This document shows positions 1 through 64,000 of a stretch of DNA of 64,000 bases, piece by piece. Under the pieces are notes generated by a model, which had not been told where the DNA came from, searched no databases, and saw only the letters and a program-made list of their open reading frames with translations. The position numbers and the translations under genes were made by a program. Source of the stretch: Corallococcus sp. AS-1-6 (lineage in GTDB: Bacteria; Myxococcota; Myxococcia; Myxococcales; Myxococcaceae); contig NZ_JAIQDE010000005.1 in assembly GCF_020037015.1 (NCBI RefSeq), positions 124,001 through 188,000 on the forward strand. The letters are read 5' to 3'. Each line of letters opens with the position of its first letter. Position 1 is the first letter of the stretch.

Positions 1-1
1 C

Positions 2-1138
2 GTGGCCTACGTGGGCCCGGAGTCCGGCCTGCCGAAGGGAGCGCTCACGGACGCCACGGAGATCCTCGACGCCGAAGGCGGCTTCGTGGGCCCGGGCTTC
101 GTGGATCCGCACACGCACCTGGTGTTCGCGGGCGAGCGCTCCCACGAGTTCGACCTGCGCAACCAGGGCGCCACGTACCTCGAGATCGCCAAGGCGGGCG
201 GAGGCATCGCCAACACGGTGAGCGCCACGCGCGCCGCGAGCGAGGAGGAGCTGGCGAGGCTCGCCCTGCCCCGCATGGAGCGGCTGCTCGCGCAGGGCGT
301 GACGACCGCCGAGGTGAAGAGCGGCTACGGCCTGAACCTGGCGGACGAGCTGAAGATGCTGCGCGCGGTGCGCCGCCTGGGCGCGCTGTCACCGCTGGAG
401 CTGGTGCCCACGCTGCTGTGCGCGCACTCGGTGCCCCCGGAGTACAAGGACCGCCGCGCCGACTACCTGGACCTCTGCATCAACGAAATCCTCCCCGCCG
501 TGGCGCGCGAGGGCCTGGCGCGCTTCTGCGACGTCTTCACCGAGGACAGCGCCTTCACCGTGGAGGAGTCCCGCCGGCTGCTCAACGCGGGCAAGGCGCT
601 GGGCCTCACGCCGCGCCTGCACGCGGATCAGCTCACCGCGTGTGGCGCCTCGGCGCTCGCCGCGGAGGTGGGCGCCGCCAGCGCGGACCACCTGGAGCAG
701 GTGACGGACGAGGGCATCCGCGCGCTCGCCGCCGCCAACGTCACCGCCGTACTCGTGCCCACCTCCACCCTCTTCCTGCGCATGCGCCCCTACGCGCCCG
801 GCCGGAAGCTGCGCGACGCGGGCGTCAACATCGCTTTGGGTTCAAACGTGAATCCCGGCTCCTCCATGACGGAGAACCTGGCGCTGGTGCTGGGGCTCGC
901 CTGCCTGGAGAACGGCCTGTCGGCCGCGGAGGCCTACTGGGCCGCCACCCGAGGGGCCGCGCAATGCTTGGGGTTGCAACGGCAGGGGCGGCTGGCCGTG
1001 GGTGACGCGGGCGACCTGGTGGTCTTCTCCTGTCGCAGCTACAGGCATCTGCCTTATCATCTGGGTATCAGTCACGCGCGCGTGGTGGTGAAGAGCGGAC
1101 GTGTGGTGTTCCACGCGCGAATGAATCACTGCCCCTGA
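2..1138 (+). CDS. hutI: Imidazolonepropionase HutI (5' end outside window)
   Basis: Hydrolyses 4-imidazolone-5-propanoate to N-formimino-glutamate in cytoplasmic histidine degradation. The visible 378 residues cover nearly all of an amidohydrolase of usual length about 400-420, so roughly 30-40 N-terminal residues lie before the window; the GTG at position 2 is only the first in-frame codon. Seen: the HxH metal site DPHTHL (near residue 37), SGYGLN, LHADQ and ADHLE motifs. The segment that in typical HutI reads TDFNPGS reads SNVNPGS here, so the usual metal-ligand Asp is Asn. No other hut gene is visible downstream; the next gene begins 87 bases later on the same strand. Family call is firm; the Asn substitution is the one oddity. 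Confidence 0.93.
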   Translation: MAYVGPESGLPKGALTDATEILDAEGGFVGPGFVDPHTHLVFAGERSHEFDLRNQGATYLEIAKAGGGIANTVSATRAASEEELARLALPRMERLLAQGVTTAEVKSGYGLNLADELKMLRAVRRLGALSPLELVPTLLCAHSVPPEYKDRRADYLDLCINEILPAVAREGLARFCDVFTEDSAFTVEESRRLLNAGKALGLTPRLHADQLTACGASALAAEVGAASADHLEQVTDEGIRALAAANVTAVLVPTSTLFLRMRPYAPGRKLRDAGVNIALGSNVNPGSSMTENLALVLGLACLENGLSAAEAYWAATRGAAQCLGLQRQGRLAVGDAGDLVVFSCRSYRHLPYHLGISHARVVVKSGRVVFHARMNHCP

Positions 1139-1225
1139 GTGGATGCCGCTGAACAACTGGCATCGGCCGAGGGGGCAGGTGGAACTTCCCTCGTGGGCCG
1201 GCCGTTGTAGAGATCATCTGCCACC

Positions 1226-2095
1226 ATGTGCCGATTATTTGGATTCAGGAGTGCTGTTCCCGCCGCTGTCCACACCGCCCTCGTGACGGAGAGGAATTCC
1301 CTCCTCATCCAGTCGCGTGAACACAAGGACGGCTGGGGCATCGCCACGTATGGGCCGGAGTCCTCTCCGCTCGTCGCGCATGGTGTGGGCCCCGCGCACA
1401 GCGACCCCGACTTCGAGCGCGTGTCGAGCCAGGTGTCCGCGCGCACGGTGGTGGCGCACATCCGGCTGGCGAGCGTGGGGGCGGTGGAGCTGCGCAACTC
1501 GCACCCGTTCCACTTCGGCCGCTGGTCCTTCGTGCACAACGGCACGCTGCGCGAGTTCGCGAAGCACAAGCCCGCCGTGGAGGCGCTCATCCACCCGGAG
1601 CTGCGCGTCAACATCAAGGGCACCACGGACAGCGAGCGCTGCTTCTACCTGTTCCTGTCGCGGCTGTCGGCGCGCGGGCCGCTCGACGGCACGGTGGGCG
1701 TGGAGGCGATGGCGCAGGCGCTCGCGGAGACGATGACGCTGGTGTCCACGCTGACGGACGTGCCGGGGAGCCGCGAGCCGAAGGAGCACTCCGCGATGAA
1801 CTTCCTCGTCACGGACGGCGAGGCGATGGTGGCCACGCGCCGCAACCGCACCCTCTTCATCTCCTCCGGCATCGGCGGTTGCCCGGAAGCGCTGCGCACG
1901 CCGAACACGGGCGTGCCGCTGCGGCAGTTCCTGGTCGCCAGCGAATCCCTGTGCGGCGGACCGCACTGGGTGCCGGTGGACGAGGAGGACGTGGTGGGTG
2001 TGGACTCGCGGCTCACGTTCCACCGCTGGAAGGTGCAGACGCTGGCGGACGGGGTGCTCAACCCGAGGCCGGAAGCCCGGCACGCCACGGTCTGA
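1226..2095 (+). CDS. Class II glutamine amidotransferase (EgtC/YafJ-like)
   Basis: Begins MCRLFGF, so after Met removal Cys is the N-terminal nucleophile of an Ntn-type glutaminase. The motifs RLASVGAVELRNSHPF and FVHNGTL match the glutamine-binding core of the YafJ/EgtC group, and the 289-residue length fits this single-domain group. No synthase or acceptor domain follows, so the substrate is unknown. No ergothioneine genes are nearby, so EgtC itself is not supported. It converges with tsaE, ending one base before that gene's stop codon. Confidence 0.85.
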   Translation: MCRLFGFRSAVPAAVHTALVTERNSLLIQSREHKDGWGIATYGPESSPLVAHGVGPAHSDPDFERVSSQVSARTVVAHIRLASVGAVELRNSHPFHFGRWSFVHNGTLREFAKHKPAVEALIHPELRVNIKGTTDSERCFYLFLSRLSARGPLDGTVGVEAMAQALAETMTLVSTLTDVPGSREPKEHSAMNFLVTDGEAMVATRRNRTLFISSGIGGCPEALRTPNTGVPLRQFLVASESLCGGPHWVPVDEEDVVGVDSRLTFHRWKVQTLADGVLNPRPEARHATV

Positions 2096-2096
2096 G

Positions 2097-2582
2097 TCAG
2101 CCCAGCCACGCGTCGAGCAGCGCGGCCGGACGCGCGCCGAAGGCCTCCACGTCGAGGCTCCGCGCGTCCTCTCCCTCATGGCGGAGCGTGACGCGCAGGA
2201 AGTCGCGCGGCGCGGCCTGGGGGATGCGGTCCAACCACTCCACCAGCATCGCGTGGTCGCCGCCCATCAGGTCCAGGAACCCGGTGGCGTAGAGCTCGTC
2301 GTAGTCCGTCAGCCGGTACAGGTCCGCGTGGTACAGCGGGATGCGGCCCGCGTACGGGTACACGATGGCGAAGGTGGGGCTGGCCACCTCGGACTGCGCC
2401 ACGCCCGCTCCTTCCGCCACGCCGCGCACCAGGTGCGTCTTGCCCGCGCCCAGGTCGCCAATCAGCCCCACGAAGTCCCCGGGCTGGAGCAACCGCCCCA
2501 GCTTCACGCCCAGCCGGTGCGTCTCCTCCGGCGAAGGCGACACGAGCCGCCGCGAGCGCGTGGGCTGCGCATCCCCGCTCAT
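2097..2582 (-). CDS. tsaE: tRNA threonylcarbamoyladenosine biosynthesis ATPase TsaE
   Basis: TsaE is the P-loop ATPase that drives the TsaB-TsaD complex making t6A37 on ANN-decoding tRNAs. Seen: Walker A GDLGAGKT (about residues 43-50), the ASPTF segment, LYHADLYRL and the terminal MLVEWLDRIP, all diagnostic. At 161 residues it has the normal size. The start is the ATG at 2582, which overlaps the end of nnr by four bases (ATGA type), indicating translational coupling. Longer upstream reading in this frame is only the shadow of nnr. It is the last gene of the leftward housekeeping block. Confidence 0.95.
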   Translation of the reverse strand: MSGDAQPTRSRRLVSPSPEETHRLGVKLGRLLQPGDFVGLIGDLGAGKTHLVRGVAEGAGVAQSEVASPTFAIVYPYAGRIPLYHADLYRLTDYDELYATGFLDLMGGDHAMLVEWLDRIPQAAPRDFLRVTLRHEGEDARSLDVEAFGARPAALLDAWLG

Positions 2583-4120
2583 CGCTCCCACCGCGTCCAG
2601 ACGTGGCCCAGGCCCACCAGCAGGTCCGTGGCGATGAGGCCCATCAGCCCGCGCTCCCGGGCCATCAGGTCGCCCGCGAGCCCGTGCGCGTAGACGGCGG
2701 TCCACGCGGCCTTGGGCAGCGGAATGCCCTGCGCGAGCAGCGCGCCGCACACGCCCGACAGCACGTCGCCCGTGCCGCCGGTGGCCATGCCCGCGTTGCC
2801 CGTGGGGTTGATGAACACGCGCCCGCCGGCCTCCGCGATGAGCGTGCGCGAGCCCTTGAGCACCACCGTGACGCTGAGCGACGTGGCCAGGTTCAGCGCC
2901 ACGCCCACGCGGTGCGCCTGCACGTCCTTCGTCGTCCGGCCCCACAGCCGCGCCATCTCCCCGGGGTGCGGCGTGAGCAGCACGGGCCCCTTCGCCTGGC
3001 GCAGCACCTTGAGGTCCTCCGCCACCGCGTTGAGCGCGTCCGCGTCCAGCACCGCGGGCACCTCCACGGACGCCAGCAAGTCGCCAATCAGCGCGCCCGT
3101 CTCCGGCCCCCGGGGGATGCCCGGCCCCATCACCAGCGCGTCCTTGCCCTCCAGCGCGGCCTTCAGCGCCTCCAGGTCGCCCTTGCCCAGCGGGCCTTCA
3201 CCCGGCAGCGGCAGGCCCATGATCTCCGGCGAGTGCGCCATCACCCACGGCAGCGCCTCCGGGCGCGTGGCCACCGTGACGAGCCCCGCCCCGCTGCGCA
3301 GCGCGGCCAGCGCCACCATCGCCGCGGCGCCCGTCTTGCCCGGGCTGCCCGCCACCACCAGCACGTGGCCGTAGGTGCCCTTGTGCGAATCCGCGCGGCG
3401 CCTGGGCAGCGCCTCGCGCGCGTCCTTCTCCTCCACGCGGAACAGCTCCGCCCCGGACACCGCGCGCGTGGACTCACCGCCCAGGCCGATGTCCACGCGC
3501 CGCACGTCGCCGCACAGCGACGCGCCGGGCTCCAGCTCATGCGCGGGCTTCACGAAGCCGAAGGCCACCGTGACGTCCGCCTCCACGCACGGCGAGAAGG
3601 GCTCCGCCGTGTCGCTCTGCAGGCCGGACGGCACGTCCGCGGCCACCACCTTCGCCCCCGCGCGCCGCCACCGCGCCACGGTGCCGATGGCGTCCGCGAA
3701 GAGGCCCTCCGGCGCGCGCTTCAGGCCGGTGCCGAAGAGGGCGTCCACCACCACGTCGCCCGGGCCCGCCTCCGGCAGCGCCTCGAAGGCGCGCGGCGAC
3801 TCACCGAAGCCCTCCAGCGCCTGGAGGTTGCGCTTCGCCTCCGGCGTGAGCTTGCCGGTGTCCCCCACCAGCGACACCACCACCCGGGCGCCTCCCTCCA
3901 GCAGGAAGCGCGCGGCGACCAGGCCGTCCCCGCCGTTGTTGCCGGGGCCGCAGAGCACCGTGAAGCGCCCGCCCGGCCCGGCCACGCTCCGGGCGGCCTC
4001 CGCGAGCGCCCGGCCCGCGTTCTCCATCAACAACCCGGACGGCATCCCGTGCTGATCCTGGGCGGCCTTCTCGGCCTCTCGCATCTGGTTCGCGGTGAGC
4101 ACGCGCTGCATGGCTTCCAA
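2579..4120 (-). CDS. nnr: Bifunctional NAD(P)H-hydrate epimerase/dehydratase
   Basis: Repairs hydrated NAD(P)H: the N-terminal YjeF-type domain (about residues 1-215) epimerises R- and S-NADHX, and the C-terminal ribokinase-like domain (about 230-513) dehydrates the S form using ADP or ATP. Seen: GPGNNGGDGLVAARFL and DALFGTGL in the epimerase, KTGAAAMVALAALRSGAG and the TGNAGMATGGTGDVLSG nucleotide/catalytic segment in the dehydratase. The 513-residue fused length is standard for bacteria. The ATG at 4120 lies six bases from the acpS stop; a second Met three codons in (MQRVLTANQM) is an equally plausible start. Confidence 0.95.
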   Translation of the reverse strand: MEAMQRVLTANQMREAEKAAQDQHGMPSGLLMENAGRALAEAARSVAGPGGRFTVLCGPGNNGGDGLVAARFLLEGGARVVVSLVGDTGKLTPEAKRNLQALEGFGESPRAFEALPEAGPGDVVVDALFGTGLKRAPEGLFADAIGTVARWRRAGAKVVAADVPSGLQSDTAEPFSPCVEADVTVAFGFVKPAHELEPGASLCGDVRRVDIGLGGESTRAVSGAELFRVEEKDAREALPRRRADSHKGTYGHVLVVAGSPGKTGAAAMVALAALRSGAGLVTVATRPEALPWVMAHSPEIMGLPLPGEGPLGKGDLEALKAALEGKDALVMGPGIPRGPETGALIGDLLASVEVPAVLDADALNAVAEDLKVLRQAKGPVLLTPHPGEMARLWGRTTKDVQAHRVGVALNLATSLSVTVVLKGSRTLIAEAGGRVFINPTGNAGMATGGTGDVLSGVCGALLAQGIPLPKAAWTAVYAHGLAGDLMARERGLMGLIATDLLVGLGHVWTRWER

Positions 4121-4125
4121 CCTCC

Positions 4126-4500
4126 CTACTTCGTCTGGAGCACCACCGTGGCCGCGGCCACGCCGGCATCATGGGTGAGGGCGAGCATCGCCTCCCACCC
4201 CCGCGCTTCCATCACCTCACGGGCCACGCCGGAGAGCACGAAGCGCGGCGGGCCGCCCTCGCGCACCACCTCCATGTCCCGCCACTTCACGCCGGGAGGC
4301 ACGCCCATCGCCTTCACCAGCGCCTCCTTCGCCGCGAACCTCGCCGCGTACGCGCTGGCCGCGTCGTGCCGGGGCGCGCAGTACGCGCGCTCACCGTCGG
4401 TGTACACGCGCGTCAGGAACGCCTCCGCGCGCGGGCCGTCGAGGATGCGCTGGATGCGCTCGATGGAGCAGAGGTCCAACCCCAGTCCGACGATGGGCAT
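4126..4500 (-). CDS. acpS: Holo-[acyl-carrier-protein] synthase
   Basis: Transfers 4'-phosphopantetheine from CoA to the conserved Ser of apo-ACP, activating fatty-acid carriers in the cytoplasm. The 124-residue protein opens with IVGLGLDLCSIERI, carrying the Mg-binding Asp, and has the second signature RFAAKEALVKAMG with the catalytic Glu and Lys. It is tightly packed between pdxJ (5-base gap) and nnr (5-base gap), a common arrangement in proteobacteria. It would serve the primary fatty-acid ACP; polyketide carriers usually use Sfp-type enzymes not seen here. Confidence 0.95.
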   Translation of the reverse strand: MPIVGLGLDLCSIERIQRILDGPRAEAFLTRVYTDGERAYCAPRHDAASAYAARFAAKEALVKAMGVPPGVKWRDMEVVREGGPPRFVLSGVAREVMEARGWEAMLALTHDAGVAAATVVLQTK

Positions 4501-4505
4501 GCGGG

Positions 4506-5231
4506 CTACCCCGGGTCGCGCATCAGTTCGAGCATCTCGCGCACCGCGCGCTCGAAGCCCACCAGCACCGCGCGCGCCACGATGGCGTGCCCGATGTTCA
4601 GCTCGTCGATCTCCTGGATGCGAGCGATGGCCTGCACGTTGTCGTAGTTGAGCCCGTGCCCGGCGGCCACGCCCATGCCCAGCTTGGCGCTCGCCTTGGC
4701 CGCGTCCACGATGCGCGCCAGCTCCCGCGCGCGCTCCTTCTCGTTGCGCGCCTCGCAGTAGCGGCCCGTGTGCAGCTCCACCCGGTCCGCGTTCACCTTG
4801 TGCGAAGCGCGCACCTGGTCCAGGTCCGGATCGATGAACAGCGAGACGGAAATCTCCCCGTCCTTGAGGTTCTTGATGATCTTCGCGATGGACTCGCGCT
4901 GGCCGGCCACCTCCAGGCCGCCCTCGGTGGTGAGCTCCTCGCGCCGCTCGGGGACGAGCGTCACCACGTCCGGCTTGTACTCGTAGGCGATCTTCACCAT
5001 CTCCGCGGTGGCGGCCATCTCCAGGTTCAGGAGCGTCTGCACCGTCTCGCGGAGGATGCGCAGGTCCCGGTCCTGGATGTGGCGCCGGTCCTCGCGCAGG
5101 TGGATGGTGATCTGCCGGGCGCCGGCCAGCTCCGCCATCGCCGCGGCCGTCACCGGATCCGGATACACGGTGCGCCGCGCCTGCCGCAGCGTCGCCACGT
5201 GATCCACGTTGACACCCAGTCGCTGTCCCAT
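4506..5231 (-). CDS. pdxJ: Pyridoxine 5'-phosphate synthase
   Basis: Condenses 1-deoxyxylulose 5-phosphate with 3-amino-2-oxopropyl phosphate to give pyridoxine 5'-phosphate, the last ring-forming step of DXP-dependent vitamin B6 synthesis. Seen in the 241-residue protein: [15 protein letters not shown] at the N terminus, [23 protein letters not shown] and [10 protein letters not shown], the phosphate- and substrate-binding loops of the TIM barrel. Length is normal. It lies 101 bases downstream of glmM and 5 bases upstream of acpS, on the same strand, so it is probably cotranscribed with acpS, nnr and tsaE. Confidence 0.97.
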
Positions 5232-5332
5232 CGTCCCGCTCCTTGCGCTGGCGCGGTGCGGGATTGTCCAGGGACCCGGGCCCGCGCCGGCCCCTCTATT
5301 CGTGGCCGGCGTCCGGAAGTCAACCGCTGTCG

Positions 5333-6727
5333 CTAGCCGTTGAGCGCCTTGGAGAGCGCCTCGACGATTTCGCGGGCGTACGCCTCGTTGCGCGCCGCGT
5401 CCTCGCCTTCAATCAGGACGCGGGCCTTGGGCTCCGTGCCGGAGAAGCGCACCAGCACGCGGCCGTTGCTGCCCAGCTTCTGCTCCACGTTCTTGATGGC
5501 CTTCATCACCGTGGGCAGCTCACCCAGCTCGCGCTTCTGCTTCACCACGACGTTGAGCAGCGTCTGCGGCACCGGCTGGAAGATGGAGGCCAGCTCCGAC
5601 AGCGGCTTCTGCTGGCGGCACATCACGGCCAGCAACTGGAGCGCCGCGAGCGTGCCGTCGCCCGTGGTGGTGTGGTTCAGGAAGATGAGGTGGCCGCTCT
5701 GCTCGCCGCCCAGGCTGTAGCCGTTGCGGCGCATCTCGTCCACGACGTGCCGGTCGCCCACGCGCGTGCGGACCACCTTCACGCCCCACTGGGACACCGC
5801 GCGCTCCAGGCCGATGTTGCTCATCACCGTGGAGACGAGCGTCTTCTTCTTCAGCTCCTTGCGCGCGACGAGCTCCCCCGTGCAGATGGCCATGATGGCG
5901 TCGCCGTCCACGACGTTGCCCTTCTCGTCCACGACGATGAGGCGGTCCGCGTCGCCGTCCAGCGCCACGCCCAGGTGGGCGCCGTGCTTCACCACCGCCT
6001 TGGCCAGGCCCTCCGGGTGCAGCGCGCCGCACTTGTGGTTGATGTTCTTGCCGTCCGGGGACACGCCCAGCGCGATGACCTTCGCGCCCAGTTCCTCCAG
6101 CACTGCGGGCGCCGTGCGGTACGCCGCGCCGTTGGCGCAGTCCACCACGATGGTCATCCCCTCCAGCGTCAGCTCGCGGGGGAAGGTGGCCTTCAGGTAG
6201 ACGATGTAGCGGCCGCGCGCGTCGTCCAGGCGGATGGCCCGGCCGATCTTCGTCGCCGTGGGGCGGATGTTGTCGATCTCGCCGCTGGAGACCAGCTCTT
6301 CAATCTTGGCCTCGGTCTCGTCCGGCAGCTTGAAGCCGTCCCGCCAGAAGAACTTGATGCCGTTGTCCTGGTACGGGTTGTGGGACGCCGAAATCACGGC
6401 GCCCGCGTCCGCGCGCATGGACGTGGTGAGGTTGGAGATGCCGGGCGTGGGCAGCGGGCCCACCTGCTCCACGTCGACGCCCATGGAGATGAGGCCGGCG
6501 GACAGGGCCTGCTCCAGCATGTAGCCGGAGAGGCGCGTGTCCTTGCCCACGATGACGCGGTGGCGGTGCGGACCGTTGCGGATGAGGTACGCCAGGGCGC
6601 GGCCGAGCTTCATCGCGACCTCGGCCGTCATCGGATAGACGTTGGCCACGCCACGAACGCCGTCCGTGCCGAACAGTCGCTCCGTCTTCTGCGCTTCCTT
6701 CGGGGGCATGTCCATCCTGTACGCCAT
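5333..6727 (-). CDS. glmM: Phosphoglucosamine mutase
   Basis: Interconverts glucosamine 6-phosphate and glucosamine 1-phosphate for UDP-GlcNAc, hence peptidoglycan and LPS. Seen: LFGTDGVRG near the N terminus, the phosphoserine loop ISASHNP (Ser115), the metal loop DGDADRL and the C-terminal phosphate-binding [10 protein letters not shown]. Length 464 is slightly above the usual 445-450 because of about 17 extra N-terminal residues; the chosen ATG has GGTGGAG nine bases upstream. In many delta-proteobacteria cdaA and ybbR sit between folP and glmM; here only 164 noncoding bases separate them. Confidence 0.96.
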
Positions 6728-6783
6728 GTGTGCCGCTCCACCTTTCCCATTGCCGGAAGGGCTCCGGCCACTCGCGTCCGGGG

Positions 6784-6789
6784 CTTATA
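6784..6789 (-). promoter_or_regulatory. Possible -10 element upstream of glmM
   Basis: On the minus strand the gap between folP and glmM reads GGGGTATAAGCC, with TATAAG a 5-of-6 match to a sigma-70 -10 box, about 57 bases before the glmM start. No convincing -35 hexamer stands 16-18 bases upstream, so this is a weak candidate for a separate glmM promoter. The gap also contains a small hairpin (GGGG-ACAA-GCCCC) just after the folP stop. Otherwise nothing is recognised in this 164-base gap. Confidence 0.25.
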
Positions 6790-6891
6790 CCCCGTCCAGC
6801 ACATGGGCCCGAAGCTAGGGATGCGGTGCCACCCAGGCAAGCGCCCGGGCGGGGGGACCCGGCCTGTTTCGGACGCCGGGGCTTGTCCCCG

Positions 6892-8115
6892 TCAGCCGCC
6901 GTACAGGTCGCCGCCGCCCCGGGCCCTCCGGATGGCGTCCGCCACCGCCAGCGCGTCCCGCGCTTCACCCACGTCGTGCACCCGTACCACGTCCGCGCCC
7001 CCCAGGACGGCCATGGCCGCCACGGAGCCCAGGGTGGCCGCCAGGCGCTCCTGGGGGCCCTTGCCGCCCGTCAGCTTCCCGAGGAAGGACTTGCGGCTGG
7101 TGCCCACCAGCAAAGGCTGCCCCAGCCCCCGCAGCTCCTCCAGGCGGCGCAGGAGGAAGAGGTTGTGCTCCAGCGTCTTGCCGAACCCGATGCCCGGGTC
7201 CAGGAGGATGCGCTCGCGGGGGATGCCCGCCTCGGTGGCCTGGAACATCCCCTCCTCCAGGTAGTCCATCACCTCGCCCACGACGTCCGCGTAGCGCGGC
7301 GCGTCCTGCATCGTCTTCGGCAGGCCCTGGGTGTGCATGAGGCAACACGCCGCGCCCGCGGCGGCCACCACCCCGGGCAGCGCCGGGTCCGAGTGGAAGC
7401 CGGTGACGTCATTGACCAGGTGGGCGCCGGCCTTGAGCGCCTCCTTCGCCACCGCCGCCTTGGTGGTGTCCACGGAGATGGGCACGGTGGAGCGGCGCTT
7501 GATGCCCTCCACCACCCGGAGGACGCGCGACAGCTCCTCGTCCGCGGACACCGGGAGCGAGCCCGGCCGGGTGGACTCACCGCCCACGTCGACGATGTCC
7601 GCGCCCGCGTCCACCAGCCTCAGCGCGTGCTCCACGGCGCTGGCCGCGTCCGGGAGGCTGCCGCCGTCGGAGAAGCTGTCCTGCGTCACGTTGACCACGC
7701 CCATGAGGTACGTGCGCGTGCCCCACTCGAACCGGCGCCCGCTCAGCGTCAGCGCCGGCATGGGCGTGGGGGCCAGCACCTCCTCCAGCACGCGCGCCAG
7801 GCCGTCCGTGCGGGGGGACCTGCGGGCGAGGGAGATGAGCCGGTCGAACTGCTGGCGGCTGCCGGACAGGAGCACCTCGCCGGGGTGGTCCAGGTGGCCT
7901 CCCGCCGTCCAGGTGGGCAGCTTCTCGCGCTCCTTGGAGCCGTACGGCGGCACCAGCTCCTCCTCGTAGGAGGGGCGGCCCCCGGTGACGAGCACGTGCG
8001 CGTAGCCCAGCTCGCGCCCCAGGTGTTCGCGGGTGCGGGGGGACAGGTTCAGGCGGCGGAGGACCAGCGACAGGTCGTCGGGACGGTCGCGGGAGATGAG
8101 GCGTGCGCGCAGCAC
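6892..8115 (-). CDS. folP: Dihydropteroate synthase with N-terminal extension
   Basis: Joins 6-hydroxymethyl-dihydropterin diphosphate to p-aminobenzoate in folate synthesis. The TIM-barrel signatures are all present in the C-terminal two thirds: MGVVNVTQDSFSDGG, DVGGESTRPGS, ISVDTTKAAV, LVNDVTGF, LLVGTSRKSFLG and VRVHDVGEA. The chosen GTG at 8115 (AAGGGG eight bases upstream) gives 407 residues, about 130 more than E. coli FolP; that extra N-terminal part (LRARLISRDRPDDLSLVLRRL onward) is not recognised. The frame stays open to 8247, but the extra part lacks a better ribosome site. Downstream genes are glmM and pdxJ. Confidence 0.93.
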   Translation of the reverse strand: MLRARLISRDRPDDLSLVLRRLNLSPRTREHLGRELGYAHVLVTGGRPSYEEELVPPYGSKEREKLPTWTAGGHLDHPGEVLLSGSRQQFDRLISLARRSPRTDGLARVLEEVLAPTPMPALTLSGRRFEWGTRTYLMGVVNVTQDSFSDGGSLPDAASAVEHALRLVDAGADIVDVGGESTRPGSLPVSADEELSRVLRVVEGIKRRSTVPISVDTTKAAVAKEALKAGAHLVNDVTGFHSDPALPGVVAAAGAACCLMHTQGLPKTMQDAPRYADVVGEVMDYLEEGMFQATEAGIPRERILLDPGIGFGKTLEHNLFLLRRLEELRGLGQPLLVGTSRKSFLGKLTGGKGPQERLAATLGSVAAMAVLGGADVVRVHDVGEARDALAVADAIRRARGGGDLYGG

Positions 8116-8268
8116 GGTCAGGACCCCTTCGGAGCGTGAGGACTGCGAGCGATGAGTGTCGCCGCTTCGCCGGGTCCAGGGAAGGGAGGACGGCGGGAAC
8201 GCACACAGGGCCCGGCGCCTCGCGAGGAAGGCACCGGGCCCCGTCACGTCACCCCGGCCGCGAGGCCG

Positions 8269-10308
8269 TCACGGGTTGAACTGGATGAGCCCCATGTCCG
8301 ACAGCCCCGAGGAGGAGAACGTCGTGGCCCCCACCGGCGTGGAGCCCTCGAACGTGAAGCCCAGCCGCGTGGAGCCGTCCGGCGACACCGCCATGAACGC
8401 GTCGGAGACCTGGGAGCCCAGCATGCGCGACCAGCGGTGGGCGCCCGTGGGGCTGAAGCTGGCCACGAACCGGAGCGCGCCGCCCTGGGGCAGACCGGGC
8501 GTGCCCAGCTCGCCGCCGCCCAGGTCCAGCGTGTACGCCGACACGCGGCCGTTCACCACGATGTTGCCCGCGCCATCCACCGCCACCTGCTCCGCCACGT
8601 CCCCGGAGGGCTGGGTTGTCAGCACGCGCACCCAGCCCTCGCCGCCGGACGCGGTGAGCGTGCCGAACACGCCGTCATCCGGACGCACGTCGTGGGTGGG
8701 GTCATGGCTCGAATACGTCTGGCCCTGGAAGGTGAACGTCCCGTTGAAGCCTCCGGCGAACGCCACGCCCCCGTCGGGCAGGGCCGCCAGGCCGCGGATG
8801 CGGCCGATGCCTCCCCCCTTCAATCCGTAGCCCCACACCGGCGTGCCATCCGGCGCGAAGCGCGCCACGAAGGCCGTGCCCACGCGCAGGCCCGGCGTCG
8901 CGAGCGTGGCGTTGTTGCCGCGGCCCCCCATGAAGATGTTGCCCCCCGCGTCCGTGGCGAGCGCGGACGCCACCGTGTACTCGTCCACGGTGTAGAAGGC
9001 CTGCGACCACTGGTGGCCGCCGCTGTAGTCGAACTTCGCCAGGAAGAGGGACCGGGTCGAGTCATCCCGGCTCTCGCTCATCGAGCCCGCGTAGAGGTCG
9101 CCGCCGCCCAGGTCCATGTAGCCCTTGAAGTGGCCCGCGACGATGACGCTCCCGTTGGCGTCGGTGGCGACGGCGGTGGGGACGGCGATGGACGTGTAGA
9201 CCTGCCCCTCCGCCCAGCCCGGCCGCGTCTCCGCGTGGAAGCCGCGCGCCCAGACGGGGTTGCCGGTGGGGGACAGCTTCAGCACGAACATCCCCACCGC
9301 GGGGGTGTTGGGAGCGATGTACGGCAGCGCGCCGGTGCCCAGGTCCGGGCTGCCCTCGTAGGTGCCCACCACCAGCACGTTGCCCAGCGGCGTCACCGTC
9401 ATCGCCTCCAGGGACACCGGCTGCCCCACCCCGTACGCGCGCGACCACTGGTGCTGGGCCGCCGTGTTGAAGCGCGCCACCAGGAAGCCCGAGGGCCCCG
9501 GCAGTTCCGCGCCGCCCGCCTGCGCCGGGCCGTCATGGTACGCCCCACCCAGCACGAAGCCGGAGCCATCCGGCAGGTTGAGCAGCGCGCGCGCCTGCTC
9601 CCGCGCCGTGCCCCCCAGCGTCTTCGCCCAGGCCTGCGAGGGCGTGCCGCTCCCCCGGTACGTGCACCAGTCGTAGCGGTAGACCGTGTCCAACCGCGGC
9701 CGGCGCGAAACGTTGGACGCCTCGCGCGAGGAGAACTCCGCCCCGTCGTCCCCCAGCGGGAGGACGCCCAGGTCGAAGGTGTGGCGGTCGAGCACCGCCC
9801 CCTTCACGTCCGCCGTCAGCCAGGCGTCATTGGCGACGGAGGCCACGGTGGTCACCGCGGCGCCCTGCGCCGGCCGGGTGTTCCAGGTGAGGGCGGGCTC
9901 ATAGACGCTCCCCGTCACCGGGTGGAACGACAGCCCCGTGTGGGTGCCCTGCTTCGCGTACAGCCGCAGCCGCGCCTGGACGAGCTCGCCGCCCTCCCCC
10001 TCCAACTGGAAGCGCAGATACGACTGGTAGCGCGTGGGGGCCGCGTCCACGTACAGCGTGGACACGCTGCTCATGTTCACGTCCGGCTGGTCACTGCGCA
10101 CGGAACCGTCGCCCACCGGCACCAGCGTCCGTGAGTCCAGAGACGTCTGGGGCTGGCATGAGGCGGGCAGCGCCGCCTGCTCCACCGCCGTCAACGCCCC
10201 CTCCGTCAACCCGTCCTCCGCCCCTGTCGCTCCGCCGCACCGTGGCAGCACCGCCAGCATCGCCAACGCCGCTGCCCCCTGCGCTCCCCGCTTCCATCCG
10301 TTCCGCAT
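8269..10308 (-). CDS. Exported DNRLRE-domain / SBBP beta-propeller protein
   Basis: A 679-residue exported protein of unknown role. The start MRNGWKRGAQGAAALAM gives a signal sequence ending near LPRCGG, an atypical lipobox (Arg before Cys), so lipid anchoring is uncertain. Residues of about 45-200 look like a DNRLRE/CBM96-type beta sandwich (LYVDAAPTRYQSYLRFQLEG, LTWNTRPAQGA). From about 210 on come six or more imperfect repeats of the form GxxVVAGxFxGxxDLGGG (GNVLVVGTYEGSPDLG, GSVIVAGHFKGYMDLGGG, GGVAFAGGFNGTFTFQG), typical SBBP propeller blades. It sits between ftsH and folP, splitting a housekeeping block, and a terminator separates it from ftsH. An adhesion or surface role would be a guess. 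Confidence 0.75.
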   Translation of the reverse strand: MRNGWKRGAQGAAALAMLAVLPRCGGATGAEDGLTEGALTAVEQAALPASCQPQTSLDSRTLVPVGDGSVRSDQPDVNMSSVSTLYVDAAPTRYQSYLRFQLEGEGGELVQARLRLYAKQGTHTGLSFHPVTGSVYEPALTWNTRPAQGAAVTTVASVANDAWLTADVKGAVLDRHTFDLGVLPLGDDGAEFSSREASNVSRRPRLDTVYRYDWCTYRGSGTPSQAWAKTLGGTAREQARALLNLPDGSGFVLGGAYHDGPAQAGGAELPGPSGFLVARFNTAAQHQWSRAYGVGQPVSLEAMTVTPLGNVLVVGTYEGSPDLGTGALPYIAPNTPAVGMFVLKLSPTGNPVWARGFHAETRPGWAEGQVYTSIAVPTAVATDANGSVIVAGHFKGYMDLGGGDLYAGSMSESRDDSTRSLFLAKFDYSGGHQWSQAFYTVDEYTVASALATDAGGNIFMGGRGNNATLATPGLRVGTAFVARFAPDGTPVWGYGLKGGGIGRIRGLAALPDGGVAFAGGFNGTFTFQGQTYSSHDPTHDVRPDDGVFGTLTASGGEGWVRVLTTQPSGDVAEQVAVDGAGNIVVNGRVSAYTLDLGGGELGTPGLPQGGALRFVASFSPTGAHRWSRMLGSQVSDAFMAVSPDGSTRLGFTFEGSTPVGATTFSSSGLSDMGLIQFNP

Positions 10309-10459
10309 CGTCGTGTCGTCCCCCGACGAGGCCTTCCCAGCCCCGCGGTCCCTTGAAACTGCATCCCAGGTGCCAGCGAGCATCCGCTCGCGGACACGGG
10401 ACACGGCCCCCAGGGAGGGAAGGCGGAGGGCCCGGAGTGGCGCCTGGAGTTCACAAGGA

Positions 10460-10499
10460 CAAAACGAAAAGGCCCTCCCCGGTTCACGGGAAGGGCCTT
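10460..10499 (-). terminator. Rho-independent terminator after ftsH
   Basis: Read on the minus strand: AAGGCCCT, a short loop region, AGGGCCTT, then TTTTCGTTTTG. The arms at 10469-10476 and 10492-10499 are perfect complements. It lies 31 bases after the ftsH stop and before the propeller gene, so it should end the tilS-ftsH transcript. Confidence 0.8.
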
Positions 10500-10529
10500 C
10501 GTCACTTCAGGAGGAAGCCTTGAGCGGCG

Positions 10530-12446
<1,917 letters not shown>

Positions 12447-12627
12447 GTTTCAGCTGCCCTTTCGGTACTCGGCGGGATGAGGGCCGTGCCAGGAGGAACC
12501 CTGGCGAAGTTCGTCATGTGCCCGGCGCCCGCCCGTGTGCAGGCCAGCGACGGACCGTATCAGCAACAGCAAAAAGCCCTCAACTATTTAGGGGACCGCG
12601 ACCATCCCCCGTTTCGAAGCTTCGACT

Positions 12628-13998
12628 CTATAACGGAGGGGTCTTCCGTTCGCTCGTGAGCGGCGGGAAGGCCCACAGCGAGTGTCGGGAAGCCACCTCG
12701 CGCGAAGCGGCTCCAGGTTCGACGAAGCGCGGCAGGACGCCGGGGAGCCACAGCGGCTCGCCGCGCGCGTCCACCACCACCGGCTGCGCGTCGCGCGCCT
12801 CCGAAGGGACGCGGGCATCCACCAGCACGTCCTGCACCTTGCGGTGGCCCGCGCGCGTACGGACGCGGTCGCCCTGCTTCCTGGAACGCACCGTGAGTGG
12901 CCACGCTGTCCCCTCCTCCAACACCAGGGCCAACACGCCTGGGGGCGGCAAACCTTCCGCGGCCACCTGGAAGCGCCACGCGCCGAAGTCCCCTTGCGCC
13001 CCCGGCCCCGCGAGCACCAGCGGCGCGGGCGGTGATTCCCCTCCCGCCCCCACGCAGCGCACCCGCCCGCCGGTGGCCTTCAGGAGGAGGCCATCGCTCA
13101 GCGGCATGACGCCCCCGCGCGCCACCACGTCCCACGCGCGCTCCAGCGTGGCGTGGTCCACCCGGGCCCCCGCCGCGCCCAGCAGCCGTGCGAGCACGCG
13201 GCGCCACAGCGGCGGCTCCAGCGCGCGAAGGCCCACGGCGTCCAGCCCGCCCCCGGGCAGCTCCAGCCGCGCCCACGCCCCTTGCGCCAGCCCGTCGAGC
13301 AGGGCCGCGTCCTCGGAGGCGAGCCGCGCGAAGGTGGCCAGGTGCTCCACGGTGCTGAAGCCCGCCGCGCGATGGAGCGCGGGCAGCACGTCCTGGCGCA
13401 CGCGCGTGCGGAAGTAGGAGGGGTCCGCGTTCATCGGATCCACCACGAACCCCACCCCCTCGGTGGCCAGGAAGGCGAGCACGTCCTCGCGCGAGCACGC
13501 GAGCAGCGGACGGAGGAGCGTGTCCGCGCGGGCGTGGATGGCGCGCGCGCCCCGGAGCGCCGCGCCCCGGGCCAGCCGCATGAGCAGCGTCTCCGCCTGG
13601 TCGTCCAGCGTGTGGCCGGTGGCCACGAAGTCCAGCCCGCGCTCCTGTCGCAGGACCTCCAGGGTCGCGTACCTCGCCTCGCGCGCCCGCGCCTCCAGCC
13701 CCGCCCCGGGCGCCAGCGCGAGCCGCCGGACGTGGCAGGTCAGCCCCAGGCGCTCGGCCAGGCTGACGACGGAGGTCACCTCGCGCGCGGCCTCCGCCCG
13801 CAGGCCATGGTCCACCGTCGCCACCTCCACGCGCAGCCCCAGCGCCTCGCGCACGCGCGCCGTCCCCACGAGGAGCGCGGTGGAGTCCGCGCCTCCGGAG
13901 ACGGCGAGCAGCACCGAGCGCGAGCGGGCACCGTGCCCGGCATACGAGCGGGCGAGCATGGCAGGCAGCGGGGAGCTTTCAGGGGACGCGCGAGGCAT
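12628..13998 (-). CDS. tilS: tRNA(Ile)-lysidine synthase TilS
   Basis: Converts C34 of the minor tRNA-Ile(CAU) to lysidine using ATP and lysine, so that it reads AUA. The PP-loop SGGADST is at residues 34-40, followed by VDHGLR and GHTLDDQAETLLMRL, which identify the N-type ATP pyrophosphatase domain. The C-terminal region (about 350-456) includes a TilS_C-like stretch KQGDRVR with RKVQDVLVDARVP. Length 456 is normal. The first 15 or so residues precede usual TilS alignments, and Met14 is an alternative start. It heads the leftward block ahead of ftsH, a classical pairing. Confidence 0.95.
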   Translation of the reverse strand: MPRASPESSPLPAMLARSYAGHGARSRSVLLAVSGGADSTALLVGTARVREALGLRVEVATVDHGLRAEAAREVTSVVSLAERLGLTCHVRRLALAPGAGLEARAREARYATLEVLRQERGLDFVATGHTLDDQAETLLMRLARGAALRGARAIHARADTLLRPLLACSREDVLAFLATEGVGFVVDPMNADPSYFRTRVRQDVLPALHRAAGFSTVEHLATFARLASEDAALLDGLAQGAWARLELPGGGLDAVGLRALEPPLWRRVLARLLGAAGARVDHATLERAWDVVARGGVMPLSDGLLLKATGGRVRCVGAGGESPPAPLVLAGPGAQGDFGAWRFQVAAEGLPPPGVLALVLEEGTAWPLTVRSRKQGDRVRTRAGHRKVQDVLVDARVPSEARDAQPVVVDARGEPLWLPGVLPRFVEPGAASREVASRHSLWAFPPLTSERKTPPL

Positions 13999-14159
13999 GG
14001 CGCCAGCGATCGGAATGGAGTGTCGGATGACCGGGTTACAGATTCGCGGTGGACGGAAGGCGTGGGGATGCAGTCCATGATTCCCACAACGCAGGGACGC
14101 GGGGCGGAAATAGAACGGCGCCTCGTGGTTGTTGGTTGGACGTTCTGGACTTCATGACG
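13999..14159. other. Intergenic region upstream of tilS
   Basis: This is the first part of a 436-base gap between tilS (leftward) and the first ribbon-helix-helix gene (rightward). It should hold the tilS promoter and the promoter of the small RNA candidate to its right. No convincing -35/-10 pair was found by eye: TTGGAC at 14136-14141 is a possible -35, but no good -10 stands at the right spacing. The remainder of the gap, from about 14290 to 14434, holds no recognised element apart from the leader of the gene at 14435. Confidence 0.4.
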
Positions 14160-14286
14160 TTGGACCTAGGGGTCCCCCCCCTCCCCCTCTGGGTCCACGG
14201 GGCCGCTTGGAGATTCGCTCCCTGCGGTCCCTCTTTCCGAAGCGCCCCGGTCTCCCTCGCGGAGGCCGGGGCGTTTCTCTTTCTTT
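14160..14286 (+). ncRNA. Candidate structured small RNA with intrinsic terminator
   Basis: Three stem-loops follow each other on the plus strand. SL1: GGACC (14162-14166) pairs with GGTCC (14171-14175). SL2: GGGGCCGC (14199-14206) pairs with GCGGTCCC (14224-14231, one G-U) and encloses GGAG/CTCC (14209-14212 with 14218-14221). SL3 is a strong terminator hairpin. TGGACC at 14161 can instead pair with GGTCCA at 14192, giving an alternative fold. Between SL1 and SL2 lies an exposed C-rich run containing CCTCC-like sequence. No plus-strand gene exists upstream (tilS is leftward), so the terminator must end a transcript starting in this gap. The 5' end is not determined and the family is not recognised. 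Confidence 0.5.
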
Positions 14287-14287
14287 T
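14243..14287 (+). terminator. Strong intrinsic terminator
   Basis: CGCCCCGG (14243-14250) pairs with CCGGGGCG (14266-14273), with a further inner pairing CTCC/GGAG, followed by TTTCTCTTTCTTTTT. It is strictly oriented for plus-strand transcription and is not downstream of any annotated plus-strand CDS. Confidence 0.85.
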
Positions 14288-14434
14288 TGCTGGCACCCAT
14301 TGTCGGAAGTGGGGCGTTCAGCCCGCGGGCGCACGCTTGAGTGCTCCGAAACCGTTGACCCTTCAGGGCGTCTGTCGGATAACCGCTCCGGTGTGTTCAG
14401 GTCGTCACCTCGAATCCGCCCCGGAGACCCAGGC

Positions 14435-14644
14435 ATGGCAGGCACCGACAAGCGCAAGCAGTCGCTGTACTTCCCCGAGGAGATGCTGAAGGAGATCCAG
14501 GAGGAAGCGAACCGGCAGGACCGTTCCCTCTCATGGGTGGTGCAGCAGGCCTGGAAGATCGCCCGCGACCGCATCAAGTCATTCCCTGCCGTGAATGACG
14601 TCACGGGCGACGAGCGCACGGACCCGCGCGAAGAAAGGCCGTAA
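14435..14644 (+). CDS. Small ribbon-helix-helix-like protein, copy 1
   Basis: A 69-residue protein. The segment KQSLYFPEEMLKEIQ, then EANRQDRSLSWVVQQAW, fits one beta strand followed by two helices, as in Arc/CopG-type DNA-binding proteins. I believe it belongs to a myxobacterial family of small proteins catalogued as TIGR04563, but this is from memory and not checked. It is paired with a close paralogue nine bases downstream; the two share about 30 nearly identical positions. The start is the ATG in MAGTDKRKQ; the frame is open further upstream only through the small-RNA region. The target is unknown. Confidence 0.7.
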   Translation: MAGTDKRKQSLYFPEEMLKEIQEEANRQDRSLSWVVQQAWKIARDRIKSFPAVNDVTGDERTDPREERP

Positions 14645-14653
14645 GGCAGGGCA

Positions 14654-14935
14654 ATGGCCACCACGGATCACCGCAAGCAATCCCTCTACTTCCCCGAGGA
14701 CATGCTGGAAGAGATCCAGCGTGAGGCCACGCGACAGGATCGTTCCCTGTCGTGGATCGTCCAGCAGGCATGGAAGGTCGCCCGCGCGGACATCCGCCGC
14801 ATGCCTTCGGTCAACGACGTGCTGGGCCCCCTGCCTCCACGGCCGGTGGCCCCCGCGGCGCAGACGGCCACCTCCGCTCCGGCGGTGGTGACCTCCAGCG
14901 CCCCGGCCTCCTCGGACGAGCCCTCCAAGCCTTAG
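14654..14935 (+). CDS. Small ribbon-helix-helix-like protein, copy 2
   Basis: A 93-residue paralogue of the preceding gene, starting MATTDHRKQSLYFPEDML. The core through RSLSWIVQQAWKVAR matches copy 1 closely, and it adds an Ala/Pro/Ser-rich, probably disordered tail of about 40 residues. The nine-base spacing implies one transcript. A pair of near-identical RHH cores could form heterodimers; that is inference. It converges on the 5'-nucleotidase-like lipoprotein gene 48 bases on. Confidence 0.7.
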   Translation: MATTDHRKQSLYFPEDMLEEIQREATRQDRSLSWIVQQAWKVARADIRRMPSVNDVLGPLPPRPVAPAAQTATSAPAVVTSSAPASSDEPSKP

Positions 14936-14983
14936 GGGCTTCCGTCCACCCCGGCCCCGTGAAGTCCGACACCGCGCATGACG

Positions 14984-15814
14984 TCAGCGCGGGGCGGGCC
15001 GGGCGGGCCGGGCGCAGTTGGTGAAGACGATGCGCGGGGCTTCCTTCAGCGCCTGGACCGGGCTGGGGTACGTGCTCTTCATGTACGCCGCCGCGATGTT
15101 GGCGTCCGTGCCGCCCAGCTTGCGCGCCGTCACCGGGTTGCGGTCCGGGTCCTGTCCCGCGTTGCCCAGGATGCCGCCGTAGCCGTCCCCTCCCTCCAGC
15201 AGGAACGTGGACATCGCCACCCGGTAGCGGATGGACGCGTCGTCGCGCGCGGGGATGGACACGGCGCGCCCGCGCACGCGCAGCTCCGTCACACGCTGGC
15301 CCGCCGGACGCGCGCAGTCCACGCGCAGGGTGGTGCCGTCGGACACGTGGAGGAAGGCGCCGGACGGCGACACGATGGCCTGCCCCTCCAGGGCCAGCGC
15401 CTCCACGGAGTGCTCGAAGAGGTCCACGAGCTGCTTCTCCGTGAGGTCCACCGTCACGACGAGGTTCTCGAAGAGGATGACCTCGTGGAGGACGCCGTCG
15501 GTGAGCGGCCCCGTGCGCAGGGACGTGCGGGTGACGCACAGGCCCTCGTCGCGCAGCGAGCCGCCGTTGATGATGCCCAGCTCCGTGGCCTTCGCGGCGC
15601 CGTCCTCCGCGTGGAGGAACGCGTCCGCGGCCAACTGCCCCAGCGCGTTGTTGTCATGGCGGGTGAAGGCCGAGCCCAACTGGACCTCCTCGCCCAGGTA
15701 GCCCACGACGGCGTCGGGGTCGTCCACCAGCGGGGCGCAGGAGTCGTTGTACGCGAGGCAGCCGGGCAGCAGCGTGAGCGCCGCGAGCGCGGCGGTGAGG
15801 TGGCGGCGGTCCAT
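14984..15814 (-). CDS. Lipoprotein with orphan 5'-nucleotidase C-terminal domain
   Basis: A 276-residue lipoprotein (LTLLPGC lipobox near residue 19). Its whole mature part matches the substrate-binding C-terminal domain of UshA-type 5'-nucleotidases: the GNxxADA-like segment HDNNALGQLAADAFLHA, NGGSLRD, LTEKQLVDLFEHSVE, and YRVAMSTFLLEGGDGY near the end. The N-terminal metallophosphatase domain with the metal ligands is absent, so hydrolysis is not expected from this chain alone. Its ATG overlaps the TonB-receptor stop by one base (TGATG), so the two are translationally coupled and probably act together at the outer membrane. Confidence 0.8.
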   Translation of the reverse strand: MDRRHLTAALAALTLLPGCLAYNDSCAPLVDDPDAVVGYLGEEVQLGSAFTRHDNNALGQLAADAFLHAEDGAAKATELGIINGGSLRDEGLCVTRTSLRTGPLTDGVLHEVILFENLVVTVDLTEKQLVDLFEHSVEALALEGQAIVSPSGAFLHVSDGTTLRVDCARPAGQRVTELRVRGRAVSIPARDDASIRYRVAMSTFLLEGGDGYGGILGNAGQDPDRNPVTARKLGGTDANIAAAYMKSTYPSPVQALKEAPRIVFTNCARPARPAPR

Positions 15815-18800
15815 CAGTAGAAGGCCCTCAGGGTGAGGTAGCCGGACACGCCCTCGCGCGGCAGCAGGCCGGTGACGCGGTCCGGCCGGGGCACGTCGTC
15901 GCGCAGGTCGTGGTCGAAGAGGTTCTGCGCGAAGAGCGTCACCTCGAAGTGCTCCCAGATGGGCTCGGTGCGCAGTTGCGCGGTGATGAGGCTGTAGGCG
16001 GGGATCTCGTAGCGGCGGATGAGCTCCAGCGTGGAGCGGTTGTTGTTGCGCCGCTCGGCGCCGGAGCGCACCACCACGTCCAGGTTCACCCAGTCCCCCA
16101 GGGGCATGGACACGCCCGCGTTGAAGCGCGCCTGGGGCACGTCCGTGAGCAGCCGGGACTGCTCCGGTACCTCCAGGTCCTGCGCGCGGGACAGGCTGGC
16201 GTTGACCCACGCGACGGCGCGCTTGGACGCCTCCAGGCGGGCCTCCGCCTCCACGCCGTACACGCGCACGCCCAGCTCGCGGTTGCGCAGGGGGACGATG
16301 TTGCCGCTGGTGTCCACCGGGGTGATGGGCGAGGCGAAGTTCTGCAGGAAGGCGTTGGCGCGCACGCGCACGCGGGTGTCGCCCGCGGCCTGGACCAGGT
16401 CCATGCCCAGCTCGAAGGTGTCCACGGTGGTGGGCTTGAGCAGCGGGTTTCCCTCGAAGCGGCCCTGGTTGTAGTCGGTGTCGGGGATGCGCTCGACCAG
16501 CTCCTGGGGCGTGGGGGCGCGGAAGGCGCGGCCGTACAGCGCCTTGAGCACCAGCGCGTCCGACGCGGCGATGACCAGGCCCACGCGCGGGTTGATCCGC
16601 ACCAGCATCTTGCTGGCGTCGAGCGTGCCTGACGCCTCCGCGTCGGGGAGCTGGATGGCGTCCAGGCGCAGGCCGAAGGTGAGCGTGAGCGCGGAGAGCA
16701 CGGTCCACTGGTCCTGCGCGGACAGGCCCAGGTTGAGGCGGCGGGAGGCCGCGCCCTTCGTGAGGTCCACCAGGCCTTCCGGGGCGGCGGGGCTGGGGCG
16801 CAGGCGGCCGTCGAGCGTGTAGTTCGTGGTGTAGTCGTACCGGGACAGCGACTGCTGCTCGGCGACGAAGCCCAGGGTGAGGTGGTTCTCCTTCGCCAGC
16901 GCGAGGTCCGCGTCCACGGAGGCCGTCACGGTGCGCACGGTGACCTGCGTCTGTTCCTGGAGCCCGTCGGGGAAGAGGCGGTCCACGCCGTCGCCGGTGC
17001 GGAAGGCCAGGGGCGTGAGCTGGAAGCGGCGGTCGGTGGACTGCTGATCGAAGCCCAGCCGGGCGCGCACCTGGCCGCTGTCGGAGAGGGGCCGCTCCCA
17101 GGTGAGGTCCGCGAGCAGCACGTCCCAGGACAGCCGGGAGTCGTTGCCCACGGTGTCGAACAGGCCGATGAGGGCATCGCGCTTCTCGGAGAGGTAGCGC
17201 GCGGTGACGCCCAAGCGGCCGGCGCTGTCCAGGCCGTAGGACACGCCGCCGCCCGCGTTGACGAGGAAGCGGCCGTCACGGGTGCGGCCCGCGGGCTGGT
17301 CCACGTCGCGCAGGCCCTGGGCCACGGCCTCGTCGTCGAGCGCGTCATGGGCGATGAGGAGGGAGTCTCCCTCCTGGGTCCAGAGGTCCAGGTCCGCGAA
17401 CAGGCGCAGGTCGCCGGTGGTGTGCGCGGCGGACAGGTGGCCGTCGGTGGCGAGCGCCAGGCGGCCGTCGTCGCGGGGGACGCCGCCGGTGGTGATGGCG
17501 CCCCGGACGCCGTCGGCGTGGTGGGTGACGAGGTTGACGACGCCCTGGAAGGCGCCCGCGCCGTAGACGGCGGAGCCGGGGCCGCGGATGACCTCGATGC
17601 GCTCCAGGTTCTCCACCGGCAGGTTCATGAGGGCCTTGCCGTCGAAGAAGTTGTTGAGGCGGTGCCCGTCGAGGAGGAAGAGCACCTCCGCGTCGTTGCG
17701 CAGGCCCCGGATGGCGGTGCGGTGGAAGCCCTGCACGTCGCGGCTGACGGACACGCCGGGCACCACGTCCAGCACGTCCGCCACCGTGCGGGCGCCCAGG
17801 GCGATCATCTGCGAGCGGTTGAAGGACGCGCCGATGGCCGGCACGGTGCGGACGGCCTCCTCCTGGAGGGTCGTCACCGCGAGCACGTCCTCCGCGCTGT
17901 AGAGGGCCAGGTCGTCGTCCATGGCGCTGTGGGAGGAAGCGGACGCGCGGGTGTCGGAGCGAGGTTCCGGAGGAAGGTCCGCGTTGAGCGCGGCCATCGC
18001 GTCGTCGGAGGCGTTCGAAGCGCGGGAGTCGCCATTGCCCGCGCGCCCGGGAGTCCGCGAGTCCGAATCCGCCGCGCGAGCCGGAGCGCGAGAGTCGGAT
18101 GCGTCCGCGTGAACCGGGGCTCGCGAACCGTCCATTCGGGCCGAGGGCGAGGCCGGTGAATTCGTCCGGCTCGAAGCCCGCGAGTCCGTGCCGTCCGTGC
18201 GGGTCGAAGTCCGTGAGTCCGTACCATCCGTGCGGCTCGACGCACGAGGGTCCGTACCGCTGGGGGCTCCCGATGCTCGTGGGTCGGACGCAGTCGGACG
18301 GGAGTCCGCGCTGTCCGCTCGCGTCGAAGTCCGCGCATCGGCGGTCCCCGCGCGCGCGCCTGTTCCATCCGGACGGCCCGCGGAAGGCGGCGGCGCACCT
18401 GCCGCGCCATCGTCCTCCCCTGCCCCCGACGGCGGCGCGAAGGCGTCGATGTCGGGCGCGGACCTCGGGGTGTCACGGGTCCCCTTGCGGCCCGGCGGCG
18501 CGCGGACCGGCGGGGGCTCCGGGGCCTGCGTCCCCACCATCACCCTCGCGGGCCGCAGCGCGGACATGAAGAGCGGCGTGCGCGCTCCATCCAACATCGC
18601 CGCTTCGACGAAGTACTCCACGCCCGGTGGCACCATGTGCTCGGCGGGAATCACCGCGCGGTACAGGTCTCCGTACTGCCGCTCCATGGGGACCTGGACG
18701 TACGGCTCGCCCGGGCCGCGATAGCGGACGAAGAGCTCCAGCACCTTGCCGCCATCCACCAGCGTCGCATCCAACTGGAGGGGCTGCCGGGCCTCGGCGC

Positions 18801-18903
18801 GCGGCGGCGACGCGTGCAGCAGCGCGGCCTCCTGCGCGTGGACGGGGGCCGCGGCGAACACCACGGCACAGAGCATGAGCGTGCGAGGAAGAACGGTCTG
18901 CAA
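15814..18903 (-). CDS. TonB-dependent outer-membrane receptor with long low-complexity linker
   Basis: A 1029-residue receptor. Order: signal peptide 1-23 (cleavage near VHAQ), a beta-rich domain of about 100 residues (LQLDATLVDGGKVLELFVRY), a linker of about 200 residues rich in Asp, Ser, Arg, Thr, Gly and Ala, the plug (VADVLDVVPGVSVSRD, IRGLRNDAEVLFLLDG, IEVIRGPGSAVYGAGAFQG), and the barrel ending in a C-terminal aromatic residue (LRAFY). Plug and barrel resemble siderophore, haem or vitamin receptors; the substrate cannot be read from sequence. The linker replaces the short usual N terminus and is unusual. A coupled lipoprotein follows, and a ChaN-like gene is divergent, 112 bases away. 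Confidence 0.9.
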   Translation of the reverse strand: MQTVLPRTLMLCAVVFAAAPVHAQEAALLHASPPRAEARQPLQLDATLVDGGKVLELFVRYRGPGEPYVQVPMERQYGDLYRAVIPAEHMVPPGVEYFVEAAMLDGARTPLFMSALRPARVMVGTQAPEPPPVRAPPGRKGTRDTPRSAPDIDAFAPPSGAGEDDGAAGAPPPSAGRPDGTGARAGTADARTSTRADSADSRPTASDPRASGAPSGTDPRASSRTDGTDSRTSTRTDGTDSRASSRTNSPASPSARMDGSRAPVHADASDSRAPARAADSDSRTPGRAGNGDSRASNASDDAMAALNADLPPEPRSDTRASASSHSAMDDDLALYSAEDVLAVTTLQEEAVRTVPAIGASFNRSQMIALGARTVADVLDVVPGVSVSRDVQGFHRTAIRGLRNDAEVLFLLDGHRLNNFFDGKALMNLPVENLERIEVIRGPGSAVYGAGAFQGVVNLVTHHADGVRGAITTGGVPRDDGRLALATDGHLSAAHTTGDLRLFADLDLWTQEGDSLLIAHDALDDEAVAQGLRDVDQPAGRTRDGRFLVNAGGGVSYGLDSAGRLGVTARYLSEKRDALIGLFDTVGNDSRLSWDVLLADLTWERPLSDSGQVRARLGFDQQSTDRRFQLTPLAFRTGDGVDRLFPDGLQEQTQVTVRTVTASVDADLALAKENHLTLGFVAEQQSLSRYDYTTNYTLDGRLRPSPAAPEGLVDLTKGAASRRLNLGLSAQDQWTVLSALTLTFGLRLDAIQLPDAEASGTLDASKMLVRINPRVGLVIAASDALVLKALYGRAFRAPTPQELVERIPDTDYNQGRFEGNPLLKPTTVDTFELGMDLVQAAGDTRVRVRANAFLQNFASPITPVDTSGNIVPLRNRELGVRVYGVEAEARLEASKRAVAWVNASLSRAQDLEVPEQSRLLTDVPQARFNAGVSMPLGDWVNLDVVVRSGAERRNNNRSTLELIRRYEIPAYSLITAQLRTEPIWEHFEVTLFAQNLFDHDLRDDVPRPDRVTGLLPREGVSGYLTLRAFY
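17950..18480 (-). repeat. Degenerate repeats encoding Ser/Thr/Asp/Arg linker
   Basis: Inside the receptor gene the coding sequence repeats a unit of about 45 bases or less whose translation varies around TDGTDSRTSTR / TDGTDSRASSR / ADSDSRTPGR. The best-preserved copies are around 18180-18260. The repeats are imperfect and in frame, and the region spans roughly 180-200 codons. They are probably expanded by replication slippage or recombination, so length may vary between strains. Confidence 0.75.
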
Positions 18904-19015
18904 GATTGACGACGATGGTCCGTTGCAGGGCCATGCGAGTCAAGCAAGCCACCCGCCCGCGTCCCGCTGATTTTTTGCCGCCTCCACGAGCGCATGCGAC
19001 GGTGCCTCTCGCTCC

Positions 19016-20575
19016 ATGCGCGCGTCGCTTGCCCTTCACCTCGCCCTCTTCCGCCGTCAACGCGCCCAGATCGCCCGGGTGGTCGAAGGCCGCACCGAAG
19101 CCTTCCGCGCCTACGAGGCCCGCTACCGCCGGCGCACGAGCACCTATCAGCGCCTGGTCCCCCTGACCCACGTGCACCAGCGCATCGCGGCGTCGGACCT
19201 CGTCTACGTCGGCGACTACCACACGCTGCCGCTCGCCCAGCAGACCTACCTGGACCTCGCCGAGCGCGCCCTCGCCTCCGGCCGCCGCGTCGTGCTGGCG
19301 CTCGAGTGCGTGGAGGGCCGTCATCAGGCCGCGCTCGACGCGTACCTCGCGGGGCGCCTGCCCGAGCGCACCCTGATGTCCCGGCTGGGCCACGGCCCCA
19401 CCCCGGGCCCGGGTCCCGGCGCCGGCATCCGCGCCGTGCTGGCCTTCGCGAAGCGCCTCAAGCTCCAGGTGGCCGCCATCGACCGGAGGGCGCAGGGAGA
19501 GCGCTCGCTCGCGCTGCGAGACGCCTTCGCCGCGGAGCGCATCGCCCACGTGGCCCGCGCGGAGGACGTCCCGCTGGTGATGGTGCTGGTGGGACAGTTC
19601 CACGCCGCGCCCTGCCACCTGCCCGCGCAGGTGGAGCGCGCGCTGGGAGACGCCCATCCGCGCCGAGGCCTCGTCGTGTACCAGAACGCCGAAGGCCTCT
19701 GGTGGCGCCTCGCGCGCGAGGGCCGGCTGGGCGGCGCGGAGGCCGTGGAGCTGGCGGACGGCGCGCTGTGCCTGATGAACGCGTCCCCCGTCCTCTGCCA
19801 GCAGAGCTTCCTGGACTACCTGGAGGCCGAAGGCGACGACGCGCCCCTCCTGGACCGCAGCGCCGCGGAGCGCTTCCGGGACATGGCGGAGCTCATCGGC
19901 GGGCTCGCGGGCGTGTCCGTGGGCCGCGAGCTGGACTCGGTGGAGGTGACCACGGCGGCGGACGGCGACGTGCTCGCCCGCATCCGCCGCAGGGGCCGCT
20001 TCACGCAGGCGGAGCTGTCCCAACTGCGCAAGCACATCCTGTCGCGTGAGAGCGGCTACATCCCGCGCGCGCGCACGGCGTACCTCGCGTCCCTGTCCCT
20101 CAACCACGCCGCGGAGGAGGCCGCCCACTTCGTGCGCCACTGCGCCGTGGGCGACGCCATGGACGCACCGCGCGGCGCCTCCGAGGCCTTCTACGCGCGC
20201 TGCATGGAAGAGGCCCTGGGCTTCTTCGGCTCCAAGCTGATCAACCCGCGCCGCACCTGCCCCAACGTCACGGAGTGGGCCAGGCGCTTCGGCGAGGCCC
20301 GGGGCCTGGAGCGGCAGATCGCCGCCTTCGTGCTCGCGCACAAGGCCACGGAGTCCGAGGCCCCCGACGAGGCCGTGAAGCTCCTCCCCCTGCGCCGCGA
20401 CCGCCTGTTCCACGGCGTCAGCCACGCGCTCGGCTACCTCCTGGGGGACAGCCTCTACCGCGCCTTCGACGCCGGACAGGTGGACACCGCCGACATCCGC
20501 GCCCTCTTCCGCGACCCGCTCGTGGATCCGCGCGGCGCCTACCTCGCGTGGGCCGCGCGCCTGCGCGGTCTGTAG
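19016..20575 (+). CDS. ChaN-like (Tiki/EreA superfamily) protein
   Basis: A 519-residue protein whose residues of about 50-300 resemble the ChaN fold: LVYVGDYHTLPLAQQTYL matches the strand with the paired His/acidic metal or haem ligands, and VVLALECVEGRHQAALDAYLAG and VLVGQFHAAPCHLP follow the same pattern. ChaN proteins bind haem and are linked to iron uptake, which would suit the divergent TonB receptor; that link is inference. The C-terminal 220 residues (from about SREsGYIPRA) are not recognised. No signal peptide or lipobox is seen, so it is probably cytoplasmic, unlike Campylobacter ChaN. No clear ribosome site precedes the ATG. Confidence 0.6.
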   Translation: MRASLALHLALFRRQRAQIARVVEGRTEAFRAYEARYRRRTSTYQRLVPLTHVHQRIAASDLVYVGDYHTLPLAQQTYLDLAERALASGRRVVLALECVEGRHQAALDAYLAGRLPERTLMSRLGHGPTPGPGPGAGIRAVLAFAKRLKLQVAAIDRRAQGERSLALRDAFAAERIAHVARAEDVPLVMVLVGQFHAAPCHLPAQVERALGDAHPRRGLVVYQNAEGLWWRLAREGRLGGAEAVELADGALCLMNASPVLCQQSFLDYLEAEGDDAPLLDRSAAERFRDMAELIGGLAGVSVGRELDSVEVTTAADGDVLARIRRRGRFTQAELSQLRKHILSRESGYIPRARTAYLASLSLNHAAEEAAHFVRHCAVGDAMDAPRGASEAFYARCMEEALGFFGSKLINPRRTCPNVTEWARRFGEARGLERQIAAFVLAHKATESEAPDEAVKLLPLRRDRLFHGVSHALGYLLGDSLYRAFDAGQVDTADIRALFRDPLVDPRGAYLAWAARLRGL

Positions 20576-20635
20576 GTCCGTGGTCGCGGCGACCCAGATG
20601 AATCCCGCGCCGGCTTGAAGCTACATTCCGGCGGT

Positions 20636-21313
20636 ATGAATCCCTCTCCTCGTCCGCTCACGGGCATGGTGTCCGCGGTCCTCCTGTCCCTCGCCGTGGG
20701 CCTCGTGCTGCCCGGGTGCTTCCCCACGCAGGGCGCCTGCGTCCATGGCTCGTCCATCTACTTCTGCAATGAGGACACCGAAGGCGAGTGCCGCGACTTC
20801 TGGTGCGACGGCTGGGACTACTGCGGCTACTTCGACGGCGACTCGTGCGAGGACGTGGGCTTCGCTGACGGCGAGGTGGCGCTGAACAGCTTCTCCGAGC
20901 CGAGGACGCCGGAGTGGAGCTGGGGAACGCCCTCCGGAGGTGGCGGCGGAGGGGGTGGCGGCGGCGGCAGCGGCGCGTGCGCCTACTACGACGGGAGCCT
21001 GAACCGCGTGCTCTGTGAGCAGCGCACCAGCGCGTCCAGTTGTTCGGGCAAGTGGATGGGCAGCAACACCACCTGCTCCGGCATGAAGTGCACGAGCAAC
21101 ACCGACCCCAACACCTGCACCGTGTCGGGCGGAAGCTCGGGCGGCACCTGCACGCCCACCTACCAGGGCCCCACCGGCGACGCGCAGGTCTATACCCAGT
21201 GCGCGTCCGTGTGGAACTACCGCTGCCAGCAGAAGAACGACAGCGCCGCGGACCAGAACTGCCTCGTCTACGACTCGCTCGAGGCGACGGTGGACTGCCC
21301 GTACTGCCCTTGA
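20636..21313 (+). CDS. Cys-rich lipoprotein with poly-Gly linker
   Basis: A 225-residue lipoprotein (signal ending VLPGC) of unknown function. The mature protein has two Cys-rich modules of about 60 and 110 residues, the first with patterns such as CRDFWCDGWDYCGYF. A run of eleven glycines encoded at about 20938-20969 joins them. The many even-spaced Cys suggest disulfides outside the cytoplasm. The ATG in MNPSPRPLTG is chosen over an in-frame TTG seven codons earlier because it sits directly before the signal peptide. Probably a surface protein; no family recognised. Confidence 0.65.
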   Translation: MNPSPRPLTGMVSAVLLSLAVGLVLPGCFPTQGACVHGSSIYFCNEDTEGECRDFWCDGWDYCGYFDGDSCEDVGFADGEVALNSFSEPRTPEWSWGTPSGGGGGGGGGGGSGACAYYDGSLNRVLCEQRTSASSCSGKWMGSNTTCSGMKCTSNTDPNTCTVSGGSSGGTCTPTYQGPTGDAQVYTQCASVWNYRCQQKNDSAADQNCLVYDSLEATVDCPYCP

Positions 21314-21323
21314 GCCGGAGACC

Positions 21324-21349
21324 GGCGGGCCGCGAATGAGCGGCCCACC
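21324..21349. terminator. Bidirectional hairpin between convergent genes
   Basis: GGGCCGC (21327-21333) and GCGGCCC (21340-21346) enclose a six-base loop, extended by a further CGG/CCG across one mismatch. It lies in the 58-base gap between the Cys-rich lipoprotein gene and the leftward Kbp-like gene. There is no T run on either side, so its efficiency as a terminator is uncertain. Confidence 0.5.
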
Positions 21350-21371
21350 GGACGCAGGAAGCGCTGGAGGC

Positions 21372-21767
21372 TCAGGCGCGGTTGGCGATGGTCTTCGGCG
21401 GCAGCTTGAGGACCTGGCCCACCTTGATGTGGTCCGGGTCCTTGAGCTGATCCTTGTTGGCCTCGAAGATCTTCGTGTACAGCTTCATGTCGCCGTAGAT
21501 GTCCCGGGCCAGCTTGCTGAGCGTGTCGCCGGACTTCACGGTGTGCAGGCCGTAGGGCTCGGCGTGGGTCACGGTGAGCATGACCATGATCTCGTCGTTC
21601 CACTTCGGGTGCTTCGCCTTGATCTGATCCCACATGCGATCGCGGTCGAAGGCGTGGTCGACGCTGCCCTTGATGACGAGCTTGCCGTTCTCCTCGCGCG
21701 TTTCGATCTTCGCGCCCACGTTCTTCGCCACGTCCAGCACGTCCTGGTAGTCGTTCTGCAAGGCCAT
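21372..21767 (-). CDS. BON/LysM-domain protein (Kbp/YgaU-like)
   Basis: A 131-residue soluble protein with a BON-like N-terminal half (VLDVAKNVGAKI, KLVIKGSVDHAFDRDRMWDQI) and a C-terminal LysM domain (HTVKSGDTLSKLARDIYG, KIFEANKDQLKDPDHIKVGQVLKLP). This order and size match E. coli Kbp (YgaU), a cytoplasmic potassium-binding protein. No signal peptide is seen, which also fits. The start ATG has a good AGGAG site (CAGGAGGACACGG) before it. The potassium role here is by analogy only. Confidence 0.8.
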   Translation of the reverse strand: MALQNDYQDVLDVAKNVGAKIETREENGKLVIKGSVDHAFDRDRMWDQIKAKHPKWNDEIMVMLTVTHAEPYGLHTVKSGDTLSKLARDIYGDMKLYTKIFEANKDQLKDPDHIKVGQVLKLPPKTIANRA

Positions 21768-21876
21768 CCGTGTCCTCCTGTCGTGAGGGCGCGAACTCAA
21801 GCATCCCGCCCCATGGGCATGACGGGCCGCCGGGCCAGGCGTGAACGAAGCTCAACACTGCGTCAGCAGGAGCTGT

Positions 21877-22821
21877 TCAGAGCACCACGTCCGCGCCGGG
21901 CTCCGGTTCGACGTTCAGCGACTCGGGCGGTGCGAAGGTGCCGTCCGGCCGCAGCTCGCGCAGGACCTCCTCGCGGCTCAGGCGCACCTCGCGGATGGTG
22001 CCATCCGGAGACAGCGCGTAGACGCGGTCCTGGTCCGCCCCGCCCACGAAGAGGCCGCCCAGCGCGGGATAGAGCATCACCAGCGCGAGCTCCGTCTCCA
22101 GCGGCCCCGGGAAGAGCACGTGCGCGTGCGCGGAGAACTGGGGCCGCTCGCCGTCCGCGTCCGGCGCGATGGACACGGGGATGAGCCCCTGGTGCAGGGG
22201 CAGCTCCTGGAGCTTCTGGCGGCCGTCCTTGCTGAACTTGAAGCGGAAGTCGCCGCCCAGCAGGTACAGGTTCGAGTCGTCGAAGCCCTGGAGTACGTAG
22301 ACGGTGATGCCGTCGCCCTCCTCCACCACGACGGGGTTGAGCTGCTTGCGGCCGTGCACCTGGAAGACGCGCTCACAGGCGGCGCTCACGGCGCGGGCCA
22401 GGGCGTCCATGCCCTCGGGCAGGGACTCGACGGGGAAGTCCTCCATCTCACCGGAGAACTCGATGGGCGCGCGGTACGCGTACGCGGGGACGAACACGTC
22501 CTCCGGATTGAAGCGGCCGAAGACGGAGTACCAGGCGTTGCCGCGCGGCACGGTGAAGAACCAGTTCATCCGCGCGCGGTCCAGGTCCGGACGCGCGAGC
22601 AGCAGGTCCGTGGCGCTGATGGCGCCCTTCTCCGATTCAACGATGTACAGCGCGCGCTTCTGCACGCGCTGGAGTTCCTCGTCCGACACCAGCACCGCCG
22701 GGGACTCCGCCGCGTCCGGCGCGTCCACCGGGGCCTGCGCCGCCGCGTCCGGCGTCGCGCGGGAGTGCGCGCGGCAACCGGCGGTCAGGACGACGAGGGC
22801 GACGAGGAGACTGCGAACCAT
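21877..22821 (-). CDS. Lipoprotein of unknown function
   Basis: A 314-residue lipoprotein: MVRSLLVALVVLTAGC gives a clear signal and lipobox. It is followed by an Ala/Pro/Asp-rich tether of about 35 residues and a folded domain from about SDEELQRVQKRAL to the C terminus. Features include WFFTVPRGNAWYSVFGRFNPEDVFVP and LYLLGGDFRFKFSKDGRQKLQELPLHQGL. No family was recognised. The ATG at 22821 is preferred over the upstream extension because it begins the signal peptide. It lies 72 bases downstream of the small exported protein and may share its transcript. Confidence 0.65.
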   Translation of the reverse strand: MVRSLLVALVVLTAGCRAHSRATPDAAAQAPVDAPDAAESPAVLVSDEELQRVQKRALYIVESEKGAISATDLLLARPDLDRARMNWFFTVPRGNAWYSVFGRFNPEDVFVPAYAYRAPIEFSGEMEDFPVESLPEGMDALARAVSAACERVFQVHGRKQLNPVVVEEGDGITVYVLQGFDDSNLYLLGGDFRFKFSKDGRQKLQELPLHQGLIPVSIAPDADGERPQFSAHAHVLFPGPLETELALVMLYPALGGLFVGGADQDRVYALSPDGTIREVRLSREEVLRELRPDGTFAPPESLNVEPEPGADVVL

Positions 22822-22893
22822 GGGGACTCCCGCGGACGAAAGGGCCCGGTCAGTCTGTGCCGGCCGGGGCCTCCGCGTCACGTCCCCCACGCA

Positions 22894-23280
22894 TCAGGCG
22901 CCCTGCTGCGTGGGCGCCAGCGCCGCCTTGATCTTCTCCCGCAGGGCCTTGCGGCGCTCCTTGAACTGCGCGCGGGTGGCCTCGTCCACCTGGCCGTTGC
23001 TGGAGGCGCGCGCGGCCTTCATCTCCTCGTGGAGCTGCTTCGCCTCCGCCTTGAAGCTGTCGGCCTGGGCCTGGCTCAGGCGCCCTTCGGCGACCTGCTT
23101 GTCCAGCCGGTGCTCCATGCGGCCGAACTTGTGGCCCCCGCCGCCGTGCTTGCCCCGGCGCCCCTCGCACTGGCCGGCCTGGGCGTTGGCGTCGGACGGC
23201 GCGGCCGTCTGGGCGAGCACGGGGACGGCGAGGAGCAGCGTGGCGACGGCGGTACCGCGAAGCATGGACTTGAGCGACAT
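22894..23280 (-). CDS. Small exported helical protein
   Basis: A 128-residue protein with a signal peptide (cleavage near VLAQTAAP), a basic Gly/His stretch (RRGKHGGGGHKFGRMEH) and then two or three charged amphipathic helices (LDKQVAEGRLSQAQADSFKAEAKQLHEEM and the KERRKALREKIKAAL segment). The helical hairpin with QADSF-type spacing recalls Spy/CpxP-like periplasmic proteins, but no LTxxQ box is present. The His-rich segment might bind metal. The role is unknown. Confidence 0.6.
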   Translation of the reverse strand: MSLKSMLRGTAVATLLLAVPVLAQTAAPSDANAQAGQCEGRRGKHGGGGHKFGRMEHRLDKQVAEGRLSQAQADSFKAEAKQLHEEMKAARASSNGQVDEATRAQFKERRKALREKIKAALAPTQQGA

Positions 23281-23407
23281 GGTGTGTGGACTCCGGGTTC
23301 AGGTCAAAACGCGCCGGGAGCAGCCGTGCAGCCTGCTTCCCGTCGCGCCCTGACACCCAAAACCCCGGAGCCCGCCGAAGGTTAAATCGCCTCCGGCGAG
23401 CCGCCGG

Positions 23408-23959
23408 CTACTGGCAGTCAGACATGCTGTAGGTGAAGTCCTGGCGCGGCGTGTGGCCCGGGTCCTGGTTGATGGCCGCGATGCTCAGGTCCGTGTACGA
23501 CACCGTCTGCGTGCCGCCGATGACCATCTGCGTGCGCTGCACGCGCGTGGTGGACAGCACCACCTTGCCCGTCGTGCCGTTGGACTCGATGCGGAAGCAG
23601 TTCAGGATGCGCGGGTCCACCGTGGAGCGGTTGCAGCGCGTGTACTGCCCCAGCACCGTGCGCTGCTCGTACGTGCAGCGGCAGTCCCAGGGGTCGTAGG
23701 CCTCCGTCACCGTGGCCGCCTCGTAGCCCGTGGCCGTCTGGACCACCTCCAGGTAGCTGCCGTCCTGCGGCTGCGTGCAGCGCAGCACCGTGTCACCCAC
23801 CGCGCCCTGCTTCACCTCCGCCAGCGAGGGCTCCACCGCCACCTGGGCGCCCGCCTCGATGGCGTTCAGCGGATCCCGCGAGCCCGCGCCCTCACAGCCC
23901 AGGCCCAGCAGCGAAACACCCATCATCACGACCGCGGAAAGACGCAGCGACACCTTCAT
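23408..23959 (-). CDS. Lipoprotein of unknown function
   Basis: A 183-residue lipoprotein with signal MKVSLRLSAVVMMGVSLLGLGC. The mature part has about six Cys besides the lipidated one (VLRCTQPQ, PWDCRCTYEQ, YTRCNRST, LNCFRIES and a terminal SDCQ), pointing to a disulfide-bonded small beta domain. No family was recognised. It is separated by about 130 bases from the downstream exported protein and by 91 bases from the methyltransferase gene, all leftward. Confidence 0.65.
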   Translation of the reverse strand: MKVSLRLSAVVMMGVSLLGLGCEGAGSRDPLNAIEAGAQVAVEPSLAEVKQGAVGDTVLRCTQPQDGSYLEVVQTATGYEAATVTEAYDPWDCRCTYEQRTVLGQYTRCNRSTVDPRILNCFRIESNGTTGKVVLSTTRVQRTQMVIGGTQTVSYTDLSIAAINQDPGHTPRQDFTYSMSDCQ

Positions 23960-24050
23960 GGACGACTCCTACGAAAGGGGGGATGTCCGGGAGGACCCGG
24001 ACAGCTCACCTGTAGGCTTTCGCGGTGGCCCGGCGCAACGCCCTTCTGCG

Positions 24051-24845
24051 TCACGAACGCGATACGGGCTTGAGGGCCCGCGTGGCGATGAAGGTGGGCA
24101 GGAACGTGGAGAGCAGGTCCTTCTCCTCGTACTTGTCCTCGAAGAGGTTCGTGAGCACGAAGCCCGCCTCCATCTGGCCGCCCAGTTGGTCTTCCAGCGA
24201 GTGGCCCACGACCATGGGCTCGTCCTTGTCGGTGTAGCGGCGGCGCTCCTCGTCCGTGAGGCTGGTGAAGTCCGAGTACGGCATCGTGTACTTGAGCCGC
24301 ATCACGCCCTTCTCCTCCTCCACCGGGTCGAAGAGGTAGCGCACCGGGTTGCAGATGCCGGACAGGAGCACGCCGCCCGGACGCAGCACGCGGAAGGCCT
24401 CGCGCCACACCGGCAAAATCTCCTCCGCGAAGCAGTTGGAGCACGGGTGGAAGATGAGGTCGAAGCTCCCGTCGGCGAGCGCGGACAGGTCGCGCATGTC
24501 GCCCTCCACGTACCGGAGCGACAGGCCCTCGCGCTCGGCCACCTTGCGGTCCTGCGCCAACTGCGCGGGCGAGTTGTCGAACACGGTGACGTTCGCGCCC
24601 GCCGCCGCGAGCACCGGGCACTGCTGGCCGCCCGCGCTCGCCAGGCCCAGCACGTCCCGGCCCTTCAGGTCTCCGAACCACGCGCGCGGCACGGGCTTCG
24701 TCGGCGTGAGCACCACGCTCCAGTCGCCCCGCCGCGCGGCGGCGATGACCTCCGGGGACACCGGCAACGTCCACCGGTTGCCCCGCCCCACCTCGCCGTT
24801 CCACGCCTCGCGGTTGTACGTCCGCACATCCAGCTCAGTCTTCAT
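24051..24845 (-). CDS. Class I SAM-dependent methyltransferase
   Basis: A 264-residue Rossmann methyltransferase. Motif I is DVLGLASAGGQQCPVLAA, the acidic end of strand 2 is VTVFDNSPAQL, and the post-I region EGDMRDLSALADGSFDLIF plus FRVLRPGGVLLSG match UbiE/YcgJ-type small-molecule methyltransferases. The GxGxG loop is degenerate (ASAGGQ), as in several members. The ATG at 24845 lies inside the end of the SDR gene (11-base overlap), so the two are cotranscribed. The substrate is unknown. Confidence 0.8.
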   Translation of the reverse strand: MKTELDVRTYNREAWNGEVGRGNRWTLPVSPEVIAAARRGDWSVVLTPTKPVPRAWFGDLKGRDVLGLASAGGQQCPVLAAAGANVTVFDNSPAQLAQDRKVAEREGLSLRYVEGDMRDLSALADGSFDLIFHPCSNCFAEEILPVWREAFRVLRPGGVLLSGICNPVRYLFDPVEEEKGVMRLKYTMPYSDFTSLTDEERRRYTDKDEPMVVGHSLEDQLGGQMEAGFVLTNLFEDKYEEKDLLSTFLPTFIATRALKPVSRS

Positions 24846-25611
24846 GCAGCACCCGTCCTTCCATGCCTCCGGCCACGGTGACGACCTCACCCGTCACGTG
24901 CCCGGAGATGCGATCCGACGCGAGCGTCACCACGACGCGCGCCACGTCCTCCGGCTGCCCCACCTTGCGCAGCGGCATGGTCCGCGTGACGCGGCCGACG
25001 AACTTCGGGTCCGTCAGCTTGTCGCGGTTGCGGCCCACCTCCGTCCAGCCCGGGCACACCACGTTGACGCGGCCCAGGGGCGCGATGCGGTGCAGCTCGT
25101 TCTTCAGGCTCTTCACGAAGCCCGCCGCCAGCGCGCCCTTCGCCGCCGCGTAGTCCGTGTGGCCCGCCTCACCGAAGAGGCCCGCCGTGGAGCTGATGAT
25201 GACGAGGCTGCCCGTGCCCGTGGTCTCCACGTGGCGCAGGAACGCGCGGCAGCTCAGGAACACGCTGTCCAGGTTCTGCGCCAGCGTGAGGCGCCAGCGC
25301 TCCAGCGACATCTTCCACAGCGGCTCGTCGGGCGCGGGATAGACGCCGGTGTTGCACACCAGCACGTCCAGCCGGCCCAGCGCCTTCACCGCCTGGGGCA
25401 CCAGCGCGTCCACGTCCGCCTCCACCGTGAGGTCCGCGCGCACAGCCGCGCCGCCCACCTCGCGCGCGAGCGCCGCCGCCTTCTCCTGACTGCGGTGGTA
25501 GTGCACCGCAACCTTCGAGCCCTCGCCCGCGAACGCCCGCACCAGCGCGGTGCCGATGCCGCCCGCGCCCCCCGTCACCAGCACGCCCTTGCCCTGCAGT
25601 CCCGTGTCCAT
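24835..25611 (-). CDS. SDR-family oxidoreductase
   Basis: A 258-residue classical short-chain dehydrogenase/reductase: cofactor loop VTGGAGGIG near residues 12-20, VCNTG (NNAG equivalent), catalytic Ser in IISSTAG and YxxxK in YAAAKGAL. The residues around HYHRSQEK after strand 2 favour NADPH and resemble the FabG-like group. It overlaps the methyltransferase gene and lies downstream of the lysine operon beyond that operon's terminator, so a link with lysine breakdown is not supported. Confidence 0.87.
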   Translation of the reverse strand: MDTGLQGKGVLVTGGAGGIGTALVRAFAGEGSKVAVHYHRSQEKAAALAREVGGAAVRADLTVEADVDALVPQAVKALGRLDVLVCNTGVYPAPDEPLWKMSLERWRLTLAQNLDSVFLSCRAFLRHVETTGTGSLVIISSTAGLFGEAGHTDYAAAKGALAAGFVKSLKNELHRIAPLGRVNVVCPGWTEVGRNRDKLTDPKFVGRVTRTMPLRKVGQPEDVARVVVTLASDRISGHVTGEVVTVAGGMEGRVLHED

Positions 25612-25760
25612 CGCTTCGCGGCTCCTCGTGGGCTCCCGTCAGCGCGGGAGGAATGCGCGGCATGATGCCCGAGCCGTCCGGTGCGGACAGCCGGGACGAC
25701 GGGGCGGTGTTGGGGATGCGCTGCGTGCCGGGCAGCGGGACGAAATGCGCGCCGGACTCC

Positions 25761-25800
25761 TGACAAACGAAGGCCCGGGGCGTCGTCCGCTCCCGGGCCT
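25761..25800 (-). terminator. Intrinsic terminator after the kam operon
   Basis: On the minus strand AGGCCCGGG, a 12-base loop, CCCGGGCCT, then TTCGTTTGTC. The arms (25771-25779 and 25792-25800) are perfect nine-base complements. It lies 30 bases after the kce stop and separates the lysine operon from the SDR-methyltransferase pair. Confidence 0.75.
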
Positions 25801-25829
25801 CGCTGGATGCCGGCTGGCGCCTGAAGGCC

Positions 25830-26657
25830 TCAGCCCAGGCGCAACAACTGCCGGGCCTGCTCGGGGGTGGCGAGCTCACGGCCGGCGGCACGGGCCCGCT
25901 TCGCGGCCTCCGCCACCAGCTCGAAGTTGCCCTTCGCGAGCACGCCCTTGGACAGGTAGATGTTGTCCTCCAGGCCCACGCGCGCGTTGCCGCCGCGCTT
26001 CGCGGCCTCCTCCACGAACGGGAGCTGCTGGCGCCCCACGCCCGCCACCGTCCAGGAGCTCCCCTCCGGCAGCGAGGCGATCATGAAGTCCAGCACCTCC
26101 GGCCGCGCCTGGAGCGTGCCCGGCACGCCCAGCACGAAGTCGAAGTGCGCCGGCAGCTCCACCAGCCCCTCCTTCGCCAGGTAGCGCGCCTCGTCGATCA
26201 TCCCGACGTCGAAGCACTCCAGCTCCGGCTTGAGGCCGATGCTCTTGATGCGCTTCGCGATGTCGCGCACCAGCGGCCGGGGATTCCAGAACACCTCTTC
26301 CCCGAAGTTCACCGTGCCCGTGGTGAGCGTGGCCATGTCCGGCTTGTCCGCGCCGGTGAGCGTGAGCCCGCCGCACCGCTCGTCCACGTCCATGCCCACC
26401 GCGCCGCCCGTGGACACCTGGACGAGGATGTCCGTGCGCTTGCGGATGGCGCGGATGGCCGCGCGGAACAGCTCCGCGTCCTGCGACGGCTTGCCCTCCG
26501 CCGTGCGCACGTGGATGTGCACCATCGCCGCGCCGGCTTCGCGGCACTTCGCCGCGTCTTCCGCGATCTCCTCCGCGGTGATGGGCAGGTACGGCGTCTG
26601 CTCGCGCGTCGTCTCCGCGCCCACCAGGGCGGCGGTGATGACCATGGGCTTGCTCAT
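25830..26657 (-). CDS. kce: 3-keto-5-aminohexanoate cleavage enzyme
   Basis: Condenses 5-amino-3-oxohexanoate with acetyl-CoA to give L-3-aminobutyryl-CoA and acetoacetate in lysine fermentation. The 275-residue TIM barrel carries the zinc HxH motif [16 protein letters not shown] (about residues 47-49) and the late acidic ligand in [14 protein letters not shown], both typical of the BKACE/Kce family. Members of this family vary in substrate, but direct linkage to kal, kamE and kamD supports Kce itself. The start ATG overlaps the kal stop by four bases. Confidence 0.92.
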
Positions 26658-27052
26658 CGCTTCACCCGCTGCTTGTCCTTGGGCACCACGCACGTGCCCG
26701 AAGCGCGGCACACCACCACCGCCTCCGGCAGCACGTCCGCCGCCGAGTCGTTCACGTCCGGCCGGGGCTTGATGACCTTGCGGGCCTCGAAGCGCATCTT
26801 CCGCGACGTGTTGCCCTCGCTGACGATCTCGCCCTCCGCCTCGATGAAGTCCCCCGCGTACACCGGGGCCAGGAACTCCACGGAGTCGTAGGCGCGGAAC
26901 AGGCCCTCGTCGCCGTCGGAGCGGATGCACAGCTCCGTGGCCACGTCCCCGAACAGACCGAGCATCCGCGCCCCGTCCACCAGGTTGCCGCCGTAGTGCG
27001 CGTCGTGGCTGCCCATGCGCAGCCGCAGTACCGCCTTCGTGCCCGTGCTCAC
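26654..27052 (-). CDS. kal: 3-aminobutyryl-CoA ammonia-lyase
   Basis: Removes ammonia from L-3-aminobutyryl-CoA to form crotonyl-CoA. The 132-residue hot-dog-fold protein begins with GTG ([13 protein letters not shown]), which overlaps the kamE stop by four bases (GTGA). Features seen: [27 protein letters not shown] and [18 protein letters not shown], characteristic of this small ammonia-lyase. It is flanked by kamE and kce with overlapping ends on both sides, a fully coupled arrangement. Confidence 0.9.
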
Positions 27053-27834
27053 GAGGGTTCCCCCTGGTAGTGGGAGTCCGCGGACTCCGTGCCTTCCTTC
27101 TTCATCACCGCGTGCACGATGTAGTTCGCCACGTCGGACGGCTTGGTGCCCGGCCCGAAGCCCGCGTCGAAGCCCAGCTCCAGCGCCAGCTTGTGGTCCA
27201 CGCGCGGCCCGCCCAACAGCAGCAGCGTCTTGCCGTGGATGCCCGCCGCCTTCGCCGCGTCGATGAACTGACGCGAGTTGTCCTTGTGCACGTCGCGCTG
27301 CGTGACGACCTGCGAGACGAGGATGGCGTCCGCGTGCTTCGCGGTGGCCTTCTTGATCAGGTCCTCGTTGGGCACCTGGCTGCCCAGGTTGAAGGCCTCG
27401 AAGCCCGGGTAGCGCTCCAGGCCGTAGTCGCCCGCGTAGCCCTTCATGTTGAGGATGGCGTCGATGCCCACCGTGTGCGTGTCCGTGCCCGTGCACGCAC
27501 CGAAGACGACGATGCGCCGGCGCACCTTCTCCTTGATGAGCGCGTTGAGGTCGTCGAACCCCATCTTGCGCACCACCACCTCCGGCACGTCGATCTCCGC
27601 GTAGTCCAGCGTCACGTTGGAGCGGGCGTAGACGACGAAGAACGTGTACTGGTCCGCCGCGCGCTCGGCGGCGGCCACCTTCACGTCCGTGAAGCCCATC
27701 TTCTTCGTGAACTGGGCGGCGGCCTCCTTGGCCTTCTCCGACAACGGCACGGGCAGCGTGAATGACAGCTGCACCATGCCGTCGTCGCGACGGTCGCCGT
27801 AGGGGCGGATGATCTGCTTGCTCGGCTTCACCAT
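27049..27834 (-). CDS. kamE: Lysine 5,6-aminomutase beta subunit
   Basis: The beta subunit of the adenosylcobalamin- and PLP-dependent mutase that shifts the terminal amino group of beta-lysine to give 3,5-diaminohexanoate. The cobalamin motif DxHxxG is seen as D118-T-H120-T-V-G123, so H120 should be the lower cobalt ligand. Lys131 in NMKGYAG stands eleven residues later, the same spacing as the PLP-binding lysine in the clostridial enzyme. Length 261 is normal. Unusually, one exported-protein gene separates it from kamD; the gap to that gene is four bases. Confidence 0.95.
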
Positions 27835-27838
27835 CGAA

Positions 27839-28324
27839 CTAGCCCTTCTTGCCCTTGGGCGGCGTGAACGACACGCTGGTGCCCACCTTCTCGGCCACCG
27901 CGGCGAAACGGTCCTTCTTGCCCTGCTCCATGTAGAAGACCACCGACCACGTCGTCTTCCCGTTGCAGCCCACGTACGTGACGGTGTCCACGTTGCCGCT
28001 GCCGTCCGGCGCCGCGTCCGTGTCCGTCTTGGTGGCCGCCGGCTGACCGCCGACCTTCAACATGGTCCAGCTGTCGCCGCCCATGTTCGCGAGGATCTTC
28101 GTGCGGCACAGCTCCGCCTTCATGCCCGCGGTCTGCACCGTGCCCACGTCCACCATGAAGTACGCGTCGCCGGAGGGCGCCAGGAACTTCTCGGAGCCGT
28201 CCACGTTGGAGCGCGTCCACGCCGCCGGCGCCTTCAGCGCGATGTTCTTCACCGTCACGCTGCTCAACGCATCCGCGCTGCCACCCGCGGCCATCATCAC
28301 AGCCACGAAAGTACCCAGGATCAT
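27839..28324 (-). CDS. Exported protein inside the kamDE operon
   Basis: A 161-residue protein of unknown function lying between the genes of the two mutase subunits. It begins MILGTFVAVMMAAGGSADAL, a short but plausible signal peptide, followed by a small globular domain (LKAPAAWTRSNVDGSEKFLAPSGDAYFMVDVG) with two Cys (LCRTKI and YVGCNGK) that could form a disulfide. Its ATG overlaps the kamD stop by four bases, so it is translated from the mutase message. KamDE works in the cytoplasm, so an exported partner is unexpected. No family was recognised. Confidence 0.7.
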   Translation of the reverse strand: MILGTFVAVMMAAGGSADALSSVTVKNIALKAPAAWTRSNVDGSEKFLAPSGDAYFMVDVGTVQTAGMKAELCRTKILANMGGDSWTMLKVGGQPAATKTDTDAAPDGSGNVDTVTYVGCNGKTTWSVVFYMEQGKKDRFAAVAEKVGTSVSFTPPKGKKG

Positions 28325-29871
28325 GACGCCTCCAGCATTTCCAGGAACGGGTTGAAGTAATCCGGCGCCTTCTCCAGCACGCCGTCCAGGCCCTTGCCAC
28401 CGGTCTCCTCGCGCTTCACGTCGCCGAAGCGCCCCTTGCCGATGGCCGCCACCATGCCCTCGGTGTGGCACTCGCGCAGCAGCTCCTCCGCCTTGGCGAA
28501 GACCTCCCGCGCGCGGTTGGCGATCTTCCCGTCCTCGCGGACGGTGAACTCCTCGTCGATGCCGCGGGCCGCGCGGTGGATGTACGACGCGGACTTGAGC
28601 GCCACGTACCGGTCCGCGAGCAGCGGCGTGTGCATGGCCTCCGTCATCATGCCCAAGAGCTGGATGCCCTGCCGCGTCCAGATGGCCACCAGGTCCGCCA
28701 TCACGTCGTACGCGTGGCTGAAGAAGATGTCCGTCTCCTTGTGCTTCGTGGGCGGCATGTACTTGAGCGGCGCGTCCGGGAAGCAGCGGCGCACCAGCAT
28801 CGCCTGCGACAGCTCCAGCAGCAGCGTGTCGTCGCGGTACGGGTCGATCTCGTACGAGTGCCCGATGCCCAGCTGCCAGTCCTTGAGGCCCGCGCGCTTG
28901 GCGAAGCACTCGTTGATGAACTGGCTGGCGATGACGGTGTGGGCCGCGTCGTAGGCGTCCGCGGTGGTGATGTAGTTGTCCTCGCCGGTGTTGATGATGA
29001 TGCCGGCCAGGGCGCAGATGCGGCGGCTGAAGTACTGGTCGATGAACGTCCGCCGCATGTTGATGTCGCGGAAGAGGATGCCGTACATCGCGTCGTTGAG
29101 GAGCATGTCCAGCCGCTCGTACGCCGCGCAGAAGGCGATCTCCGACATGCACAGGCCGGACGAGTAGTTGGTCAACTGGATGTAGCGCTTGAGCTTGCGG
29201 CTCTCGTCGTCCAGGGCCTCGCGCATCACGCGGAAGTTCTCCTGGGTGGCGTAGGTGCCGCCGTAGCCCTCCGTCGTCGCGCCGTGGGGCACGTAGTCCA
29301 GCAGCGACTGCGCCGTGGAGCGGATGACCGCGATGACGTCCGCGCCCGCCTGGGCCGCGGCGCGCGCCTGGTCCACGTCGTCGTAGATGTTGCCGGTGGC
29401 GACGATGACGTACTTGTGCGGCGCGGGCGACATGGGGAACTGCTCGCGCAGGGCGTTGCGCTGCGCGATGCGGGCCTTGAGCTCCGTCATCGCCGCGCGG
29501 GCCTCCTCGCGCACGGCGTCGCGCAGGTTGGCCTCCATCTCCGGAGACAGCGCGCCCAGCTTGTCCGTGGGCAGCGCGGTGATGCGCTCCACGGCGTCCA
29601 GCGGACTGCTGGCGCCCAGTTGCAGCGCGCGGCCGTACCAGTACGCCGCGCCCCGGTTGAGCACCCCGGCGGACTTCAGCTTGTCCACCATGAGGTTGGC
29701 CAGCGGTACGCCGCGCGCACCCGCGCCGGAGATTCCAAAGAAGCGCAAGACGGTGCGCTCATTGGAGACAGTGGTGTTGCGTTGGATGAGGTCGAAGATC
29801 GGATTGACGATCTCGTCCGCCAGCTTGCGCGCCTCGGCAATCCGCGCGTCGTCGATAAACGGGCCTGACAT
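28321..29871 (-). CDS. kamD: Lysine 5,6-aminomutase alpha subunit
   Basis: The 516-residue alpha subunit that binds PLP phosphate and the adenosyl group and forms the catalytic barrel with KamE. Recognised by overall similarity: KYVIVATGNIYDDVDQA, VIRSTAQSLLDYVPHGA, TTEGYGGTYATQENFRVMR and YSSGLCMSEIAFCAAYERLD. It is the first gene of the leftward operon kamD, exported protein, kamE, kal, kce. The first step enzyme, lysine 2,3-aminomutase (KamA), is not in the window, while the next enzyme, Kdd, is encoded 4.6 kb upstream. Confidence 0.95.
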   Translation of the reverse strand: MSGPFIDDARIAEARKLADEIVNPIFDLIQRNTTVSNERTVLRFFGISGAGARGVPLANLMVDKLKSAGVLNRGAAYWYGRALQLGASSPLDAVERITALPTDKLGALSPEMEANLRDAVREEARAAMTELKARIAQRNALREQFPMSPAPHKYVIVATGNIYDDVDQARAAAQAGADVIAVIRSTAQSLLDYVPHGATTEGYGGTYATQENFRVMREALDDESRKLKRYIQLTNYSSGLCMSEIAFCAAYERLDMLLNDAMYGILFRDINMRRTFIDQYFSRRICALAGIIINTGEDNYITTADAYDAAHTVIASQFINECFAKRAGLKDWQLGIGHSYEIDPYRDDTLLLELSQAMLVRRCFPDAPLKYMPPTKHKETDIFFSHAYDVMADLVAIWTRQGIQLLGMMTEAMHTPLLADRYVALKSASYIHRAARGIDEEFTVREDGKIANRAREVFAKAEELLRECHTEGMVAAIGKGRFGDVKREETGGKGLDGVLEKAPDYFNPFLEMLEAS

Positions 29872-30198
29872 GCGCGCACCCTACCCGAGCCCCGCGTCCT
29901 TCGGCTCAAGAACGCGGGCCCCCGCACCGTCAGCGAACGATGCCGCACCGCGCCTCTTGAATGGCGAGAAGCATCACGTGGAGGCCGCGCCTCCCCAGGC
30001 CCCACCGAAATCTCGCGGCGGCCCTTCACACCGAAAAGACGGTGGACGCCGGCACCGGCCAATCGGTGAATCCACCGAACCGCCGGTGGGCGCGGCCGCC
30101 CCAAGGCCTTCAACCCATTGAAAACACAGGAGTCGGATGGGCGGCATGGGGCGTGCTTTGGGGGATGGCGCGGTCCCCCGTAACCCAAGGAGCACCCC
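29872..30198. other. Divergent intergenic region kamD / catalase
   Basis: These 327 bases separate the leftward lysine operon from the rightward catalase gene and must hold both promoters. By eye I see an inverted repeat CCCGCGT...ACGCGGG (about 29894-29921) in the kamD leader and a short palindrome CACCG-GCCAAT-CGGTG at 30053-30068, a possible operator. No confident -35/-10 pair was found for either direction. AAGGAG sits before the catalase TTG start. Confidence 0.4.
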
Positions 30199-31743
30199 TT
30201 GAACCGACGCTCGTTGATGCTCGCCGTCCTGCTGTCTGGCGCTCCCGTCCTCGCCGCCGGCAACCCTCCCCCCATCACCACCGACTCGGGCGCGCCGCTG
30301 GGCACGAACCAGAGCTCCAAGACGGCCGGCCCCCGGGGCGGCATCCTCCTGGAGGACTTCGCCCTCATCGAGAAGCTCGCGAGATTCGACCGTGAGCGCA
30401 TCCCGGAGCGCGTGGTGCACGCGCGCGGCGTGGGCGCGTACGGCACCTTCGAGAGCTACGGGGACTTCTCCCAGCTCACGCGCGCGTCCGTCTTCTCCCA
30501 GAAGGGCAAGAAGACGCCGATGTTCGTGCGCTTCTCCACGGTCATCCACCCCAGCGGCTCCCCGGAGACGCTGCGCGACCCGCGCGGCTTCGCGCTGAAG
30601 TTCTTCACGGACGAGGGCAACTGGGACCTGGTCGGCAACAACCTGCCCGTCTTCTTCATCCGTGACGCCATCAAGTTCCCGGACATGGTGCACTCGCTGA
30701 AGCCGTCCCCGGTCACCAACCGGCAGGACCCGAACCGCTTCTTCGACTTCTTCAGCCACCAGCCGGAATCCACGCACATGCTGACCCAGCTCTATTCGGA
30801 CCTGGGCATCCCGGCGAACTACCGGCAGATGGACGGCAACGGCGTGCACGCCTTCAAGTTCGTCAACGCGAAGGGCCAGGTGAAGTACGTCAAGTTCAAC
30901 TGGAAGTCGCAGCAGGGCGTGAAGGGCCTCACCGTGGAGGAGGCCACGAAGCTGGGCGGCGAGGACTTCCAGCACGCAACGCACGACCTCTACACGAGCA
31001 TCCAGGCCGGGAAGTTCCCCTCGTGGGAGCTGAGCGTGCAGGTGCTGGATCCCAAGGACCTGGACGGCTTCACGTTCGATCCGCTGGACGCCACCAAGGA
31101 GTGGCCCAAGGACAAGCTGCCCCCGGTGAAGCTGGGCCGGTTCACCCTCAACAAGATGCCGGACAACTTCTTCGAGGAGACGGAGCAGTCCGCCTTCTCC
31201 CCGGGCGTGATGCCGCCGGGCATCGAGCCGTCCGAGGACCGGCTGCTGCAGGGCCGCCTCTTCTCCTACGCGGACACGCAGCGCTACCGCCTGGGCGCCA
31301 ACTACCTGTCACTGCCGGTGAACCGTGCGCGCGCCCCGGTGAACAACAACAGCCAGGCCGGCGCGATGAACAGCGGCCACACGAAGTCGGACGTGAACTA
31401 CGAGCCCAGCATCACGCGCGAGACGCAGGACACGCCCGCCGCCCTCTTCTCCAACGCGCCGCTCACCGGCACCACGCAGCAGCGCCCCATCGAGAAGACG
31501 GACAACTTCGCGCAGGCGGGCGCCTTCTGGTCCGCGCTCGACGCGGGCGGCAAGGAGCGGCTCATCCAGAACCTGGCCGGCGACCTGGGCCAGGTGCGCG
31601 ACGCGAAGGTCAAGGCGCGCATGGTGGGCCACTTCTACGCGGCCAACGCGGACTACGGCGCGCGACTGGCCAAGGCCGTGAACGTGAAGCTGGACGACGC
31701 GAAGGCCACCCTCGCCCCGCTCGCCACCCAAAGCGTGCCGTGA
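30199..31743 (+). CDS. Exported monofunctional haem catalase
   Basis: Converts hydrogen peroxide to water and oxygen. The 514-residue protein starts with TTG after AAGGAG, and its N terminus (RRSLMLAVLLSGAPVLAAG) is a signal peptide, so it should act in the periplasm or outside. The catalase signatures are complete: distal His74 in RVVHARG, Asn in GNNLPVFFIRD, and the haem-ligand Tyr357 in RLFSYADTQRYRLG. The size places it among small-subunit catalases. The membrane ankyrin gene 79 bases downstream is a typical partner. Confidence 0.93.
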   Translation: MNRRSLMLAVLLSGAPVLAAGNPPPITTDSGAPLGTNQSSKTAGPRGGILLEDFALIEKLARFDRERIPERVVHARGVGAYGTFESYGDFSQLTRASVFSQKGKKTPMFVRFSTVIHPSGSPETLRDPRGFALKFFTDEGNWDLVGNNLPVFFIRDAIKFPDMVHSLKPSPVTNRQDPNRFFDFFSHQPESTHMLTQLYSDLGIPANYRQMDGNGVHAFKFVNAKGQVKYVKFNWKSQQGVKGLTVEEATKLGGEDFQHATHDLYTSIQAGKFPSWELSVQVLDPKDLDGFTFDPLDATKEWPKDKLPPVKLGRFTLNKMPDNFFEETEQSAFSPGVMPPGIEPSEDRLLQGRLFSYADTQRYRLGANYLSLPVNRARAPVNNNSQAGAMNSGHTKSDVNYEPSITRETQDTPAALFSNAPLTGTTQQRPIEKTDNFAQAGAFWSALDAGGKERLIQNLAGDLGQVRDAKVKARMVGHFYAANADYGARLAKAVNVKLDDAKATLAPLATQSVP

Positions 31744-31754
31744 CCTGACGCACC

Positions 31755-31783
31755 GGGGCCGCCGGTGACGCCACGGCGGCCCC
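31755..31783 (+). other. GC-rich hairpin between catalase and ankyrin genes
   Basis: GGGGCCGCCG (31755-31764) and CGGCGGCCCC (31774-31783) form a perfect ten-base stem with a nine-base loop, followed by a run of C rather than T. It may attenuate or stabilise the catalase message; without a T tract I do not call it a terminator. Confidence 0.5.
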
Positions 31784-31822
31784 GCCCCCCCCCTTCACCC
31801 TACCTTCGCTGGAGATGCCCTC

Positions 31823-32440
31823 ATGGTTCGCAAGCTGCTGCTCGGTTCGCTGGGTCTGGTGATGCTGGTGTGCACGGTGCTGACCGCCGCGTGGATGTCC
31901 CTGCGCGCCCCGGCGACGCCCGCCGGACGGCTGCTCGCCACCAGCGACGCGGAGCGCTACCTGCTCGCCGCCGCGCGCGAAGGCGAGACGGACATCGTCC
32001 AGGGGCTCATCCAGGCCGGCACGCCCGTGGAGGCCCGCGACGCGCGGGGCTTCTCCCCCCTCATCCTCGCCGCCTACCACGGCCACCCCCGGACGGTGCG
32101 CGCGCTGCTCGACGCCGGGGCGGACGCGTGCGCGGGCGACAGCCGGGGCAACACCGCCCTCATGGGCGCCGCCTTCAAGGGCTACGCGGACGTGGTGAAG
32201 CTGCTCTCCGCCCAGCCCTGCGCGGTGGACCAGACCAACCGCCTGGGCCAGACGGCCCTGATGTTCGCCGTCCTCTTCGGCCGCACGGAGGTGGCCGACC
32301 AACTGCGCCACCAGGGCGCCTCCCCCGCATTGCGCGACGCCAGCGGCCGCTCCGCGGAGGATTGGGCCCGGACCCAGAGCCCCGCCGCCCCCGTGGCGCC
32401 CGCCCCGCTTCCGGAAGCCCCCACCTCACAGGTGCGCTGA
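31823..32440 (+). CDS. Membrane-anchored ankyrin-repeat protein
   Basis: A 205-residue protein with an N-terminal signal or anchor (KLLLGSLGLVMLVCTVLTAAW), then about five ankyrin repeats (GETDIVQGLIQAGTPVEARDARGFSPLILAAYHGH, then units ending NTALMGAAFKGY and QTALMFAVLFGR) and an Ala/Pro-rich tail. Periplasmic ankyrin proteins next to catalase genes are known in Pseudomonas (AnkB with KatB) and Campylobacter, where they support catalase activity or haem supply. The same role is likely here because the catalase is also exported. Confidence 0.88.
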   Translation: MVRKLLLGSLGLVMLVCTVLTAAWMSLRAPATPAGRLLATSDAERYLLAAAREGETDIVQGLIQAGTPVEARDARGFSPLILAAYHGHPRTVRALLDAGADACAGDSRGNTALMGAAFKGYADVVKLLSAQPCAVDQTNRLGQTALMFAVLFGRTEVADQLRHQGASPALRDASGRSAEDWARTQSPAAPVAPAPLPEAPTSQVR

Positions 32441-32610
32441 AGTCCGCGCGCCAGGGAAGGGCCGCCTGTCAGCCGCCCCGGCCACCAGCCATCCCCAGGG
32501 GCTTCATTTCCCACCCATGGAGGTTCTGTGATGACCTACGGCAGTGAGATTAGTCGGATTAATAAGCACTTTGCGTGGCATACAAAAATACCGAAACATT
32601 CTGCTTAATC

Positions 32611-32641
32611 TTGACTCTCACAGGGGGTCCTACCGCATAAC
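32611..32641 (+). promoter_or_regulatory. Candidate promoter of the GH18 lipoprotein gene
   Basis: TTGACT at 32611-32616 matches the sigma-70 -35 box in five of six bases; CATAAC at 32636-32641 is a 4-of-6 -10 match, though the spacing of 19 is long. It lies 28 bases before the ATG, inside a distinctly AT-rich stretch (about 32535-32645) that contrasts with the rest of the window. The ribosome site would be AGGAG at 32657-32661. Confidence 0.35.
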
Positions 32642-32668
32642 ATCCCGCGTCCGATCAGGAGTGCGGGA

Positions 32669-34444
32669 ATGAACAGCCATTGGTCAAAGCCGTTGCAGCG
32701 ATGTGTGGTTTTGGCACTCGCGGGGATGTTGGGCGGTTGTGATTTCGGCATGGGCCCGGACAAGGAGGAAGTCCCTCCCGCCGCGCCCGAGGCCCCACAA
32801 CAGGTCGTCGCGCAGCCGGCGGACGCTTCCGCCCTGGTGACGTGGACGGTGCCGCCCAAGGATGGAGGCAGCCCGATCCTCTACTACGTGGTGCGCTGCC
32901 TCCCCGAGTGTGGCGGCGCGCTGGTGAACGCGCCCGACACGCAGGCCACCATCCGGGGGCTGAACAACGCCTTCCCCTACGCCTTCAAGGTCGCCGCGGT
33001 GAACGCGATGGGCGAGGGCCCGGGCTCCATGAACTCCGAAATCGTCACGCCCCAGGCGGGCATGACCATCGCGAGCCCCACGGTGCCGGGGCAGCCGCGC
33101 GCGGTGAATCCCACGGCGGGCAATGGACAGGCCTACGTGAGCTGGCTGGCCCCGGCGAGCTTCGGGGGACGGCCCTTGAGCTACTACAAGATCATGGCGG
33201 AGCCGGGTGGCCTCACCCAGCGGGTGAACGCCCCCTCCTCCGGGATGCTGTTCGAGGGCCTCGCCAACGGCACCGCGTACACCTTCAGCGTCTGCGCGGC
33301 CAATGAGATGGGCGAGGGCCCCTGCACCCGGGCATCCGCGCCCGTGTCGCCGCGGAGCGGTGGCGCCCCGGTCAGTTGGGTCATGGGCTACTGGGTGGGC
33401 TACCAGAAGGACCTCTACCCTGCGGAAACCGTGGACATGTCGCTGCTCACGCACGTGGCCATGGGACGCATCCGGCCGAAGGGGGATGGCACGGTCATCA
33501 AGCTCTTCGACATCAGCGAACACGAGGGACCGATCCAGGCCCGGAAGATCGCGGAGCAGGCGCACGCCGCGGGCAAGAAGGCCCTGCTGATGCTGGGCGG
33601 CATGGATGAGCACGCGGGCTTCAAGGGCGCGACGGAGACGGTCGAGAAGCGCCGGAACTTCGCCCGCGCCATCGTCGAAGCCGTCCACGAGTTCGGCTAC
33701 GACGGCGTCGACGTGGACTGGGAGCCCATCATCCTGCCGGAGGATGGGCCGCCGCTGCTCGCCCTCCTGGACGACCTGCGTGCCCTGGACGACAAGCTCA
33801 TCATCACCGTGCCCGTGGGCTGGGTGAACTCCAACTTCGGCCTGAACAAGGAGGAGAAGGCGTTCTACCCCCAGCTTGTGGCCCGCGTCGATCAGCTCAA
33901 CATCATGTCGTACAAGATGAGCGGCGACTGGGCGGATTGGGGGGTGTGGCATTCCAGCCCGCTCTTCGGTGACACCCTGGCCCACCCCACCTCCGTCTCC
34001 AGCTCCGTGAAGGCGTACCTCGATGCGGGCATCCCCGCGCAGCGCCTGGGCGTCGGCACCGGCTTCTTCGGAACCTGCTGGAAGAACGCCACCGAGCCTG
34101 GCCAGCCCGTGGACGGCCCCAACAATCCGTATGAAGAGCAGAGCGACAACAGGATGAGCTACGCCAACATCCAGAAGGAGTACCTGCCCAAGATGAAGTA
34201 CATCTGGGACGCCACGGCGCGGGTGCCCTACCTCTCCGACGCCGACGCGAAGGGCCCGCAGTCCTGCAACTTCATCTCCTATGAGGACATCGCCTCCGTG
34301 ACGGAGAAGGGCCGCTGGACGCGGGAGCAGGGCCTGGGGGGCGCCATCATCTGGACCATCAACCAGGGCCACATCAATGCGGCCCCGGCGGGTGAGAAGG
34401 ATCCACTCCTCAAGGCCGTGCACGCGGCCTTCCTCAAGCCCTAG
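32669..34444 (+). CDS. GH18 family lipoprotein with two fibronectin type III domains
   Basis: A 591-residue lipoprotein (signal ending MLGGC). Two FN3 domains occupy about 38-130 and 135-228 (ALVTWTVPPKDGGSPILYYVV and AYVSWLAPASFGGRPLSYYKI), followed by a GH18 barrel from about 235 to the end. The catalytic motif DGVDVDWE is intact at 345-352, with Glu352 as proton donor, and NIMSYKMSG corresponds to the M-x-Y motif. It should cleave chitin-like or N-acetylglucosamine polymers at the cell surface, fitting a predator of fungi and bacteria. Its stop codon shares CTAG with the convergent kdd gene. Confidence 0.9.
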   Translation: MNSHWSKPLQRCVVLALAGMLGGCDFGMGPDKEEVPPAAPEAPQQVVAQPADASALVTWTVPPKDGGSPILYYVVRCLPECGGALVNAPDTQATIRGLNNAFPYAFKVAAVNAMGEGPGSMNSEIVTPQAGMTIASPTVPGQPRAVNPTAGNGQAYVSWLAPASFGGRPLSYYKIMAEPGGLTQRVNAPSSGMLFEGLANGTAYTFSVCAANEMGEGPCTRASAPVSPRSGGAPVSWVMGYWVGYQKDLYPAETVDMSLLTHVAMGRIRPKGDGTVIKLFDISEHEGPIQARKIAEQAHAAGKKALLMLGGMDEHAGFKGATETVEKRRNFARAIVEAVHEFGYDGVDVDWEPIILPEDGPPLLALLDDLRALDDKLIITVPVGWVNSNFGLNKEEKAFYPQLVARVDQLNIMSYKMSGDWADWGVWHSSPLFGDTLAHPTSVSSSVKAYLDAGIPAQRLGVGTGFFGTCWKNATEPGQPVDGPNNPYEEQSDNRMSYANIQKEYLPKMKYIWDATARVPYLSDADAKGPQSCNFISYEDIASVTEKGRWTREQGLGGAIIWTINQGHINAAPAGEKDPLLKAVHAAFLKP

Positions 34445-35466
34445 ACGTAGCGGGACTCGAAGAGCTGGCGCAGCGACGGTTCGGTGCGCAGGAGGTCCAG
34501 CGTGAGGGCGGCGTGGTTCGGCACGTAGCCATTGCCCACGAGCATGGTGACGTCCTTGCCCACGCCCTCCGCGCCCAGGGCCGCCGTGGTGAAGCTGGTG
34601 GCCATGGAGAAGAAGATGACCGTGCCGCCGTCCTTCACGGACAGCAGGGACGCCATCTCCGTGTTGCCCACGCTGGCGCAGTTGACGACCAGGTCGCAGA
34701 GCTGACCGCCCGTCGCCTTCGCCACGGCCTCCATCACGTCCACGCCCTGGGTGGCGTCCACCTTGAGGGCCTCGTCGCACAGGCCGATGGCGGACAGCGC
34801 GTCCAGCGCCTTCTGGGAGATGTCCAGCGCCAGCAGCTTGCCGCGGCTCTCCAGGCTGCGGCGGGCCTGCGCCAGGCACAGCGCGCCGCTCTTGCCCGCG
34901 CCCAGCACCGCCACCGTCATGCCCGGGCGCACGTGGCGCGCCACCAGCGCGGGCGCGCCGCAGACGTCCAGCGCCGCCAGGGACAGCGTGTCCGGCATGT
35001 CCTCCGGGAGCTTCGCGTAGATGCCGCTGGCGAAGAGCAGCGCGTGGCCGCGGATGTCCACGCGGTCGATGTCCGCGTGCACCGCCTTCACCTCTTCGAT
35101 GACGAGCGGCGTGAGCGTCAGGCTCACCAGCGTGGCGATGCGGTCCCCCGGCTTGAGCACGCCGTTGGCGGGGTGCTTCGGGCCCAGCTCCTTCACGCGG
35201 CCGATGAGCATCCCGCCGGAGCCGGTGACGGGGTTCTGCATCTTGCCGCGCTCGCGGACGATGTCCTGGATGCGAGCCGCGATGCGCGCGGGATCACCGC
35301 CCACGTCGTCCTTGATCTGCTTGAAGGACGCGGCGTCGATGTTGAGGCTCTCCACGTCGATGAGCAGCTCCGCCTCGCGGCAAGGCAGCGAGGGGTCCAG
35401 CTTGCGAGCGCGCTGCGGCAGCACGCCCTTCTCTCCCATGACGCGCGACAGTCCGTAGGTATCCAT
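34441..35466 (-). CDS. kdd: L-erythro-3,5-diaminohexanoate dehydrogenase
   Basis: Oxidises 3,5-diaminohexanoate to 5-amino-3-oxohexanoate with NAD, the step between KamDE and Kce. The 341-residue protein has an alcohol-dehydrogenase-like N-terminal part (GSGGMLIGRVKELGP, LKPGDRIATLVSLTLTPL) and a Rossmann domain (MTVAVLGAGKSGALCLAQARR, VNCASVGNTEMASLL), matching Kdd over its length. It is on the same strand as the kam operon but separated from it by the rightward catalase-ankyrin-GH18 genes. It is followed upstream by an esterase gene 13 bases away. Confidence 0.92.
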   Translation of the reverse strand: MDTYGLSRVMGEKGVLPQRARKLDPSLPCREAELLIDVESLNIDAASFKQIKDDVGGDPARIAARIQDIVRERGKMQNPVTGSGGMLIGRVKELGPKHPANGVLKPGDRIATLVSLTLTPLVIEEVKAVHADIDRVDIRGHALLFASGIYAKLPEDMPDTLSLAALDVCGAPALVARHVRPGMTVAVLGAGKSGALCLAQARRSLESRGKLLALDISQKALDALSAIGLCDEALKVDATQGVDVMEAVAKATGGQLCDLVVNCASVGNTEMASLLSVKDGGTVIFFSMATSFTTAALGAEGVGKDVTMLVGNGYVPNHAALTLDLLRTEPSLRQLFESRYV

Positions 35467-35479
35467 GGGCTCCCCCTTA

Positions 35480-36487
35480 TCAGTCCCGAGCCAGGAGCGG
35501 CACCAGCACCGACAGCGACCGCTCGAAGCGGTACGACACGCCCGAGTGCCCGTCCTCGAACTCCTCGTGCGCCACGTCCACGCCGCCGGCCTTCAGGTCG
35601 TCCGCCACCATGCGCGTGCCCCAGCGCAGGTTGAACTCGTCGCGGGTGCCGGCGTCCAGGTAGACCGTCTTCAGTTTGCGGAAGGAGTCCATGAACTTGG
35701 GCACGAAGCGCACGGGGTCGTGCACCAGCCACCGGTTCCACACGTCCAGGCGCAGCTTCGCGTTGTGCTGCTCGAAGGGCAGCTCCAGGTTCAGCGGCTC
35801 ACCCTTCTTGGGGGAGTACGCCGCCGCCATGGCCAGGATGTTGATGACCGGGAAGTCGTCGCCGCGCACCTTGGTGGCCACGGCGCGCTGACGCAGCTCC
35901 GTCACCCACGCGTCCACGCCGCCCGCCTTCATCAGCGCGGTGGCCGCCTTGGGCAGGTCCGGCATGTACGAGTACTCGAAGTACGAGTCCGGCGCGTGCG
36001 CGCCCACCAGGGAGAAGATCTCCGGGTGGTAGCGGCCCATGACGAGCGCGCCGTAGCCGCCGGAGCTGTGGCCCACCACCGCGCGGGACGCGGCCCTGGG
36101 CAGCGTGCGGAAGGTCCTGTCCACGAAGCCGACGACGTCCTTGACCAGGTAGTCGCGGTAGCGGCCGATGGCGTCGCTGTTCACCCACTGGCTGCCGCCG
36201 AGCTTCGTCCACGCGTCCGGGAAGACGCCGATGACGGGCGGGATGGCGCCCTGTTCGATGAGCGCGTCCAGGCGGTCCGGCACGCTGGGCGAGAAGCCGG
36301 ACGCGTTGGTCCACGAGCCGCCGCCGTTGCCGAAGGCGTGCAGGAAGTAGACGACCGCGTAGCGCTGCGAGCCCTCCGCGTAGCCCGGCGGCAGGTACAC
36401 GGTGAGCCGGCGGCGGGCCGGATCTCCCAGCGGGTTGTTCTCCAGCGCGGGGGAATGCACTTCACGCGTCTCGAGCACGCCCTTCAT
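35480..36487 (-). CDS. Alpha/beta-hydrolase esterase (enterochelin esterase/EstD-like)
   Basis: A 335-residue serine hydrolase: RRLTVYLPPGYAEGSQRYAVVYFLHAFG at the N terminus, nucleophile elbow GHSSGG, an acidic residue in LDAGTRDEF and His in EDGHSGVSYRF complete the triad. The pattern of an early YLPPGY and a late GHSGVSYRF is that of the esterase D/Fes-like family. No signal peptide is seen, so it is probably cytoplasmic. It lies 13 bases upstream of kdd and is likely cotranscribed; whether it acts in lysine catabolism is unknown. Confidence 0.8.
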   Translation of the reverse strand: MKGVLETREVHSPALENNPLGDPARRRLTVYLPPGYAEGSQRYAVVYFLHAFGNGGGSWTNASGFSPSVPDRLDALIEQGAIPPVIGVFPDAWTKLGGSQWVNSDAIGRYRDYLVKDVVGFVDRTFRTLPRAASRAVVGHSSGGYGALVMGRYHPEIFSLVGAHAPDSYFEYSYMPDLPKAATALMKAGGVDAWVTELRQRAVATKVRGDDFPVINILAMAAAYSPKKGEPLNLELPFEQHNAKLRLDVWNRWLVHDPVRFVPKFMDSFRKLKTVYLDAGTRDEFNLRWGTRMVADDLKAGGVDVAHEEFEDGHSGVSYRFERSLSVLVPLLARD

Positions 36488-36521
36488 CGGTGCTTCTCCT
36501 GGTCGCGGTGCGCCGCGCTTT

Positions 36522-37535
36522 CTAAGCGCCGGAGCCCGGGTGCTTGCCGAACAGCTTCATCACCTGCTGCAGGTCCTCCCACGCCTTGCGCTTCTCCGCG
36601 CTGTTGCGCAGGAGGTACGCGGGGTGGAAGGTGGGCATGAGCTGGATGCCCTCGTATTCGCGCCACTGCCCCCGCATGCGGGTGATGGGGGTGGTGTCCC
36701 GGAGCAGCGTCTGCGCCGCGAACTTGCCCAGCGCGACGATGACCTTCGGCTGGAGCGCGAGCAACTGCGAGCGCAGGAAGGGCTCGCACGCGGCGATCTC
36801 ATCCGGCTCCGGGTTGCGGTTGCCGGGCGGGCGGCACTTCACGACGTTGGCGATGTAGACGTCGTTGCGGCTGAAGCCCATGGCGCCGATCATCTTGGTG
36901 AGCAGGTCGCCCGCGGCGCCCACGAAGGGCACGCCCTGGAGGTCCTCGTTCTCACCGGGGCCCTCGCCCACGAACACCAGGTCCGCGCGGGGGTTGCCGG
37001 AGCCGAACACGATGTTCTTGCGGCCCGTGCACAGCTTGCACCGGCGGCAGTCGCCCAGCTCGCGGCGGATCTGATCCAGCGTGGGGCGCTCGCCCTCCAC
37101 GACGCCGGGCAGCGCGCCGTTGTAGCGGGGCGTGGACTTGGGCACGTCCAGGAGCATCCCCGGGGCCGGAGCGGCGCGGGGGGCCGGGGCCTCGGAGGCC
37201 AGGGGGCGCGACGCGGCGGGAGGCGGCGTGGCGGCGGCCAGCGGACGGGCGGCGCCCAGGGGCTGCTTCATCGCGGCGTGCAGCGCGTCACGGGTCGGGG
37301 ACTCCACCGGGGGCCGGGGAGGCGGGGAGGCGGCGGGCGGCTCGGGGGCCTTGGTCCGGGCGATCATCGTGCGCACGGACGAGGCGGCGGCGCGCTGCTG
37401 CTGGAGCTCGGCGGCGACCTTCGCGTCGACGAGGAGCGAGCGGCCCGCGGTCTCCTCCTGCCAGAGGAGGTGGCGGCGCACGTCCTGGAGCACGTCGGCC
37501 AGCTCCTGCGTGGAATCAGGCGTGTCGTCGTTCAC
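36522..37535 (-). CDS. Type 4 uracil-DNA glycosylase with disordered N terminus
   Basis: Removes uracil from DNA using the family 4 iron-sulfur fold. The catalytic domain occupies about 150-337: CRRC (Cys163, Cys166) and the later pair in VKCRPPGNRNPEPDEIAAC, 16 residues apart as in thermophile Udg, ligate the cluster. GEGPGENEDLQGVPFVG is the active-site motif A and MPTFHPAYLLRN is motif B. The first 145 residues are Pro/Ala-rich and probably unstructured after a short helical start, an extension common in delta-proteobacterial members. Confidence 0.92.
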   Translation of the reverse strand: MNDDTPDSTQELADVLQDVRRHLLWQEETAGRSLLVDAKVAAELQQQRAAASSVRTMIARTKAPEPPAASPPPRPPVESPTRDALHAAMKQPLGAARPLAAATPPPAASRPLASEAPAPRAAPAPGMLLDVPKSTPRYNGALPGVVEGERPTLDQIRRELGDCRRCKLCTGRKNIVFGSGNPRADLVFVGEGPGENEDLQGVPFVGAAGDLLTKMIGAMGFSRNDVYIANVVKCRPPGNRNPEPDEIAACEPFLRSQLLALQPKVIVALGKFAAQTLLRDTTPITRMRGQWREYEGIQLMPTFHPAYLLRNSAEKRKAWEDLQQVMKLFGKHPGSGA

Positions 37536-37748
37536 GGGGGTGATCGGTATCGAAGGGGCCGTCCCGGTGCAAGGAAGCAGCCGGGGAAGTTGCCTGTACG
37601 CTTAGCCCAGGGTCGGGGCTTGCGCCACCTTCCGGGCGGAGGCGGCGGGCACTGGTCGAATCAGGACACACCCCCGGCGTAACGCCCTTGGTCCCCGGGC
37701 GGACCTGGGGAAGATGCCGGTCCTTCTCTCCACAGGAGCAGCTCCCCC

Positions 37749-38312
37749 ATGATCAAGGTGGCCATCGTCGTCGGCAGCACGAGGCCCGGCCGCAAGGCGG
37801 ACAAGGTCGCGGCCTGGGTCCACGACCTCGCGAAGAAGCGAGGCGACGCCGCGTACGACATCGTCGACATCCAGGACTTCCACCTGCCGCTGCTGGATGA
37901 GCCGACCCCGCCCTCCTCGGGCAAGTACACCCAGGAGCACACCCAGAAGTGGTCCGCGGCGGTGGCGGCGTATGACGCCTACGTCTTCGTCACGCCCGAG
38001 TACAACCACGGCCCGTCCGGCGCGCTGAAGAACGCGCTCGATTTCGTCTACCGCGAGTGGAACAACAAGGCCGCCGGCTTCGTGGGCTACGGCAGCGCGG
38101 GCGGCGTGCGCGCGGTGGAGCAACTGCGCCTGGTCGCCGCGGAGCTGCAAATGGCCACGGTGCGCGCGCAGGTGCAGTTGTTCCTCTCCACCGACTTCGA
38201 GCACTACACCGTCTTCAAGCCGGATCCGGCCAAGGAGAAGCAGGTGAACGCGATGCTGGATCAGCTCGTATCCTGGGGCACGGCGCTGCGCACGGTGCGC
38301 GTGAAGCCGTAG
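37749..38312 (+). CDS. NAD(P)H-dependent FMN reductase
   Basis: A 187-residue flavodoxin-fold reductase. The phosphate-binding loop GSTRPGRKADKVAAW and the flavin ring segment PEYNHGPSGALKNALDF identify the SsuE/YLR011w-type NADPH-FMN reductase family. It may provide reduced flavin or act as a quinone or azo reductase; there is no partner monooxygenase nearby. The ATG has AGGAG ten bases upstream. It converges with the XRE regulator, their stops five bases apart. Confidence 0.9.
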   Translation: MIKVAIVVGSTRPGRKADKVAAWVHDLAKKRGDAAYDIVDIQDFHLPLLDEPTPPSSGKYTQEHTQKWSAAVAAYDAYVFVTPEYNHGPSGALKNALDFVYREWNNKAAGFVGYGSAGGVRAVEQLRLVAAELQMATVRAQVQLFLSTDFEHYTVFKPDPAKEKQVNAMLDQLVSWGTALRTVRVKP

Positions 38313-38317
38313 CGGCC

Positions 38318-39136
38318 TCAGGTGTCCTGGCGGGACCGCGCGGTGGCGGCCCGCCGCAGCGCCTCCGCCGTGTCGGGGTCCGCGGGGAAGAACGACTCGA
38401 TGGCCAGCTCCGCGAGCGTGATGTCCACGGGCGTGCCGAACACGGTGGTGGTGCTGAACAGCGACAGCCGCCCCAGCGACGTGCGCAGGCGCAGGGGCAC
38501 CACCACGCCCGCGAAGTCGCGCGCCCTGGGGTCCGGAGTGGCCTCCGGCACCGGGTAGCCCTTCAGCTCCTCCAGCAGCGCCGCGAGCGTGGCGTCCGCG
38601 CTGGCGTCCACCTGCCGGTGCAGCCGCGTGAGGACGTGGTCGCGCCACTGGCGCAGGTTCTCGATGCGCGGCGCGAGCCCGGACGGATGCAGGCTCAGGC
38701 GCAGGACGTTGACGGGAGGCTCGAGCATCTCCGGGGCCACGTCCGCCAGCAGCGCGCCCACGGCGCGGTTCGCGGTGACGAGCGTCCAGTGCCGGTCCAC
38801 CGCGAGCGCGGGGTACGGCTCCTGGCCCGCGAGCACCAGCTCCACGGCCTCGCGGGTGGCGCTGAGCGCGGGGTCGTCCAGGGGGCGCTCGGCGTAGACG
38901 GGCGCGAAGCCCGCGGCCACGAGGAGGCCGTTTCTTTCGCGCAGGGGCACGTCCAGTTCCTCCGCCAGGTGGAGCAGCATCTCGCGGCTGGGCTGGGAGC
39001 GGCCGGTCTCCAGGAAGCTCACGTGCCGGGTGGAGACCTCCGCGCGCAACGCGAGGTCCATCTGGCTCAGCCCGCGCCGCTGACGCCAGCCGCGCAGCAG
39101 CTCTCCCACCGGCCGGTTCTGCTGAAGGCTCGTCAT
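38318..39136 (-). CDS. XRE-family regulator with MmyB-like ligand domain
   Basis: A 272-residue transcription regulator. The N-terminal helix-turn-helix is clear (LRGWRQRRGLSQMDLALRAEVSTRHVSFLETGRSQPS, about residues 13-50). The C-terminal part (ERPLDDPALSATREAVELVLAGQEPYPALAVDRHW, FGTPVDITLAELAIESFFPAD) matches the MmyB-like, PAS-fold ligand-binding domain of this group. It lies convergently to the FMN reductase and divergently to a small membrane-protein gene. Its ligand is unknown. Confidence 0.88.
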   Translation of the reverse strand: MTSLQQNRPVGELLRGWRQRRGLSQMDLALRAEVSTRHVSFLETGRSQPSREMLLHLAEELDVPLRERNGLLVAAGFAPVYAERPLDDPALSATREAVELVLAGQEPYPALAVDRHWTLVTANRAVGALLADVAPEMLEPPVNVLRLSLHPSGLAPRIENLRQWRDHVLTRLHRQVDASADATLAALLEELKGYPVPEATPDPRARDFAGVVVPLRLRTSLGRLSLFSTTTVFGTPVDITLAELAIESFFPADPDTAEALRRAATARSRQDT

Positions 39137-39282
39137 GGAGGGGAAGATAGGGGGCGCACGTCAGCGCTTCCATTCCCTCGGAGGTAATCGACACCGCGCG
39201 GGCCGGCTCGCATCTTGTGCACCGTCGACGGACGGCCTTCACGGCCGCCGCCGCTTCCACCCATCGCAAGGATTCGTGTGCC

Positions 39283-39690
39283 ATGAGCGTCAAGAACGTG
39301 TCGGGAACCTTTCTGCGCCGCGCGCTGCTGCTGGACGCGGTCGCCAGTGGAGCCATGGGGCTGTTGATGGCGGTGGCCGCGGGACCCATGGGGCCGCTGC
39401 TGGGCCTGGAGCCGGGGCTCCTGCGAGCGGCGGGGCTGGGGCTCATTCCGTTCGCCCTGCTGCTCGGCTACCTGGCGTCGAGGGACACCCTGCCCTCGTG
39501 GCCGGTGTGGTTCGTGGTCGCGGTGAACGCGCTGTGGGTGGTGGACAGCGTGCTCCTGATGACGCACGGCCCGACGGCGCCCACGGGGCTCGGGGTGGCC
39601 TTCGTCACGGCGCAGGCGCTGGCGGTCGCGCTGTTCGCGGCGCTGGAGTACGCGGGCCTGCGGCGAGGCGCCACGGCGGCCATGGCCTGA
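39283..39690 (+). CDS. Small four-helix integral membrane protein
   Basis: A 135-residue membrane protein starting MSVKNVSGTFLRRALLLDA. Four hydrophobic segments are seen at about 12-33, 43-62, 70-90 and 100-122 with short loops. The chosen ATG follows a short Gly/Ala-rich gap; the frame is open for 22 codons more without a better start. No family was recognised with confidence. The gene is divergent from the XRE regulator, which might control it. Confidence 0.65.
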   Translation: MSVKNVSGTFLRRALLLDAVASGAMGLLMAVAAGPMGPLLGLEPGLLRAAGLGLIPFALLLGYLASRDTLPSWPVWFVVAVNALWVVDSVLLMTHGPTAPTGLGVAFVTAQALAVALFAALEYAGLRRGATAAMA

Positions 39691-39762
39691 GTGTCCAATC
39701 CACGCGGCGCGAGCGTCATGTCGCGCCGCGCGGAGGGACGGGCGTTGTTATCGTGGCGGGAC

Positions 39763-40668
39763 ATGGCCTCCTTCGCGCGCCCGTGGCTCGTCATCGCAGC
39801 GTTGTCCTCCGGGGTCATCGGTTGCGCCACGGTGGGTGGCGCCAGGGGGAAGGACCTGGTGACGCTGCGCTACGCGTGGCCGGAGCAGTCGACCCTCCGG
39901 GTGATGCACACGGTGGACGTGCGGACGGACTGGAGCGGACGGCAGACGGCGCAGCGCCGGTATGTGATGCGGCTGGGGCCCATGGACGCGGAGGGCCGCC
40001 GGCGGTTGGTGTTCCAGGACGTGGAAGTGATTGAAGCCCCCTTCCCTGCCTTCGTGGAGCCGCTGGCCGCGTCCATCATCGACGCGCAGGGAGACTTCCA
40101 GGGGATCGAGCCGCTGGAGGACGGCCCTGGCCAGGACCTGCTGGACGCGCTGCCGGTGAGCCCCACGAAGAAGGCCCAGATGGCGAAGGCCCTCAGCAAC
40201 GGGCTGGAGCGCGAGGCCCGCAACCGGTGGAACGAGTGGGTCGGGAGCTGGCACGGGTCGAGCTTCAAGCCTGGGAGGACGGAGGTCGTGCCGACGACGT
40301 TGGCGGTGGGCACCGGCCGAAAGAAGAGCGAGGAGGTCCCCGCGGAGGAGCGAGTCCGGCTGGACGTGGGAGTGCCCTGCTCCGAGTCGGTACCGGAGCC
40401 CAGGTGCGTGCGGCTGAAGCTCGTGCGTGAACCTGTCGGACAATCGGACGAGACGCAGGGAAGGTACGCGCACCTGGAGCTGGAGTTGGTGACGGATCCG
40501 GCGACGCTGCTGCCGTACTCATCGCGAGTCATCCGCATGGACCGCGTGGACTGGAACGGTGGACGCGGTGAGCCTGACTTCCATGAGTCCGTGCATGTGG
40601 AGCAGCACACGTTCATCCACGGGGTGGAAGGGCCTCCGGGGCACGTGGCGATCAGGGAGCCATGGTAG
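39763..40668 (+). CDS. Lipoprotein of unknown function
   Basis: A 301-residue lipoprotein: start MASFARPWLVIAALSSGVIGC with a clear lipobox. The mature domain is beta-rich (LVTLRYAWPEQSTLRVMHTVDVRTD, LRLGPMDAEGRRRLVFQDVEV) with one Cys pair near CSESVPEPRC. It resembles the many uncharacterised lipoproteins of myxobacteria; no family was recognised. It precedes the toxin-immunity locus by about 50 bases on the same strand, so it could be its accessory gene, but no sequence evidence supports that. Confidence 0.65.
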   Translation: MASFARPWLVIAALSSGVIGCATVGGARGKDLVTLRYAWPEQSTLRVMHTVDVRTDWSGRQTAQRRYVMRLGPMDAEGRRRLVFQDVEVIEAPFPAFVEPLAASIIDAQGDFQGIEPLEDGPGQDLLDALPVSPTKKAQMAKALSNGLEREARNRWNEWVGSWHGSSFKPGRTEVVPTTLAVGTGRKKSEEVPAEERVRLDVGVPCSESVPEPRCVRLKLVREPVGQSDETQGRYAHLELELVTDPATLLPYSSRVIRMDRVDWNGGRGEPDFHESVHVEQHTFIHGVEGPPGHVAIREPW

Positions 40669-40717
40669 TCCGTGACTGAATGGCGGACGCGGACACGCCG
40701 CGCTATCACGCGTCGCC

Positions 40718-41113
40718 ATGAAAGCCAGACTGCCGATTCAATGTGCCGCTCTTGCGACCATCGTCCTTGGGCTATTTGGGTGTGGCTCGGCCACTGTCGG
40801 CTCCGTGAGCAGGGCCTCCGTAGGACATGGTTCGGGGATCTCGATGTCCATGAATCGCTTGTTGGCTGAAGTCGCCACCCATCACTTTCCCAACCCACCG
40901 GCAACGCCCGCACAGATAGCCGCCTTCGAGGCACGCGTTGGGTGGAGGCTGGACGCGAATCTTCGTGCCTTCTATCTGCACTGCAATGGGGCAGCGTTGT
41001 TCGACGCTTCACCCGAGATGAACTACCGCATCCTCCCACTTGAACAAATCGAGCGAGCTCGCGCAGCCATCAGAGGCAGCGAAGAGGACGCGGACGGACC
41101 GCAGGGAGAATAG
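40718..41113 (+). pseudogene. Chimeric remnant: toxin signal peptide joined to truncated SUKH domain
   Basis: A 131-codon frame built from pieces of the two genes downstream. Codons 1-27 (ending LGLFGCGSAT) align with the lipoprotein signal of the nuclease gene, including eleven codons before the shared AALATIVL. From codon 43 (MSMNRLLAEV, at 40844) it aligns with the SUKH protein's start and continues through RVGWRLDANLRAFYLHCNG and LPLEQIERARAAIRG. It then diverges and stops, lacking about 65 C-terminal residues. The 25 bases before the start also match those before the nuclease gene. An internal deletion in a duplicated cassette explains this; a functional exported SUKH fragment cannot be excluded. 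Confidence 0.65.
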
Positions 41114-41226
41114 GAATGCGTGGCCAGGCCATGTCTGCTTCTCCGAAGGATTCGCGTGGACGATGAATGCTGGGTTTTCCCTACCCGTTTGGCGGACAGC
41201 CCCTTGCTGCGCTATCACGCGCCGTC

Positions 41227-41868
41227 GTGGCTACCATTCCGCCCATTCAGCAGGCCGCTCTTGCAACCATCGTCCTTGTCTTCGTCGGATGTGGATCCGC
41301 AACTTTCTCCGCTGGGGGCAGGCCTGCCATGGGGAAATGGGTGAGCCCCGTCGTCCGGACACCAGATGGAGGACAACTCCGGACGACCATCTATTACGGC
41401 CCCTGGCAGTGCAGCGCTGATTTCCTGTCCCGCTGCGAGTCGAAGTGCTCGTCCCAGGGCCATGCCCTCATGGGCTGCATGTGGCTGGCCGACATCAAGG
41501 GGGACTGGCAGGGACGCTACTTCTTCATGCCAGCGGAAGCTGGTGGCCGCATGGCCATCACCCACTGCTGCTGCGACTACCCGACCGTATCGAACGGCCG
41601 CCAACTGAGGGAGAAGTGGAAGAACGCCCGAGAGAGTTTCCGCCGCGAATGGGCCTCCGAATTCGGAGAGTGGCCGGCAACAAACGGGGCGAACTGGCAG
41701 GGACACCACATCTTCGACCTGGCACACGGAGGCCCACCAGTGGCGCCTGGCAACGTGCTCCCCGTGCCGCAGGATGTGCATCAGGTCTTCAACGAAGAAT
41801 ACCCCGCTTGCTACGCACCTGGCGGCAAGTGGCTCACACCGGGCCCCGCACGGCCCTATGTGGATTGA
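41227..41868 (+). CDS. Lipoprotein with HNH-type nuclease motif, candidate SitA-like toxin
   Basis: A 213-residue lipoprotein starting with GTG (VATIPPIQQAALATIVL, lipobox VFVGC at Cys22); this start is fixed by codon-for-codon alignment with the duplicated copy upstream. A Cys-rich middle part (FLSRCESKCSS, THCCCDY) precedes a C-terminal domain with QGHHIFDLAHGG and NVLPVPQDVHQVF. The spacing is HH-x14-N-x8-H-x3-N (His160, His161, Asn176, His185, Asn189), matching the beta-beta-alpha metal finger of colicin-type DNases except that the last His is Asn. A SUKH gene follows nine bases later. Lipoprotein toxins with nuclease tails are known as SitA in Myxococcus; assignment here is inference. 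Confidence 0.65.
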   Translation: MATIPPIQQAALATIVLVFVGCGSATFSAGGRPAMGKWVSPVVRTPDGGQLRTTIYYGPWQCSADFLSRCESKCSSQGHALMGCMWLADIKGDWQGRYFFMPAEAGGRMAITHCCCDYPTVSNGRQLREKWKNARESFRREWASEFGEWPATNGANWQGHHIFDLAHGGPPVAPGNVLPVPQDVHQVFNEEYPACYAPGGKWLTPGPARPYVD

Positions 41869-41877
41869 GGAACGACC

Positions 41878-42351
41878 GTGTCCATGGAAAGCCTGCTGGC
41901 CGAGGTCTCCCGACTCCACTTCCCTGGTCATCCCGCCACGCTCGCGCAGATCGCTGCATTCGAGACACGCGTGGGGTGGAAACTTGATGAGGACCTGCGC
42001 GCCTTCTACCTGCATTGCAACGGGTGTGATCTCTTCGTCTCGTCGCCGGACACGCGCTTCCGCGTACTGCCGCTAGAGCAAATCATGCGAGCGCGCGTCG
42101 CCATCCGAGGCAACGACCGGGACGAGACCGGAGCGGCATCCCTCTACACGCTGGTGGACATGCAGGACTCCGACTACCTCGTCCTGGACGTGGCACGGTG
42201 TGACTCTGGCCACTATCCCCTCTTCGACGCGTGGCACGAGACGTTCCCCGAGCTGGTGCCCGTTGCCTCATCTTTCGGCGAGTTTCTGAAGAAAGCACTT
42301 TGCAGTGGCAACCAGGCGTTCTGGCTGAGCAGCGAACCACTGGAAGGATAG
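41878..42351 (+). CDS. SMI1/KNR4 (SUKH) family protein, candidate immunity protein
   Basis: A 157-residue cytoplasmic protein without signal peptide. The SUKH core is seen in PATLAQIAAFETRVGWKLDEDLRAFYLHCNG, FRVLPLEQIMRAR and the DSDYLVLDVARCDSGHYPLF strand region ending in an ASSFGEFLKKAL helix. SUKH proteins are a major immunity family for polymorphic nuclease toxins, and the nine-base distance to the nuclease-motif lipoprotein supports that role. The start is GTG with GAGGA before it (or ATG two codons later). Codon use is less GC-biased than in neighbours by eye, consistent with transfer. Confidence 0.8.
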   Translation: MSMESLLAEVSRLHFPGHPATLAQIAAFETRVGWKLDEDLRAFYLHCNGCDLFVSSPDTRFRVLPLEQIMRARVAIRGNDRDETGAASLYTLVDMQDSDYLVLDVARCDSGHYPLFDAWHETFPELVPVASSFGEFLKKALCSGNQAFWLSSEPLEG

Positions 42352-42361
42352 GAGTGAGCAG

Positions 42362-43264
42362 TCAGTCCATGCCCACTTCGCCGAAGTAGTCGAGGAACGC
42401 GCGAATGCGCGCAGGAAGCTGTTTCGCGGGATCGAGGAATACGGCGTGGAAGACCACCGTGTCCCCGGGGTTTCGGTCCTCCAGCACCGCCACCAATTGC
42501 CCGGCCTTGAGGTCCTCACGCACCTGGAACGCCGCGATCCGCGCGAGGCCCGCCCCCGCGAGTGCCAGACGCCGCAGCGCTTCGCCGTCGCTGGCGAAGA
42601 GGGTCCCCGAGGCGGGCACGTTCACCACGGCGCCTCGCTCCATGAGGGGCCACTGCTCCAGCACGTGCGTGTGACTGGCGCCCATGCGGGTATGCCGCTC
42701 CAGGTCTGCGGCTGACTTCGGCGTGCCCGTGCGCTTCAGGTAGGTCGGCGCGCCGACGATGACCTTGCGCGTCTCGCCCAACCTTCGAGCGATCAGGTTG
42801 GACGACTTGAGCGGGCCCGCGCGAATGGCCACGTCCGCGCGATCCTCCAGCAGGTCCACCACGTGGTCCGTGAGCCCGATGTCCAGGCGGATGCCCGGGT
42901 AGCGGGCCTGGAACGCCGGCACCCGGGGCAGGAGGACGTGCGTGCCGTAAGGCACGTTGGTGTTCACGCGCACGCGACCCGAGGGCGCGTCATGCGACGT
43001 GACGCCACGCTCCGCGGCCTCCAATTCCGCGAGAACCTGCACGCTTCGCTCGTAGAAGACGCAGCCCTCGGAGGTGAGTTGGAAGCCCCGGGTGTTGCGG
43101 TGAATGAGCCGCGCCCCCAGGCGGGCTTCCAACCTCGCGACGAGCTTGCTGACCGCCGAGGGCGTCATCCGCAACGTCCGCGCCGCCGCGGAGAAGCCCT
43201 CCTGCTCCACGACGCGGACGAAGACCTCCATCTCCCCGGAGCGATTGACTTCCAGACGCGCCAT
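42362..43264 (-). CDS. LysR-family transcription regulator
   Basis: A 300-residue LysR regulator. The winged helix-turn-helix is at about 10-68 (FVRVVEQEGFSAAARTLRMTPSAVSKLVARLE, ARLIHRNTRGFQLT). The effector domain follows (RVRVNTNVPYGTHVLLPRVPAF, RADVAIRAGPL), of the CrgA/PA0477-like group that usually controls a divergent oxidoreductase. That fits here: a PRISE-type reductase gene is divergent across a 115-base gap containing a perfect palindrome. It likely regulates that gene and itself. Confidence 0.92.
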   Translation of the reverse strand: MARLEVNRSGEMEVFVRVVEQEGFSAAARTLRMTPSAVSKLVARLEARLGARLIHRNTRGFQLTSEGCVFYERSVQVLAELEAAERGVTSHDAPSGRVRVNTNVPYGTHVLLPRVPAFQARYPGIRLDIGLTDHVVDLLEDRADVAIRAGPLKSSNLIARRLGETRKVIVGAPTYLKRTGTPKSAADLERHTRMGASHTHVLEQWPLMERGAVVNVPASGTLFASDGEALRRLALAGAGLARIAAFQVREDLKAGQLVAVLEDRNPGDTVVFHAVFLDPAKQLPARIRAFLDYFGEVGMD

Positions 43265-43275
43265 TGACTTGAACT

Positions 43276-43288
43276 CACAAGCCTTGTG
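43276..43288. promoter_or_regulatory. Perfect 13-base palindrome, candidate LysR operator
   Basis: CACAAG-C-CTTGTG lies between the divergent LysR and reductase genes, 12 bases from the LysR start. A second CAAG half site (TGACAAGACC) occurs at about 43309-43318. The downstream TACGAATACTAG (43319-43330) offers a loose -10 for the reductase. The T-N11-A pattern expected for LysR sites is met only approximately. Confidence 0.4.
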
Positions 43289-43379
43289 CCTGGGGCAGCT
43301 CTACTGCGTGACAAGACCTACGAATACTAGACCCGTGCGGCCCGGAAACGGATCCACGTGGGGCCGCATGGAGAACCCC

Positions 43380-44438
43380 ATGTCTACCCCCAAGAATGTG
43401 GCCCTGGTCGTTGGAGCCAACGGAATCGCGGGACTCAACCTCATCGAACACCTGGAAGCACTCGGCGGCTGGGAGGTCATCGGCCTGTCGCGGCGCGGAG
43501 GCGAAAACCGCCCGGGTGTGCGCTTCATCTCCGTGGACCTGCTCGACGCCGCCGACAGCCGCGAGAAGCTGAGCGGCCTGACGCAGGTGACCCACATCTT
43601 CTACGCCGCCTACCAGGACCGACCGACGCTCGCGGAGCTGGTGGCGCCCAACGTCGCCATGCTCGTCAACGTGGTGGACGCGGTGGAGCCTGCCGCCAGG
43701 AACCTCCAGCACATCAACCTGATGCAGGGCTACAAGGTCTACGGCGCGCAATTGGGCCCCTTCAAGACGCCTGCCCGAGAGACGGACGCGCCGCACATGC
43801 CTCCCGCGTTCAACGTGGACCAGCAGGTCTTCCTGGAGCGGCGGCAGCAGGGCAAGGCGTGGACGTGGTCCGCGCTCCGCCCGTCCGTCGTCGTGGGCTA
43901 CGCGATGGGAACCCCGATGAATGCGGCGCTGGCCATCGCGGTGTACGCGTCCATGTCGAAGGAGCTGGGCATCCCGCTGCGCTTCCCCGGACCGCCATCC
44001 GCTTACGACGTCCTCATGGACCTCACGGACGCCCGGCTCCTGGCGCACGCCATGCTGTGGGCGGCGACAAGCCCCGAGGCCGCGAACCAGGCTTTCAATA
44101 TCAACAACGGCGACCAGTTCCGCTGGAGCGAGCTGTGGCCGAAGATTGCCCGTATGTTCGACCTGGAGGTGGCCCCGCCCCTGCCCATCTCCCTGGTGGA
44201 GACGATGGCGGACAAGGCACCGCTCTGGGACAGGATGGTGGCGAAGCACAGGCTCGCTCCCAATCCCTACACGGACATCAACCCCTGGCGTCATGCCCAG
44301 GGGATGTTCTCGATCCACTTCGACTTCCTCGCGGACCCGTCCAAGGCACGCCGCCATGGGTTCCCAGGGCACATCGAGACAGAGGCGATGTTCCGCGAGA
44401 TCTTCGCGGACTACCGCCGCCGCAAGGTCATTCCCTGA
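43380..44438 (+). CDS. PRISE-type short-chain reductase (SDR75U/atypical SDR)
   Basis: A 352-residue NAD(P)-dependent reductase. The cofactor loop is VALVVGANGIAGLNLIEHL, and GLSRRGG with VDLLDAAD follows strand 2. NLMQGYKVYG and FNVDQQVFLERRQQGKAWTWSALRPSVVVGYA match the catalytic Lys and Tyr-region motifs of the progesterone 5-beta-reductase/iridoid synthase group, although the usual YYxxED Tyr pair reads FNVDQ here. The start is the second ATG (GGAG seven bases upstream); an ATG four codons earlier is possible. It is likely controlled by the divergent LysR gene and may reduce an activated enone. Confidence 0.82.
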   Translation: MSTPKNVALVVGANGIAGLNLIEHLEALGGWEVIGLSRRGGENRPGVRFISVDLLDAADSREKLSGLTQVTHIFYAAYQDRPTLAELVAPNVAMLVNVVDAVEPAARNLQHINLMQGYKVYGAQLGPFKTPARETDAPHMPPAFNVDQQVFLERRQQGKAWTWSALRPSVVVGYAMGTPMNAALAIAVYASMSKELGIPLRFPGPPSAYDVLMDLTDARLLAHAMLWAATSPEAANQAFNINNGDQFRWSELWPKIARMFDLEVAPPLPISLVETMADKAPLWDRMVAKHRLAPNPYTDINPWRHAQGMFSIHFDFLADPSKARRHGFPGHIETEAMFREIFADYRRRKVIP

Positions 44439-44513
44439 GCGCTTCGACGAGGAGCGACCGGAAGTAGCGCGCCCCCTGATCCGCATCCGTCCAGTTGTGT
44501 CAGAGAAGGGCGC

Positions 44514-45731
44514 TCAGCCGCGCGGTGACACGAGCAGCAGCGACAGGATCTCCGCCGCCACCGCGCGCTTGCTGCCCTGCAACACCCGGTCGGGTCCACC
44601 ACGTGAAATCACCGTCACCCGGTTCGTGTCCGTCCCGAACCCCGCGCCCTCCGCGGTGACGTCGTTGGCGACGATGGCGTCCAGCCCCTTGCGCTCCAGC
44701 TTCTCGCGCGCGTGCTCCACCACCCGCTCCGTCTCCGCCGCGAAGCCCACCAGCACCGGGCGCTTCGCCCTCCCCGCCACCTTGCGGGACGCCTCCAGCA
44801 ACACGTCCGGCGTGCGCACCAACTTGAGACTCTCCGGCCCCTCGCCCTTCTTCACCTTCTGCGGTGCGCGCGTCTCCGGCCTCCAGTCACTTACCGCCGC
44901 CGTGGCGATGAACGCGTCCGCGGACTCCACTCGCGACAACACCTCGCGCGCCATGTCCTCCGCGCTCACCACGTCCACCACCTCCAGCCCCGTGCGGTCC
45001 ACCGCGCCCACCGGGCCCAGCACCACCGTCACCTTCGCGCCCAGCGCCCGTGCCTCGTGCGCCAGCGCCAGGCCCATCTTTCCCGTGGACGGATTGGAGA
45101 TGAACCGCACCGGATCCAGGTACTCGCGCGTGGGGCCCGCCGTCACCAGCACCGTCTTGCCCGCGAGCGGACCACCTCCCAGCCTCGCCGCCACCGCGGA
45201 CACGATGGCGCCCACGTCCGCCAGCCGCCCCGCGCCCACGTCTCCGCACGCCAGCATCCCCGCGCCCGGCCCCACCGTGCTGAAGCGCGCCTCCTTCAGC
45301 AGCGACTCCACGTTCTCCTGCGTCCGGGCGTTCTCCCACATCGCCACGTTCATCGCGGGCGCCAACACCACCGGCCCCTTGAACGCCAGGAGCGACGTCG
45401 TCACCGCGTCCCCGCCGAAGCCCGCGCGGATCTTCGCGATCAGGTCCGCCGTCGCGGGCGCCACCACGTACAGCTCGCCCCAGCGCGCCAGGTCCAGGTG
45501 GCCGAAGTTCCCCTCCTGCGCCGGGTCGAAGTAGTCCGTGAGCGGCGGGTGCCCCACGAGCGCCTGGAAGGTCAGCGGGGTGACGAACTGGCGCGCGGCC
45601 TCCGTCATGGCCACCCGCACGTCCGCGCCCGCGCGACCCAGCTCACGCACCAGCTCGCAGGCCTTGTACGCCGCGATGCCGCCACCCACGCCGACGATGA
45701 TCCGGCGACCCTTCAATGCGGATGCGTCCAT
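44514..45731 (-). CDS. coaBC: Bifunctional phosphopantothenoylcysteine decarboxylase / phosphopantothenate-cysteine ligase
   Basis: Two consecutive steps of CoA synthesis. The N-terminal flavin-dependent CoaC half (about 1-185) shows GVGGGIAAYK, catalytic His78 in NFGHLDLARW, the PAMNVAMWENARTQ motif and GMLACGDVGAGRL with the active Cys. The C-terminal CoaB half (about 190-405) shows VTAGPTREYLDPVRFISNPSTGKMG and the nucleotide and Lys region AAVSDWRPETRAPQKVKKG. Length 405 is normal. It converges with the PRISE gene and lies 40 bases downstream of the large repeat protein. Confidence 0.97.
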   Translation of the reverse strand: MDASALKGRRIIVGVGGGIAAYKACELVRELGRAGADVRVAMTEAARQFVTPLTFQALVGHPPLTDYFDPAQEGNFGHLDLARWGELYVVAPATADLIAKIRAGFGGDAVTTSLLAFKGPVVLAPAMNVAMWENARTQENVESLLKEARFSTVGPGAGMLACGDVGAGRLADVGAIVSAVAARLGGGPLAGKTVLVTAGPTREYLDPVRFISNPSTGKMGLALAHEARALGAKVTVVLGPVGAVDRTGLEVVDVVSAEDMAREVLSRVESADAFIATAAVSDWRPETRAPQKVKKGEGPESLKLVRTPDVLLEASRKVAGRAKRPVLVGFAAETERVVEHAREKLERKGLDAIVANDVTAEGAGFGTDTNRVTVISRGGPDRVLQGSKRAVAAEILSLLLVSPRG

Positions 45732-45771
45732 GCGGCTTCATTACGCGCCAGTCCGCCCGGTCGCAACACGA

Positions 45772-48747
45772 CTACCGCAGGGACACCTCACCCTGGGTCG
45801 GAACGTCCACCGAGCGCACCACCGGGCCCGACCCCGGCATCTCCGCGTGGAAGTAGCCCCACACCAGCGTGTACCGGCCCGGCCGCAGCCCCTGCACCAC
45901 CACCCGCTCCGACATGGGCTGGTACACCAACTGCGCATAGCGCGAGCGCAGCAGCTCCGTGGGCGGATTGCCCACCGCGCCCACGTCTCCCGGCACCACC
46001 CACAGCGCCTTGCCCCGCTCCGGTTGGACCAGCACCGTCACCGACCCCGTCCCCGGCACCGGCCCCAGGTCCAGCGTCATCTCCGTGCCCGCCACCTGCA
46101 CCACCACCGCCGGCTGGCCCGCGCCCCGCCCGCCCACCACGAAGCGGTAGTTGCCCGGCGACAGGTCCGCGCTGTAGCGGCCATCCACGCCGGTGATGAG
46201 CGACACCGTCTCGCTGCGGTCCGCGTTGAGCCCCTCCACCTGCGCGCCCGCCGCGGGCTGCCCGTCCGCCAGGTACACCCGGCCCGTCAGGTGCGTCGCG
46301 GGCTTGAGGGTCAGCTCCACCGGCGCCGTGCTGCCTCGCGGCACCTCCTGCGTGCCGCTCACCTTGCCCTTGCGCGCGGACACCGTGAAGCGCGGCACGA
46401 AGGGCGGGCTCGCCAGCGTGAACTGACCGTCCGGCCCGGACAGCACCGACCCGTCGCACACGTCGCACGTCACCACCGCGTCCGGCACCGCGCCGCCCGA
46501 CGCGTCCCGCACCCGCCCGGACACCGACGGCGCCTTCACCAGCACGATGTCGCCCATGTCCTGCGCCGTCGAGGGGCGGTCCACCACCTGCGGCTCGTAC
46601 CCCGCCGCGTCCACCGCGACGATGAGCCGGTCGCCCGCCGTGGACAGCGGCACCTCGAAGCGCCCGTCCGGGCTGTTCACGTCGTGCTCGTCCACCCGGA
46701 AGCGACGCACCGGCTGGCCCGCGTCATCCATCACGCGGCCCCGGAACGTCGTGCGCCGGCGCATCTTCACCTGCACCGGCGGCCCGCCCGGCTTGCCCTG
46801 CGGCCGCTCCATCGGCTCGTAGCTCGCGTGGCGTGCCTCCACGAAGTACGTGCGGTCCGGCCGCAGCGCGCGGAACTCGAAGTGGCCGCTCGAGTCCGAC
46901 TGCGTCGGCTCCGCCATGCGCGGCGCCACGCTCATCGCCGCGCCCACCACCGGCTGGCCGTCCTCGTCCACCACGTCGCCCGTGAGCTGCGCGCCGGGCT
47001 CCAGCTCCACCGTCACCTGCTGCTTCGCCCCGTCCTGCACCGTCACCGGCCGGGGACTCGACGGCAGGTACTCCGGATGCGACGCCACCAGTTGGTACGT
47101 GCCCGGCGGCAGGCCGCGCATGGGCACCACGCCGTCCGGCCCGGAGGGGCGGTCGCTGCGGAAGATGTTCTCCGGATCCGCCCACATCGTCACGTCCGCG
47201 CCCTCGACCCGCCGGCCGCCGCTCGTCACCGTCACGTCCGCGCCCGCCTTCGCCTCCAGCGACAGCGTCACGTCCGTCGCGGGCGCGGTCGCCTGCACGC
47301 TGCCGCCGCCCCACTCGGAGTGGTGCGCGTGCAGCGTGTAGAGCCCCGCCATGGGCACCTGCGCCGTGAAGCGGCCGTCCTCGCCCGCGTTCACCACGCC
47401 GCCCGTGGGCTGCACCAGCACGGACACGCCCGCCGCGGGGCGCCCGTACTCGTCGATGACCTGCCCGCTGATGACCGTGGCCTTCGCCAGCTCCAGCTCC
47501 AGCGGCGTCTCCCCCGGCGCCACGCGCGCGGGCAACTGCGCCGCGGTGAAGCCCTCCGCCTGCCCCTCCAGCACGTACTCGCCCGGCGCCAGCGGCCCCA
47601 GCTCCGCCAGGGCCCCGGTGGGCACCGCGTCGCGGCGGATGAGGTCGCCCGCCACCGTGCGCAGCAGCAACTGCGGGTTGGGCACCGGCTGGCCGTCCTC
47701 GTCGACGATCGTGACGAGCAGCCGGCCCGCGGCCTCCAGCACCAGCGTCACCTGCGTCACCCGCTGCGACAGCGTGAGCGTCTGGGGCGCGGAGCCGAAG
47801 CCCGGCGCCTCCGCCGTCACCACCACCTCGTCCGGGTAGAGACCGTTGAAGCGCACCGGCCCGCCCTCCGCCTTCGCGTGCTCCTCGCGCGTCAGGTGGT
47901 CGCCGCGCAAACGCACCGTCGCCGCCGCGGGCGCCCCGTCGCGCGTCACGCGCACCTCCAGCGTGCGGGACGGCGTCAGCTTCAGGCGCAGCGGCTGCGA
48001 GTCCGCCTCCACCTGCTGCGCCACCGCGGGCTGGAAGCCCTCCGCGTCCGCGAGCACGTAGAACGGGCCCTCGCCCAGGCCCGACAGCGTGAAGGCCCCG
48101 CCCGCGCCCGCCACGGCCTCGAAGGGCAGCGGCACCTTGCGCGACACCGCGCGCACGCGCGCCCCCGGCCTCGCCTGGCCGGAGTCATCCACCACCGTGC
48201 CGGTGATGCTCCGCAAGGGCGGCAGGTACAGCTCCACCGGCTCCCCCGGCGCGGCCCGGTCCTTGAGCGCCACGCCCAGCCCCGCCGAGCGCGCCCACAC
48301 CGTGAAGGACACGCCCGCCAGGTGCTCGAAGCGGAACTTCCCTTGCGCGTCCGTGCGCACCGTGGCGCGCGCCGTGAGGAAGCCCTGCCGCTGTTCGAAG
48401 AAGGCCCGCGTGTGCAGCGCCGTCTCATGCGCGGTGCAGGCGAGCAGCGCCAGGCCGCACTCGTCGCACCTCACGTCCGAAAGCGTCCGCTCCGCGGAGG
48501 CCGCGAGCGACACCTCCGCGTCCGCCACCGGCCGGCCGTTGCCGTCCAGCACGCGCCCGGTGAGCGTCAGCCCCTCCTGCGCGCCGGAGGACACCGCCAC
48601 CGCGTTGAAGGCGGGCATGCCCTGGCGGATGGAGCTGGCGGAGACAGGGGAGACGGGGCGCGCGGCCGGAGCGCCCCACCGGGGCCCCAGCACGATGGCG
48701 GCGAGCGCCAGCACGGCGGCCACCGCGATGAAGACCCATTTGCGCAT
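45772..48747 (-). CDS. Large exported protein of carboxypeptidase-regulatory-like repeats
   Basis: A 991-residue protein with an N-terminal signal anchor (RKWVFIAVAAVLALAAIVLG). About nine Ig-like carboxypeptidase-regulatory-like units follow, each starting near a motif such as TGRVLDGNGRPVADAEV, TGTVVDDSGQARPGARV, SGQVIDEYGRPAAGVSV, TGDVVDEDGQPVVGAAM, RGRVMDDAGQPV, SGRVRDASGGAVPDAVV and TGRVYLADGQPAAGAQV. One Cys-containing insert occurs early (CDECGLALLAC). There is no enzymatic domain, so a structural or adhesive surface role is likely. Such proteins are frequent in myxobacteria. Confidence 0.85.
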   Translation of the reverse strand: MRKWVFIAVAAVLALAAIVLGPRWGAPAARPVSPVSASSIRQGMPAFNAVAVSSGAQEGLTLTGRVLDGNGRPVADAEVSLAASAERTLSDVRCDECGLALLACTAHETALHTRAFFEQRQGFLTARATVRTDAQGKFRFEHLAGVSFTVWARSAGLGVALKDRAAPGEPVELYLPPLRSITGTVVDDSGQARPGARVRAVSRKVPLPFEAVAGAGGAFTLSGLGEGPFYVLADAEGFQPAVAQQVEADSQPLRLKLTPSRTLEVRVTRDGAPAAATVRLRGDHLTREEHAKAEGGPVRFNGLYPDEVVVTAEAPGFGSAPQTLTLSQRVTQVTLVLEAAGRLLVTIVDEDGQPVPNPQLLLRTVAGDLIRRDAVPTGALAELGPLAPGEYVLEGQAEGFTAAQLPARVAPGETPLELELAKATVISGQVIDEYGRPAAGVSVLVQPTGGVVNAGEDGRFTAQVPMAGLYTLHAHHSEWGGGSVQATAPATDVTLSLEAKAGADVTVTSGGRRVEGADVTMWADPENIFRSDRPSGPDGVVPMRGLPPGTYQLVASHPEYLPSSPRPVTVQDGAKQQVTVELEPGAQLTGDVVDEDGQPVVGAAMSVAPRMAEPTQSDSSGHFEFRALRPDRTYFVEARHASYEPMERPQGKPGGPPVQVKMRRRTTFRGRVMDDAGQPVRRFRVDEHDVNSPDGRFEVPLSTAGDRLIVAVDAAGYEPQVVDRPSTAQDMGDIVLVKAPSVSGRVRDASGGAVPDAVVTCDVCDGSVLSGPDGQFTLASPPFVPRFTVSARKGKVSGTQEVPRGSTAPVELTLKPATHLTGRVYLADGQPAAGAQVEGLNADRSETVSLITGVDGRYSADLSPGNYRFVVGGRGAGQPAVVVQVAGTEMTLDLGPVPGTGSVTVLVQPERGKALWVVPGDVGAVGNPPTELLRSRYAQLVYQPMSERVVVQGLRPGRYTLVWGYFHAEMPGSGPVVRSVDVPTQGEVSLR

Positions 48748-48802
48748 GTGTACGCGGCCGGGACCTTACTCCCAGACCGGCCCCCCAACGACGGTTTCCC
48801 CC

Positions 48803-48833
48803 GGAAAATTCCAGAGCGTCCTCTTGAGGACGC
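48803..48833 (-). terminator. Hairpin after the PP2C gene
   Basis: GCGTCCTC (48816-48823) and GAGGACGC (48826-48833) are perfect complements. On the minus strand the stem is followed by TCTGGAATTTTCC, a modest T run. It lies 25 bases after the phosphatase stop and before the repeat-protein gene. Confidence 0.6.
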
Positions 48834-48858
48834 CCCGGGGGCCGCTGGAGTTCCCGCT

Positions 48859-50151
48859 TCAGTCCTCCGCGAACGGTTGGATGGCCTGCGCCACCGCCAG
48901 CTCCTGCCGGGCCTCGCTCAGCTCCGAGTTGGTGGCGCGCAGCCGGTCGCTCAGCACCTGCACGAAGCTCCAGAGCATCTTCACCGCGAGGATCGCCTCG
49001 CGCTTCATCAGCCCCATCAGGTCCGAGCGGGCGATGACCATGGTCCGCGTGGGCTCCGTGGCGCGCACCGTGGCGGAGCGGGGCGCGTTGTCGATGAGCC
49101 CCATCTCGCCGAAGTGGCCGCCCGAGCGCAGCTCCGCGATCTCCACGCCGTTCTTCTCGATGGCCACCCGGCCCCGGATGACGACGAAGAGCTCCTCGCC
49201 CGGCTGCCCCTCCACGACGATCTCCCGACCCGCCGGGTAGGTGCGCGTGGTGGCGATGGACAGCACCGCCGTCTGCTCCTTGTACGTGAGGTGGCGGAAG
49301 AGGGGGATCTTCCGCAGCGCCTCCATGCGCGACTGCGCCTCGCTCGTCTCCTCGCTGGCGAGCGCCGCGCTGTCCCCGGCCACCTTCACCACCACGGCGG
49401 TGATGTTGTCCTTGCCGCCGCGCTCGTTGGCCATCTCCACGAGCTTGCGCGGCAGGTCCCCGGGCTGGAGCCCCGCGACCAGGGGCAATATCTCCTCGTC
49501 CTCGATGTAGCCGTGCAGGCCGTCCGAACAGAGGAGGAACACGTCGCCGGGCATCAGGTCCACGATGAGCGTGTCGACCTGGACGGACTCCTGGATGCCC
49601 ACCGCGCGCGTAATCACGTTGCGGTACTGCGAGGTGGCGGCCTGCTCCTTGGTGATGGTGCCGGCCTTGAGCTGGGCGGCGACGAGCGTGTGGTCCTCGG
49701 TGAGCCGGTGGCACTGTCCGTGCCGCACCAGGTACACACGGCTGTCACCCACGTGGCCGATGACGCCCTTGTTGCCGCCCACGGCCAGGCACACGAACGT
49801 GGTGCCCATGCCGCGCTTGGAGGCGTCCGTCATCGCCGTGCGGTAGATGTCCGCGCACGCGCGCTGCACCGCCACCTCCACCAGCGCGGCGGCGGCGGAG
49901 CGGCTGTCCGCCGTGGGGTTCTGCGCCAGGTCCTTGAGCAGGTGCCGGTTGGCCGCGATGTGCTGCTTGACGACCTCCGTGGCCCGCGCGCTGGCGACCT
50001 CACCCGCGGCGTGTCCGCCCATGCCATCGGCGACCATGAACAGGCCGAGCGACGCGTCCACCATCATCGCGTCTTCGTTGTGTTGCCGTTTCCGGCCGAC
50101 ATCGGTCAGCCCGAAGGCTTCTGTGGTCAAGGCCACCGCGAACGCTCCCAT
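48859..50151 (-). CDS. PP2C-type Ser/Thr phosphatase fused to a cyclic-nucleotide-binding domain
   Basis: A 430-residue cytoplasmic signalling protein. The PP2C domain (about 1-255) has all metal motifs: RKRQHNEDAM, VADGMGGHAAGE, GMGTTFV, GHVGDSRVYLVR, LLCSDGLHGYI and GGKDNITAVVV. A cNMP-binding domain follows (about 285-400), with ELRSGGHFGEMGLIDNAPRSATVRA holding the Glu and Arg of the phosphate-binding cassette, so nucleotide binding looks intact. The C-terminal helix ends QAIQPFAED. It probably dephosphorylates Ser/Thr kinase targets under control of cAMP or cGMP. An FHA gene lies 57 bases upstream. Confidence 0.93.
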   Translation of the reverse strand: MGAFAVALTTEAFGLTDVGRKRQHNEDAMMVDASLGLFMVADGMGGHAAGEVASARATEVVKQHIAANRHLLKDLAQNPTADSRSAAAALVEVAVQRACADIYRTAMTDASKRGMGTTFVCLAVGGNKGVIGHVGDSRVYLVRHGQCHRLTEDHTLVAAQLKAGTITKEQAATSQYRNVITRAVGIQESVQVDTLIVDLMPGDVFLLCSDGLHGYIEDEEILPLVAGLQPGDLPRKLVEMANERGGKDNITAVVVKVAGDSAALASEETSEAQSRMEALRKIPLFRHLTYKEQTAVLSIATTRTYPAGREIVVEGQPGEELFVVIRGRVAIEKNGVEIAELRSGGHFGEMGLIDNAPRSATVRATEPTRTMVIARSDLMGLMKREAILAVKMLWSFVQVLSDRLRATNSELSEARQELAVAQAIQPFAED

Positions 50152-50208
50152 CCGTGCCTAGAGGGTGACTCCGCACGTTACGCAGGCCGCCGAAGACGTG
50201 GCAAGGCT

Positions 50209-50727
50209 TCAGGGTTGCAGGCGCACCGCCAGCAGGCGCGCGAAGCCTCCAGCCGTGTAGAAGCTGACCTCCACCTGTCCGAAGCGCAGCCGCATCCCGT
50301 CCTCCACCGCCATGGGTTTGCGAGCCAACAGCCGGCTCCCGGTGACGTACGAGCCGTTCTTCGAACCCGCGTCTGTCAGCAGAAAACCGGTATCCCCCGC
50401 GTCCCGCGAAAACCACGCGTGAAACCGGGACACGCTGCCGTCATCCAGGACGACGTCGTTGTTGCCGGTGCGCCCCACGGTGATGCCGCGGCCGAAGGCG
50501 TTGCCCCGGCACTTGAGCAGCGGGAAGACGACGGGTTCGTCCTGACCGAGCGTCGGAGGGCCCGCGTTGGTCACCGTGCGCACCGGGTACTCCTCCAGGT
50601 CGGAGGGGGCGACCCCGCCCAGGGGAGGCGTGAAGAGGAGGAGGCCCGCAGGGAGCCCCCGTTCGAACTCCTCGCGGTTGCGCAGGTAGCGCGCGACGTG
50701 GGCACTGAGCAGCTCGGCCATGGGCAT
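50209..50727 (-). CDS. FHA-domain protein
   Basis: A 172-residue protein with one forkhead-associated domain at about 75-165: GITVGRTGNNDVVLDDGSVSRFHAWF and LTDAGSKNGSYVTGSRLL contain the conserved Arg, Ser-x-x-His and Asn-Gly that bind phosphothreonine. The N-terminal 70 residues are unassigned. It sits directly upstream of the PP2C-cNMP phosphatase on the same strand, suggesting a shared phospho-signalling function. Confidence 0.92.
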   Translation of the reverse strand: MPMAELLSAHVARYLRNREEFERGLPAGLLLFTPPLGGVAPSDLEEYPVRTVTNAGPPTLGQDEPVVFPLLKCRGNAFGRGITVGRTGNNDVVLDDGSVSRFHAWFSRDAGDTGFLLTDAGSKNGSYVTGSRLLARKPMAVEDGMRLRFGQVEVSFYTAGGFARLLAVRLQP

Positions 50728-50791
50728 GGAAGCGGCGCCCTACCCGCACCGGCAGGCGGGGCCGCGCTCGCTCAGGGAGTGTACAGCGCCG

Positions 50792-51412
50792 CTACCGCCA
50801 ATCCGCGAAAAATCCGATGTTCACGCCACCCACGAAGTCACGCGCGAAGCTGCGGTTCTTGAGGCCGAAGGGCTCCGAGTACCCCAGCGCGAGGCCCACG
50901 CCCACGTCCTGCGGGAGCTGGTAGCCAATCTGGATGCGGCCCTGGACGGAGCCCGCGACGCGGCGGTCCGGCGGCTGGGTGGTGAAGTGGGCGCCGTAGA
51001 AGGTGGGGCCGCCCGTCACCTGGAAGCCCCAGTGGACCTTGCCCGGCAGGTGGTTGCGGTAGCCGAAGCCCACCTGCGCGTTGTGCTCATAGTAGGAGGA
51101 CACCGGCAGGTAGAGGTTCCGGCTCTCCAGCGCGCTGTCGGGCAATGACGCCGCCCACCCCACCCCACCCTCCAGGACGGCGATCCACGCGTCCTTGCGG
51201 TCCTGGAAGATGGTGAACTCCCACTGGATGCGCACGTTGGGGATGACCGCGCCGTTGTTGATCTGCGTGCCCAGGAACACGCCACGGGGCAGCCAGAAGG
51301 GCGTGGGCGACACGTGGCCCCGCAGGTCCTGCGCCTCACGCGACTGCGCGGCGGCGGTGGTGGAGACCAGGGCAAGCGAGACAACCAGCAATGCGCGAGC
51401 GAGGTGGAGCAT
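50792..51412 (-). CDS. Outer-membrane beta-barrel protein
   Basis: A 206-residue protein with signal peptide (cleavage near TAAAQS) and alternating hydrophobic strands through the mature part (VRIQWEFTIFQ, NLYLPVSSYYEHNAQVGFGY, HWGFQVTGGPTFYGAHF, SVQGRIQIGYQ, VGVGLALGYSEPF), ending in the strand FVGGVNIGFFADWR. A porin-like small barrel of about eight strands is likely. No function can be inferred. Confidence 0.7.
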   Translation of the reverse strand: MLHLARALLVVSLALVSTTAAAQSREAQDLRGHVSPTPFWLPRGVFLGTQINNGAVIPNVRIQWEFTIFQDRKDAWIAVLEGGVGWAASLPDSALESRNLYLPVSSYYEHNAQVGFGYRNHLPGKVHWGFQVTGGPTFYGAHFTTQPPDRRVAGSVQGRIQIGYQLPQDVGVGLALGYSEPFGLKNRSFARDFVGGVNIGFFADWR

Positions 51413-51522
51413 GGGTCCCTATCCACCGTGGCAGCGCGCACTTGTCAACGAAGTGTTCCGTTGGCTATGACACGCAGCGCCCTTCCTGCCGTCGCGGGAG
51501 GTCACCAGGAGCGGAACACCGA

Positions 51523-51717
51523 ATGCCAGTCGTCACGGTCCGGGCCAGCAGCAAGCAGGGTCCGGCACAGCTCGACACGCTTGTCCGCAAGGTCGCGCAG
51601 AAGACGTCGGGGCTCCTGGAGGAGAACGACCGGGTGCTGGTCGTCTACGGCGAGGGGCGCGCCAACCTCTACTACGAGTCCGCGCCCCGCCCGCGCGCCG
51701 TGTCCCGGCCGGACTGA
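51523..51717 (+). CDS. Small protein resembling 4-oxalocrotonate tautomerase
   Basis: A 64-residue protein starting MPVVTVRA, which after Met removal gives the Pro-1 of the tautomerase superfamily; the following helix QLDTLVRKVAQKTSGLL and strand DRVLVVYGEGRANLYY fit the beta-alpha-beta layout of 4-OT monomers. The AGGAG is 11 bases before the ATG. Family catalytic Arg positions are not obviously conserved. It runs convergently into the unknown gene at 51733-52350; the gap is 15 bases. Confidence 0.5.
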   Translation: MPVVTVRASSKQGPAQLDTLVRKVAQKTSGLLEENDRVLVVYGEGRANLYYESAPRPRAVSRPD

Positions 51718-51732
51718 CGTTCCGGGTCCCCC

Positions 51733-52350
51733 TCAGTCGTCGGGCCCCAACCTGCGCGCGCGCTGGAAGAGCGCCGGCGGGTTCCTGTCCACGGCGGCGA
51801 TGAGGCGGTGTCCCAGCAGCTCGTAGGTCTCCGTCTCGATGGGGCCCTTGCCCGGGGCCTCCAGCCCGTCGAAGTTGCCCACGCGGTAGCGCGCGGCGAA
51901 GACGAAGTGGAAGTCCGGCGGCGCGAAGAGGTGCTCCGGGTCTCCCGCCGGGTGGACGTCCATGGCCCAGCGCGGCTCGAACGACGGCGGGTGGATGCCG
52001 CGCTCCACGCGCTCCATGTGTTCACGCGTGTAGAGCCCGGTCATCTCCTCCAGCGTCGCGCCGGCCTCGAAGCGGACGTGCGGGGAGAGGCGGTAGCAGG
52101 GGTGCTGCGGATCCAACGCGTAGAGCCAGCCCCCGGGCGGGGTGAGCTCCCGGAACACGGCGAGCATCCGCTCCGCCAGGTCGCGGTAGAGCTCCAGCCG
52201 GACGTCGTGCTCCAGGCGGAAGAAGTCCTCGCCCACGACGAAGCGCACGCTGCCCTGCTCCGGCGAAGGCCACGGATGGTCCAGCGCGTGGCGCTCCGCA
52301 TCGCCCGACAGAGGCATCCAGGCTTCGGCTTCCGGTTTGAGTTCAATCAC
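51733..52350 (-). CDS. Conserved-looking protein of unknown function
   Basis: A 205-residue soluble protein without signal peptide or recognised motif. Segments such as LEHDVRLELYRDLAERMLAVF and PGGWLYALDPQHPCYRLSPH suggest a compact alpha/beta domain with several His and Trp. The start MIELKPEAEAW is the first ATG. I do not recognise the family. Upstream, a 185-base gap with no visible element separates it from the lipoprotein gene. Confidence 0.55.
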   Translation of the reverse strand: MIELKPEAEAWMPLSGDAERHALDHPWPSPEQGSVRFVVGEDFFRLEHDVRLELYRDLAERMLAVFRELTPPGGWLYALDPQHPCYRLSPHVRFEAGATLEEMTGLYTREHMERVERGIHPPSFEPRWAMDVHPAGDPEHLFAPPDFHFVFAARYRVGNFDGLEAPGKGPIETETYELLGHRLIAAVDRNPPALFQRARRLGPDD

Positions 52351-52535
52351 GACCCCTGCCCCCCTTGTCGCGAAAGCCCGGGTATGCGCGCAACGCAGGA
52401 ATCACGCAAGCACCTGCCGGGAGGGGTCTGTGCATGGCACCCGACGTCCACCGCGACGAGGGCCGGATGTGGAAAGCCGCTGGGGCCACTCACACCCGGT
52501 GTCACGGGGCGGACGCTGGGATTGCGCCGGGTGAA

Positions 52536-53075
52536 TCAGGGCACCGCCACTTCGTTGCCCTGGAACGTGTAGTCGAAGGTCCCCACGCGGATGCCCTGTC
52601 CGTTCGAGACCTCATCGAGCGTGCCGCGCACCACGGTGCCGTCGTAGTCGATGATGAGCTGCTGTTTCTCGACGCGACCCAGGCCCAGGCGGAAGTGCAG
52701 CCAGAGGTTCTCCCCCAGCTCCGCGGGCACGGGGCACACGAGGATCTGATCCGGGCGCACGTCGCTCAGCAGCTCGACCTCCACCTCTTTGCCGTCCGCA
52801 CCGGGCAGCGCGACCTTCGCCCTGTAGCTGGCGGAGAGGGTGCACAGCAGCTTGTTCATCGAGATGATGGCTTCATCGTCGTTGTAGACGTTGAAGCCCA
52901 CGTCCAGGTCTCCCTCGGACACCTTCCCGCCGGTGTCGAGCTGGAGCTCCAGTTCGTACGTGCCCTGGTACTTGCGGTTGATGTCGTCCTGTCCGCAGCC
53001 GGTGAGCGCCGTGGCGGCCAGCATCAGGCCGGCGATGAAGGACTTCGAGCCGGAGTTCTTGCGTGCGTGGGTCAT
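52536..53075 (-). CDS. Lipoprotein of unknown function
   Basis: A 179-residue lipoprotein: ATG in MTHARKNSGSKSF with GGAGAGG before it, signal ending AATALTGC. The mature part is a beta-rich domain (YQGTYELELQLDTGGKVSEGDLDVGFNVYN, VRPDQILVCPVPAEL) with two further Cys. No family was recognised. It stands alone between the unknown gene downstream and the pseudouridine synthase gene upstream, all leftward. Confidence 0.65.
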   Translation of the reverse strand: MTHARKNSGSKSFIAGLMLAATALTGCGQDDINRKYQGTYELELQLDTGGKVSEGDLDVGFNVYNDDEAIISMNKLLCTLSASYRAKVALPGADGKEVEVELLSDVRPDQILVCPVPAELGENLWLHFRLGLGRVEKQQLIIDYDGTVVRGTLDEVSNGQGIRVGTFDYTFQGNEVAVP

Positions 53076-53187
53076 GGGTTTCCTCTCCAAGGTGGGGGTG
53101 TCTGTCCATGAAGGGCCTTCCCGCCCTTCCCTGTCCCTTGGACTCCGCGGCCCCTTGGATTGATCAAACAATCCACGGCATCAGGCT

Positions 53188-54615
53188 TCAGAATGGCGCG
53201 AGCGAGGCGAATGCCAGACGCTCGCCCGTGCGTGGATGCACGAAGGCCAGCGCGTCGGCATGGAGCATCAGCCGCACGTCCTCTCGTCCAAAGCGCGCGT
53301 CCCCGGCGATGGGCAGTCCCAGCCCCAGGTGATGCGCGGCATGGATACGCAACGCGAGGGGAAGCTGGGTCGCGGGAACGAACTCCACCCGGGTCCGGGC
53401 CGCGTCGCGATGGAGGACCTTCCACGCGCTCCGGGTCCGCTTGCCGTGGCGGGCGTCCACGCAGTCCTCCAATGACGCGTGGGCCGCCGGGCGCAGCGGC
53501 AGGTCGATGAGGCCTGAGCCCCCGTCCACGCGGCCGTCCACCCAGGCGACGTGGCGGTGCTCCGCCTCGCCCTGGGAGAACTGGCGCTGGAGCGAGGCCC
53601 GCGTCACCGCGTCCCGGGCGATGACGAGGAGGCCCGAGGACTCGGGGTCCAGTTCGTGGAGGAAGCTGGCGGGGGACAGGTCCGGGAACCGGGGCTGGAG
53701 CCGGACGAGCACCGAGTCGCGCGTGGGCGCATGGCGTCCGGGGAGCGTGGGCAGGCCCTCGGGCTTGTCGACCACCAGGAGCCACGGGTCCTCATGGACG
53801 ACGCGCGGTCCGGCGACGGCTGGCGCGGCGGGAGGCGGCAGCTCCACGTCCAGCCCTTGCAACATGTACGGCAGCACCGTGCCGCATTTGTTGTCACACG
53901 CGGGATAGTACGCACCGGATTCCCGGCGGCCATCGAGCGGCGGTGCTCCCCACCAGAACTCCGCGAGCTCCAGGGGCGTCAATCCGTTGCGAAAGGCATA
54001 CGCCAGCAGCTTGGGCGCCGCGCAATCACCGGCGCCACCGGGAGGAGGCCTGGGCGCGAACAGCGAGGCCAATGTCTGTGTTTCACCGCGTGCATTGGGA
54101 ATGACATATCCTTGCGTCACCTGCCGCCACAGGGAGCGCGAGCGCTCGGCGCGCACGTGCTCCACGTCCGCCAGGCGCGCTTCCACGTCGCGCAGCGAAT
54201 CAGCGCGTCCCTGCGTTCGCAACGCCTCGGCGTCCCGGCACAGCGCCGCATGCTGTTGTTCCAGCGCGGCCAGCTCCGCCTCCCCCGCCGGCCAGAACGC
54301 GTCGCGGGCCACCGGGTCGAACAGGGGCGGCACGAAGCCCTCCACGTTCCACGCGCCGTTCAGCATCCCGGAGAACGCCCGCAGGAACCCGAGCCGCCCC
54401 CCGGGCCCCGCGACGCCCAGCACGCCGAACATCTTCCCGCCCCCCGGCCGCCACAACGCCTCCGAGCACGCGGCGTCGCGGCGCAGCGCCTGCTGGAGCG
54501 CCTCCGCCGCCTTGCGCCCCCAGGCGCCAGGCGGGCCTCCGCGGAAGGGGCTCGCCAGCCGCTCCGGTGGGCGCTCCCCGGTCGTATCCATCCAAAGCAT
54601 CAGGGTCGATTCCAT
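53188..54615 (-). CDS. RluA-family pseudouridine synthase with extra N-terminal domain
   Basis: A 475-residue protein. The C-terminal part (about 270-470) is an RluA-type catalytic domain: LLVVDKPEGLPTLPGR, the catalytic Asp in HELDPESSGLLVIARD (the usual Arg of HRLD is Glu), RIHAAHHLGLGLPIAGD and RLMLHADALAFVHP. The N-terminal 260 residues include a charged coiled-coil stretch (AALEQQHAALCRDAEALRTQGRADSLRD) and a YYPACDNKCGTVLPYMLQGLD segment with a Cys pair. This arrangement is known in a subgroup of RluA-like enzymes acting on rRNA or tRNA. The start is MESTLMLWM; the frame extends 34 codons upstream without a better site. Confidence 0.85.
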   Translation of the reverse strand: MESTLMLWMDTTGERPPERLASPFRGGPPGAWGRKAAEALQQALRRDAACSEALWRPGGGKMFGVLGVAGPGGRLGFLRAFSGMLNGAWNVEGFVPPLFDPVARDAFWPAGEAELAALEQQHAALCRDAEALRTQGRADSLRDVEARLADVEHVRAERSRSLWRQVTQGYVIPNARGETQTLASLFAPRPPPGGAGDCAAPKLLAYAFRNGLTPLELAEFWWGAPPLDGRRESGAYYPACDNKCGTVLPYMLQGLDVELPPPAAPAVAGPRVVHEDPWLLVVDKPEGLPTLPGRHAPTRDSVLVRLQPRFPDLSPASFLHELDPESSGLLVIARDAVTRASLQRQFSQGEAEHRHVAWVDGRVDGGSGLIDLPLRPAAHASLEDCVDARHGKRTRSAWKVLHRDAARTRVEFVPATQLPLALRIHAAHHLGLGLPIAGDARFGREDVRLMLHADALAFVHPRTGERLAFASLAPF

Positions 54616-54894
54616 GACTTCACCCGCGGGCACCTCCGGAGAGCTTCGCGCACCCGGCCCTCCACTTCCTTTGAATCCTCTTAGAGAGGACGACCTCCCG
54701 CATCGCCACGTCAACAAATCCGGAGCCTTGGACGGCCTGTTTACTTTCGATCAGCACCTCCCCTAGTGAAATGAGGTCACTCGAAGTCCGTCTGTGTTTC
54801 ATCCGATTCCCCGCCTGCGAGCGGCGGGGGAAGCCTGAGAATTTCCTCATCAAAGGCTCTCATCCACCACATCGGGCAATGCCGAGGGGGCGTT
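54616..54894. other. Divergent intergenic region before the multicopper oxidase
   Basis: 279 bases between the pseudouridine synthase gene (leftward) and the oxidase operon (rightward), with lower GC content than the flanks. It contains a stem-loop CCCCGCC...GGCGGGG (54809-54815 with 54823-54829) in the operon leader and GAGGGGG just before the oxidase GTG start. No certain promoter hexamers or metal-regulator sites were recognised. Confidence 0.4.
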
Positions 54895-57800
54895 GTGTTT
54901 CCACACCAGAAGAGAAGCATTGCGTCAAGACACGGGAGGACCGTGCTCTTCGCCGCGCTCTGCGGCGTGATGGCCTGCGGGCCGCGCGCGCCCGGGGACG
55001 CGCCCGAAGCCACGGGCGCCACCGCCCAGGGCATCCAGATCGTCAACCTGCCGTACCGGGACAAGATCGTCCCCCAGCCCGTTGCTCCGCCCTCCCCCGC
55101 GTGCGCCCGGACCGTCAGCGCGGAGGTGGTGGCCCTGGATCAGGCCTACACCTACAACCGCCTGGGTTCCTACAACCCGACGGGGATGATCTACGCGCTC
55201 CGCGACGACGTGGAGGCCATCGACGGCAAGCCCGGGCTGATCCCCGGCAACGTCCGCCTGAAGCCGGACAAGCGCCCGCGTCCGCTCACGCTGCGCGCCA
55301 ACGTGGGGGACTGCCTCACGGTCGTGTTCCACAACATGCTGGCGCCCACGCGCTCGGCCATCCCCAGCCCGTCCCAGTCGCAGCCGGGCGTGAGCCGGGC
55401 GTCGGGCTCCAGCAATGGCTGGACGTTCCTGCGCAAGGTGCTCCCCGCCTGGGTGCTGACGCCCACGTATGACCGGGTCAAGTCGCTGCTCCAGAACGAG
55501 CCCGCGGGCGGCTTCTGGGTCGCGCTGGGTGACGAGGGCAAGTTCGACGACGCGCACCGCGAGGACTCTCCGGCCACGCGCACCGCGTCCATCCACGTGC
55601 AGGGCTTGCAGTACCTCACCATGGGCTCGGACGGGGCCTGGGTGGGCAAGAACGCCAGCAGCCTGGTGAGCCCGGGCGGCAGCACCACGTACACCTGGTA
55701 CGCGGACCACGAGGGGGTCTTCTTCTTCTACAGCATGGGCGCGTCGTTCGGCGGCCAGGGCGACGGCGGCTCCACGGCGCACGGCCTCTTCGGCGCCCTC
55801 AACGTGGAGCCGCCGGGCGCGCGGTGGTACCGCTCCAAGGTCACCGGCAAGGTGATGGAGGCCGTCACCACGTCCCGCAACCCGGACGGCACGCCCGTCA
55901 TCGACTACGAGGCGAAGGACGGCTCGGGCCGGCCGCTGCTGGCCATCCTGGACGAGGACAATCGCATCCGCCACGGCGACCTGGAGGCGCTCATCACCGG
56001 CTACAGCAGCACGGTGATGGGGACGTCCACGTCGCGCGACACCGGCAGCTTCCGCGAGCTCACCGCCATCTACCACGACGAGGTGAAGGCGGTTCAGGCC
56101 TTCGACGAGCTGGAGTGGAACCCCACGTTCCACAGCGTGCGTGACGGCTTCGGCATCAACTACGGCGTGGCGGGCCTGGGCGCGGAGCTGCTCGCCAACC
56201 GCGCGAAGATCGGCCCCACCAAGGACTGCGTCACCTGCGAATACGAGGAGTTCTTCCTGGAGTCGTGGGCCAACGGCGACCCCGCGATGAACGTGGAGAA
56301 GGACGCCTCCGGCCGCGCCACCCAGGCGCTCTACCCGGATGACCCCACCAACGTGCACCACAGCTACCTGGGGGACCCGGTGCGCATCCGCAACATCCAC
56401 GCGGGCCCCGCGGAGACGCACGTCTTCCACCTCCACGCCCACCAGTGGAAGTTCTCCCCCAGCGTGGAGGCGTCCAACTACCTGGACTCGCAGACCGTCG
56501 GGCCGGGCTCCGCCTTCACCTACGACATCAACTTCGGCGGCTCCGGCAACCGCAACTTCACCGCGGGCGACTCCATCCACCACTGCCACCTGTACCCGCA
56601 CTTCGCGCAGGGCATGTGGGCGCTGTGGCGCGTGCACGACGTCTTCGAGGCAGGCACGAGCGACCGCCTCCTCCCGGACGCGGAGATCAAGAACGGCACG
56701 CCCAACCCCGCCGTCGTCCCGCTGCCCGACCGGGCGATGCCGCCCATGCCCACCTACGCCAGCACCACCGTCACGGACGCCAACGGCCGGCCGGTGACGC
56801 GCCCGGCGTTCCCCGGCTACCCCTTCTACATCGCGGGCCTGGCCGGCCGCCGCGCGCCGCAGGCGCCGCTGGACCTGGAGTTCGACGGAGGCCTGCCCCG
56901 CCACATCGTCACGCGCGCCGTGGGCCCCGTGACGTACGGCGCCTCCGGCCGCTTCGACGTGGATCCCTCCGCGCTCAACATCAAGCTGCTGCCGCAGAAC
57001 GGCACCCCCCTGGAGCGCAACGCCATGGCGTTCCACTCGGGGAGCTTCCCCAACGCCTCCAGCGTCACCACGCTCTACGGCGACCTGGCGGCCGGCTACC
57101 CGTCCTACACGCCGCTGGGCGGCAGCGGGACGTTCACCGTCAACGGGCGCAAGCCGGTGGCGGGCGCGCCCTTCGCGGACCCCTGCCCGGAGAACGTGGG
57201 CGTGCGCAACTACCGCGCGGCCTATCTCCAGATCGACCTGCAGCGCATCAACCGCGCCGGGTGGCATGACCCGCAGGCCCGGCTGATGGTCCTCAACGAG
57301 GACGTGCCCGCGACCCAGGACGGCCTGCGCCCGCCGGAGCCCTTCTTCTTCCGGGCCCAGTCCGGCGAGTGCATCAACTTCTACGCGACCAACCTCATCC
57401 CCAAGCACCTGGAGCCGGACGCGTTCCAGATCTACACGCCCACGGACGTCATCGGGCAGCACATCCACCTGGTGAAGTTCGACGTCACGTCGGCGGACGG
57501 CGCGGGCAACGGCTGGAACTACGAGGACGGCACGCTGTCCTCCGACACCGTGGCGGAGCGCATCCACCTGGCCAACGCGGCCGGCGGCGCCTTCGCGGCG
57601 GACGGCGCCACCGGTGAGACGGGCACCCGGGTGACGCTCAGCGCCCCGGCGTCGCACCCGCGCATCAGCCGCGCGCCGGGCACGGCGCAGACCACGGTGC
57701 AGCGCTGGTGGGCGGATGACCCGACCCCGCAGCGCACGCTGGAGACGGTCTTCACGCATGATCACTTCGGCCCGTCGTCGCACCAGCAGCACGGCTTCTT

Positions 57801-60174
57801 CGGCGCGCTCATCGTGGAGCCCAAGGGCTCCAAGTGGCGCGACCCGCGCACGGGCGTCTACTACGGCTCGCGCGTGGCGGATGGTGGCCCCACCAGTTGG
57901 CGCGCGGACGTCATCACCGCGGACCCCAGCCAGAGCTTCCGCGAGTTCACCCTGGGCTTCATGGACTACAACCCGCTCTACGACGAGTGCGGCCAGCCGG
58001 TGAACCCTCCCAACTACAAGGAGGACGCGCTGCCCTGGGCGGTCGGCTTCGAGTCCGTCGCCATGCCGGAGGCCATCAGCGCCGCGGACCCGGGCGGCAT
58101 GATGATCAACTACCGCAACGAACCCATCCCGGTGCGAATCTCCTCGCGCTCCACGCGCTGCGGCACCCGCAAGCTGCTCGCCACCAAGGCGGGGGAGATG
58201 TCCAACGTCTTCCGCTCGGACATCCACGGCGACCCGTACACCCCGCTGATGGCGGGCTACGAGGGCGACCGCATCAAGATCCGCCTGGTCCAGGGCTCGC
58301 AGGAGGAGCAGCACAGCTTCAGCCTGCACGGGCACAAGTGGCTGCGCGAGGGAGGCGACCCGAACAGCGGCTTCCAGAACGCCCAGGCCATTGGCATCTC
58401 CGAGCACTTCGAGTTCGAGCTGACCGGGGGCCTGCCCGCCATCGGCGGCACCTACGAGACGGCGGACTACCTCTACATGAGCGCGTCCAACGGAGACCTG
58501 TGGAACGGCATGTGGGGCCTGTTGCGCACGTACCGCAACAAGCAGAAGGGGCTGCGCTCGCTGGGGGACGTGGCGATGCTCGCGGTGGACCTGAACCCGC
58601 GGCTGGATCTGGCGGTGTCAGCGGGAGGCAAGGAGCCGCTCCAGGCCTACCCGCCCGTGTCGCTGCTGGAGATGCCGGAGCGCGCGGGCCTGCCCCGGCT
58701 GAGCGAGGACGACGAGACCATCCAGGCCTCCTATGAAATCAACGAGAAGGGCGAGGAGGTGAAGCAGCGCACCGTGGCGTTCGCGCTGGAGGAGCGCGAG
58801 GCGATGCTGAAGATCGACCGCGAGCTGGTGCTCCAGTACGAGAGCAGCGGGAAGCTGGGCATCAAGCCGGTGAAGGTGGACTCGTGCCCCCGCAGCGCGC
58901 CGGTGCGGCTGTACACGGTGTCCGCCATCGACTCGCGCAACTGGCTGCCCGGCGGCAGGCTCGTCTACAACAGCAAGTACGGCTTCTATGATCCGGACGC
59001 GGTCATCTTCGCCCGCGACGAGTACCTGTCCGACCTGAAGCTGGGCAAGCGCGCGCCGGAGCCGCTCATCCTCCGCGCGCGGGCCGGCGAGTGCGTGCAG
59101 GTGGTGCTGACGAACCGGCTGCCCGCGACGGTGCCCACGAAGAAGGACGTGTGGGCGCACCACTCGGCCATCACGTCCAGCTTCAACGTCAACCAGACGC
59201 GGATGTCCAACCACGTCTCGCTGCACCCGCAGTTGGTCAACGTGGACGTGAACACGGACGACGGCGCGAACGTGGGCCTCAACGCCCAGCAGACGGTGCC
59301 GCCGGGCGCGACGCGCACGTACCGCTGGTTCGCGGGCGAGTTCAAGAGCTCCCCCTGGACGTCGCCGTACCCGGTGGGCCAGGTGACGCCCATGGAGTTC
59401 GGCATCGTCAACCTGCGCAACATGGCGGACGTGGTGAACCACGGCATGCACGGCGGCATCGGCGCGCTGGTCATCGAGCCGAAGGACGCGGACTGGAGCA
59501 CCGACCCCGGCACGGACGCGCAGGCGCGCGTGCGCTACACGCGCCCGGACGGCGGCAAGCAGACGTTCCGCGAGTTCGTCCTGCTCTACCAGGACGACCT
59601 GGGCCTGCACACCGACAACCCCCGCTTCCAGGACTCCGGCACCAGCGGCCTGAACAGCGGCACCGCGCTGCGCAACACCAGCGGCATCGACGACTCGCAG
59701 GACACCGGCCAGAAGGGCTTCAACTACCGCACCGAGCCCCTATGGGCCCGCCTGGGGGTGCCTCCGCAGACGCCGCCGGAGGACACGAACAACTACGACC
59801 TCACCGCCATCCTCAGCTCCGCCACCCATGGTGACCCGGCCACGCCGGTGTTCACCGCGAAGGTCGGTGAGCCGGTGCGCTGGCGCGTGGGACAGCCTTC
59901 CGGCCACTCGCGGCAGCACGCCTTCGCCATCCATGGCGCGGAGTGGCGCCGCAACCCGTGGGCCGAGGGCGCGCAGTCGCGGGTGATGGGCCCCAACGCC
60001 ACGTCGCCGGTCATCTCCACGCAAGGAGGCTCTTCGGTGATGCACCACTGGAACATCGTCCCGGAGTACGGCGCGGGCGGTGCCTACGGCGTCACGGGGG
60101 ACTACCTGTACCGCGACATGCCCAGCTTCCTCTGGAGCAGCGGCGGTCTGTGGGGCGTGTACCGGGTGGAGTAG
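54895..60174 (+). CDS. Giant multicopper oxidase lipoprotein (MnxG/MofA-like)
   Basis: A 1759-residue exported protein (GTG start, GAGGGGG upstream; lipobox VMAC). It is built of repeated cupredoxin pairs. The first set carries textbook copper sites: HVFHLHAHQW (H509-W518) and HHCHLYPHFAQGM (H562-M574), the HCHxxxHxxxGM signature of T1/T2/T3 centres. Later sets have related but altered sites: QHIHLV (856-859), HDHFGPSSHQQHG (955-967), HSFSLHGHKW (1140-1149), HHS (1422) with SLHPQLVNVDV, and HAFAIHGAEW (1675-1682). Size and layout resemble the manganese-oxidising MofA and MnxG. Genes for copper insertion and a cytochrome follow, so it probably oxidises metal ions or phenols at the surface. Confidence 0.82.
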   Translation: MFPHQKRSIASRHGRTVLFAALCGVMACGPRAPGDAPEATGATAQGIQIVNLPYRDKIVPQPVAPPSPACARTVSAEVVALDQAYTYNRLGSYNPTGMIYALRDDVEAIDGKPGLIPGNVRLKPDKRPRPLTLRANVGDCLTVVFHNMLAPTRSAIPSPSQSQPGVSRASGSSNGWTFLRKVLPAWVLTPTYDRVKSLLQNEPAGGFWVALGDEGKFDDAHREDSPATRTASIHVQGLQYLTMGSDGAWVGKNASSLVSPGGSTTYTWYADHEGVFFFYSMGASFGGQGDGGSTAHGLFGALNVEPPGARWYRSKVTGKVMEAVTTSRNPDGTPVIDYEAKDGSGRPLLAILDEDNRIRHGDLEALITGYSSTVMGTSTSRDTGSFRELTAIYHDEVKAVQAFDELEWNPTFHSVRDGFGINYGVAGLGAELLANRAKIGPTKDCVTCEYEEFFLESWANGDPAMNVEKDASGRATQALYPDDPTNVHHSYLGDPVRIRNIHAGPAETHVFHLHAHQWKFSPSVEASNYLDSQTVGPGSAFTYDINFGGSGNRNFTAGDSIHHCHLYPHFAQGMWALWRVHDVFEAGTSDRLLPDAEIKNGTPNPAVVPLPDRAMPPMPTYASTTVTDANGRPVTRPAFPGYPFYIAGLAGRRAPQAPLDLEFDGGLPRHIVTRAVGPVTYGASGRFDVDPSALNIKLLPQNGTPLERNAMAFHSGSFPNASSVTTLYGDLAAGYPSYTPLGGSGTFTVNGRKPVAGAPFADPCPENVGVRNYRAAYLQIDLQRINRAGWHDPQARLMVLNEDVPATQDGLRPPEPFFFRAQSGECINFYATNLIPKHLEPDAFQIYTPTDVIGQHIHLVKFDVTSADGAGNGWNYEDGTLSSDTVAERIHLANAAGGAFAADGATGETGTRVTLSAPASHPRISRAPGTAQTTVQRWWADDPTPQRTLETVFTHDHFGPSSHQQHGFFGALIVEPKGSKWRDPRTGVYYGSRVADGGPTSWRADVITADPSQSFREFTLGFMDYNPLYDECGQPVNPPNYKEDALPWAVGFESVAMPEAISAADPGGMMINYRNEPIPVRISSRSTRCGTRKLLATKAGEMSNVFRSDIHGDPYTPLMAGYEGDRIKIRLVQGSQEEQHSFSLHGHKWLREGGDPNSGFQNAQAIGISEHFEFELTGGLPAIGGTYETADYLYMSASNGDLWNGMWGLLRTYRNKQKGLRSLGDVAMLAVDLNPRLDLAVSAGGKEPLQAYPPVSLLEMPERAGLPRLSEDDETIQASYEINEKGEEVKQRTVAFALEEREAMLKIDRELVLQYESSGKLGIKPVKVDSCPRSAPVRLYTVSAIDSRNWLPGGRLVYNSKYGFYDPDAVIFARDEYLSDLKLGKRAPEPLILRARAGECVQVVLTNRLPATVPTKKDVWAHHSAITSSFNVNQTRMSNHVSLHPQLVNVDVNTDDGANVGLNAQQTVPPGATRTYRWFAGEFKSSPWTSPYPVGQVTPMEFGIVNLRNMADVVNHGMHGGIGALVIEPKDADWSTDPGTDAQARVRYTRPDGGKQTFREFVLLYQDDLGLHTDNPRFQDSGTSGLNSGTALRNTSGIDDSQDTGQKGFNYRTEPLWARLGVPPQTPPEDTNNYDLTAILSSATHGDPATPVFTAKVGEPVRWRVGQPSGHSRQHAFAIHGAEWRRNPWAEGAQSRVMGPNATSPVISTQGGSSVMHHWNIVPEYGAGGAYGVTGDYLYRDMPSFLWSSGGLWGVYRVE

Positions 60175-60272
60175 CCCCGGAGCGCGCCCCGGGCGGCGCG
60201 AGCGGTGGAAGGCCTCTTCTTCCCCTCGCGCCGCCCCTCCTTCCTTCCTGGCCTCACCGCTTCAAACCGCCC

Positions 60273-62279
60273 ATGCGCAAGCCCTTCGTTTTCGCCACCG
60301 CCGGTCTGCTGTCCACGGGCCTCCTCGCCGTGGGGGGACATGCCTTTCTCACGCGGGCCCCCGCCCAACCCTCCGAGCCCTCCGAGTCCTCCGAGCCTTG
60401 GGGCTCGCGACCAGCGCCCCTCACCGCGCCCGCCGCGAAGGTGACGCGCGACGGGGTGTCGCTCGCGTTCGACCTGACGTTGATGCCCCGGCGGATGGAG
60501 GCCGAGCAGGGCTCGCCGCTCCAGGCGCTCGCCCGCGTCGCCGTCACGGATGCCCGCACGGGAGAGCCGCTGGCGGGGCGCCGCCCCCTGGCATGGATGC
60601 GCCTGCGCCCCCCGGGCGAGCCTGCTCCGGACGACGCCGCGTGCAAGGCGCGGGTGCGCTCGTATCTGGGCGGGCTGCTGTCCGCGCAGGCGGACGTGGA
60701 TTTCAACGCGTACTGGTTCCTCACGCTCAATCACGACCAGACGGTGTCCGTCATCAACCCGCAGATCGCCTTCGACCGCACGAAGCTCCAGCACCTGGTG
60801 TCCGTGGGCGGCGGCGCGGCGGACTGGGCGCTGCTGCCGGACCGCTCCGCGCTGTACGTGACGGTGCCGGCGCAGGACACCGTGTCCGTGGTGGACACCC
60901 AGCGCTTCGTGGTGACGCGCCCGCTGCGCGTGGGGAGCCAGCCGGGGCGCATCGCGCTGTCCCCGGACGGCCTCACCGCGTGGGTGAGCAACGACGGCGA
61001 CGGCACGGTGAGCGTCATCGACACGCCCGCGCACGCCGTGCGCGACCCGGTGGACGTGGGGCCGGGCCCGCATGCCTTCGGCTTCTCCGACAGCGGACGC
61101 ACGGCCTGGGTCTCCGCCCGCGACGCCACGGCGCTGACGGCGCTGGACGTGGCCTCCGGCGAGGTGCTGGGCCAGGTGGAGGTGGGCGCGGGCGTCACAG
61201 CGCTGGCCTGGAGCGACGTGGCCCGGGCACTCTTCGCTTCAAGGCCCGGGGCGCGGGAGGTGGTGGTGGTGGACGCCGCGCGGCGCGAGGTGTCGCGCCG
61301 CATCCCGGTGAAGGGCGGCCTGGACGCGCTGCGCTTCGACAACACCGGCCGCTGGGCCTTCCTGGTGCACCGGGACACCCACACGGTGGACATCCTGGAC
61401 GCGGCCTCCGGCCAGGTGGCCCACACGCTCACCGGCTTCTCCGCGCCGGACTCCGTCGTGTTCACGGACGCCTTCGCCTACGTGCGCAACACCACCGACA
61501 GCCGCGTGACGCTGGTGGAGCTGAAGACGCTGGAGGGCACCGGCACGCCCGCCCAGGTGCACATCACCGCGGGGCAGCGCCCCGCCGCCGACGCACGGGA
61601 GCTGGGCCGCTCGGACCCCATCGCGCCGCTGCCGGAGGGCAATGGCGTCATCATCGCGGGCAACGCGGACCGCGCGCTGTTCCTCTACCAGGAGGGCATG
61701 ATGGCCCCACGCGGCACGCACCTGAACTACGGCCGCGAGCCCCGCGCGGTGAAGGTGTTGGACCGCTCACTGCGCGAGGCGGAGCCCGGCGTCTTCACCG
61801 CCCGGGGCAGCGTGCGCGAGAACGGCACCTATGACGTCCAGTTGCTGCTGGACAACCCCCGGGTCGTGGCGTGCCTGGAGTGGAAGGTGGGCCAGGTCCC
61901 GCTGGACGCGTCGCTCGCGAAGACGCTGCCCTTGAAGCTCACGCCGGAGTTCGACGCGAAGCGGACGTACGCGCCGGAAGAGACGGTGCCGCTGCGCTTC
62001 CGCCTGGAGCCCACCGCCGGCACGGGCGCGCCCGCGGTGGCGCCGGAGGAGATCCGCGTGCTGCTGTTCCGCACGCCCGGCACCTGGCAGGTGCGCACCG
62101 AACCCCGGCGCGTCGCGGACGGCGTGTTCGAGGTCGACTTCCGGCCGCCGTCGCCGGGCCAGTACAAGTTCGTGGTGGGCGTGGAGGGCCGGGGGCTGGA
62201 CCTCGGCCGCCTGCCCACCTCCACCCTCGGCGTGTCGTCCCCGCTCGCGGCCGCCGTCACCTCCGAGTCCACCCCATGA
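60273..62279 (+). CDS. YVTN-type beta-propeller protein
   Basis: A 668-residue exported protein with an N-terminal signal segment (FVFATAGLLSTGLLAVGGHAF). The centre (about 150-430) is a seven-blade YncE-like propeller with repeats such as SALYVTVPAQDTVSVVDTQ, LTAWVSNDGDGTVSVIDTP and RWAFLVHRDTHTVDILDAA. C-terminal, from about 500, are two beta-sandwich parts (ARGSVRENGTYDVQLLLDNPRV, VRTEPRRVADGVFEVDFRPPSPGQYKFVV), resembling FixH/YtkA-like domains. It is in the oxidase operon, 98 bases downstream of the oxidase gene, and its stop overlaps the SCO gene start (ATGA). It may dock the oxidase to its electron acceptor; that is inference. Confidence 0.78.
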   Translation: MRKPFVFATAGLLSTGLLAVGGHAFLTRAPAQPSEPSESSEPWGSRPAPLTAPAAKVTRDGVSLAFDLTLMPRRMEAEQGSPLQALARVAVTDARTGEPLAGRRPLAWMRLRPPGEPAPDDAACKARVRSYLGGLLSAQADVDFNAYWFLTLNHDQTVSVINPQIAFDRTKLQHLVSVGGGAADWALLPDRSALYVTVPAQDTVSVVDTQRFVVTRPLRVGSQPGRIALSPDGLTAWVSNDGDGTVSVIDTPAHAVRDPVDVGPGPHAFGFSDSGRTAWVSARDATALTALDVASGEVLGQVEVGAGVTALAWSDVARALFASRPGAREVVVVDAARREVSRRIPVKGGLDALRFDNTGRWAFLVHRDTHTVDILDAASGQVAHTLTGFSAPDSVVFTDAFAYVRNTTDSRVTLVELKTLEGTGTPAQVHITAGQRPAADARELGRSDPIAPLPEGNGVIIAGNADRALFLYQEGMMAPRGTHLNYGREPRAVKVLDRSLREAEPGVFTARGSVRENGTYDVQLLLDNPRVVACLEWKVGQVPLDASLAKTLPLKLTPEFDAKRTYAPEETVPLRFRLEPTAGTGAPAVAPEEIRVLLFRTPGTWQVRTEPRRVADGVFEVDFRPPSPGQYKFVVGVEGRGLDLGRLPTSTLGVSSPLAAAVTSESTP

Positions 62280-63400
62280 TGATTCCGACCCTGAAGCAGG
62301 CGGTATTCGCCCTGGCGCTGGCGTGCGCGCCGCTCGCGCACGCGCAGGAGGACGCGCGCGTGCCCCTCCCCTCCCCGCCCGCGGCCCCCGCGTCGCTGGA
62401 CGTGACGGTGCCGGACGTGACGCTGGTGGATCAGCACGGCCGGCAGGTGAAGCTGTGGTCGGACCTGGTGCGCGGGCAGACCGTGGCCATCAACTTCATC
62501 TTCACGCGCTGCAAGACCATCTGCACGCCGGTGACGGCGACGCTCGACCGGGCGCGCCAGCAACTGGGGCGCGGCGCCAACGTGCGCTTCATCTCCATCA
62601 CGCTGGACGTGAACAACGACACGCCGGAGCGGCTGGCGAAGTTCGCGGAGCCCTTCCATCCGGGCCCGGACTGGTCCTTCCTCACCGGAGAGCCCGCGAA
62701 GGTGAAGGAGGCGCTGGTGGCGCTGGGCGGGTATGTCCCGGACAAGGAGTCGCACCGGCCGCTCGTGCTCGTGGGCAACGCGCTCACCAGCCGGTGGACG
62801 CGCGTGGACGGGCTGGGCAGCCCCTCGCGCATCGTGGAGGCGGTGAAGGAGGCGCAGGCGTCCTCCGCCGCGCCGCCGGAGCTGGCGGCCGTGGACGGCA
62901 CGGCCGCCCAGGACGCCGCCGCGGCGAAGTACTTCACCAACACGGAGCTGGTGGATCAGCACGGCAAGACGCACCGCTTCTACGAGGACCTGGTGCGGGG
63001 CCGGACGGTGCTCATCAACTTCGCGTTCACGTCGTGCAAGGGTGCGTGCTCCCCCATCACGCAGCACCTGGCGGAGGTGCAGAAGAAGCTCTCGGCGCGC
63101 ATGGGCAAGGACGTGCACATGCTCACGCTCTCCGTGGACCCCACCAACGACACGCCCCGGAGCCTGGCGAAGTTCGCGAAGAAGTTCGGCGCGCAGCCGG
63201 GGTGGTACTTCCTCACCGGCTCGCGGGAGAACATCACGCTCGTGCTGAAGAAGCTCGGCGGCTACGCGGAGAAGCCGGACGAGCACAACACGACGCTGCT
63301 CATCGGCGACGCCTCCACGGGCATGTGGGTCAAGTCCCCGGCCATGGCGATGGCGGACAACATCGTCGCCGCGGTGGAACACCTGAACGATCCCCGGTGA
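62276..63400 (+). CDS. Tandem SCO1/SenC copper chaperone fusion
   Basis: A 374-residue exported protein with a signal peptide (cleavage near AHAQED) and two thioredoxin-fold SCO domains. Domain 1 (about 42-200) has the copper motif CxxxC as Cys79-KTI-Cys83 with His160; domain 2 (about 215-374) has Cys254-KGA-Cys258 with His337. All three copper ligands are therefore present in both halves. Single-domain SCO proteins are about 200 residues, so this is a true duplication and fusion. Coupled by ATGA overlap to the propeller gene and next to a multicopper oxidase, it probably loads copper onto that oxidase. Confidence 0.9.
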   Translation: MMIPTLKQAVFALALACAPLAHAQEDARVPLPSPPAAPASLDVTVPDVTLVDQHGRQVKLWSDLVRGQTVAINFIFTRCKTICTPVTATLDRARQQLGRGANVRFISITLDVNNDTPERLAKFAEPFHPGPDWSFLTGEPAKVKEALVALGGYVPDKESHRPLVLVGNALTSRWTRVDGLGSPSRIVEAVKEAQASSAAPPELAAVDGTAAQDAAAAKYFTNTELVDQHGKTHRFYEDLVRGRTVLINFAFTSCKGACSPITQHLAEVQKKLSARMGKDVHMLTLSVDPTNDTPRSLAKFAKKFGAQPGWYFLTGSRENITLVLKKLGGYAEKPDEHNTTLLIGDASTGMWVKSPAMAMADNIVAAVEHLNDPR

Positions 63401-63411
63401 GGGAGCACGGC

Positions 63412-64000
63412 ATGCGGCAAGGGCGCGGTGGCGGAACGGGGGCGGGATGGAGCGTGGTGCTGGTGCTCGTGGCCGGACTGCTGGGGACCGGTTGCAGGCG
63501 CGAGGCACCTCCGCGGGCCGCGACACCCGAAGAGGTGAAGCGCGGGCGCGCCTTCTTCCAGCGGGGCCAGTCCCCCCAGGGCTCGCCGCTCACCGGCTTC
63601 CTGGGGCCGGAGCGGGTGGAGCTGGAGGGCGCCGTCGCCGCGTGCGCCCGCTGCCACGGGCCCTCCGGGCGGGGCAGCCGCGAGGGTGGCGTGGAGGTGC
63701 CGGACATCACGCCCGGCTCGCTCCAGCACGCGCGCGCGGTGGGACTGGAGGACATCGAGGACCGCTCCCGCCCCGCGTACACGCGCGCCACGCTGCTGCG
63801 CGCCATCATGGAGGGCGTCTCCGCCAGCGGCCGCCCCCTGGGCGTGGCCATGCCGCGCTACGCGCTCGCGAAGGCGGACGCGGACGCCCTGCTCGGCTAC
63901 CTCCAGACGCTGGACGCGGCGCCGGATCCCGGCCTCTCCGCGACGACGCTCACGGTGGGCGCGGCGCTGCCGTTGACGGGGCCGCTGGCGCCGCTGGGGC
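63412..64000 (+). CDS. Lipoprotein cytochrome c fused to a periplasmic binding-protein domain (3' end outside window)
   Basis: A partial gene starting 11 bases after the SCO gene; 196 residues are visible. The signal ends LLGTGC (Cys28). A monohaem cytochrome c domain follows, with CARCH (Cys78, Cys81, His82) and a probable distal Met147 in GVAMPRYAL, ending around GYLQTLDAA. From about residue 178 the sequence TLTVGAALPLTGPLAPLG reads like the start of a branched-chain amino-acid-type (Leu/Ile/Val) substrate-binding protein. The fusion would combine electron transfer with ligand binding. It belongs to the oxidase operon by spacing and strand. Confidence 0.8.
   Translation, partial: MRQGRGGGTGAGWSVVLVLVAGLLGTGCRREAPPRAATPEEVKRGRAFFQRGQSPQGSPLTGFLGPERVELEGAVAACARCHGPSGRGSREGGVEVPDITPGSLQHARAVGLEDIEDRSRPAYTRATLLRAIMEGVSASGRPLGVAMPRYALAKADADALLGYLQTLDAAPDPGLSATTLTVGAALPLTGPLAPLG

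Follow-up and report, generated by a model that had tools for sequence, protein, structure and literature searches.

A MofC-like fusion of cytochrome c and a periplasmic binding domain in a MnxG-type multicopper oxidase operon of a Corallococcus strain

The last gene of the 64,000-nt window analysed here, a stretch of Corallococcus sp. AS-1-6 (contig NZ_JAIQDE010000005.1; G000:C54:124001-188000), encodes what we identify with high confidence as a MofC-like protein that joins a cytochrome c domain to a periplasmic binding protein (PBP) domain and forms the fourth gene of a MnxG-type multicopper oxidase (MCO) operon. The fusion is of a known kind, here found in a myxobacterium, because the same operon order and the same pair of domains have already been published. 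New are the co-occurrence of the oxidase and the fusion across the order, the loss of the ligand residues in nearly all fusions and the finding that, in the oxidase-linked groups, conservation of the binding cleft does not exceed that of the rest of the domain.

Results

A haem domain joined to a complete binding-protein fold

The open reading frame starts with an ATG at 63412 on the forward strand, 11 bases past the stop codon of the preceding SCO gene, and crosses the end of the window. The N-terminal 196 residues lie inside (63412..64000, +), and the gene continues for another 1,010 bases to a stop at C54:189010 (equivalent to 65010), giving 532 residues in total. A signal peptide with a lipobox-like Cys28 occupies 63412..63495 (+); the −3 residue is imperfect (Gly), and other members of the same branch (group A) have a cysteine at the same place, often with a better lipobox. 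The cytochrome c domain spans residues 76-167 (63637..63912, +) as judged from conservation and from a match to Pfam Cytochrom_C (PF00034) of modest score (22.9 bits, the cut-off being 21.3; E 2.2e-4). It carries the only CxxCH of the protein, the haem motif CARCH at residues 78-82 (63643-63657, +), and an axial methionine, Met147 of AMPRY (63850-63852, +), both at the residues assigned to them by the sequence-only reading. The CxxCH is kept in all full-length fusions (54 distinct sequences) and the axial methionine in 52/52 fusions of groups A–C and in 21/21 sequences of alignment A1; groups A–C comprise 52 of the 54 fusions, the sequences L038 and L039 being left out.

In a profile search of solved structures, the cytochrome domain matched the cytochrome subunits of fructose dehydrogenase (7w2j_C, E 6.8e-9) and glucose dehydrogenase (8hdd_B, E 1.6e-4). 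Only part of the domain was aligned, and both are multi-haem subunits of flavin dehydrogenases, unlike the window protein. The second domain is far beyond chance: Peripla_BP_6 (PF13458) matches residues 179-515 with E 4e-32 and 112.7 bits against a cut-off of 31.7, the domain beginning within the window (63946..64000, +). In an AlphaFold model of residues 28-532 (pLDDT 82, pTM 0.75), the C-terminal domain forms the whole two-lobe fold, and model residues 144-505, compared with type I binding proteins of the PDB, align best with 4n03 (Z 32.5, rmsd 3.9, 350 residues). The strand reminiscent of Leu/Ile/Val-binding proteins that had been noticed just before the window end is therefore the entrance to a complete type I fold; the sequence beyond the window, on which that earlier reading depended, continues in frame and holds the fold rather than lacking it. 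Likewise confirmed is the proposal of a haem protein and a binding fold joined in one probable lipoprotein.

Both domains are retained, since dN/dS stays below 0.4 in 5/5 pairs (0.12-0.38 for the cytochrome, 0.16-0.35 for the PBP part). An origin by chance or as a frame artefact was rejected on the basis of the fold, these ratios and the orthologues.

A four-gene operon with a giant oxidase

The fusion is the last of four genes on the same strand, in the order MCO, propeller, SCO and cytochrome-PBP, separated by 98, −4 and 11 bases. The first encodes a giant oxidase of 1759 residues with a lipoprotein-like N-terminus (Cys28; 54895..60174, +), a trait likewise found in the other group A oxidases. 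It is followed by a YVTN/YncE-type beta-propeller of 668 residues with an N-terminal signal or anchor (60273..62279, +; PF21783; TIGR03866 91.8 bits, profile scores computed with a start seven codons upstream of the one adopted) and by a tandem SCO1/SenC copper chaperone (62276..63400, +), the start of which shares 4 bases with the end of the propeller gene. The chaperone has the CxxxC motifs CKTIC at 79 and CKGAC at 254 and matches PF02630 in two stretches (E 3.2e-39, computed with a start one codon later than the one adopted).

We call the oxidase MnxG-type, not MnxG, because its 954.8 bits against the MnxG equivalog NF041487 fall under the NCBI cut-off of 3100 bits, which none of the 145 genomes of the order surveyed reaches (0/145). 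Thirteen His, Cys and Met positions, which we take to be those of the copper sites, are strongly kept: H509, H512, H514, H563, C564, H565, H569, M574, H856, H858, H955 and H957 in 26/26 full-length homologues and H516 in 25/26. Judged by its sequence, the oxidase is related to bacterial manganese oxidases; naming it a manganese oxidase would exceed the evidence.

Downstream and convergent to the operon lie a histidine kinase and a response regulator, for which the best NCBIfam matches are heavy-metal types, under the respective cut-offs. Past the window end, at a distance of about 4 kb from the operon on its downstream side, there is a second MCO gene (L005:15314-16756, −), CopA-like by TIGR01480 (181.8 bits, under the cut-off). 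A promoter scan returned one promoter-like site, located inside the MCO gene, and a terminator scan of the locus gave fewer terminator-like sites than were present in shuffled sequences.

Published relatives of the operon

The gene order is shared with the mnxG operon of Pseudomonas putida GB-1, which, in the accessible text of PMC11409713 (Table 4), consists of mnxG, a YVTN propeller, two SCO genes, a cytochrome-PBP gene and SurA; the cytochrome-PBP gene there (641547574) is annotated as "Amino acid/amide ABC transporter substrate-binding protein, cytochrome c domain". Set against that table, the two loci differ in that the SCO domains form one fused protein in the window and two genes in GB-1, and in that the cytochrome-PBP gene is followed here by one for a histidine kinase, on the opposite strand, and there by SurA. 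Further differences are the score of the window MCO, 955 of the 3100 bits asked by NCBI for MnxG, and the lipoprotein-like character of both the MCO and the fusion. A similar operon is described for Pseudomonas sp. OF001, where the corresponding gene is drawn as "ABC transporter" and MofC is called a cytochrome c domain protein (PMC8218464, available sections).

MofC-like proteins from the OmpB/MofA clusters of Leptothrix, Geobacter and Gallionellaceae are reported in PMC5566968 (section 13) to have a cytochrome c and a periplasmic binding domain; their genes neighbour that of a large extracellular MCO and, in part of the clusters, a SCO gene, as in the window. That they take part in the oxidation of Mn(II) or Fe(II) is put forward there as a hypothesis. 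The window protein has the N-terminal cytochrome c, the C-terminal binding domain and the context of a large MCO and SCO. Its likeness to MofC is one of description, resting on domains and gene context, and the MCO here is MnxG-type. The earlier judgement that such a combination is uncommon was thus half right, in that the combination is recurrent and already in print (PMC5566968). The accessible text of PMC11930936 does not name the partners in the mnxG operon. A literature search on myxobacteria and manganese oxidation returned no related report, and the papers covered, to which most subscription papers do not belong, contained no experiment on, or deletion of, the cytochrome-PBP gene.

Co-occurrence with MnxG-type oxidases

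We surveyed 145 genomes of the order, calling MnxG-type oxidases at E 1e-60. Such an oxidase was found in 33 of them, each of which also encodes a fusion of group A or group B (33/33), and single-protein and profile searches found no group A or B fusion in the other 112. Intact group C fusions are present in at least six of these 112 oxidase-free genomes, three detected by single-protein search (G010, G024, G137) and three by profile search (G022, G032, G036); G001, with a partial profile match, stands outside this count, and G106 and G117 (C-terminal fragments) and G027 (a binding protein without haem) were left out as not being intact fusions. Fisher tests of the co-occurrence gave 2e-33 for groups A and B and 7e-27 for any intact fusion, values that are nominal because the genomes are related.

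The 45 fusion neighbourhoods lean towards myxobacteria, the loci coming mostly from relatives of the window. On the same strand as the fusion they contain an MnxG-type MCO in 32/45, the propeller in 33/45 and SCO, the most constant neighbour, in 42/45. The 13 without an MnxG-type oxidase comprise two that run off the contig end (L043, L050), six of group C, L051, L054, L038 and both L081 genes. A Cu-oxidase_3-type MCO takes its place in four of the six group C neighbourhoods (L036, L037, L064, L065), and a motif scan found no MCO in L063 and L067. Across 27 loci, pairwise distances of MCO and fusion correlate with r 0.98, not corrected for species history, which fits inheritance of the two sequences as one unit. 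A related two-component pair, convergent at the window locus, lies in the stretch of 15/45 fusion genes.

Several loci depart from the common arrangement. L054 (G074:C1:8982000-8999500) and L051 (G084:C3) retain propeller, SCO and fusion with no adjacent MCO, and both genomes have an MCO elsewhere. The betaproteobacterial stretch L081 has two fusion genes (9899-11503, +; 13483-15069, −) with neither MCO nor SCO, near a glutamine synthetase gene, and a gap of Ns adjoins the first of them. In two species only the C-terminal end of the binding part was found, as fragments of 127 and 71 residues with 69 and 76% identity at L073 (G106:C29) and L077 (G117:C12); these are likely relics of a lost operon. 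The cytochrome part alone was matched by profile at G015:C1:1113063-1113452, G017:C5:63289-63663 and G021:C68:32926-33300, possibly haem-only relatives devoid of the binding domain. In Paraburkholderia (L037:18879-22314; gspG, gspF and a gspE-like gene) and Indioceanicola (L038:2788-5685; the secretin GspD), the fusion has genes of type II secretion at a distance of no more than about 12 kb, perhaps belonging to a system that secretes the oxidase.

Loss of the ligand residues and state of the cleft

The window protein has the fold and the Peripla_BP_6 profile in common with substrate-binding proteins of the Leu/Ile/Val type (LIV-BPs) and differs from them in its lost ligand residues, its fused haem and the lack of an adjacent permease. 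We compared five alignment positions that we take to be the ligand-contact residues of LIV-BPs. Among the 54 distinct fusions, the expected residue is present at these positions in four (S/T), two (T), two (Y), none (Y) and one (D/E); the corresponding numbers among 22 ordinary LIV-BPs of the order, two from the same genome and 20 hand-picked relatives, are 22, 22, 21, 19 and 22. L066, a PBP without haem, is also missing most of the five, and the loss therefore means "not a Leu/Ile/Val binder", not "no ligand". In the tree bearing on whether the fusion arose once, ordinary LIV-BPs are placed among the fusions and sit at the end of long branches.

We took the cleft, without coordinates, to be the 39 positions that surround the ligand loops. 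By this definition its mean entropy matches that of the remaining domain in group A (1.12 versus 1.10, p 0.79; 28 sequences, mean identity 0.61) and comes close to it in group B (1.64 versus 1.57, p 0.47; 15 sequences, mean identity 0.41), whereas the cleft of ordinary LIV-BPs is the more conserved part (0.59 versus 0.98, p 0.003; identity 0.65). The best-conserved windows of the A and B binding domains, residues 214-225 and 494-505 (the latter, in P0001, being PPVSFGVNRRVG), lie outside the ligand loops as we defined them. Group C has a cleft that is better conserved than the rest (0.67 versus 0.98, p 0.024), as computed from the nine sequences of alignment A4 (L036, L037, L063, L064, L065, L067, L111, L113, L116), and a Cys-x6-Cys that is invariant among them (C260 and C267 as numbered in L037). 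Its structure model is poor (pLDDT 58), yet can be matched to PBP folds (best E 3.7e-8); its profile, searched against solved structures, matched only two cytochromes. The conserved cleft led us to dismiss the idea of a PBP domain degenerate throughout the family. In the alphaproteobacterial L038 and L039 the PBP part is shortened, with a Peripla_BP_6 match below the cut-off or absent. Together these comparisons offer new evidence, at the level of sequence, that in the branch of the window protein the binding domain has probably ceased to be an amino-acid receptor while its fold has been retained under selection.

Discussion

We tentatively propose, with somewhat less than even confidence in the mechanism as a whole, that the fusion is the redox partner of the MCO and uses its PBP fold for docking or assembly. 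Judging from its family, the SCO protein would load copper into the giant oxidase. Oxidase and fusion both resemble envelope lipoproteins in sequence, and the His/Met haem could exchange electrons with the oxidase, most likely taking them from the type 1 copper, or from the oxidised metal, and passing them into periplasmic cytochromes. The PBP fold, presumably no longer an amino-acid receptor given its lost residues and ordinary cleft, would then be a docking module that keeps the haem close to its partner enzyme. O2 is reduced by multicopper oxidases on their own, for which a cytochrome is in principle not needed. Also against a redox partner are the cassettes without an adjacent MCO in L051 and L054 and the two L081 genes without MCO or SCO, and the cleft of group C, better conserved than the rest of its domain, is a further observation on that side.

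The main rival, in our estimation rather unlikely, makes the fusion a maturation factor: the haem domain and SCO would together control whether copper, or the SCO thiols, are oxidised or reduced while the apo-oxidase is loaded, with the PBP domain holding the apo-enzyme. A model for such a function is provided by the PBP-like MxaJ/XoxJ proteins, which are thought to assist methanol dehydrogenases. Genes resembling assembly factors recur in the operons, namely the tandem SCO of the window and, in the accessible literature, SurA in Pseudomonas and the peptidyl-prolyl isomerase MofB in Leptothrix; moreover, SCO is not only the most constant neighbour but stays when the class of MCO changes to the Cu-oxidase_3 type in four of six group C loci. 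The proximity of SCO and cytochrome is, however, equally expected of a redox partner, and the propeller has no known assembly role. A ligand-gated redox sensor or receptor, in which a small molecule or metal chelate on the PBP domain alters electron transfer by the cytochrome, seems improbable to us. It could draw on the whole fold under purifying selection, on the two-component pair near a third of the fusion genes (15/45) and above all, for the MofC-like group C, on the conserved cleft with its Cys-x6-Cys; it is at odds with the loss of ligand residues, with the unremarkable clefts of groups A and B and with the shortened PBP part of L038 and L039. The sequence-only reading had suggested such a redox-coupled sensor or receptor, and in this it was not supported: the ligand residues are gone, the cleft is conserved in ordinary relatives but not specially so in the oxidase-linked groups, no branched-chain permease gene was found on the window contig, and the fusion keeps company with the operon of a multicopper oxidase. 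A small-molecule receptor is unlikely because of the co-occurrence with the MCO, the ligand-residue loss and the unconserved cleft of the oxidase-linked groups.

Least credible, to the point of being very nearly negligible, is an ordinary substrate-binding protein of an ABC importer with an incidental cytochrome domain. The Peripla_BP_6 match above the cut-off is what would be expected of one, but no LIV-type permease gene is adjacent, and the four BPD_transp_2 permease matches of the genome are on contigs C65 and C11 only, the C65 pair adjoining a binding protein of its own; on these locations the importer was rejected. The ligand residues are lost, and the distributions differ, an ordinary binding protein being present in 102/117 genomes of the order and the patchy fusion in 5/16 of the same-genus genomes listed.

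The need for a c-type cytochrome in bacterial Mn(II) oxidation has been a question since 1998: ccm mutants of P. putida lose both c-type cytochromes and Mn(II) oxidation, and the available text of PMC9634551 offers three hypotheses, electron transfer and a part in an outer-membrane complex among them. Both of these would fit a cytochrome encoded in the oxidase operon. The cytochrome bands raised by Mn in gels of Pseudomonas MOB-449, at about 29, 22-23, 16 and 14 kDa, were assigned to PetC, CcoO, CcmE and cytochrome c5 in that text; none has the size of the cytochrome-PBP protein, and its authors favour such respiratory cytochromes. Mutation of mnxG in GB-1 only slowed Mn oxidation (PMC3056050, accessible part), and the full loss in ccm mutants therefore needs more than a partner of MnxG. 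We regard the cytochrome-PBP protein as a candidate, among others, for the c-type cytochrome on which Mn(II) oxidation by Pseudomonas depends.

At its furthest, and in a form we hold to be speculative and unlikely as a whole, the finding would mean that a nutrient receptor was rebuilt into an arm that carries haem and docks to giant copper oxidases, with a cleft freed from ligand binding, and that this is a long-sought c-type cytochrome helping to explain the loss of Mn(II) oxidation in ccm mutants; in the MofC-like branch the cleft would have been refitted with the invariant Cys-x6-Cys, perhaps to suit a metal or the oxidase.

Being encoded in the operon of the oxidase itself, and present in all 33 oxidase-bearing genomes surveyed in the order, the fusion is an obvious candidate for the c-type cytochrome needed in Mn(II) oxidation, and the family offers a tractable case of a binding-protein fold held by selection after the loss of its amino-acid site.
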